Shown here in pieces: positions 1 through 24,629 of a DNA stretch of 24,629 nucleotides. The notes under the pieces were generated by a model, which saw only the letters and a list, made by a program, of their open reading frames with translations, had not been told where the DNA came from and did no database searches. The DNA is taken from the IMG/VR virus record IMGVR_UViG_3300044855_000281, positions 1 to 24,629 of that record; one strand, given 5' to 3'. The position numbers and the translations under genes were made by a program. Position 1 is the stretch's first letter. The number at the start of each line of letters is the position of its first letter. The stretch comes from a virus.

Positions 1-588
1 GCGCGTCTGGATCAGGATAACAGCCCCACCCGGCATCAGGCGGGTGTAAGCGGTTGACGTGTACCAGTTCCAGATCGTGTCCCGCCGCAGCTCGCTCTCG
101 GCTTCCTCACGGTCCTTCACAGGGTCATCGATCAGCAGGATGTGCGCGCCGCGACCAGTGACCGCTGTGCCGACACCGGCGGCGACATAGGCCCCGCCCG
201 CGTCCGTGTTCCACCTGCCGGCCGCGCGGCTGTCCTCTGCCAGCTTCACGTTGAACAGGCGGCTGAACTCGTTCGTCTTGATGATGTTGCGAACCTCGCG
301 CCCGAAGTCTGAGGCCAGGTCCGAGTTGTAAGACGCCGCGATAATTTGCTTCTGCGGGTTCCGGCCCATGTACCAAGCGGGAAAGCGCCTCGAGGCCAGT
401 TCCGACTTGCCGTGCCTTGGCGGCATGAAGATCATCAGGCGGTCGATCTCGCCCCGTTCAACTGCTTCCAGCTTCTCGGCTATCTCCGAATGAGGCGGGG
501 CGGGCTCATAGGCGTGGTTGGTGTATTCAGTGAACGGGATCAGACCCCTTCGCGCGTGACGCCTCCGCAATAGCTCCTGCGCTGCCAT
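1..588 (-). CDS. Terminase large subunit, N-terminal part (runs off window)
   Basis: This is the ATPase motor of DNA packaging, read by translating the minus strand from the ATG at 588; 196 residues are visible before the left edge. Walker A is at residues 56-62 (PPRHGKS). Walker B with its acidic pair is at 150-155 (ILLIDD), followed by DPVKDREEAES, typical of phage TerL. The C-terminal nuclease domain lies outside the window. The start is inside the preceding TerS-like gene with a 62-nt overlap. No strong ribosome binding site is visible, so translation is probably coupled. The neighbours support the call: a small HTH protein directly upstream is the usual TerS position. Confidence 0.93.
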   Translation of the reverse strand, partial: MAAQELLRRRHARRGLIPFTEYTNHAYEPAPPHSEIAEKLEAVERGEIDRLMIFMPPRHGKSELASRRFPAWYMGRNPQKQIIAASYNSDLASDFGREVRNIIKTNEFSRLFNVKLAEDSRAAGRWNTDAGGAYVAAGVGTAVTGRGAHILLIDDPVKDREEAESELRRDTIWNWYTSTAYTRLMPGGAVILIQTR

Positions 589-934
589 TGCTGGCGATAT
601 AGGCGAGTTGTGCGTCTTCAAGCTCTGCTGGGTCATTCAGGTTTCTGACAACATGTTCAGTGGTTTCTCTCCACCCCATGCGGCGCGCAGCCCATAGCGT
701 GCAGGCCCAGCTTTCCCCGCGCTTGGCTGCTTCGAAGATCTTGCCGCCGACAATCGTGTTGGCTTCGCTGGCGCCATAGTCCAGGTCATCGCGATAGCAG
801 CGGTGCAGCGTCTCAAGGCTCATCTTCAGCACGCCTGCCATCTGTGCGTGCGGAATGCCAATGGCAGACATGATCTTGATCTTGGCGTGCAATTCCTCGC
901 GCGGGTGCTCTTGCCCCTTCTTAGGCCGGGACAT
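527..934 (-). CDS. Putative terminase small subunit (HTH protein)
   Basis: A 135-residue basic protein beginning MSRPKKGQEH with a predicted helix-turn-helix at about residues 20-45 (IGIPHAQMAGVLKMSLETLH). This layout fits small terminase subunits, which recognise the packaging site and hand DNA to TerL. A second helical stretch (about 60-90) could be the oligomerisation part. It overlaps the upstream glycosyltransferase gene by 14 nt and the downstream terL start by 62 nt. The assignment rests on the HTH, size and position next to terL. It could also be an unrelated DNA-binding regulator. Confidence 0.7.
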   Translation of the reverse strand: MSRPKKGQEHPREELHAKIKIMSAIGIPHAQMAGVLKMSLETLHRCYRDDLDYGASEANTIVGGKIFEAAKRGESWACTLWAARRMGWRETTEHVVRNLNDPAELEDAQLAYIASNGSAGAIAEASRAKGSDPVH

Positions 935-1799
935 GGTTCTGCTTCCTGTGAGCCGGGCTTATGATCTTCGGGGCAATGGCGCCCCAGTTAACCTGGTGGT
1001 GTAGGCGCTTCCGGTTGTCGCCCATCAGCGTGATCTTCACCGCGCTTGGGGCGACGATCACGGAATAGAATGATTTCACGTAGGTGCCGAAGGCCTTGTA
1101 GATATCCGTCAGGCCGCCGGCGTTTTCCTGCGTGTTGCCCTGATCGAGCGAGAACAGGGTGGTTGATAGAAACACGCGCGAGCCGTCACGCTGAAGCAGG
1201 CTGCTGTTGACGTCGTCATTGAGCTTGCCGAGGAACTTGAACGGCCGGTCGACGTCGCACAGGAAAAAGTTCATGGCCTTGCGCTTCCACTTGCCCACCT
1301 TGCCCTCACCGCCGCCGATGAAGTCGCCGCCTTGGCAGATGGCGAACGTGGTGAGGTAGGGCACGGACGCATAGAAACGGAGGAGCAACGCGAATACCGT
1401 GTCTAGGTCGTGAATTATGGTGGTGGTCTTGTTGTTCTGCCACTCCTCGCGGAAGCGGAACGCGAAGTGATAGTAATCGTCATCGAGTTGCACAAAGTAC
1501 CGGAAGCCGGCCGCGCGCACCAACTCATGAACCGCATTGCGGGCATAGAGCACGGAACGCCGCTCGGGGAAGTTGTCCACCTCGTCCGCCGGGTCGTAAA
1601 CGTCTTCTTTCGAGAACACGATCAGCTCATCGCCGAACTTTTCCCGATACTGGTCAAGTTCCGGGTCTGCGTCATCAACCACGAGGCGGATGGCGCCGGT
1701 ATATCCCCGCTTGCGCAAGAGCTTGTATGTGGACACGTCGGCGGATCGCTTGTGCGAGAAGATCACCGCGCAAAAGGTCGCCGGATCAATCTTCGCCAT
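921..1799 (-). CDS. TAGT/GREB1-like glycosyltransferase, putative DNA-base sugar transferase
   Basis: A 292-residue protein resembling the TET/JBP-associated glycosyltransferase (TAGT) family that is also found in GREB1. What is seen: an N-terminal nucleotide-sugar-type strand (FCAVIFSHKRS, 9-19), an RN pair at 87-88 (YARNAV), the acidic LDDDY at 105-109 where a DxD sugar-nucleotide/metal site is expected, QGGDFIGG at 156-163, and a second acidic cluster at 195-196 (KLNDD). The frame is open upstream to 1931, but the first 44 residues look like shadow sequence. ATG 1799 begins right where family-like sequence starts and overlaps the ParB-like gene by 14 nt. Phage TAGT proteins are thought to glycosylate modified DNA bases. 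The acceptor here is unknown: no hydroxylase or hydroxymethylase is visible. Confidence 0.65.
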   Translation of the reverse strand: MAKIDPATFCAVIFSHKRSADVSTYKLLRKRGYTGAIRLVVDDADPELDQYREKFGDELIVFSKEDVYDPADEVDNFPERRSVLYARNAVHELVRAAGFRYFVQLDDDYYHFAFRFREEWQNNKTTTIIHDLDTVFALLLRFYASVPYLTTFAICQGGDFIGGGEGKVGKWKRKAMNFFLCDVDRPFKFLGKLNDDVNSSLLQRDGSRVFLSTTLFSLDQGNTQENAGGLTDIYKAFGTYVKSFYSVIVAPSAVKITLMGDNRKRLHHQVNWGAIAPKIISPAHRKQNHVPA

Positions 1800-2622
1800 G
1801 TTGCTCAAGAAAGGCCCCCATGGCCTCGTCCGCCAGTTGAACGTAACCGCGCTTGATGGCGTCATCGAAGTCGATGACCACCAGAGCGGATTGCTCGAAT
1901 AGCGCCTGAACGTCCGCCGGCGCGTGAGCATACTTCTCGGCGATGAGGCCGAAGTTGAAACGGATGTGACGGGACGCGGCGAGCTTCAGAAAGCGGCGCG
2001 TCTCATGGTCAAGGCCTGGCGCCTTATCGATCTCACTTGCGAGTGCGTTGTACTTCTCGACGTCCGCGAGCTTCGCCCATGGCGGGTTCTCGCCGCGGAT
2101 TTCATAGACCGGGGACGCGACCTTGTGGGTGTAGGCGTCATGGTCGAGAAGGCTTTTCTCGGATCCCGAGGCGAACAGGTCATCGAGGAACGCGCCGTCA
2201 AAGCCCATCAGGCCAACGTCAAATCCCTCGGCCTGCAAGTCGCCGATCTCGACCTTGAGCAGGTCCATGTCCCATCCGGCATTCTGCGCCAGCTGGTTGT
2301 CCGCAAGCACATAAGCCCGCTTCTGCGCGTCGGTCCAACCCGTCGCCACGATGCAGGGGACTGCCTCGATCTTCAGCTTGCGCGCAGCCATCACGCGGCC
2401 GTGGCCGGCGATGATCCCGCCCGCTTCATCGATCAGGACCGGGTTGGTCCAACCCCATTCGCGGATTGATGCCGCTATCTGCGCCACTTGCGCCTCTGAG
2501 TGCGTGCGAGCATTCCGGGCGTAAGGGATCAGGCTGGCCACTGAACGACGTTCTGGCGCATCGCTAGGCCACTTCGCGCGCGTTGACGTTACAGTTTTTG
2601 ACTTCACGAAGCGTACGTCCAT
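1786..2622 (-). CDS. ParB/Srx-fold nuclease-domain protein with extra C-terminal domain
   Basis: A 278-residue protein. Residues about 28-112 match the ParB N-terminal fold: LIPYARNARTHSEAQVAQIA, then the IIAGHGRVMAA motif at 70-80 and VLADNQ at 105-110. In phages this domain is often fused to a DNA methyltransferase. Here there is no methylase motif (no DPPY or SAM-binding glycine motif). Instead a C-terminal region (about 165-278, PVYEIRGENPPW through FNFGLIAEKYAHA) of unknown function follows. The ParB fold can bind DNA and hydrolyse nucleotides or DNA. The gene overlaps the upstream structural gene by 19 nt and the glycosyltransferase gene by 14 nt, which suggests the two act together. 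Confidence 0.8.
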   Translation of the reverse strand: MDVRFVKSKTVTSTRAKWPSDAPERRSVASLIPYARNARTHSEAQVAQIAASIREWGWTNPVLIDEAGGIIAGHGRVMAARKLKIEAVPCIVATGWTDAQKRAYVLADNQLAQNAGWDMDLLKVEIGDLQAEGFDVGLMGFDGAFLDDLFASGSEKSLLDHDAYTHKVASPVYEIRGENPPWAKLADVEKYNALASEIDKAPGLDHETRRFLKLAASRHIRFNFGLIAEKYAHAPADVQALFEQSALVVIDFDDAIKRGYVQLADEAMGAFLEQHGED

Positions 2623-2978
2623 CCATAATCGCTGCGCCAGTTCCCGTTCACCTCGACATAGCGAAGCTTCTCGATGCGCACGCGGCCATCGCTGAACGTC
2701 ACGGTCACGTCCGTGTCGCCATAGCCCATGCCGAGGCCAGTCGTGGTCAGCGTGACCTGGCCGGATGAAACCGCAACCGATCCGCTGATGTTGCTGTCAG
2801 TGACAGCGGCTGTGATGGTTGCGCCGTTCAGCACGTCGGTAAAGTCTAGGACAGCTTTGCCCGTCTCGTCCTCTCGTTGCTGCAAGACGAACCTCCCAAC
2901 ACGATGGTCTTTAGTGACGCCGCGCAAGATTTCGCGGTTGTTCTCGCGGTATCGGATGATCGGGTTGGGATAGGCCAT
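2604..2978 (-). CDS. Small beta-rich structural protein, possibly fibre/tail adaptor-like
   Basis: A 124-residue protein with alternating hydrophobic beta-strand patterns (GATITAAVTDSNISGSVAV, then GQVTLTTTGLGMGYGDTDVTV) ending in a conserved-looking RVRIEKLRYVEV strand. This resembles the small Ig-like adaptor or fibre-base proteins of tailed phages, but no diagnostic motif is present. It is the first gene of the left late operon. Its start codon sits directly after an inverted repeat that contains the likely Shine-Dalgarno GAGG. A virion role is inferred from fold pattern and position only. Confidence 0.6.
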   Translation of the reverse strand: MAYPNPIIRYRENNREILRGVTKDHRVGRFVLQQREDETGKAVLDFTDVLNGATITAAVTDSNISGSVAVSSGQVTLTTTGLGMGYGDTDVTVTFSDGRVRIEKLRYVEVNGNWRSDYGWTYAS

Positions 2979-3016
2979 TGAGGCTATACCTCACGAATAC
3001 TGTAACTATACTCACG
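2979..3016 (-). promoter_or_regulatory. Late-operon leader: SD-containing palindrome and tandem CGTGAG(G)TATAG repeats
   Basis: Directly before the start codon at 2978 lies a perfect inverted repeat, TGAGG-CTATA-CCTCA on the plus strand (2979-2993). On the mRNA strand its first arm contains the GAGG that would act as ribosome binding site. The sequence CGTGAGGTATAG (2984-2995, minus strand) recurs as CGTGAGTATAG at 3006-3016, about two helical turns away. This looks like a protein-binding site or a late promoter region. The TATAGT at 3010-3005 is a possible -10 element, but no good -35 is visible. Confidence 0.4.
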
Positions 3017-3040
3017 CACATGTGATTAGGAACGGCCCAT

Positions 3041-3060
3041 GTAACCTTGAGCGGTAACCT
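3041..3060. repeat. Tandem GTAACCT repeat in divergent intergenic region
   Basis: GTAACCT occurs at 3041-3047 and again at 3054-3060 with a 13-bp period. It lies between the minus-strand late operon (start 2978) and the plus-strand membrane gene (start 3198), where a regulator would bind. The rest of 3061-3197 holds no gene that I can support. Confidence 0.35.
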
Positions 3061-3197
3061 ATCCCGTAGTGGGCGAGTGCGTATGTTGATGTCACTGCAC
3101 AAGCAAAACGCGCTTGGAGAGCAGATTGAAAATCAGCGGACCGCAGGGAGGCTTCAGCCCCTCACCTACGGTCCTAACGGGAAAAGGACACCCGCTA

Positions 3198-3665
3198 ATG
3201 ACCAAATATACCGACGAAAAAACCTTTGAACAACAGGCCTGCCTTGCCTTCGTAGGCTTGTCCGTTGTCACAGCTACCCTCGGCTTCTGGAGCAAGGGCT
3301 GGCTGCCCGGAACACTGCTCACCGTTGCGATGGTGGTGATTGTGTTCCTTCTGTCCCGCGCTGTGGAGCGTGTGATGGAAGCCTGGGAGACCAAGAACTA
3401 CGCCACGGCAGTGATTGCCGGCGTCCTCGGCGTAGGTTTCGGCTGCATCGAGGCCGGGCTTAACCACGTAGGCCTGGAACACCTCAACGCAGAATACGCC
3501 TTGGCCCCTGATTGGGCGCTGTGGCCCGCCTGCTTCTTCATCTCGCTGGTGAACGTGTTTGCCAGCTTCGGGTTCGCAAGGGCCATGAAGGACCACAGGC
3601 AGGTGGCTCCGGTTACAAATCCGGCCCGCCAGCTTGCCAGCATGCGCTGGAACAAAGTCGCCTAA
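3198..3665 (+). CDS. Multi-pass membrane protein, unknown function
   Basis: A 155-residue integral membrane protein, the only plus-strand gene in the left 12 kb. Hydrophobic segments are seen at about 14-30 (ACLAFVGLSVVTATLGF), 36-55 (LPGTLLTVAMVVIVFLLSRA), 69-88 (AVIAGVLGVGFGCIEAGL) and 109-129 (WALWPACFFISLVNVFASFGF). Earlier in-frame starts exist back to 3114, but ATG 3198 follows an AAAGGA element 9 nt away and begins a plausible cytoplasmic N-terminus. A strong terminator follows the stop codon, so it is a single-gene unit. This is typical of a lysogeny-expressed gene such as a superinfection-exclusion protein, but that role is only inferred from its isolation. Confidence 0.7.
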   Translation: MTKYTDEKTFEQQACLAFVGLSVVTATLGFWSKGWLPGTLLTVAMVVIVFLLSRAVERVMEAWETKNYATAVIAGVLGVGFGCIEAGLNHVGLEHLNAEYALAPDWALWPACFFISLVNVFASFGFARAMKDHRQVAPVTNPARQLASMRWNKVA

Positions 3666-3666
3666 A

Positions 3667-4092
3667 TCAGACGCCCTCGGAGAAATCCGGGGGCGTTTTG
3701 CTTTCTGGCCCTATCCATTCCGACCGCTCACGAAGCAGGTTCAGCGAGTATCTGCGCTTTGCCTTTCGTCTGACGTCTTCGCGGACAATCGGCCGGTCGC
3801 TAAGAACCAGATGAAACGTAGCAAAGCCGTCATTTGGACAGTCAGCCATGAACCAGACGTAGACATGCCGCCGGCGCGCCGCAGCCAGGCGAAAGCCTAT
3901 CGCCCCGACAGCCTCGTCGCGTTCGGCTTCGAAGGCGCAACGCTCGTAAATGCGTTGCAGCTCGCAGATCCCGTCAGCATCGGGAGCGGTAAGCGAAACA
4001 ACGATGAAATCAAGGGTTGCGACAGTCTCAGGATCGGGTGACCAGCGCGCGGCTTCGATGGATGCCACCATTTCGCGTGATGGCAGGATCAT
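3667..4092 (-). CDS. Hypothetical protein
   Basis: A 141-residue soluble protein beginning MILPSREMVASIEAARW; no family recognised. It has a mixed alpha/beta pattern with a basic C-terminus (REDVRRKAKRRY, LLRERSEW). A second start at 4071 (MVASIEA) is possible; neither has a strong ribosome binding site. Its start lies only 14 nt beyond the poly-T of an upstream minus-strand terminator, so expression needs read-through or a promoter inside that terminator region. Its last codons run through the hairpin that terminates the convergent plus-strand gene. The minus-strand reading is more protein-like than the overlapping plus-strand frames. Confidence 0.6.
   Translation of the reverse strand: MILPSREMVASIEAARWSPDPETVATLDFIVVSLTAPDADGICELQRIYERCAFEAERDEAVGAIGFRLAAARRRHVYVWFMADCPNDGFATFHLVLSDRPIVREDVRRKAKRRYSLNLLRERSEWIGPESKTPPDFSEGV
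3671..3700 (+). terminator. Rho-independent terminator after the membrane gene
   Basis: A 10-bp stem (3671-3680 with 3687-3696, one T:G pair) with a 6-nt loop is followed by TTTT. It begins 5 nt after the stop codon of the plus-strand membrane gene. The hairpin also lies inside the 3' end of the opposing gene at 3667-4092. Confidence 0.85.
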
Positions 4093-4105
4093 GGCGCCCC
4101 GGAAT

Positions 4106-4136
4106 CAAAAATGGCGGCTCCACACAGGAACCGCCA
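4106..4136 (-). terminator. Rho-independent terminator at end of small-gene cluster
   Basis: On the minus strand a 10-bp stem (4136-4127 with 4121-4112, one wobble pair) with a 5-nt loop is followed by TTTTT (4111-4107). It lies 44 nt after the stop codon of the small gene at 4180-4308 and would end the replication-region transcript. Confidence 0.82.
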
Positions 4137-4179
4137 CTCTGAATTTCCCAAATAAAGCGATTTGTGGGCGCTGTAAAGT

Positions 4180-4308
4180 CTACAGTTTACCCGGCAGGCT
4201 TACCCCATGCCAATGCTCGACGAAGCAGTTGTGTTTGGTTGTCCAGTGGCGGAAAGCCCAGCAATCGTGCTCCCACCCGCGATACAGGATGGCGGCAAGG
4301 TCATTCAT
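4180..4308 (-). CDS. Small hypothetical protein (42 aa), last gene of cluster
   Basis: A 42-residue ORF, MNDLAAILYRGWEHDCWAFR to GVSLPGKL, rich in Trp and His (four Trp, five His). Its ATG shares the ATGA of the preceding 34-residue gene, and its stop lies just before a terminator. That placement is the main support. No family recognised. The aromatic/His-rich composition could bind a metal or sit at a membrane surface, but nothing confirms this. Confidence 0.5.
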   Translation of the reverse strand: MNDLAAILYRGWEHDCWAFRHWTTKHNCFVEHWHGVSLPGKL

Positions 4309-4409
4309 GTGTTCCCGCTTCCGTGCTCGATCGCTTTCCAGATGATCCATCCAAGCAGCGGCGTTGCGGCAATCACGCCTATGAGCAGGGCAATCTGATC
4401 AATGCTCAT
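4305..4409 (-). CDS. Small single-pass membrane protein (34 aa)
   Basis: A 34-residue ORF with one hydrophobic segment (IALLIGVIAATPLLGWIIW, about 6-24) and a short polar tail. It starts inside the ATGA that ends the 179-residue gene upstream, and its own stop overlaps the next start in another ATGA. Two successive 4-nt overlaps strongly suggest a genuine, translationally coupled gene. The function is unknown; small phage membrane proteins of this size include holin- or exclusion-type factors. Confidence 0.6.
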   Translation of the reverse strand: MSIDQIALLIGVIAATPLLGWIIWKAIEHGSGNT

Positions 4410-4945
4410 GCCGCCTCCCGCCGAAACATGCCCATGTGATCCGCAAGGGCGGTCAAGCCGATAGCCAACACGTCAAGCGAACGCGGCGGCGAGCCGTGCA
4501 TCACCCTTTGCACCTCCCGTAGTGAGCGATACGAATACCGCCGGATCGCTGTCACCACCTCGAGGTATTCGGCAACTGCGGCCTGCGCCTGCTCCAGTGT
4601 CATCCCGCCTTCGCCAGAACCTTGCACGAAGTCCCTCAACTGGCCGGCCGTCACCCGGGGCGCGCGGATGGCAACCACGTACCGAGCATAGACCGTTCGG
4701 GCGTAGCGGCCCGCGTGGTACTGTTCTTCGGTCAGGCGGGCGGCCACCCTATCGACGGGACAGACTTCCTCACGGGCGAGCCTGTAATCGCCAAATAGGG
4801 CTATCCTACGGGCGATGGTCTCGGGCGTTGGTTCGATCACCTCGCCCCGAGGGGTTTTCCGGCGTTCGATTTCCGCCTCGGTCGGGCGCAGGCCCCCGGA
4901 CGGGTAGCGTGCGCCTGCTTTGCGTGGCCTCCCCAATCGCCCCAT
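4406..4945 (-). CDS. Conserved-looking hypothetical phage protein
   Basis: A 179-residue basic protein (MGRLGRPRKAG start) with a central helical stretch YHAGRYARTVYARYVVA and an C-terminal LRDFVQGSGEGGMTLEQAQAAVAEYLEVV region. No enzyme motif is seen. The Arg-rich N-terminus and helical body would suit a DNA- or RNA-binding phage regulator, but I do not recognise the family. It ends in an ATGA overlap with the 34-residue membrane gene and begins 4 nt after the stop of the 98-residue gene, so it is part of the leftward operon. Confidence 0.7.
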   Translation of the reverse strand: MGRLGRPRKAGARYPSGGLRPTEAEIERRKTPRGEVIEPTPETIARRIALFGDYRLAREEVCPVDRVAARLTEEQYHAGRYARTVYARYVVAIRAPRVTAGQLRDFVQGSGEGGMTLEQAQAAVAEYLEVVTAIRRYSYRSLREVQRVMHGSPPRSLDVLAIGLTALADHMGMFRREAA

Positions 4946-4949
4946 TGGA

Positions 4950-5246
4950 TTACTCCGCTGAACCGTTGGTGAGGGTCGCCTCGACGAACGTCACGCCGCT
5001 GAAGCTGACGGGCTGGCGTGTCACGTCGATGTCGGCTGCTGCGGGTGCTTCGGCGCGGACGGCGATCAGCGCGGCGTCGGCCGCATCGAGGCGGGACTGC
5101 GCGGAGACATACGCTTCGCTGGCGTCGGCGTGAGCGCGGTTGGCGATGATCTGCACCTCGCGCGCCTCGGACAGCGCGGCGAAGGCGAGCCGCACGGCGG
5201 CGGACGCGTCTCGGAATTCGTTCAGGCACTGCGAGTGGTTGGTCAT
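4950..5246 (-). CDS. Ala-rich helical hypothetical protein
   Basis: A 98-residue protein. Residues about 8-70 are an Ala/Glu/Arg-rich helix likely to form a coiled coil (FRDASAAVRLAFAALSEARE onward), followed by a short beta-like tail (PVSFSGVTFVEATL). The function is unknown. The downstream gene starts 4 nt after its stop, placing it in the same transcript. Confidence 0.6.
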   Translation of the reverse strand: MTNHSQCLNEFRDASAAVRLAFAALSEAREVQIIANRAHADASEAYVSAQSRLDAADAALIAVRAEAPAAADIDVTRQPVSFSGVTFVEATLTNGSAE

Positions 5247-5306
5247 TGGTCGGGCTCCTGGATTGAGCCCGTGGTCCAGTCGATGTGTCAGCCACTGACG
5301 GGCCGA

Positions 5307-5612
5307 TCACGGTTCGCTTGTGGCGCGAGTTGTGGCGGTGGTCAAGCGCGAGCGGATCGTAACGCTTGGGTTGACGCACTCGGGGCAACGGCGGTTCGGC
5401 TCAAACGTGTCCGCCTCGACCCTAATCATCACATCGAAGGTGGCGGAGCAGTCAGGGCATTCGGTCTGGTAAATTCCAAGCTCCGAAACCTTGCCAGTCG
5501 CTATCGACTGGTAAAACCTGGTGCCCACAAACCGATAGCCTTGGCCGTCCAGCTTCATGCCGACCAGCTTGGACCCCTCGACCCACGGATACCGCTTAAC
5601 CCGCCGCTTCAT
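5307..5612 (-). CDS. Zinc-ribbon protein
   Basis: A 101-residue protein with two CPxC knuckles, C52-C55 (CPDC) and C76-C79 (CPEC), a standard four-cysteine zinc ribbon. A basic N-terminus precedes it (MKRRVKRYP). The frame is open back to 5732, but the upstream part runs through the GTGGGCA repeat array. ATG 5612 is chosen because AGGAGG lies 7 nt before it. A nucleic-acid-binding role is inferred from the ribbon. It is separated from the primase gene by the repeat array. Confidence 0.72.
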   Translation of the reverse strand: MKRRVKRYPWVEGSKLVGMKLDGQGYRFVGTRFYQSIATGKVSELGIYQTECPDCSATFDVMIRVEADTFEPNRRCPECVNPSVTIRSRLTTATTRATSEP

Positions 5613-5650
5613 TGAAAACCTCCTGAGGCAAAAACTTCTTTTCTCCCGGT

Positions 5651-5793
5651 GTGGGCAGTGCAAGTGGGCACCCCTCCGGGGGAGTGCCCACGTTGCCCAG
5701 TCTGCCGTGACCGTTGCCCACCTGTTGCCCACCCTTGCCCACCTGCATCCAACCTGTTGTTTCTATTCACTACCGGTGGGCAAAGTGTGGGCA
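5651..5793. repeat. GTGGGCA iteron-like array, candidate replication origin or operator
   Basis: Eight exact copies of GTGGGCA/TGCCCAC and one near copy fall within 143 bp. Forward copies start at 5651, 5664, 5776 and 5787. Reverse copies start at 5685, 5715, 5726 and 5736, with TGCCCAG at 5694. Several neighbours are 10-11 bp apart, so they would face one side of the helix. The array covers the last codons of the primase-helicase gene and the gap after it. The copies at 5664 and 5685 form a 28-bp imperfect palindrome. Iterons beside a replication gene suggest an origin, but autoregulation is equally possible. Confidence 0.65.
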
Positions 5794-7751
5794 ATTGCCA
5801 CCCAAACCTTGCGCTGCCCTTCGTCTCTGGAGAAAATTGCCCCATCCTGCTCAAGTGAGCGCAATTTCTTTCCACCATTAGACCGATCCACGCCAAGTTT
5901 ATCCGCCACCTCCCAAGTGGTCATGGGGCCGTCCTGAAGCATTTTCAGGATCGCTTTGTAGGCTCCCGAGTAGGCGGATTTACGCTCTGGCTTGCTGCCC
6001 TGATCCGCGTCCACGTCATCCCTCAACACGGGCAGCAGGGACGACATCACCAGCCCGGTTTCGGGGTTCGTTACCTCTACGGCAACCAGCTCCACGGTCA
6101 TCGGTTTGGGCTCGTCAGAGTGCCGCGCGGCGGTGCATTCGATCCGGCAGATTTTGGTGCCTTCGGTGCGTGTGATGCGGAACTCATTATCCACGGCCCC
6201 CAGCAGGGCGCTGGAGCCCCGCGCGCCCTTTTCCGCATCCTTGCCGCTATGGTGGACCACCGCGATGTGGGCGCGCGTGTGGGCGCGCAGCGCATCGACC
6301 GACTGCACGAACTTCGTCATGTCCTGCGACGAGTTCTCGTCCCCCGGCCCGAAGTGCCGGTTCAGGGTATCGACGACAATGAGCCCCGGCCGCACGGGCA
6401 GGCTGTCGATGGCTGCAATGGCGTTGGCGAGCCCTTCCGGGGTCGAGAGGGGCACGCCTACCGGGATGGTCCAGAATTGCGCCTGGCGGCCCTCGGATCG
6501 CTTCGCCAGCCAGACATGGACGCGATACTTGAACGTCCCCATGCCCTCGCCCAGCAGGTACAGCACGGGCTGTTGCACGACGGCATTACCGCGCCACGGC
6601 ACGCCGCAGGCGACACTCAAAGCCATGTCCAGCACGTTGAAGGTCTTGTAGGTCTTTGGCGGCCCGTACCAGACGGACGCGCCGTCATCGATCACCCAGC
6701 CTTCAATGATCCAGGTCGGGTCGGGAACCGACAGCAGGCCTTGCACGTCAAGTATGGGCAGCAGCGGCCGCACAGGCTCCACGGGGGCCTTGAGGAACCC
6801 AACGACATCGAAGCCCTCGGCCACGGCGTCTGCGGCGTCCCACTTCTCAGGCTTGCCGGGAGGCGGGGCGAGCAGGCGAACGGTGCAGCCGATGGTACGC
6901 AGGTGGGCGGCTATCTCGTTCATGAACTTGATGCCCGGGACGTCATTGTCGGGCCACAGGGTCACGTTCTTGCCGGCGAGCGGCCGCCAATCGATCTTGT
7001 CGGGCTTGACGCTGGACCCGCCCGGGGCGGTCGTCGCGGTGATGCCTATCCCGTTGAGGGCGTCGGCGCAGGGCTCGCCCTCAACCAGCACCACATCCTG
7101 CGTCCGGTCGATGTCGGGGACGCGATACAGCGACCACTGGCCGGGGGGATATCCCCATGACCCGTCGAGACGCCGGGGCCGGTATATCTTCTCGGGCTTG
7201 CCGTTGTCCCGCAGCACCTTGTTGCCGGCGTCGTCGCGGTATTCGATACGGCACGTCTCGAACAGCTTCTCCCCGGTCGATGACAGGTAGGGGAAGGCGT
7301 TGACGATTTCCTCGTGCTTGACCGGGGGCGGCGGCTTGGCCGCCAGTGCTTCGTGGCGCTTCTGGACGTAGGCGGGGGGTGATCCCCCGCACCATGCGTC
7401 GAGCTCGTCCACGATCCGGGGAAGGTCGCGGCGTGTCATCCCGTTCGCGAGGGCATACAAGTCGAACACGTCGCCGCTGTCGCGGACGCCGCCGCCTTCG
7501 TTAAACTCCTTCCACAGCCCGGCGCTGTCGATGGGTGACAGGGCGATGGCGAGGGATTGCCCTGCTTCGCCTGACAGCCCGCCGATGCGCGCCGTGTCGC
7601 CCTTCAGGCCCGTGGCGTGCGGGTAGAGCGTGCGGACGAGGTCGCGGATGCGAAGCTGGACGGCGCGCATGACGCGCGTCTTCCGCACCGCTGGCAGCTC
7701 TGTGACGTTACTGGGTTTGCCCTGACGGTCGGCAAGATTAAAGTCGATCAT
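5763..7751 (-). CDS. Primase-helicase: TOPRIM domain plus RepA-like AAA ATPase
   Basis: A 662-residue replication protein. TOPRIM signatures are VLVEGEPCADAL (222-232) and the DxD at 268-270 (WPDNDVPG). A RecA/RepA-type ATPase follows, with Walker A GPPKTYKT (363-370), Walker B LIVVDTL (457-463) and VVHHSGKD (498-505), a sensor-like motif of this family. The C-terminal 70 residues form a winged-helix-like region (TTWEVADKLGVDRSNGGKKL). The protein should prime and unwind phage DNA. No zinc-finger primase domain is obvious at the N-terminus. Its start overlaps the previous stop in an ATGA, and the N-terminal IDFNLADRQ leader is shared with two other replication genes. Confidence 0.92.
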   Translation of the reverse strand: MIDFNLADRQGKPSNVTELPAVRKTRVMRAVQLRIRDLVRTLYPHATGLKGDTARIGGLSGEAGQSLAIALSPIDSAGLWKEFNEGGGVRDSGDVFDLYALANGMTRRDLPRIVDELDAWCGGSPPAYVQKRHEALAAKPPPPVKHEEIVNAFPYLSSTGEKLFETCRIEYRDDAGNKVLRDNGKPEKIYRPRRLDGSWGYPPGQWSLYRVPDIDRTQDVVLVEGEPCADALNGIGITATTAPGGSSVKPDKIDWRPLAGKNVTLWPDNDVPGIKFMNEIAAHLRTIGCTVRLLAPPPGKPEKWDAADAVAEGFDVVGFLKAPVEPVRPLLPILDVQGLLSVPDPTWIIEGWVIDDGASVWYGPPKTYKTFNVLDMALSVACGVPWRGNAVVQQPVLYLLGEGMGTFKYRVHVWLAKRSEGRQAQFWTIPVGVPLSTPEGLANAIAAIDSLPVRPGLIVVDTLNRHFGPGDENSSQDMTKFVQSVDALRAHTRAHIAVVHHSGKDAEKGARGSSALLGAVDNEFRITRTEGTKICRIECTAARHSDEPKPMTVELVAVEVTNPETGLVMSSLLPVLRDDVDADQGSKPERKSAYSGAYKAILKMLQDGPMTTWEVADKLGVDRSNGGKKLRSLEQDGAIFSRDEGQRKVWVAIAHTLPTGSE

Positions 7752-8053
7752 TTGACAAACTCCACAACCGGGGATTTGCCGCTCTCAAGAACGTCGGCAG
7801 CGTCACGCATGAATTCAGAAATTTTGACGCTGATTTCTTGGCGTTCCTTGTCAGTCAATTTGTCCAGCATCACGTTGCGGCTGTACGAGTAAGACAGCCC
7901 GAAGACGTTGACGGCGAGACGCGCGTAAAATTCGGCCCGATCCTTGTCTTTCGGTAGCAGCAGCTCGACTTCAGACATGACGCGCACAAGGTTTGAGGAC
8001 GTCAAAGCAACAAGACGCGTGATATGGTCGAGACGTTCTTCTTGGTTCCTCAT
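7748..8053 (-). CDS. Hypothetical helical protein
   Basis: A 101-residue protein, MRNQEERLDH start, predicted mostly helical and highly charged. No motif recognised. ATG 8053 is chosen over an upstream frame start because it forms an ATGA overlap with the nuclease stop at 8050. Its own stop overlaps the primase start in the same way. It may be an accessory protein of the neighbouring nuclease or primase, an inference from coupling only. Confidence 0.72.
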   Translation of the reverse strand: MRNQEERLDHITRLVALTSSNLVRVMSEVELLLPKDKDRAEFYARLAVNVFGLSYSYSRNVMLDKLTDKERQEISVKISEFMRDAADVLESGKSPVVEFVK

Positions 8054-8781
8054 GACCAGCACCTCCGCTTGAACGGGCAATCGCTGCACGCGTAAAACTC
8101 TGGCGTCTCGGTGCATCGCGGCCGCATGGCCCCGGCGCGGCTATCGAGAATGATCGACACCGCGCGATCCGAAGCGGCCTGCGCGCGCGCCTTGTCGAAG
8201 GGCACCATCTCGAGGTGACATTCCATCGTGTCGGCGTTGACGGCGAAGAACAGCGCCGGATTGGTCAGGCTCATGTAGCCTTGGTACAGGGACACCTGAT
8301 CGGCATATTCGGGCTTGGCTTTCGCCAGGCCCCTGCTCTCTATGGCCTTCCATGACTTCTGGCCGAGGGCCTTGAACTCGACCACGAACGGGTAAGCCAG
8401 TTCCGTCAGCGGCCCGCCCGTGCAGACGCGATCAACGTGACCAGCGAACGAACCGTCAGCCACCTTGAAGCCGAGGGGCTGGCCGTTCTTGCCCGTCTGC
8501 GTGAGATGGAAACCGGCATCCACGAGCCACGTCGCGGCCATGCTTTCGAACATGTGCCCGCGCTGGAATATCCGCAGCGTGCGCGCGCTGAACCGCCAGC
8601 CCTCGTCATGTGGCGTGCCGAGGAATTCGTACTGCACCTTGCGCTCACAGGGCGAGCCGATTGAGGACGCGCCGACATAGGTGCGCCGCTTCTCGGATGG
8701 CGGCGGGAGCTTGTCGATAAGCGCATGGATGGCCGAGACGTCTGCCGTGCGGACCATCGAGCCCGGATTAAAGTCGATCAC
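8050..8781 (-). CDS. Cas4/RecB-like PD-(D/E)XK nuclease with probable Fe-S cluster
   Basis: A 243-residue nuclease. The catalytic core is seen as GHVD (D117) followed by VVEFK (E135, K137), with Q162 and Y166 in the helix after it. One N-terminal cysteine (C45 in GSPCERK) and three C-terminal ones (C232, C235, C241) match the 4Fe-4S arrangement of Cas4/AddB-type nucleases. The start is GTG 8781 in a GTGA overlap with the upstream stop; the open frame further upstream is shadow sequence. In phages such enzymes process DNA ends in recombination with annealing proteins. No CRISPR array or other cas gene is present. Confidence 0.88.
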   Translation of the reverse strand: MIDFNPGSMVRTADVSAIHALIDKLPPPSEKRRTYVGASSIGSPCERKVQYEFLGTPHDEGWRFSARTLRIFQRGHMFESMAATWLVDAGFHLTQTGKNGQPLGFKVADGSFAGHVDRVCTGGPLTELAYPFVVEFKALGQKSWKAIESRGLAKAKPEYADQVSLYQGYMSLTNPALFFAVNADTMECHLEMVPFDKARAQAASDRAVSIILDSRAGAMRPRCTETPEFYACSDCPFKRRCWS

Positions 8782-9026
8782 TTGCGCACCTGTTGCTTGA
8801 CGGGGTCCGGATCGCCTGGCTTGCGCCGGGCGTAGGCGTTGCACTGCGGGTGATAGGTATCCCGCACCATCCTGAAATGCGGCGACACCTCGCCCTTGCA
8901 CTGCGGGCGTGGCATCCGCTGGAGCCAGACGCAGCCCTCACAGGTCGTGTTCTGCGCCTTGATATGCGCAACGGCGGTTGCTTGTGCCGAGGCGTCGCGA
9001 AAGACGCGGGTTCGTGTCTGTGTCAT
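8778..9026 (-). CDS. Cysteine-containing small protein, possible zinc-binding
   Basis: An 82-residue basic protein with C29, C32, C43 and C62 (TCEGC, PQCKG, PQCNAY), which could form a zinc site. Only the last 82 residues of a long open frame are accepted: ATG 9026 makes an ATGA overlap with the DnaA-like gene, while the upstream extension lies antiphase to that gene. The function is unknown; placement between the DnaA-like gene and the nuclease suggests a replication accessory role. Confidence 0.72.
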   Translation of the reverse strand: MTQTRTRVFRDASAQATAVAHIKAQNTTCEGCVWLQRMPRPQCKGEVSPHFRMVRDTYHPQCNAYARRKPGDPDPVKQQVRK

Positions 9027-9343
9027 GCAGCGCGCTCCTGAAGGATGGCGCGCGATGCCAGGCGCATGGCGACACGGGTGCAGATCATGGCGACACGCTC
9101 GGCCGTCAGTGCGTCCGTCTGCGCTTCGATCCGCCGTCTGGCGTAAATGACTGTAGTGTGGTCGCGCCAGCCGAATGCCTGTCCGACCTGCGTGGTGGAT
9201 TTGCCCGTCTTCAGCGCGAGGTACATTCCGCACGCGCGCCAGTGTGCGAGGTCGGAAAAGCGCCGGTCGCCGGTGATCTGCGCGGGTGAGTAATGCGAGG
9301 CCTGCGCCGTCGCGGCGATTATGTCGGCAATAGAAGGTGTCAT
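9023..9343 (-). CDS. DnaA domain IV-like DNA-binding protein
   Basis: A 106-residue protein that consists essentially of the C-terminal DNA-binding domain of DnaA. The signature DHTTVIYARRRI (61-72) is the DnaA helix-turn-helix box that contacts DnaA boxes. Upstream helices (DLAHWRACGMYLALKTGKST) match the preceding part of domain IV. No AAA+ domain is present. ATG 9343 is supported by an ATGA overlap with the upstream gene and by a GAAAGG element. It could bind the phage origin, mask host DnaA boxes, or act as a regulator. Confidence 0.87.
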   Translation of the reverse strand: MTPSIADIIAATAQASHYSPAQITGDRRFSDLAHWRACGMYLALKTGKSTTQVGQAFGWRDHTTVIYARRRIEAQTDALTAERVAMICTRVAMRLASRAILQERAA

Positions 9344-9732
9344 GCTGGCACCCTTTCTTCTGATGTTGGATCCTCGAGGGTGTGGATTTGCGTGTTCTCG
9401 ATTGCCTCGTGCGCAATCGCGAACAGCATCGCGGCCTCCACCTTCGACCATTTGCCGAGAGGCTCAGCCCACGGCAGCCCAGACGCCTTGTCGGCAATGA
9501 GCGGCAGCGCCGCCTCGGCAAAGCCGATGGTCATCGCGTCAGGCGAGCCGATGCGCGGTGTCCCGCGACGCGTGGCCCAGTTGCAGGTCCGCGCCTGTAT
9601 CCAAGTGTTGACGGCGGTGAAGGCGAGAAACCACGCCTCTTTATCCGTCACCGCATGCCGCCGATCTGCAAGCATGCGTTTGAGCGTGGCGGCCGCCGCA
9701 ACGGTCGCCAGGTTGTCTGGATCATCTGTCAT
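9340..9732 (-). CDS. Hypothetical protein
   Basis: A 130-residue, mainly helical protein beginning MTDDPDNLATVAAAATLKRM. No catalytic motif or family recognised. It has several Trp residues and a WFLAFTAVNTWIQART stretch that may be a buried helix rather than a membrane segment. It lies between the ssDNA-binding candidate and the DnaA-like gene, which it overlaps by ATGA, so it is expressed with the replication genes. Confidence 0.7.
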   Translation of the reverse strand: MTDDPDNLATVAAAATLKRMLADRRHAVTDKEAWFLAFTAVNTWIQARTCNWATRRGTPRIGSPDAMTIGFAEAALPLIADKASGLPWAEPLGKWSKVEAAMLFAIAHEAIENTQIHTLEDPTSEERVPA

Positions 9733-9778
9733 TGTGTGTGCCCCAGCTCGGGGGCGGTGTTACCCGCCCCCTGCCCGG

Positions 9779-10357
9779 TTAGGCCCACGCCGGGCGGTTG
9801 CCCGCCGGTGCAGACACGGCAGCGCCGTTCGCCTTCGCGGCCACGGCCTTGCCCTTCTTCGCGGGGACGAACCCCTTGTAGTCTTCATCGTCAGGCGTCA
9901 CGGCGCGCAGCGTGTTTTTGGCCTTGCCGGTTTTCGTCTCGCCGGTGCGCTGGTCCGTGTAGTCCTTGGCCGCCTCGACCGAGAAGCGCGCGACGAACTC
10001 GAGCCCGTCGAGGTCTTCCCACTCGTTGATACGGCGGGCTTCCATTGCGGCGGCCTTGTCATCGCTCGGGTCGATGCCGTAGGCGCTCTCGAGCATGGCG
10101 CGCAGCGCCGCGTGCGAGATGCGGACCATGGTATTGTGGCCCTCGCTGCCGTTGCCGGCGATGCCGATCCAGCCCCACGCCTTGCGGTTCTTGAACGGCC
10201 CGGCGGTGACGGTGTATTCGACGTCAAGGCCCTGCGCGCCGGACTTGCCGGTCTTGATTTCGCGCAAGGCAAGGATGACGGGCGCAACAGTGCCCTCGGG
10301 GATGGGCTCGCCAACGGGGGCGGATTGACGTTCGGCCAGGTTGAAGTCGATAGACAT
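9779..10357 (-). CDS. DUF669-like phage protein, candidate ssDNA-binding protein
   Basis: A 192-residue protein starting MSIDFNLAERQ. The central portion (VAPVILALREIK, GLDVEYTVTAGPFKNRKAWGW, GHNTMVRISHAALRAMLES, LEFVARFSVE) fits the DUF669-type phage replication/recombination family, which is thought to act like a single-stranded DNA-binding protein. The C-terminus is Lys/Ala-rich. The frame is open far upstream, but that part overlaps the P-loop ATPase gene and is not protein-like. ATG 10357 follows an AAGAGAAAGA element. Its partner is probably the ATPase immediately upstream. Confidence 0.72.
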   Translation of the reverse strand: MSIDFNLAERQSAPVGEPIPEGTVAPVILALREIKTGKSGAQGLDVEYTVTAGPFKNRKAWGWIGIAGNGSEGHNTMVRISHAALRAMLESAYGIDPSDDKAAAMEARRINEWEDLDGLEFVARFSVEAAKDYTDQRTGETKTGKAKNTLRAVTPDDEDYKGFVPAKKGKAVAAKANGAAVSAPAGNRPAWA

Positions 10358-10389
10358 GATGCGTGTTCTTTCTCTTGAATGGGGATTGA

Positions 10390-11226
10390 TCAGGCAGCGG
10401 CGCGCGGTGCGGTCTTGGCGGATTGGCCGCGCGCCGTGTCGTTGAGTTTGTTGAAGAGGTCGCCCAGATGGGGTTTTTCCATCGGGTCGAGACGGCCAGA
10501 GCGGTCCTTCGCGGGGAAGCCGAAGGGGTTGTCCGGGTTCGTCACGAATGCGCGGTAGGGTTCGCCATCGTCGGGGCGGATGATTGCGAGGGTGACGCAG
10601 CAATCCACGATGCCGGGGATTTCGCGCGCGGCCTTCGCCCCGTCGATCTGCATGGCCCACGATTTCCTTTTGAAATCGTCCTCTTTCTCGTCCAGCAAGC
10701 AAACGAACACGATGTTGGTGATCCGCGCGTGTTGCATGCGCGTGATCCAGAGAACCAATTCCCTTCCCAAAAGACCGTAGGTCCCGAGAAGGTTCTTCTC
10801 GCCTTTCGCGCTCAGGCTTTCGGGCTGGTGTTCGGCCCACGCAAAGCAGAGACGGCCGGCAACCGACAGGCTGTCGATAAACACCGTGTCGTATTTCTTC
10901 AGCGCATCGGGCGAGCCGAAGCGTTGAATGCAGGCGTCGTAATGCTCCTGCCCATAGACGTCCTTCGGCCTGACGTTCGGGTTCGGCCCGGCAAGGAAAC
11001 AAGCCAGGTCGCGACACTCAGACCATGTCTGCGGGCGCAGCTGGTCAACACGCAGGTCCTGAACAGCGAGGTCCCCGCTTTCAAGGTCGCAGAACAACAC
11101 GGTCGAGGGGTCGAGCGTGCGCAGCAACGAAGTCTTGCCGACGCCTGCTTGTCCAAGCACCATGAGTTTAACACCGCGCTGCTGACGCATTCGGTCATCA
11201 GCGCCGATAATCGGTAGGCCGCCCAT
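10390..11226 (-). CDS. P-loop ATPase (AAA_24/RecA-like phage ATP-binding protein)
   Basis: A 278-residue ATPase with Walker A GQAGVGKT (25-32) and Walker B TVFIDSL (114-120). This matches the RecA/Sak4-like phage ATP-binding proteins (AAA_24 type) that work in recombination, usually beside an ssDNA-binding protein as here. The frame extends to a GTG at 11331 and an ATG at 11244. ATG 11226 is preferred because GGAGG sits 5 nt before it and conserved-looking sequence begins there (MGGLPIIGADDR). The 100 nt between the HNH stop and this start are unassigned. Confidence 0.85.
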   Translation of the reverse strand: MGGLPIIGADDRMRQQRGVKLMVLGQAGVGKTSLLRTLDPSTVLFCDLESGDLAVQDLRVDQLRPQTWSECRDLACFLAGPNPNVRPKDVYGQEHYDACIQRFGSPDALKKYDTVFIDSLSVAGRLCFAWAEHQPESLSAKGEKNLLGTYGLLGRELVLWITRMQHARITNIVFVCLLDEKEDDFKRKSWAMQIDGAKAAREIPGIVDCCVTLAIIRPDDGEPYRAFVTNPDNPFGFPAKDRSGRLDPMEKPHLGDLFNKLNDTARGQSAKTAPRAAA

Positions 11227-11327
11227 GCGGTCCTCCTTCTCCATTTTCGGCCTTCGCTCCTTGCTTCGCCCTTGAGTGGGCGCCCGTGGAGGGAGGAGAA
11301 GGCCATCGCCCGACCATATTAGACGGC

Positions 11328-11936
11328 TCACGCCGCCCTATTCTGGTCGCCTCCACGGGTTCGCCCTGTGAGCCACGACCAATTTCGGCCGGCGGCAATT
11401 CCTGAAATTGTTGCGCGTGTCACGCCGAACTCTGCTGCAAGTTCGGACGTGCGCTTGAGTGGAAGCTGCGCGATGATCGCCAAGACCTGCGCCTCGGTTA
11501 GCGTCGCTTGAGGAAGACTAGAGCCGACACTCAACGTGCCGTGATGGCGCTTGTCTTCACAGTTTTCGCCAGGCGTTGCCCAGCGCAGATGATTTGGATT
11601 GCAGCACGCGGGATTGCCGCACCTGTGCGCGGCCTGAAGCCACGAGGCTGACGGCTCGCCATGCGCTAGAATGCAAACGATCCTGTGCGGACCGGTTTGA
11701 ATGCCTCTGAAGCGAGTGTGCCCATACCCATTCGCGTTGACGCCAAATGGCCAAACAACGCATTCGGCGCTGTCGCTAACCAGAGCGGCGTCTATCCACT
11801 TTTGATGTGCGCCGTTCGGTGCGGTCGCCTTGATCGCAAGCGGGTCGCCGTAACGGCGCAGACCGTCATAGTGATGCTGGCAATAGCCCTTCGCCGCATG
11901 TCGGCCGTCGCACCCCTCAATGCTGCAGGTCTTCAT
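11328..11936 (-). CDS. HNH homing-type endonuclease, copy 1
   Basis: A 202-residue protein with an N-terminal Cys/His cluster (C4, C9, C19, H22), a central HNH motif AHRCGNPACCNPNHLRWAT (103-121) and a C-terminal helix-turn-helix (about 164-182, SELAAEFGVTRATISGI). This is the layout of free-standing phage HNH endonucleases. It starts in an ATGA overlap with the rusA stop and ends 101 nt before the ATPase start, so it looks inserted into the replication operon. A paralogue lies at 23959-24576. Confidence 0.9.
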   Translation of the reverse strand: MKTCSIEGCDGRHAAKGYCQHHYDGLRRYGDPLAIKATAPNGAHQKWIDAALVSDSAECVVWPFGVNANGYGHTRFRGIQTGPHRIVCILAHGEPSASWLQAAHRCGNPACCNPNHLRWATPGENCEDKRHHGTLSVGSSLPQATLTEAQVLAIIAQLPLKRTSELAAEFGVTRATISGIAAGRNWSWLTGRTRGGDQNRAA

Positions 11937-12367
11937 GCCGCCACCTGTTGAACGATAGCGACGACGGGCGAAATCTCGATTTCCACGCGCGGCTCGTCGG
12001 ACCAGAACTTGTCAACGATGAGCGAGACGATTTGCGCGTCGTCCTTGTAGGCGATGCCGTTCAAGCCATCCTCGACGGCCTTGAGCACGTTGGAGAGGTC
12101 TGGCTTCTTCGTGGGCATATCGACGCCCGCCAGCATTTCCGCGCGGCGCTTCTTCGTGGCCGACTGCGGTATCTGCATGTAGACTGCGAGGCGCATGCGC
12201 AGCGGCCCCTCGACGGGCTGCGCGCCAGCCTGCTTTGCAAGCCAGGCAATCATGCGCTCATAGGCGACGGTTTCAGCGGGAGTGAATGCGCGGCCGCCGC
12301 GTGGCGTGGACACGAACCGCGCGCGGCCCTTGCCCTTGGGATGCCCATGCACGGTGAACTTCAGCAT
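11933..12367 (-). CDS. rusA: RusA-like Holliday junction resolvase
   Basis: A 144-residue protein with the RusA core: a basic N-terminal HPKGKGRAR segment and the KPDLSNVLKAVEDGL motif (88-102), followed by YKDDAQI (107-113). Together these supply the conserved catalytic aspartates. RusA cuts four-way junctions in recombination and replication intermediates. It is the first gene of the leftward replication operon. Its ATG is only 13 nt beyond the T-tract of a strong terminator, with no clear ribosome binding site, so its expression probably depends on regulated read-through. Confidence 0.92.
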   Translation of the reverse strand: MLKFTVHGHPKGKGRARFVSTPRGGRAFTPAETVAYERMIAWLAKQAGAQPVEGPLRMRLAVYMQIPQSATKKRRAEMLAGVDMPTKKPDLSNVLKAVEDGLNGIAYKDDAQIVSLIVDKFWSDEPRVEIEISPVVAIVQQVAA

Positions 12368-12379
12368 GGTGACACCGAA

Positions 12380-12405
12380 TAAAAAGCCTGCGCCGAAGCG
12401 CAGGC
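12380..12405 (-). terminator. UUCG-loop rho-independent terminator upstream of rusA
   Basis: On the minus strand GCCTGCGC (12405-12398), a TTCG loop (12397-12394) and GCGCAGGC (12393-12386) form a perfect 8-bp stem with an extra-stable tetraloop, followed by TTTTT. It lies between the Cro-like gene and rusA, so it would stop leftward early transcription just before the replication operon. Confidence 0.88.
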
Positions 12406-12440
12406 AGTCCCGACCGGACCACGGACGGGGTTAAGGGTTA

Positions 12441-12485
12441 GCAGCGGGGCGCTGGGGTCCGACGGGGATTGGGACGCCCCGCTGC
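12441..12485. repeat. 11-bp inverted repeat in rusA upstream region
   Basis: GCAGCGGGGCG (12441-12451) is exactly complementary to CGCCCCGCTGC (12475-12485) across a 23-nt loop. It lies 36 nt upstream, in the leftward direction of transcription, of the UUCG terminator, and may form part of an RNA leader structure. A 12/14 palindrome centred on GATATC is at 12521-12534. The 12406-12600 interval otherwise holds only the plus-strand promoter. Confidence 0.45.
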
Positions 12486-12542
12486 CGTTCGCGCGGTTTG
12501 GGGCGCGCGAATTCGTGATTGTGCGATATCGTACCGAAGCCC

Positions 12543-12570
12543 TTGACCCCGCGCGCGACGGCGGTAATTT
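12543..12570 (+). promoter_or_regulatory. Sigma70-type promoter for the 12601 gene
   Basis: TTGACC (12543-12548), a 16-bp spacer and TAATTT (12565-12570) give a close match to the sigma70 consensus (5/6 in each element). Transcription would start near 12577, upstream of GGGGG (12592-12596) and the GTG at 12601. Confidence 0.6.
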
Positions 12571-12600
12571 GTTCCCCGTTTTTGGGATATAGGGGGCAAA

Positions 12601-12849
12601 GTGGCTGAATTTGTGGAAGCAATTGGACGATACGTCTATGACGCATCGAAAGGAACCGTTGCGACCGTGATGACGCGCCGGGATGCCGCCGGGAACGTCA
12701 CGGAGGTCGTGACGCACTACGCCACCGTGCAGACGTTCCTCGCGTGGGCCGCAGAGATGCGCGCAGTTGAGCAGGAAATCCTGCGCCACCTCGGGCGGCA
12801 GAATGTCGTGGAACTTGGCGAATTCAGGCACATTAAGACGGGGGATTAG
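12601..12849 (+). CDS. Small protein opposing the early leftward transcript
   Basis: An 82-residue protein with a GTG start (12601) behind GGGGGC and a near-consensus promoter. The sequence is acidic and mixed alpha/beta (GRYVYDASKGTVATVMTRRD, then EMRAVEQEILRHLG); family unknown. The opposite strand also has an open frame, but its translation is not protein-like. The gene lies between rusA and the Cro-like gene, opposite both, so it would be read while the early leftward promoter is off. A lysogenic or regulatory role is inferred from that layout. Confidence 0.6.
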   Translation: MAEFVEAIGRYVYDASKGTVATVMTRRDAAGNVTEVVTHYATVQTFLAWAAEMRAVEQEILRHLGRQNVVELGEFRHIKTGD

Positions 12850-12854
12850 GGCGC

Positions 12855-13067
12855 TCATTGTGCGCGCTCGCGCTGCAATTCGGCCTCAAGCTTTGCGAGG
12901 CGCTTGGCGCACGCGTCCATAGTGTCGGGGAACATGCGTGACCCATTCTTGAGATCATCAAGACGGCCGCTATCCAGAAACACCTTCCGAGAGACGGTGC
13001 TGCGCGCGAGGCCAGTGACCTTGGCGTAGGCCTCCGCGCGTGTGACAAGCTGTTTGAGTTGGGTCAT
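12855..13067 (-). CDS. Cro-like HTH regulator
   Basis: A 70-residue protein with a helix-turn-helix at about 10-28 (RAEAYAKVTGLARSTVSRKV), then a charged C-terminal helix. The frame extends to 13118, but ATG 13067 is preferred: it lies at the expected transcription start of the promoter below and the upstream part falls in the operator region. It is divergent from the CI-like gene at 13155, the classical immunity arrangement. It probably controls the lytic/lysogenic decision and may bind the same operators. Confidence 0.75.
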   Translation of the reverse strand: MTQLKQLVTRAEAYAKVTGLARSTVSRKVFLDSGRLDDLKNGSRMFPDTMDACAKRLAKLEAELQRERAQ

Positions 13068-13073
13068 GCCCAA

Positions 13074-13103
13074 CAGATAATGGGACGCCTCCCATTCTGT
13101 CAA
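13074..13103 (-). promoter_or_regulatory. Early leftward promoter with embedded operator
   Basis: TTGACA (13103-13098) and TTATCT/TATCTG (13080-13074), spaced by 17-18 bp, form a leftward sigma70 promoter. The perfect palindrome AATGGGA-CGCC-TCCCATT fills the spacer, so repressor binding would block polymerase. The predicted start of transcription falls at or within a base or two of the ATG at 13067. Confidence 0.7.
13079..13096. promoter_or_regulatory. Repressor operator 1
   Basis: AATGGGA (13079-13085), CGCC, TCCCATT (13090-13096) is a perfect 7-bp inverted repeat. The same ATGGGA-N4-TCCCAT pattern recurs at 13511 and 13541, defining an operator family around the CI-like gene. A half site, GTGGGACGCC, is at 13138-13147. 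Confidence 0.8.
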
Positions 13104-13118
13104 CAGGATGCTTCCCAA
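13103..13118. promoter_or_regulatory. Imperfect repressor operator
   Basis: ACAGGA-TGCT-TCCCAA matches the ATGGGA-N4-TCCCAT consensus at 9 of 12 arm positions. Its centre is 23 bp from operator 1, in the divergent promoter region, so it could be a weaker cooperative site. Confidence 0.45.
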
Positions 13119-13154
13119 TTTCTTTTGAGCGCCCTTCGTGGGACGCCTGCACCT

Positions 13155-13469
13155 ATGGACATGCGCGAACGCATACGGCGCGAAATGGAAGCGCAGGGAC
13201 TTAACCTGAAGTCGCTGTCGCTAAAGGCGCAGCTATCTGAAACCTACGTCCGCGACTTTCTCGAAGGCCGCTCACAGGACCCGAAACTTTCGAAAATCCA
13301 GGCGGTTGCGGATGCGCTGGGCAAGTCGCTGGCCTGGCTGACGGAAGGCGCGGAAAGCGCCGAGGTGGTGTCCATCATGCCCAGCCTCGACAAAGCACGC
13401 CGCGCACAGCTCACCGAATATGCGCGCTTCCTCGCCGCGCAGGCCAAGGCCGATTCCAGCAAGAAATAA
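13155..13469 (+). CDS. CI-like repressor, short XRE-family form
   Basis: A 104-residue XRE-type regulator. The helix-turn-helix spans about 17-52 (LNLKSLSLKAQLSETYVRDF, then KLSKIQAVADALG), and a short helical tail (SLDKARRAQLTEYARFLAAQ) may dimerise. It lacks the S24/LexA-like self-cleavage domain of lambda CI. ATG 13155 (or 13161) follows the operator region. It is divergent from the Cro-like gene and followed by two more operators before the rightward operon. The role as lysogeny repressor is inferred from position, fold and operators. Confidence 0.82.
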   Translation: MDMRERIRREMEAQGLNLKSLSLKAQLSETYVRDFLEGRSQDPKLSKIQAVADALGKSLAWLTEGAESAEVVSIMPSLDKARRAQLTEYARFLAAQAKADSSKK

Positions 13470-13510
13470 CTCCTCCGCCTCATCGCCTTAAGGTTTCATT
13501 TGCAAAAAAG

Positions 13511-13526
13511 ATGGGACGCGTCCCAC
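13511..13526. promoter_or_regulatory. Repressor operator 2
   Basis: ATGGGA-CGCG-TCCCAC (13511-13526) contains the perfect palindrome TGGGACGCGTCCCA. It lies between the CI-like gene and the rightward operon, 30 bp centre-to-centre from operator 3. Confidence 0.8.
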
Positions 13527-13534
13527 TTTAGGGC

Positions 13535-13564
13535 TTGCGGATGGGATACGTCCCATGCTTGTAT
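13535..13564 (+). promoter_or_regulatory. Rightward promoter containing operator 3
   Basis: The perfect inverted repeat ATGGGA-TACG-TCCCAT is at 13541-13556. It sits between a TTGCGG (-35-like, 13535-13540) and a TTGTAT (-10-like, 13559-13564), spacing 18 bp. This is the same operator-in-spacer design as the leftward promoter and would place the 13600-17790 operon under repressor control. The -35 and -10 matches are moderate. Confidence 0.55.
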
Positions 13565-13599
13565 CTCCCCACGCCCAACGACGGGCACGGAGACACACC

Positions 13600-13884
13600 A
13601 TGTACCGCGACCACGGACCCCTTAGCGACCGCCGCGCACAGCCTTATTGCGAGGCCCCGCGCTTCACGATCACCCAACACGACGAGGCGGGCCGTCAGGT
13701 CTACCTCGCGAAAGTCGCCGCTGAAGACGCGCGGATTTCACTTAACCGCATGGGCGACGCAGCCGAACGCGCCGCGCGCTGGAAGGCCACGGACGAACAG
13801 CTTGAAAGCGTGAAGAACGCGGCGGCCGATTGCGAGCGTGCGCTTGCTGCGGCCATCGCGAAGCTGTGTGGGGAGGTGGTGTGA
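13600..13884 (+). CDS. Hypothetical protein, first gene of rightward operon
   Basis: A 94-residue protein, MYRDHGPLSDRRAQPYCEAP start, with an Ala/Glu-rich helical C-terminal half (VAAEDARISLNRMGDAAERA onward). Family unknown. ATG 13600 follows GGAG 10 nt away; an upstream in-frame ATG at 13555 lies in operator 3 and is rejected. It is the first gene after the operators and shares one base with the next start (TGATG). Confidence 0.68.
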   Translation: MYRDHGPLSDRRAQPYCEAPRFTITQHDEAGRQVYLAKVAAEDARISLNRMGDAAERAARWKATDEQLESVKNAAADCERALAAAIAKLCGEVV

Positions 13885-14066
13885 TGATCCGCCACCCAAT
13901 GACCGCCAGCGAAGCGCGCCGGAACGTCGCTGAGATGACCAGCAAGACGCCGGCCAACGCCCGCAAGCGTCTGCTTCAGATCGCGCTTGGCCCGCTGGGC
14001 AACCTCTCTGACGAGGCCCGCGCCGTTTATCAGGCCGCGCTTAATGCTCAATCGGGTGCAGCATGA
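13884..14066 (+). CDS. Small hypothetical protein (60 aa)
   Basis: A 60-residue helical, basic protein beginning MIRHPMTASEARRNVAEM. No family recognised. The start is fixed by the TGATG junction with the preceding gene, and the stop is in the ATGA at 14063. It belongs to the tightly overlapped rightward operon. Confidence 0.62.
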   Translation: MIRHPMTASEARRNVAEMTSKTPANARKRLLQIALGPLGNLSDEARAVYQAALNAQSGAA

Positions 14067-14275
14067 GCGCCCGCCGCATCATCACCGAATACGTCCACCC
14101 GCCTATCCCGATGCGCAACAACGACTGGCGCGCGACCCGTGAAGGCGATGACGAGGACTACATTGTCGGCTGGGGCTCCACCGAACAGGACGCCATTGAC
14201 GACCTGATTGCCGAGGAAGGCGCAGCGCAGGACGAGGCGGAAGCCCGTGCGGCGCGGAAGGCAGGTGCAGCATGA
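14063..14275 (+). CDS. Small acidic hypothetical protein (70 aa)
   Basis: A 70-residue protein with an acidic middle (REGDDEDYIVGWG) and an Ala/Glu-rich C-terminal helix. No family recognised. Both ends are 4-nt ATGA overlaps with its neighbours, which supports expression. The acidic character could suit a DNA-mimic or inhibitor protein, but nothing beyond composition shows this. Confidence 0.62.
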   Translation: MSARRIITEYVHPPIPMRNNDWRATREGDDEDYIVGWGSTEQDAIDDLIAEEGAAQDEAEARAARKAGAA

Positions 14276-14433
14276 TCCGCGAAGCCCTAGCCCTCACCCG
14301 CCCCGCCTTCGATCTTGAGCGGCACTTGGCACGAAGCGCCGAGGTGTCTGCGTTCGATCTCGCGGCGTGGGTAAAGCCGCGCCAGACCGTCAACGTGGTG
14401 CGCTCGACGTGCGCGAAGCTGCGGAGGGTGTGA
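14272..14433 (+). CDS. Small basic hypothetical protein (53 aa)
   Basis: A 53-residue ORF, MIREALALTRPAFDLERHLA start, ending in a basic tail (VVRSTCAKLRRV). It fills the gap between the 70-residue gene and the membrane gene, with an ATGA overlap at its start and a TGATG overlap at its end. That exact fit is the main evidence. The function is unknown. Confidence 0.58.
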   Translation: MIREALALTRPAFDLERHLARSAEVSAFDLAAWVKPRQTVNVVRSTCAKLRRV

Positions 14434-14609
14434 TGCCGCCAATGTGGCTCATCCTGTCTTTGTTGCTGCTGTTCGGAGTGGGCGGCTTCATAGCGCTTGC
14501 AGGCGGCATCCTGTCGAACAATCGCGCAACGTTTGGGTTCGGAATTACTTTGGTTGGCCTTGGCTTGTCGCTCGTTGGTCAAGGCATATCGCAAGGGGTG
14601 ATCAAATGA
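14433..14609 (+). CDS. Small membrane protein (58 aa, two TM segments)
   Basis: A 58-residue hydrophobic protein with segments at about 4-24 (MWLILSLLLLFGVGGFIALAG) and 33-53 (FGFGITLVGLGLSLVGQGIS). ATG 14433 is set by the TGATG junction; upstream in-frame codons belong to antiphase sequence. The function is unknown. Small membrane proteins in an early operon can mediate exclusion or membrane effects, but no motif indicates which. Confidence 0.65.
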   Translation: MPPMWLILSLLLLFGVGGFIALAGGILSNNRATFGFGITLVGLGLSLVGQGISQGVIK

Positions 14610-14782
14610 GCAACGTAATCCCCCTCCGCCCCCACGCGCCTATCGCCATCCCCAGCGACACCATCCGCGCCGACTGCGAACGCCTGATGCGGAGGCTTGT
14701 GCGTGACGGCCGCACGCCTGAACGCGAGATGAGATTGTTGGCCGATCTTCTCGACCACATCATTGTGCGGGTGGAGACATGA
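14606..14782 (+). CDS. Small hypothetical protein (58 aa)
   Basis: A 58-residue protein beginning MSNVIPLRPHAPIAIPSDTI, a style common in small alphaproteobacterial and phage proteins, followed by a charged helix (RADCERLMRRLVRDGRTPER). No family recognised. It is bounded by ATGA overlaps at both ends. Confidence 0.62.
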   Translation: MSNVIPLRPHAPIAIPSDTIRADCERLMRRLVRDGRTPEREMRLLADLLDHIIVRVET

Positions 14783-14898
14783 CCCCCGACGAAATCGACC
14801 TCCTCTATCAGTCTGTCATGCTCGCCGCGCCCATGGCGCTGGTGGGCGTGGTGATGTTCCTGGTGGTGTGGCTCTGGCCGATGGGAGGGAAGCGATGA
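14779..14898 (+). CDS. Small single-pass membrane protein (39 aa)
   Basis: A 39-residue ORF with one hydrophobic segment (VMLAAPMALVGVVMFLVVWL, about 13-32) and a short basic tail (MGGKR). Start and stop form ATGA overlaps with the flanking genes, so it very probably is translated. The function is unknown. Confidence 0.6.
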   Translation: MTPDEIDLLYQSVMLAAPMALVGVVMFLVVWLWPMGGKR

Positions 14899-15215
14899 GC
14901 GCCACTGAAGCAATCGCGCGCCTGCGAGAGTTGCAAAACGCGGCGGGTTTTGACCTGCCTATCGCGGACATAGACGCGTACACGGAGCGCAACCGGACGC
15001 CGTATATTATCTATGACGGCGGCGACCGATACGCATGGAACGTTGCAGGCAAGGAACACCGCGCCGTCATCGTCGCCGCAATGAACTCGCTCCCCGCGCT
15101 GCTGGAGTGCGCGGAGGCTTTGGAGACAGTGCGGGGTTGCGGCGTGCTCCCAATTTCCGTTGGTCGGATAGTAGACGCCGCCCTTCAGGCGCTGGCGGAA
15201 GGGGGTGGGGAGTGA
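14895..15215 (+). CDS. Hypothetical protein (106 aa)
   Basis: A 106-residue protein with a helical N-terminus (TEAIARLRELQNAAGFDLPI), a central RYAWNVAGKEHRAVIVAAMN region and a C-terminal helix. The pattern resembles small phage proteins of unknown function that describe or protect DNA, but I do not recognise a family. ATG 14895 is set by an ATGA overlap; the stop is in a GTGA with the next gene. Confidence 0.65.
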   Translation: MSATEAIARLRELQNAAGFDLPIADIDAYTERNRTPYIIYDGGDRYAWNVAGKEHRAVIVAAMNSLPALLECAEALETVRGCGVLPISVGRIVDAALQALAEGGGE

Positions 15216-15445
15216 GACAGATTTCAACGCAAGCGAAAGTCTACAAAGGCGACGTTGACCCGGAAGATTGGGTTGTGTGGGCCATAGGCGATGATGGCGA
15301 CATAGTCGTCAGCGTCTTTGCGGGTGACGACGCCGAGGGCCGCGCGCTGGAATACGCAAGCGCAAAGTACGTTGGCTTTACGGTTCTTCCCAAGGACACG
15401 CCGCGCCCCAATTTGCGCCTTGTTAAGCGGGAGGACACCCCATGA
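15212..15445 (+). CDS. Small acidic hypothetical protein (77 aa)
   Basis: A 77-residue protein, GTG start at 15212 inside the GTGA that ends the previous gene. It is acidic in the first half (DVDPEDWVVWAIGDDGDIVV) and basic at the C-terminus (RPNLRLVKRED). Family unknown; not DNA-binding by any motif visible. Confidence 0.62.
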   Translation: MRQISTQAKVYKGDVDPEDWVVWAIGDDGDIVVSVFAGDDAEGRALEYASAKYVGFTVLPKDTPRPNLRLVKREDTP

Positions 15446-15900
15446 CCCACCCCCACCCCCGCGCGCTGGAGGCGGCTACGGAAGAGATCGTGAGGCGCAC
15501 AGGTTGGCTGCGCAGCAATTGTGAAGATATCGCCCGCGCCGCCGTCACCGCGTACATCGCAGAGGCTGGCGATGGACGCCTCTCCGAGCTGGAGCGGGAG
15601 AATGCGGCGCTTAGAGAACGCGAAGTGCTGTTGGTAGATGCCCTGCACAATGTCGGCATCGGCGGAAACCACGCCGCACTTTTGATTGGCTCAGATCATC
15701 CGCCTTACACAACCAGCCAAATCGAAGCCGCAAAGCATTATGGCGGAAACCTTGACGGCATGAACGCTTGGTTTTGTTGGCAGTCGATCATGAAGGCCAT
15801 GCGCGAGGCTTACGACACGCTGCCTGAAGACGTTCGGAACGCGGCTTGGAAGCGCATGGAACACCGCCGCGCAGCACTAGCGGGGAGCGGTGAGAAGTGA
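15442..15900 (+). CDS. Hypothetical protein with coiled coil (152 aa)
   Basis: A 152-residue protein. Residues about 48-66 form a heptad-like helix (LSELERENAALREREVLLV). A C-terminal region with many aromatics (MNAWFCWQSIMKAMREAYD) follows. The function is unknown. It is bounded by an ATGA start overlap and a GTGA end overlap directly before the HTH/GIY-YIG gene. Confidence 0.65.
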   Translation: MTHPHPRALEAATEEIVRRTGWLRSNCEDIARAAVTAYIAEAGDGRLSELERENAALREREVLLVDALHNVGIGGNHAALLIGSDHPPYTTSQIEAAKHYGGNLDGMNAWFCWQSIMKAMREAYDTLPEDVRNAAWKRMEHRRAALAGSGEK

Positions 15901-16436
15901 GCCTTGTAAAGACAGAGGCAGTTGCCGCCCTTCTCGACGTAGACCCCAAGACCGTCCGCGCCCTTGTGGACGCTGGCTCCCTGCGCGCGGTAAGGATTGG
16001 TAAACGCTGCCTCCGCTTTGATCCCGCCGACGTCGAAGAACTACGCACGGCGAACGCTCCCTTGGTTCCTGCTTCGGCAAGCCCATCGGCTCCGCAAGTG
16101 TTCGGCGCGGTGTACTTCGTTCGCAGCGGCGAATTCGTCAAAATAGGTTTCACGTCAACGCCGCTTTCAGTGCGGCTGAAGTTTCTTCAGACCGGCAATC
16201 CGCACAAGCTCGAAACCATTCATCAGGTGCGGAACGTGGAGCGGTCATTCGAGCGCGTCATGCACGCGCAATTCGCTCATGTGCGGCATCGGGAAGAATG
16301 GTTCCTTGCCGACTATTCCCTGCCCCACCCCGTCAAGGCGACGACAACGAGCGTTGCGCGGTTTGCGCAGGATATGCTGCGCAATGAAGCGGCAACACTT
16401 GAAGCGTGGAAGGTTGACTGGAGGCGCAAGAAGTGA
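15897..16436 (+). CDS. HTH plus GIY-YIG (T5orf172/MUG113-type) nuclease fusion
   Basis: A 179-residue two-domain protein. Residues 1-50 are an excisionase/MerR-like helix-turn-helix (TEAVAALLDVDPKTVRALVD, then RIGKRCLRFDPADVEEL). Residues 68-140 match the T5orf172/MUG113 branch of GIY-YIG nucleases: VYFVRSG (72-78), KIGF (82-85), R93, then ERSFERVMHAQF (115-126) and EEWFL (133-137). Start GTG 15897 is in a GTGA overlap. It lies two genes before the integrase, where a directionality factor is expected. A nuclease fused to an Xis-like domain suggests site-directed cleavage or DNA binding during the phage cycle. Confidence 0.82.
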   Translation: MSLVKTEAVAALLDVDPKTVRALVDAGSLRAVRIGKRCLRFDPADVEELRTANAPLVPASASPSAPQVFGAVYFVRSGEFVKIGFTSTPLSVRLKFLQTGNPHKLETIHQVRNVERSFERVMHAQFAHVRHREEWFLADYSLPHPVKATTTSVARFAQDMLRNEAATLEAWKVDWRRKK

Positions 16437-16645
16437 CGCCTCACGCGCTCAACCGTCGCCAGGCTGCGGAGTTCGTTGGGGTATCCCCCACGACATTCGA
16501 CAAGCTGGTTGAGCGCGGCCATATGCCCAAGGCGCGGCAGTATCCGGAGACGCGCCGTCTGTTCTGGCTGCGATCCGAACTTGAGGACACCCTTAACGAA
16601 TTGCCAACGGTCGAGGCTAACCCTTACGCTGGGGTTCGCCTGTGA
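16433..16645 (+). CDS. Excisionase-like HTH protein
   Basis: A 70-residue protein with an AlpA/MerR-like helix-turn-helix (LNRRQAAEFVGVSPTTFDKL, 6-25) and wing (RLFWLRSELEDTL). Size, fold and position directly before the integrase fit a recombination directionality factor (Xis). GTG 16433 overlaps the previous stop (GTGA), and its stop overlaps the integrase GTG in the same way. Confidence 0.75.
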   Translation: MTPHALNRRQAAEFVGVSPTTFDKLVERGHMPKARQYPETRRLFWLRSELEDTLNELPTVEANPYAGVRL

Positions 16646-17790
16646 GGCCGGATATGGCATCGATCAAATGGAAAGGCATCACGCGCGACGTGAGCCGACA
16701 CGGCAAGGTGCGCTGGTATTTCAGGGCGCCGGGAAAGCCGCGCGTCAGACTGCAAGGCGAGCCCGGTAGTGAGGAGTTCGCCCTAGCCTACTTCGCAGCC
16801 CGCAATGGCGAGCCCATGCCCCCCGTGCGCTCTACAGGCCCGCGCCGGGGTACGTTCGCCTATATCGTGCGCCACTACCTTACGAGCCGGGATTTCAAGG
16901 CGCTTGACCGAAAACTGACCCAGCGCCCGCGCGAACGGCTGCTAGAGGCGCTGGTCGAGAAGATCGGCCACCTGCCCGCGTCGATTGACCCGATGACGCT
17001 TCGGCAGTCGGTCAAGGACCGCACTTATGCGCAGGGCAAGGACTTCCTCGCCGCGTTGCGCGCTGTGTACCGCCTAGCCTGCGATGACGGGCTGGTCCCG
17101 TCAGATCCAACGGCAGGCATCAGGCGCAAGCCAAACGTCACGGAAGGCCACAGGACGTGGACGGCTGAAGATTGCAAGGCTTATGAGGAAAAGCACCCGC
17201 TCGGAACGCAAGCGCGGACGGCTTACGCCATAGGGCTATATACAGCCCAGCGGATCAGCGATGCGGTGAAGATCGGCAGGCCGCATGAGCGCGACGGGCG
17301 CTTGCGCTTTGTCCAGGCGAAGAACGCGGGGCGCCGGCCCGTCGCAATCGACGTTCCGATAGCGCCGCCTCTCAGGGCCGCGCTGGACGCATGGCAGGGC
17401 AAGGGCCTGACCTACCTTGAGACGGCCTATGGCGAGCCGTTCAGGACCGGGAAGGGCCTACAGAACAAGTTTCGGGAATGGTGCCGGGAGGCAGGGGTAC
17501 ACCCCGATTGCAGCTTTCACGGGCTTCGGAAGGCCACAGCGGCGCGAATGGCCGAGGCGGGCTGCACGCCGCACCAGATCATGGCGGTGCTTGGACACTC
17601 GACGCACCAGCAGGCCGCGACCTACACCGCGAAGGCTCAGCGGGCCGGTCTGGCAGACGATGCAATGGGGGCTGTTTTTGGCCGGTCTGTCTCACCAGAA
17701 ATTCCGAGGCTGTCGCACCTCAGAAAAGCGTCACGAAATCAGACGCTTGCAAAACCGCTGGCAGTCCCTAGGGGAAGGGACAAAGCGTGA
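16642..17790 (+). CDS. int: Tyrosine-family integrase
   Basis: A 382-residue site-specific recombinase. Catalytic residues can be placed: R204 (TAQRISD), K227 (AKNAGRRP), H293 and R296 (SFHGLRKAT), H319 (VLGHSTHQQ) and Y328 (ATYTAKAQ). The N-terminal 60 residues are basic and probably bind arm sites; the core-binding domain is about 70-160. The start is GTG 16642 (GTGA overlap) or ATG 16654. It ends the rightward operon, next to a repeat-dense stretch that is the likely attP, and should integrate and excise the phage with the upstream Xis-like protein. Confidence 0.95.
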   Translation: MRPDMASIKWKGITRDVSRHGKVRWYFRAPGKPRVRLQGEPGSEEFALAYFAARNGEPMPPVRSTGPRRGTFAYIVRHYLTSRDFKALDRKLTQRPRERLLEALVEKIGHLPASIDPMTLRQSVKDRTYAQGKDFLAALRAVYRLACDDGLVPSDPTAGIRRKPNVTEGHRTWTAEDCKAYEEKHPLGTQARTAYAIGLYTAQRISDAVKIGRPHERDGRLRFVQAKNAGRRPVAIDVPIAPPLRAALDAWQGKGLTYLETAYGEPFRTGKGLQNKFREWCREAGVHPDCSFHGLRKATAARMAEAGCTPHQIMAVLGHSTHQQAATYTAKAQRAGLADDAMGAVFGRSVSPEIPRLSHLRKASRNQTLAKPLAVPRGRDKA

Positions 17791-17870
17791 CGGATCAAGG
17801 CGCTATGGGCAAGGTGCGACAATTCCAGCGTCGTGAGAATTCAAGGCGTTGTGTTTGGGCTTGTCGCACC
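17711..17870. other. Candidate attP region with repeats of TGTCGCACC
   Basis: TGTCGCACC occurs at 17711-17719, inverted at 17813-17821 and again at 17862-17870. The last two extend to a 10-bp perfect inverted repeat (GGTGCGACAA/TTGTCGCACC) around a 38-nt centre. TCAAGGCG recurs at 17795 and 17841, and AAAGCGT-type 22-mers at 17725 and 17782 match at 16 of 22 positions. This density at the 3' end of int suggests integrase core and arm sites. The core crossover sequence cannot be fixed without a host junction. No tRNA is present here. Confidence 0.5.
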
Positions 17871-17871
17871 C

Positions 17872-17964
17872 TCACAGCCGATCAATCACCACAGCGAACC
17901 AGACCAGCGCGCTAAAGCTGGAGATGACCAGCAACAGCGTCTTCAGAAACGGCACGTACCTCAT
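17872..17964 (-). CDS. Tiny membrane protein (30 aa), last gene of lysis cluster
   Basis: A 30-residue ORF, MRYVPFLKTLLLVISSFSAL to VVIDRL, essentially one transmembrane helix. Its ATG overlaps the upstream stop (ATGA) and its stop is 1 nt from the TTGTCGCACC repeat. Tight coupling at the end of the lysis cluster suggests a lysis-related or regulatory membrane peptide, but this is not demonstrated. Confidence 0.5.
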   Translation of the reverse strand: MRYVPFLKTLLLVISSFSALVWFAVVIDRL

Positions 17965-18173
17965 TGCCGCACATGCACGCGGATGACCCTTTCGGGATAC
18001 CAGCGCGAGCCCGCCTCAACCATGCATTGCCCGTCGCGGTAGCTCACACGCAGGCCACTATCAGCCCAGCGCGCCGCGCAGTCATGCGCATGGCCGGCCA
18101 CGAACGCCCACGCGCCGACGGCCCCGGCAATCGCGACGGCCATAGCCGCCAGGACTGCCGGGGAGAGGGTCAC
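17961..18173 (-). CDS. Small membrane-anchored protein (70 aa)
   Basis: A 70-residue protein with an N-terminal hydrophobic segment (VLAAMAVAIAGAVGAWAFVAG, about 7-27) and a polar, probably periplasmic tail with two Cys (HDCAARW, DGQCMVE). GTG 18173 starts 1 nt after the upstream stop. The two cysteines could form a disulfide outside the cytoplasm. Family unknown; located with the lysis genes. Confidence 0.6.
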   Translation of the reverse strand: MTLSPAVLAAMAVAIAGAVGAWAFVAGHAHDCAARWADSGLRVSYRDGQCMVEAGSRWYPERVIRVHVRQ

Positions 18174-18174
18174 A

Positions 18175-18375
18175 CTACAGGGCGTTGTTGTTCCGGCGAA
18201 AGAAGCGCCAGCCGATAATGCCGAACGTGCCGGCCGCGATGAACGGCACCACGTCCTTTAGCAGCGGGATGGGAACGCCACCGCTCCAGATCCAGCCGAG
18301 ATACGCAAGAGAGACGACACCCACAACGTCGAGCAGGGTATCGAAGTCCGGTACAGTCACAGTCTTTGCAGCCAT
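18175..18375 (-). CDS. Small membrane protein, holin candidate
   Basis: A 66-residue protein with two likely membrane segments, about 14-31 (LDVVGVVSLAYLGWIWSG) and 40-57 (DVVPFIAAGTFGIIGWRF), and a basic C-terminus (RRNNN). Size, topology and its place after endolysin and spanins suit a holin or holin-like protein. A good AGGAG lies 8 nt before ATG 18375 and overlaps the o-spanin stop codon. No holin family motif is certain. Confidence 0.6.
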   Translation of the reverse strand: MAAKTVTVPDFDTLLDVVGVVSLAYLGWIWSGGVPIPLLKDVVPFIAAGTFGIIGWRFFRRNNNAL

Positions 18376-18384
18376 TTCACTCTC

Positions 18385-18657
18385 CTAGAGTTTACACCCA
18401 GCCTCAAGCCATTGCGCCACGTTGGATGTGGCGTAGTCCTTCGCCGCGTCAGGCCAGGTTTCATATTCAGCGCGGGAAATGGATTTCGGGGCTTGGCCCC
18501 GGCAGAACTCGATCAGCAAGCCGACACGCAGATCCTCAACCGGCTTTACCGCTTCCGCCTTCTCCTCGGAAAAGAACGGAAGCGATGGGGTCTGGCACGC
18601 TGTTAGCGTCAGGGTAGACAGGGCTGCTATCGCGAGCCTCGATTGCTGCATCCGCAT
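18385..18657 (-). CDS. Rz1-like outer-membrane spanin lipoprotein
   Basis: A 90-residue lipoprotein. Its signal peptide (RLAIAALSTLTLTAC) ends in an LTAC lipobox, with lipidation at C21. The mature part is short and mostly polar. It overlaps the i-spanin candidate by 122 nt in another frame, the arrangement typical of Rz/Rz1 pairs. It would sit in the outer membrane and, with its partner, fuse the membranes in the last step of lysis. It is longer than lambda Rz1. Confidence 0.7.
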   Translation of the reverse strand: MRMQQSRLAIAALSTLTLTACQTPSLPFFSEEKAEAVKPVEDLRVGLLIEFCRGQAPKSISRAEYETWPDAAKDYATSNVAQWLEAGCKL

Positions 18658-18874
18658 GTGATCTTTCCTCTGTGATGATTTCAGCGCTACGCGTGGTGAC
18701 AGCTTCGCGGGCTTGCGCCTGCTTCACGGCTGACGCCTCGCGCTCTGCTTTACGCCCCGCGTCCTTCAGGTGGCGTTTGACCGCCTCCCATCCGAGAAGC
18801 GCCACGAGCAGCGCCGCGACCCAGCGGGCCAGCGGGTTGTCAGTGAAGAATTTTTCTATTGCCGCCCAGCTCAT
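18536..18874 (-). CDS. Rz-like inner-membrane spanin
   Basis: A 112-residue protein with one N-terminal transmembrane segment (WVAALLVALLGWEAV, about 18-32). A long charged coiled-coil helix follows (KDAGRKAEREASAVKQAQAR onward) and the C-terminus is flexible and Gly-rich. This is the i-spanin layout. It starts 9 nt after the endolysin stop with AAGGA just before the ATG, and its 3' end overlaps the Rz1-like gene, its presumed partner. Confidence 0.7.
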   Translation of the reverse strand: MSWAAIEKFFTDNPLARWVAALLVALLGWEAVKRHLKDAGRKAEREASAVKQAQAREAVTTRSAEIITEERSHADAAIEARDSSPVYPDANSVPDPIASVLFRGEGGSGKAG

Positions 18875-18883
18875 TCCTTGCCC

Positions 18884-20089
18884 CTATTTCAAAAGCGTTC
18901 GAGCTTCGACCATGCCCTTGGTCATGACCTTCGTGCCGCGCTTGCGTGTGAACCAGCCGATTGCGGCCACGACTGCGGTAGCAGCGAGAGCAATCACAAC
19001 AGGATCGCGCGACAGGTCAAAAGCGATAGCGCCGACTGCCGTCCCGATGCCTAAGCGCGTCGTGATGACCTGGATCAGCGAGCCTGCGCCAACGATGACC
19101 ATCCCGATGCCGCGCTGGCTATCCGTCATGTTCTTCGCGCCGTTCTCTGGCGCGACTTCGCCGTAGGGAATGCTGCGCACATCGACCGTCTTTGGCGCGA
19201 TGATAACGGGCTCCGGGGGCTTGGGAGCGGTAACCGGCGGCGGCGACGGCTGGGGAGCCGGATTTATCGCCACCGCCGGCCCTGCGACAGCGGGACCACT
19301 CGGCTGCACAGGAATGGGCGCAGATACCAGCGGAGGGGGGCTGGGCTGGGGGGCTTGCTTCTCCGCTGGCTCCGCATCGCCCTCCGCCTCAATCACAGAG
19401 GTCGGGGGTTCAGCCTTTTTCGCGATCACTTCGGACCACTGTTTCTTGAGAATGTGAGACGTGTCGGGCGGCTTCGACGTATCAAGCCGCGCACGCATGA
19501 GGGTGTCTTCCAGAGACGTGCTTTCGTTCGCGTCGATCTGCCCGCCTTCGGTCACTTGCAGCTTGATGACGCTGATGCTGCACGCGTTCTCCCACGGGAG
19601 GTCGCAGAACAGGCACGCCTCAGCCAGCCTTCGCCGGTAGAGGCCCTTGAGCGGCTTGCCACCTGCGCGGCAGTTGCGCGGGAACTGCAACAGCGCCGAG
19701 CCGTAGCTGCCTGGCGTCATCACCTTGCCCGCATCCGTCACGCCGCCGTTAAGGCAAGCCTTCATCGATTTTGGGATGTAGCCTAGATTGAAGACCAAAC
19801 TTGCGAGCGCATCGAATTCGCCCTGCGTCAGCGGCACTGTGATCTGGTCCCGCACAATCTGCGCGTGTCGTGCCACGTCCTCGTCCAGCAGCGCATCAGC
19901 TTCAGCAAGCGTTATGCGCTTGCCGACAACCGCAACCGGTCCGGTCCTGCCGTATCCGATGGTCGGGATGCCGATAGGGTCGAGGTAGCCGGTAAGGCTC
20001 AACCCCTCGAAGTGCCGGATAAGGTCTAGCGCGGCCTTCGACGGGTACAGCTCACTCGGCGGCCTTCGGCGCAATATCTCTATTGCCAT
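18884..20089 (-). CDS. GH24 endolysin with Pro-rich linker and C-terminal membrane domain
   Basis: A 401-residue lysozyme. The T4-lysozyme triad is clear with the usual spacing: E28, D37 and T43 in a FEGLSLTGYLDPIGIPTIGY context. The catalytic domain spans about 18-170. Residues about 225-295 are Pro/Ala-rich with repeated QPSPPP blocks. The last 75 residues contain two likely membrane segments (about 327-342 and 363-381, VVIALAATAVVAAIGWF) and a basic tail. No N-terminal signal is visible. GGAGG lies 9 nt before ATG 20089. The fusion of lysozyme to a membrane domain is unusual; it might tether the enzyme or help release. Confidence 0.9.
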   Translation of the reverse strand: MAIEILRRRPPSELYPSKAALDLIRHFEGLSLTGYLDPIGIPTIGYGRTGPVAVVGKRITLAEADALLDEDVARHAQIVRDQITVPLTQGEFDALASLVFNLGYIPKSMKACLNGGVTDAGKVMTPGSYGSALLQFPRNCRAGGKPLKGLYRRRLAEACLFCDLPWENACSISVIKLQVTEGGQIDANESTSLEDTLMRARLDTSKPPDTSHILKKQWSEVIAKKAEPPTSVIEAEGDAEPAEKQAPQPSPPPLVSAPIPVQPSGPAVAGPAVAINPAPQPSPPPVTAPKPPEPVIIAPKTVDVRSIPYGEVAPENGAKNMTDSQRGIGMVIVGAGSLIQVITTRLGIGTAVGAIAFDLSRDPVVIALAATAVVAAIGWFTRKRGTKVMTKGMVEARTLLK

Positions 20090-21092
20090 CGTCTTTATCC
20101 TCCGAGAGATCGGCTTTGGTTTCGGTTCGCGCCTTGCGCATGTCTTCGATCAGGCGGCGGCGCGATGTGGTGCGCCCCCCGCGTGATCCGTTTTCCTGCG
20201 CTTCCTTGCGCTTGCTCATACCCATCTGGACCGCAAGCAAGGCCTGCGCGCCGACAGAGCCGCACGCCTCGAGAAGGATCACCCAGAACAGCGCGAAGAT
20301 GTCCCTGAACGTCACGCCATCGAAGCCAGCGAAATAGCGCGCCGGAGCCTGGAACACCGCAGGCAAAGCCGGATCGCCAATGGCGGCTTCCGTCGCCTGC
20401 TGACGTGCGCCGAGGCGGTCTGTTTCGGCTTTCGTGATCACTTCATCCTGCGCCGCAAGCTTGATGCGTGCGTCATCCTCATACGCTGCAATCTGCGCTT
20501 CGAATGCGGTCAGGTTGTCATTGCCGCCAATGCCGTCAGACAGCACGAGCCGCATGCTTTCACGGGCGCCCGCAACCAGCCTGTCACGGTCGGCGCGAAT
20601 TGCTTCCTTTTCGCCAGTTGCGCGGGCAATGATTGTGTCGGCGCTTTCGGTCGATGCCGTCTCCGTTTGCGTAATCGCGGCGCCCTTACGATAGTGCCAG
20701 TCGTTTCCTTCAGTAACGAAGCCTAACGCAGCGATGCCACACGCAATCAGCCCCATGACCCAGATGAAGCGCAGCGTGCGGCCGGCAGAGGCGTTCAGCT
20801 TGTTGGTTTTCAAGTAAACTATGGCTAATCCGCCGAAGATGACGAACGTCCTGAAGACGATCCCCGCAGCCATGAAGCTGGTTTCCATGCCGGGCGGGGC
20901 GAGGCTGGAGTAAAACTGGCTATCCCAGACGTAGAGCGTCAGGCACGCCACCACGACAGCGGCCCAAAGCGCCGAGAACGTCACGAAGGACACAGTGAAC
21001 GCGGGAGCGTGATCCCTGACCCACCGGCCAGCAGACGCCCACTCTGCTTTGGTGGGGGCTCTCAACGCCCCACCCCTTGAAACTCGGCCCAT
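20052..21092 (-). CDS. Membrane protein with periplasmic or cytoplasmic coiled-coil loop
   Basis: A 346-residue protein. Hydrophobic segments are at about 35-55 (VSFVTFSALWAAVVVACLTL), 75-95 (AGIVFRTFVIFGGLAIVYL), 108-125 (FIWVMGLIACGIAALGFV) and 260-285 (IFALFWVILLEACGSVGAQA). A long Ala/Glu/Arg helical region (about 140-235) lies between the last two. The C-terminus is charged. No family recognised. ATG 21092 is chosen; a TTG at 21065 in a TTGA overlap behind AAGGGG is the alternative. Its location between tail and endolysin genes suggests a lysis- or entry-related role. Confidence 0.65.
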   Translation of the reverse strand: MGRVSRGGALRAPTKAEWASAGRWVRDHAPAFTVSFVTFSALWAAVVVACLTLYVWDSQFYSSLAPPGMETSFMAAGIVFRTFVIFGGLAIVYLKTNKLNASAGRTLRFIWVMGLIACGIAALGFVTEGNDWHYRKGAAITQTETASTESADTIIARATGEKEAIRADRDRLVAGARESMRLVLSDGIGGNDNLTAFEAQIAAYEDDARIKLAAQDEVITKAETDRLGARQQATEAAIGDPALPAVFQAPARYFAGFDGVTFRDIFALFWVILLEACGSVGAQALLAVQMGMSKRKEAQENGSRGGRTTSRRRLIEDMRKARTETKADLSEDKDDGNRDIAPKAAE

Positions 21093-21469
21093 CTCTCGAG
21101 GCCGAGCTGCATCACCGCGAAGCAACCCACGGCCATCAGCGCCCAGCCAAAAGCGGGAATTCGTGACCAGCCCGAAATCTTCTGCGTGTCTTGTACCTGC
21201 GCAATTTCACGCTTGTGCGTTGAAAGGTCGGCGCGGAGATGGTCGATTGCCTCGACCAGCTTCTGGAGCCCGTGGCGCACTTCCTGGCTGTCGGATTGCA
21301 GGGATGCGAACTTGGTCCGCATCTCGGTTTCGATAGCTGTCACCTTCGCTGCGATCTGTTCCACGTCTTCTCCGTTTGCCTTGCGTTTCCGCAGTTGTTC
21401 GAAGTCCTCCGCAACCTCACGCAATTCACGCTTGAGCGCCTTGAAGCGCTCATTGAAATCGTCATCCAT
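21062..21469 (-). CDS. Coiled-coil protein with C-terminal membrane anchor
   Basis: A 135-residue protein. The first 100 residues form a charged coiled coil (ERFKALKRELREVAEDFEQL onward). One transmembrane segment near the C-terminus follows (IPAFGWALMAVGCFAVMQLG, about 104-123). It resembles XhlA-like phage membrane proteins by layout only. An AAAGG element precedes ATG 21469. The downstream gene starts within or at its stop, so the two membrane proteins may act together. Confidence 0.65.
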   Translation of the reverse strand: MDDDFNERFKALKRELREVAEDFEQLRKRKANGEDVEQIAAKVTAIETEMRTKFASLQSDSQEVRHGLQKLVEAIDHLRADLSTHKREIAQVQDTQKISGWSRIPAFGWALMAVGCFAVMQLGLERWAEFQGVGR

Positions 21470-21495
21470 TGTTCCCAGCCTTTCAGTTTAGGGCG

Positions 21496-22134
21496 TCAGG
21501 CTTCCAGCCAGCGCCCCAGCGTCTGCCTTCGCTCGAGGTCTTGCAGTTCCGCTTGCTCGCCAGCCGTGAGGCCGACAGAGCCGTCCTCGTTGACCTTGAT
21601 TTCCGGGGCGATGAGGTAGTGCCGTAGCTCCTTGAGACGCTGCGACAGACGCGCGCGTGCGTCGTCCATCGTCTCGTCTGCCATCATCAGGTCTGCGAAA
21701 GCGTGTTCCGGTTCCGACGCGGGCGCAGGTTCAGGTTCTGGCGCAGGTTCAGGCTCAGGCGCAGGGGCTGGCGCCGCAACCACATCAACAAATAACGAGC
21801 CGTCCTCGTTGCGCACGTTACCAAGCCACGGCACTTGCCCGGCTTTCAGCTTCTCGCGAAGGTCAGCATAGACCTGTCCGTGTGCTGGCTTTTCGCGATC
21901 ATATACAACGCCGCTGCGCCTTAGAGGGTTGTCGCCGGATTGTTCAGCGGCGGCGTTCTTGAACTCAATGATGGAATAATCCGGCGGTATCGGGAGCGCT
22001 TCCCCGCCCTTCTTCGACAGGTAGTCAAGCGCATAGTGGCCGACATCCCGATTGGCCGAGATATAGCGCGGCGATATATAGACCTTGCAGATGGTCATAC
22101 CGCCCGACAGCGTCACGTCCGCAAAAATGCCCAT
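21496..22134 (-). CDS. Hypothetical protein with Pro-Glu repeat linker
   Basis: A 212-residue protein following the tailspike gene. The N-terminal 115 residues are globular (KVYISPRYISANRDVGHYAL onward). A low-complexity linker of alternating Pro/Glu/Ala (about 118-143, PAPEPEPAPEPEPAPA) and a C-terminal helical part (RARLSQRLKELRHYL) come next. An ideal AAAGGA lies 8 nt before ATG 22134. It could be a tail accessory or assembly factor for the tailspike. The Pro-Glu linker is encoded by a repetitive stretch at about 21710-21780. Confidence 0.65.
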   Translation of the reverse strand: MGIFADVTLSGGMTICKVYISPRYISANRDVGHYALDYLSKKGGEALPIPPDYSIIEFKNAAAEQSGDNPLRRSGVVYDREKPAHGQVYADLREKLKAGQVPWLGNVRNEDGSLFVDVVAAPAPAPEPEPAPEPEPAPASEPEHAFADLMMADETMDDARARLSQRLKELRHYLIAPEIKVNEDGSVGLTAGEQAELQDLERRQTLGRWLEA

Positions 22135-22151
22135 TGTGTTTTCCTTTTGAA

Positions 22152-23963
22152 TTAGTTCGGGACGCGCAGAAGCTTAAAGCCCGCGCCGCCGCTATCGTTT
22201 GCGCCGAAACTCAACTGCGCGCTGTTGATCAGGATGACAGCGTCAGACGGTAAATTGAGCTTCCCCGAACCAGCTTGACGCCCAAACGTCAGGTTTCCGC
22301 TGGCAATACGGAACGACCAGACGTTCGTGCCGTCGCTCAACACAGAGTGAGCCTCGGAGCCGTTATAGACGTAGAGAGATGTGCTTGTGCCAATTGCCGC
22401 CTTGCCCGCAATGACGGACGATTGAGCCTCGCCCGCAACAAGGTTTTCAAACCCGTACCCGGCAGCGTTGCCCCTTGAGTTGCGCCTCACGATCACCGCG
22501 CCTGTGCCTCCGGTCGGGAGCGGCGTTCCGTTTGCTTCGTCAAGGCGATCAATGACAATCCGGCCCGCTGTGGTGACGCCGACCGTGTCAGTGCCTTCGA
22601 CATAGGCCGCATTCGTGCCGCTATACTGGTCGATATGCAGTGCCTCAGTGTAAGTCGCGTTACCAGCGCGCGTGCCAGACACAAGGAACGGCCTGCCGGT
22701 TCCAACCGAAATAGACCGCAGCATGTTGACAACAATGTTGTCAGCGTTCTTGAACCAGACCGCGTCTCCGTTTGTGTGCAGAAGGTCTATAGAAATAATC
22801 TTCGCTGAAATTGAAGTATTGGCGTTTGACGACCCGTTGAACACAACGCCGATACACGCATCGGACGCAGTCGTGTCGATTAGTCTTCCGGCCATATCAA
22901 GGTCAAAGTTTTGACAGTCCGCAGCTTCGCCAAGCGTCGTGCCGGTGACAAGGCAGTCAAACAAGACCGCCTCGGTGCCCTCGCAGTTGGCAAAGTAAAA
23001 ACGATATATTCCGTTGTATCGCGATGTGACGTGCAATATGCGCGTGGCGTTGCCGCCGCTGTCGAAAGTGATATCAACAAACCCACCAGCATCTTCGCGC
23101 GGCGTACTAGCTGTCCCGCTGACCGTCCTGTGACGCGCCATCGTGATTGCGGCTGTAGCCAGGATACGCGTGCCACCACGTGCGACGTTCGCTCCAACAT
23201 CGTGATTGGAGCCGCGCCCCGCGCCCTTTACGAGAACGTTGGAATACGTGTTATCAAGCACCGAGTTGATTGCGATGTAGCTCGTGCCTGTCGGCGGCAG
23301 GATGACTTCGCCGCCGCCGTCCGTGTTGCACTGAGCCATCGCGGCGGTGATTGCTGTGACGTTGTCCGCTGGTACGCTTCCGGATGTGGAGCCTTGCGTC
23401 AGGCCGAACCACGAAACGTCAATCCGGCCTTTCGTGTAGAGCCTGACAAAACGCCCCGCCCCGCCGCCGTCAATCGCCAAGATCGTCCCGCCGTTTGCGG
23501 TCGTGGTTGATGCGCTGTCATAGAGCCACTGGCCCTGCCCGCCATCGTTCTCCGAAGAGCGGCCAAGCGTCTGATATAGCCCGTTGTCCACAAGCCCTGT
23601 GCTGGACGTTAGCGCCGTAAGCGCCGCATTGTTCGACACGATCAGAGGCGTAAGGACAGCCGCGCCGGCCGCGTCCAGTTCTGCGGGGACGTAGATCGTG
23701 TCGTACGTCACCGCCTCGGCTGCGTCGGTGATGGTGAACGCATAGGACAGCGCGGGGTTGACGTAGACGACACGGCCAGCGGCACCCAGCGTGGCGGGGT
23801 TGCTTGCAGGCGTCGTCAGCTCCGGGTCGGTGTAGAACGTGCGGCGCGTTCCTGTCGGTGCGCCGGCAGATGTCGGAACCCAGCCGTTGACCTTGAACGT
23901 AGACGCAATGGTGCCGTTGGCTGCTACGGCGGGGATGTAAAAAGGTACGCCGTTCGCGCTAAT
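22152..23963 (-). CDS. Tailspike/tail fibre with pectin-lyase-like beta-helix, apparent ATT start
   Basis: A 603-residue receptor-binding protein if read from ATT 23963. The N-terminal 84 residues contain a fibre-type motif (TFYTDPELTTPASNPATLGA, then AGRVVYVN). A pectate-lyase-like stretch (FGLTQGSTSGSVPADNVTAI, GGGEVILPP) opens a repetitive beta-helix. The first canonical start in frame is GTG 23711, which would remove this conserved-looking N-terminus. The ATT lies 5 nt after GGGAGG and overlaps the stop of the upstream HNH gene. No ATG, GTG or TTG precedes GTG 23711 in this frame after the TGA at 23983-23981. Confidence 0.82.
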   Translation of the reverse strand: MSANGVPFYIPAVAANGTIASTFKVNGWVPTSAGAPTGTRRTFYTDPELTTPASNPATLGAAGRVVYVNPALSYAFTITDAAEAVTYDTIYVPAELDAAGAAVLTPLIVSNNAALTALTSSTGLVDNGLYQTLGRSSENDGGQGQWLYDSASTTTANGGTILAIDGGGAGRFVRLYTKGRIDVSWFGLTQGSTSGSVPADNVTAITAAMAQCNTDGGGEVILPPTGTSYIAINSVLDNTYSNVLVKGAGRGSNHDVGANVARGGTRILATAAITMARHRTVSGTASTPREDAGGFVDITFDSGGNATRILHVTSRYNGIYRFYFANCEGTEAVLFDCLVTGTTLGEAADCQNFDLDMAGRLIDTTASDACIGVVFNGSSNANTSISAKIISIDLLHTNGDAVWFKNADNIVVNMLRSISVGTGRPFLVSGTRAGNATYTEALHIDQYSGTNAAYVEGTDTVGVTTAGRIVIDRLDEANGTPLPTGGTGAVIVRRNSRGNAAGYGFENLVAGEAQSSVIAGKAAIGTSTSLYVYNGSEAHSVLSDGTNVWSFRIASGNLTFGRQAGSGKLNLPSDAVILINSAQLSFGANDSGGAGFKLLRVPN

Positions 23964-24576
23964 TGTAGCCTCCCACGGATTTCAGTTTTGCTTGATAAGT
24001 TCTTTTGTTCGGAAGGCCCGTTACGGACGTCCAAACAGCTCCGCGCTTGATCGCTGCGACGGTGGTTCGAGAAACGCCGAAATCTTCTGCAACCAGGCGA
24101 TGTATTCTGTTGTCGCTCAGGATCATGGCGACGTCGTCTGCACTCAGTTTGGCTGTCGGCCTGGCCTCGCCAGACGAGCGCGTTCCATGAACAATCTGGT
24201 CGTCTGAGTTTTGCTGCGGAGTGGCCCAGTACAGGTGGTTCGGATTAACGCAGGCAGGAACACCGCACCGATGCGCAGCCTCCGCGTGATCGAATGGCGG
24301 GCTCCCATGCGCGAGAATACACATGGCCCTTGAGGCGGCCATCTTTTGCCCGTTGAGAGACGCGCCGCCGTAACCCTTTTGGCGACGTCCGTATGGCCAT
24401 ATCAAGCAGTCTGCTGACTTGTGTTCGGTATGCTGCAAGAGAAAACTCTGCGTCATTCCGCGTCGATAACTTGGTTTGATAGCTCCATGTCTCGTCAAAC
24501 GGGCGTAGCAGGTTCCGCAGAAGCCGCGAGCCAACACTTTGTTTCTGCCGCACTCAGAACAGCAAGTTGCGGCCAT
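23959..24576 (-). CDS. HNH homing-type endonuclease, copy 2
   Basis: A 205-residue paralogue of the 11328-11936 protein. It has N-terminal zinc-type cysteines (C6, C9, C20, C23), a central AHRCGVPACVNPNHLYWAT HNH motif (101-119) and a C-terminal helix-turn-helix (RLVAEDFGVSRTTVAAIKRG). It starts after a terminator, with GGAG upstream of ATG 24576, and ends at the tailspike start. No intron or upstream exon of the tailspike is seen, so it is a free-standing endonuclease inserted between genes. Confidence 0.9.
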   Translation of the reverse strand: MAATCCSECGRNKVLARGFCGTCYARLTRHGAIKPSYRRGMTQSFLLQHTEHKSADCLIWPYGRRQKGYGGASLNGQKMAASRAMCILAHGSPPFDHAEAAHRCGVPACVNPNHLYWATPQQNSDDQIVHGTRSSGEARPTAKLSADDVAMILSDNRIHRLVAEDFGVSRTTVAAIKRGAVWTSVTGLPNKRTYQAKLKSVGGYN

Positions 24577-24594
24577 TGCTCAGGCTCCAATGCG

Positions 24595-24618
24595 AAAAAC
24601 CCCGCCTTGTGAGCGGGG
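24595..24618 (-). terminator. Rho-independent terminator upstream of HNH copy 2
   Basis: On the minus strand CCCCGC and its complement (24618-24613 with 24605-24600) form a 6-bp GC stem with a 7-nt loop, followed by TTTTT (24599-24595). It ends a leftward transcript from beyond the right edge, 19 nt before the HNH start codon. Confidence 0.82.
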
Positions 24619-24629
24619 CCGGGTCGTTT

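Follow-up and report, generated by a model that had tools for sequence, protein, structure and literature searches.

The occurrence of a TAGT-family glycosyltransferase next to a ParB-fold protein, immediately before the terminase genes of a virus, raises the question of what this enzyme glycosylates and which part of its neighbor it works with. The locus addressed here lies in a 24.6-kb virus fragment (24,629 nucleotides; "the window" denotes this whole stretch of analyzed DNA), the end of which falls inside terL. The original prediction, made from the sequence alone, treated the two genes as a unit and suggested a compact DNA-modification or packaging-linked marking system. The TAGT family was reportedly named by Iyer et al. 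in 2013. According to a study of T-even glucosyltransferases from 2026, TAGT is unaccompanied by either the alpha- or the beta-glucosyltransferase in 288 of 753 phage genomes, which may encode novel transferases; ParB goes unmentioned in its TAGT discussion (PMC13216743).

The two genes and their products

The analyzed features are listed below by window coordinates (CTD, C-terminal domain).

1..636, minus strand: terminase large subunit (terL), N-terminal part, cut by the window end (Terminase_6N E 3e-13; PHROG 4758 E 5e-61)
527..934, minus strand: probable terminase small subunit (terS), from a weak match (PHROG 309 E 6e-4) and its position before terL
921..1799, minus strand: TAGT glycosyltransferase, 292 aa (PF20691; AF2 pLDDT 90.5; PDB matches to GT-A glycosyltransferases)
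996..1001, minus strand: HH, TAGT residues 267-268, conserved C-terminal pair (87-88 of 93 relatives)
1212..1214, minus strand: D196 of the N-(E/D)-D-V motif, candidate catalytic base (93/93)
1473..1484, minus strand: DDDY, TAGT residues 106-109, metal/nucleotide-sugar DxD motif (alignment of 93 relatives)
1786..1799, minus strand: 14-bp ParB-CTD/TAGT overlap, translational coupling likely
1786..2622, minus strand: ParB-CTD putative adaptor protein, 278 aa (PHROG 620 E 3e-61; AF2 mean pLDDT 85.7, two folded domains)
1825..2145, minus strand: CTD, residues 160-266, near-obligate TAGT partner domain (no Pfam family)
2101..2133, minus strand: conserved flexible linker motif Y164...P171-x-Y173-E174, candidate docking segment
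2161..2556, minus strand: ParB fold, residues 23-154 (Foldseek to KorB/ParB/Noc E 9e-7; PHROG 498 E 1e-50)
2395..2406, minus strand: GHGR, residues 73-76, at the position of ParB nucleotide-binding box II (G73 84/85, R76 81/85)
2604-2978: gene upstream of ParB-CTD

Both genes are open on the minus strand at the coordinates originally given and, as predicted, overlap, forming part of a head-to-tail overlapping series of ParB-CTD, TAGT, probable terS and terL, in which a further 14 bp are shared between TAGT and the next gene. Of the 169 relatives that lack an intervening gene, 166 have overlapping frames for CTD and TAGT. Of the expected terminase genes, terL is clear and terS probable from its weak match; the gene on the other side, 2604-2978, was expected to be structural, for which a sub-threshold TIG match is the sole lead. 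Since the window is a fragment ending inside terL, no gene can be claimed to be absent from the whole virus. A phage integrase gene (16642-17790, plus strand; PF00589 E 1e-12) indicates that the virus is probably temperate, and two HNH endonuclease genes of similar domain order are found at 11328-11936 and 23959-24576 (minus strand).

Profile and structure comparisons both bear out the TAGT assignment of 921-1799, with a match to PF20691 (E 3.4e-29; 102.7 bits vs. a curated Pfam cut-off of 27.5), a match to PHROG 842 (beta-glucosyl-HMC-alpha-glucosyltransferase; E 1e-52) and an AF2 model of the GT-A fold whose best PDB matches are chondroitin polymerase, SunS, GnT-I, SpsA and TarP; a sequence search of solved structures with the TAGT profile gave no match. 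The RN (87-88) and LDDDY (105-109) motifs are located where they had been noted, and an acidic DxD motif is thereby present within the GT-A fold. Among 93 aligned relatives, R87, D107 and D108 are kept in all, as is D72, while N88 is kept in 91, D106 in 86 (E in the other 7) and Y109 in 87.

The ParB fold with GHGR was likewise correctly recognized in the upstream protein, as was the lack of a methyltransferase: the PHROG 498 match corresponds to the N-terminal part of a ParB-DNA methylase, and a Pfam scan of 1786-2622 revealed no methylase domain. Pfam ParB_N stays below its cut-off on this protein (20.8 vs. 26.3), and so does TIGR00180, representing the canonical ParB architecture (21.9 vs. 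58.45 bits). The ParB fold and the box-II arginine are shared with the ParB/KorB/Noc CTPase clamps, which, however, have an HTH and a dimerization domain where this protein has a helical CTD, confidently modeled by AF2 as a small domain at about residues 181-250. In other ParB-fold proteins, an R-to-A substitution in box II abolishes NTP binding (PMC12704722). Nearly invariant positions occur in the linker before the helical domain (Y164 84/85, Y173 85/85, also P171), yet pLDDT is below 50 at residues 157-168, a combination that makes it a candidate docking segment for another protein.

The CTD as the TAGT partner

Viral and bacterial collections yielded about 200 loci, which were reduced at 70% TAGT identity (L numbers below denote individual loci). 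The anticipated co-occurrence of ParB-like and TAGT genes upstream of terminase genes holds across very diverse phages, the cassette being found in phages of Proteobacteria, Firmicutes, Bacteroidetes, Actinobacteria and haloarchaea. A CTD precedes TAGT in 58 of 58 non-redundant loci with room upstream, a figure that describes the closest relatives of this TAGT clade rather than all TAGTs, half of them having been fetched with a ParB-CTD query. Fifty of these CTDs are fused to a recognized ParB fold and 8 have no detected ParB fold; this split depends on profile sensitivity, and the ParB total includes three divergent domains that escaped the model but were identified by eye. Indeed, in Vibrio phage pv27 the gene before TAGT is a CTD alone, and stand-alone CTDs also precede TAGT in L006, L174, L182, L188 and others. 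A search for relatives with the lone Vibrio CTD as a query returned fragments only.

Across 61 non-redundant loci, CTD identities follow TAGT identities (Mantel r = 0.67, a value reached by 0 of 2000 permutations), whereas ParB identities do so weakly (r = 0.18, p = 0.019). Lone CTDs and this distance test led us to abandon ParB as the conserved TAGT partner, an element of the original prediction that had to be replaced: by comparative sequence evidence, the CTD rather than the ParB fold is the real partner. Natural damage conforms to the same pattern. Three different internal deletions in Lactobacillus delbrueckii phages LL-Ku (L218), Ld17 (L219) and Ld25A (L010) each remove the CTD and truncate TAGT together, and the CTD-less exceptions among the relatives are damaged genes. 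Such repeated losses also indicate that the cassette is dispensable. Two apparent departures were discounted: the lone CTD of prophage L155 is not a genuine TAGT-free form, TAGT having been taken away by a deletion reaching terS, and the phosphatase N-terminus is missing from an apparent ParB-CTD/phosphatase fusion in L110, which may have arisen by deletion or in assembly. Overall, we consider the CTD-TAGT partnership and its genomic context to be solid.

The CTD is acidic and TAGT basic (mean charges of -8 and +5), which is a weak hint of CTD-TAGT binding with TAGT facing DNA.

Genomic slot and exchange with DNA methylases

In E. coli Rac-type prophages, in Lactobacillus phages jlb1 and c5 and in Porphyromonas phage 005b, terS/terL come after the ParB-CTD/TAGT pair. 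In Nocardia phage NTR1 and, at a distance of about 3 kb, in haloarchaeal HHTV-2, the pair is followed by terL. ORFs 3' of TAGT match many terminase families (PHROGs 2, 979, 10250, 38, 15, 675 and others). Because the slot stays fixed while the terminases are unrelated, an acceptor or function tied to a single terminase is disfavored, and a packaging factor of that kind was rejected. Lone-CTD loci lie elsewhere, in replication modules where readable: the order in L182 is DNA polymerase A, CTD, TAGT and processivity factor (sliding clamp), and the L174 pair follows a primase-helicase. Of the two functions originally proposed, DNA modification is the one best supported by context, whereas a packaging link is not required, given the lone-CTD cassettes in replication modules, the unrelated terminases and the natural deletions.

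The pair is present at at least 80% coverage in 887 of 5,426 complete E. coli genomes (about 16%), in a Rac-type prophage. E. coli K-12 is not a ready host of the pair: ynaK of its Rac prophage (NC_000913.3 1425377-1425640; L212), 98% identical to intact prophages, comprises the first 86 residues of the ParB domain, and the CTD, TAGT and the start of packaging have been deleted. The gene ydaY was considered as a K-12 TAGT and rejected.

In related phages, the same slot is occupied by ParB fused to a DNA methylase (PHROG 498), five of them in the packaging region. The nearest ParB domain among the annotated-phage matches listed (70.5% identity) belongs to an N6_N4_Mtase fusion encoded directly before a putative DNA-binding gene and terL. 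In Lactobacillus CR191, such a fusion immediately precedes terS/terL. A single small gene separates it from terL in the archaeal Methanoculleus virus L4768; in Streptococcus Javan28 it lies two genes ahead of terL, and in Terrisporobacter TPDSL_ph1 it comes immediately after terS. These systems resemble the present one in a ParB domain up to 70% identical and in the slot near terS/terL, but they carry a fused N6/N4 DNA methylase in place of a CTD and a separate TAGT. The recurrence of the ParB domain with different DNA-modifying enzymes in one slot is our main argument that the acceptor of TAGT is probably DNA. On the opposite side, the neighborhood of packaging genes is a common site for unrelated extra genes.

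A distinct precedent is provided by the DNA cytosine carboxymethyltransferase CmoX: a 2025 study noted ParB proteins near these phage DNA-modifying enzymes and called their role unknown, although the enzyme and its chemistry differ and TAGT is not mentioned (PMC12783734). A survey of ParB folds lists methylase fusions, and the word "glycosyltransferase" is absent from it (PMC12704722). No paper on the ParB-CTD/TAGT pair was found in the literature searched, outside of which the TAGT founding paper falls, and priority is therefore uncertain.

A protein acceptor, be it part of the virion, a factor of the host or ParB-CTD itself, with the CTD acting as acceptor or substrate adaptor, appears unlikely to us, while deserving consideration on three grounds. 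Peptides or proteins are the substrates of several of the nearest GT-A structures (SunS, ppGalNAc-T, GnT-I), the flexible linker of the CTD contains invariant Tyr residues, and GREB1, a relative of TAGT, is reported as a protein O-GlcNAc transferase. The same ParB partner, however, carries DNA methylases elsewhere in the same slot, the L182 pair is flanked by genes for a DNA polymerase and a sliding clamp, the unrelated terminase families leave no common terminase acceptor, and the TAGT of T6 acts on DNA according to the TAGT discussion cited above (PMC13216743).

Accessory genes and donor sugars

Genes adjoining the cassette provide clues to the donor. TAGT of L085 (6816-9007) is followed by a UDP-glucuronate decarboxylase (E 7e-110) and a UDP-glucose 6-dehydrogenase (E 3e-111), which together are a predicted phage-borne UDP-xylose route. 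A cytidylyltransferase-like gene adjoins TAGT or the pair in 18 loci, fused in 13 of them to a histidine phosphatase; this fusion (L117:834-1787 and 12 similar loci) is inserted between ParB-CTD and TAGT and, by its likeness to glycerol-3-phosphate cytidylyltransferase/heptose-1-phosphate adenylyltransferase, probably serves donor synthesis. A SAM methyltransferase gene separates CTD and TAGT in 4 loci, and tandem full-length TAGTs occur in 5. In 8 loci (L193:6850-7803, L011, L181, L185, L187, L189, L196, L197), a radical-SAM gene directly follows TAGT, and its product might make the acceptor or alter the sugar. These accessory genes are in keeping with the transfer of varied nucleotide-activated sugars. 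As a separate observation, a gene of the 6-pyruvoyl-tetrahydropterin synthase family (QueD-like; L059:8400-8777) is located about 1.5 kb after a lone-CTD/TAGT pair, making a link to 7-deazaguanine possible.

Search for acceptor-making enzymes

The original prediction saw no hydroxylase or other source of a modified base and left the acceptor unassigned, and both statements stand. Methylase and hydroxylase families had no match among the ORFs scanned in the window, a fragment ending inside terL. Searches of long relatives, which took in the whole records of c5, jlb1, HHTV-2, NTR1 and the Porphyromonas phage, did not find the usual acceptor-making routes either: PF00145 (C5 cytosine methylase) matched 0 of 14 relatives with working positive controls, Tet_JBP matched 0 of 16 in a search run without a positive control, and a T-even type dCMP hydroxymethylase (thymidylate-synthase-like) was not found in 16 relatives, the genome of the window itself being incomplete. 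The single PF00303 match among 16 relatives, in pv27, was rejected as an hmC synthase, as it is an annotated thymidylate synthase adjoining dihydrofolate reductase. A hydroxylated-base acceptor is accordingly left unsupported, and the pair seems to work either without a hydroxylated base or with an unrecognized enzyme.

These results weigh directly on a T-even-like scheme, in which TAGT would decorate a hydroxylated base supplied by the host or by phage genes outside the window. The T6 TAGT belongs to the same family (PF20691 E 1e-8; PHROG 842 E 5e-78), has the GT-A fold and adjoins a dCMP hydroxymethylase; it differs in having no CTD or ParB nearby, and the profile of the present clade against the single T6 sequence gave an hhalign probability of 0.5%. 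The fragmentary state of the window and the radical-SAM genes, which could make an acceptor, speak for such a scheme, but the outcome of the PF00303, PF00145 and Tet_JBP searches renders it quite improbable.

We give still less credence to the idea that ParB is a nicking nuclease or packaging-site factor accompanied by TAGT as a passenger or toxin-like gene. A Bacillus cereus ParB-methylase nicks DNA non-specifically, as cited in PMC5512222, and the start of the c5 gene is 90 bp from the cos site. On the other hand, the CTD diverges in parallel with TAGT and the two are damaged together, ParB is the component absent from some loci, and the dispensable cassette is found ahead of unrelated terminases. 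Finally, a prophage superinfection-exclusion or defense pair modifying incoming DNA or a host component, as might be imagined from its frequency in temperate E. coli prophages beside trkG, is hardly credible in view of a gene position that argues for late expression and of its presence in the isolated phages Lactobacillus c5, haloarchaeal HHTV-2 and Vibrio pv27 (c5 and pv27 being lytic).

Proposed mechanism and implications

The reading we favor, at a probability slightly better than even (roughly 0.5), is that the pair forms a glycosyltransferase of two components, with ParB-CTD directing TAGT to phage DNA around packaging. TAGT would be the catalytic GT-A subunit, moving a sugar from a nucleotide-sugar via its DDD motif, and the CTD with its conserved flexible linker motif would bind TAGT and be needed for it to work. 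The ParB fold may be an interchangeable DNA/NTP module through which the transferase reaches phage DNA; where related phages have DNA methylases joined to this fold, it probably serves them likewise. Modification of phage DNA late, around packaging, would protect it from restriction in the next host. From the gene contents and models compared here, we infer the physical CTD-TAGT binding, the targeting by ParB, the DNA acceptor and the anti-restriction benefit of this scheme. The searches of long relatives revealed none of the known routes to an acceptor. The sugar would therefore be placed either on a base without prior modification, with the sites probably limited, or on one produced by an unrecognized enzyme. 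The more specific version, in which a ParB-guided enzyme activated by the CTD would attach the sugar straight to an unmodified DNA base, at limited sites and in the course of packaging, is put forward as a tentative and rather doubtful refinement. Counting against a DNA acceptor, we know of no DNA modification reported from the hundreds of E. coli lysogens that carry the pair.

For the relatives examined, this analysis identifies a partner domain of TAGT and a genomic slot that is conserved, together with swap partners and clues to donor sugars. With about 16% of complete E. coli genomes carrying the pair, the question of solitary TAGTs becomes directly testable in this species. Should the more specific version with direct transfer to an unmodified base be true, the cassette would be to sugars what a DNA methyltransferase is to methyl groups, would require no hydroxylated base, would include a new adaptor domain (the CTD) and would be common to bacterial and archaeal viruses.

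Follow-up and report, generated by a model that had tools for sequence, protein, structure and literature searches.

Where does translation of a tailspike begin when its reading frame offers no canonical start codon ahead of its conserved N-terminus? This question is raised by one end of the window, by which we mean the whole 24,629-nt stretch analyzed here (IMG/VR viral record IMGVR_UViG_3300044855_000281, positions 1 to 24,629). The tailspike frame lies on the minus strand (22152..23963), where it runs open from an ATT for 603 codons plus TAA (22154-22152), and its 5' end overlaps an HNH endonuclease gene encoded on the same strand (23959..24576).

A candidate ATT start of the tailspike overlaps the HNH stop

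Read along the minus strand, the junction consists of a GGGAGG Shine-Dalgarno (SD) sequence (23969..23974), CTACA (23968-23964), the proposed tailspike start ATT (23961..23963), and the HNH stop TAG (23959..23961), such that ATT and TAG share one base (ATTAG), 5 nt separate GGGAGG from ATT, and the SD falls within the final HNH codons (VGGYN). Upstream of ATT the tailspike frame reads TGA AAT CCG TGG GAG GCT ACA ATT, leaving six sense codons after the TGA, and we found no ATG, GTG, or TTG in frame from this TGA down to the GTG at 23711. The initial annotation had described this same arrangement, with no canonical start above the GTG and an ATT behind GGGAGG overlapping the HNH stop, and every coordinate of it checked out.

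The predicted duplex between the SD and the anti-SD amounts to -10.2 kcal/mol at the ATT site, the strongest among 24 sites scored in the window, as compared to -5.6 for the native leader described below. By itself the motif is not unusual, since GGAGG-N4-8-ATT is expected by chance 2.5 times in 24.6 kb over both strands; its chance of falling at one fixed codon is about 5e-5. RNA folding around the ATT was unremarkable, and a promoter scan of 23700-24629 returned none, so no separate tailspike promoter was seen there, with the caveat that the sigma-70 consensus may not apply. Judged from the sequence, the ATT with its strong SD is the only well-supported candidate for the tailspike start.

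Relatives without the HNH gene locate the native start

To find the original start, the initial annotation had suggested alignment with phages lacking the HNH gene, and this alignment placed an ATG at the codon equivalent to the ATT. Among IMG/VR contigs, 13 carry the same tailspike start region without an HNH gene there (79-93% identity over 95 residues where complete), and all 13 have a tailspike ATG at the codon matching the ATT, within ATG GCC GCA/GCG ACT/ACC (MAAT) and with N-termini reading MAATG. The fibre-like N-terminus that the earlier reading had recognized upstream of GTG 23711 is thus real, being encoded by these 13 contigs. Codon for codon, ATT AGC GCG AAC GGC GTA in the window aligns with ATG GCC GCA ACT GGC GTT in the relatives, whose native start reads GGAG..ATG GCC GCA ACT GGC and whose conserved leader ends in GCATTGGAGCCTGAGCA or a close variant.

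The same leader, followed by the ATG and four codons, occupies positions 24629-24565 of the window and continues into the HNH frame. This native tailspike leader (24577..24629, minus strand) comprises a GC-rich hairpin and GGAG (24588-24585) 8 nt before the ATG, and is highly conserved relative to 8 HNH-less contigs, while the captured tailspike codons 1-4, ATG GCC GCA ACT (MAAT; 24565..24576, minus strand), are identical to most relatives at 12/12 nt. Because the leader, ATG, and MAAT run into the HNH frame, and because the N-termini of free-standing HNH homologues lie only a few residues ahead of this zinc-finger cysteine, the HNH gene has evidently become fused in frame to the start of the tailspike gene itself. 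The native ATG is still present and, as read from the sequence, is the start codon of the HNH gene (24576). The proposal that HNH insertion had replaced the native start therefore stands as to the insertion being the cause, but not as to the ATG being removed, given that the HNH gene has taken over ATG, SD, and MAAT and begins with them.

At the other end of the insert, the bases ATTAGCGCGAAC may be part insert and part altered copy of the old start. When duplication of the start region was considered as their origin, they gave 6-8/12 matches to native starts, a level reached likewise by 7% and 0.7% of the window's 12-mers. The exact 3' junction GTGGGAGGCTACAAT had 16 matches in IMG/VR, none of them continuing with TAGCGCG as in the window, and we took these as unrelated rather than as the same junction.

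Separately, the leader (ACAAACGACCC, a GC-rich hairpin with a varying loop, and GCATTGGAGCC) is conserved in the window (24577-24629) and in contigs L002, L003, L005, L009, L011, L012, L015, L016, and L027, where it precedes differing tailspike bodies and, in L027, a tailspike whose N-terminus is very different; the sequence upstream of it varies too. Given this distribution, tailspike modules seem to be exchanged at the leader.

The HNH gene belongs to a family found at several sites

The HNH gene encodes 205 aa with an N-terminal zinc finger, an HNH_3 domain, and a C-terminal HTH-like region. Its assignment comes from Pfam, where the match to HNH_3 (PF13392) scored 26.2 bits against a cut-off of 24.8, and from PHROG, whose HNH families match it down to 2e-21. 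The protein is 35-40% identical to free-standing phage HNH proteins, and related phages carry the same family at other sites. Its presence is patchy in the manner of homing endonucleases, with the site empty in the 13 relatives; contig L002 lacks the gene yet is identical to the window over 4190 nt. A search of IMG/VR with the HNH protein returned relatives of 35% identity at other places only, and no second HNH-bearing copy of the tailspike-start allele. The alignment of HNH sequences was too diverse to scan.

The window holds a second HNH gene of the same family (40% identity; 11328-11936, minus strand), which sits in a tight operon with its ATG overlapping the stop of the preceding gene and has a relative in genome G011, apparently at the same place. 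Two further copies, at G006:C1:18212-18745 (L072) and G013:C1:12024-12557 (L071), occupy a different site in phages with an empty tailspike start, and each contains one in-frame TAG, such that both are apparently decaying.

A near-identical contig differs only beside the insert

The L002 contig is identical to the window from its own end (19606) to 23795, with 0 differences over 4190 nt, so that tailspike codons 57 to stop are the same in both. At 23796 this identity switches abruptly to a diverged haplotype of about 168 nt (23796..23961, minus strand), which contains all 29 differences between the two tailspike genes, and the window's leader also differs from that of L002, resembling L009 instead. 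Differences packed beside the HNH gene in this way are consistent with homing accompanied by co-conversion, or with a chimera of strains in the assembly. Mobility with short co-converted flanks has been described for phage endonucleases (PMC2988022), and from this pattern we infer mobility by homing, under which the HNH enzyme would cleave leader DNA of the empty site near ATGGCCGCAACT.

Within the flank, tailspike codons 6-57 differ from those of relatives mainly by synonymous changes (dN/dS 0.05-0.27), with no stop or frameshift, and just 6 of these codons, 4 with synonymous and 2 with conservative changes, occur in the window alone. Most of the divergence is thus older than the insertion and barely tests the functionality of the present arrangement.

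The region at stake resembles a head-binding domain

A profile of the first 95 tailspike residues matched solved head-binding domains of the Pam1/Pan3 type at E values from 2e-4 to 0.005, including PDB 7eeq (Pam1 tailspike head-binding domain, E 0.003) and 9vyg (Pan3 tail spike, E 2e-4), which delimits an N-terminal domain at 23679..23963 (minus strand). The fold comparison was weak, with a domain model of modest confidence (pLDDT 67) for which 7eeq was the top Foldseek match at E 0.27, and a VIA-align superposition whose Z of 4.5 was tied with unrelated folds. In that superposition model residues 11-95 pair with residues 10-94 of the 7eeq chain, and since residue 11 thus pairs with residue 10, the domain would begin at about the ATT codon. 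The domain is common to different tailspikes whose bodies differ. For the body of the window's tailspike, where a podovirus tailspike of this type would have a beta-helical receptor-binding fold, there was no Pfam match, and the full-length model (pLDDT 32) was not used. Neither the whole protein nor its first 95 residues matched annotated phage proteins, and no copy of the tailspike was found in bacterial genomes, by protein or by alignment. Codons 1-94 thus correspond to the head-binding domain, and a product begun at GTG 23711 without it would be unable to attach. Gene callers restricted to ATG/GTG/TTG would drop this virion-binding domain.

Proposed translation of the tailspike from AUU, and its alternatives

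The reading that we favor, at somewhat better than even confidence, is that the HNH gene has captured the tailspike start and that the tailspike would be made, at reduced yield, by termination-reinitiation or fresh 30S binding at AUU. What the sequence shows is the capture itself, an ATT in register with the native ATG, a strong SD in front of it, and no alternative start. On this reading a homing-type HNH gene inserted after tailspike codon 4 as an in-frame fusion to the native initiation region, such that the tailspike leader, SD, and ATG now drive the HNH gene. Ribosomes ending HNH translation at UAG would stand on the GGGAGG SD with an AUU overlapping the stop, and the overlap would likely make tailspike translation coupled to that of the HNH gene. 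The full tailspike, including its virion-binding domain and with an N-terminus reading (f)Met-SANGVPFYIPAV, would then come from the same mRNA. AUU is a poor start codon, and the yield would probably be well under that of the native ATG. SD sequences increase reinitiation efficiency (PMC2268962), and in Staphylococcus some genes start at AUU behind a strong extended SD, non-canonical starts there reaching about a tenth of AUG reporter expression (PMC13009471). A stricter version, in which the endonuclease steals the initiation site of the receptor-binding protein and supplies an SD and AUU in its own last codons so that tailspike is made only if HNH is translated first, we regard as possible but doubtful. 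If true, the insert would be hard to lose and the tailspike dose would be tuned.

Other explanations concern whether this allele works, or exists, at all. The HNH insertion may simply have silenced the tailspike, in which case the contig would represent a variant that arose recently, is short-lived or defective, or receives help from co-infecting phages; the complete identity to L002 over 4190 nt allows that the arrangement is too young for decay, and the failure to find a second HNH-bearing copy in IMG/VR fits as well. An accidental junction would, however, not be expected to place an ATT precisely at the native start position behind the strongest SD scored in the window, and the flank's own diverged haplotype and intact frame suggest persistence in a donor lineage, leaving such a broken allele improbable. 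Slightly less probable is a sequence or assembly fault, such as two strains merged at the contig end, or a wrong base that masks an ATG or an in-frame fusion. The HNH-bearing allele is known from a single metagenome contig, which extends just 53 nt beyond the HNH start, into a leader common to many phages, and the abrupt switch at 23796 might mark such a join, although the HNH-ATT junction would not be affected by a strain switch there. ATT and TAG support each other, which lowers the likelihood of a base error: the single change giving ATG (at 23961) would at the same time abolish the HNH stop and lengthen the HNH frame by 146 codons.

The remaining alternatives would make the tailspike by another route, and we consider each of them very unlikely. 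An HNH-tailspike fusion of about 808 aa would result if ribosomes underwent programmed +1 frameshifting at the HNH stop, where the sequence (GGGAGG-CUAC-AAU-UAG-C) is arranged much as in the RF2 gene, and the tailspike is indeed in the +1 frame, open across the stop, with 4 nt between an SD and the last sense codon and a C after UAG. The frameshift codons of RF2 are CUU/UUU, though, whereas a shift here from AAU to AUU would pair poorly, with U-U in the middle, and the virion-binding end is unlikely to tolerate an added DNA-binding protein of 205 residues. Rated lower again is a shorter tailspike from GTG or another near-cognate codon downstream of ATT. The GTG (23709..23711, minus strand; codon 85) is the first canonical in-frame start, but we rejected it as the main start given that its GAGG lies just 2 nt upstream, that SDs are weak or poorly placed at the remaining near-cognates scored, and that all or much of the conserved head-binding domain would be lost. 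Least credible is an HNH gene inside a self-splicing intron or intein whose splicing restores the tailspike from the native ATG; insertion in frame after MAAT and an HNH frame terminating in Asn would suit it, but the HNH gene occupies the entire insert with no room for a ribozyme core, ends in its own TAG, and is followed by the tailspike in another frame. Rfam returned no match at E up to 1 for the whole window or for 23700-24629, and Pfam found HNH and zinc-finger families only on the insert, with no Hint domain.

Comparison with known systems

Endonucleases that split genes, out-of-frame HNH insertions, and AUU starts are each already known, while a limited search of the open-access literature returned no description of an endonuclease gene appropriating a virion gene's start codon so that the latter is left with a near-cognate start. 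Among T4-type phages, free-standing endonuclease genes have inserted into genes as mobE in Aeh1 nrdA and mobA in T4 gene 60 (PMC2988022). Both resemble our locus in that an intron-less endonuclease gene lies inside a functional gene and separates its parts, with neighboring sequence co-converted (PMC2988022), but there the target is split into two coding parts, whereas here just the start and three codons are taken and the domains are kept whole. The phage methylases of ShiLan and Pacc40 likewise have an HNH frame nested in a phage gene with no intron or intein detected, and in ShiLan the HNH stop lies at the very end of the insert (PMC11855218). In those cases the host frame reads through and the HNH gene needs an internal start, while here it is the HNH gene that uses the host's start codon, and the host gene is the one in need of another.

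The genes infC, pcnB, and staphylococcal cvfC1 share with our locus an AUU, a strong SD, and an expectation of low yield, as described in PMC13009471 and its references (infC through the references of PMC2268962). The putative AUU here differs in that it overlaps an upstream stop and seems to be the product of a mobile-gene insertion, and if used, it would be a natural AUU start of a virion gene necessitated by a mobile element and a simple test system for near-cognate termination-reinitiation. Overlap of a downstream start with an upstream stop is also seen in the UAAUGA coupling of nrdA and mobE (PMC2988022, PMC2268962), though the overlap here is AUUAG and the order is reversed, with the endonuclease first and the virion gene second. 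Together, L002 and the window make a natural pair of alleles that match without a difference over >4 kb, one empty and the other occupied by a selfish gene that has appropriated a host gene's start codon instead of splitting that gene.
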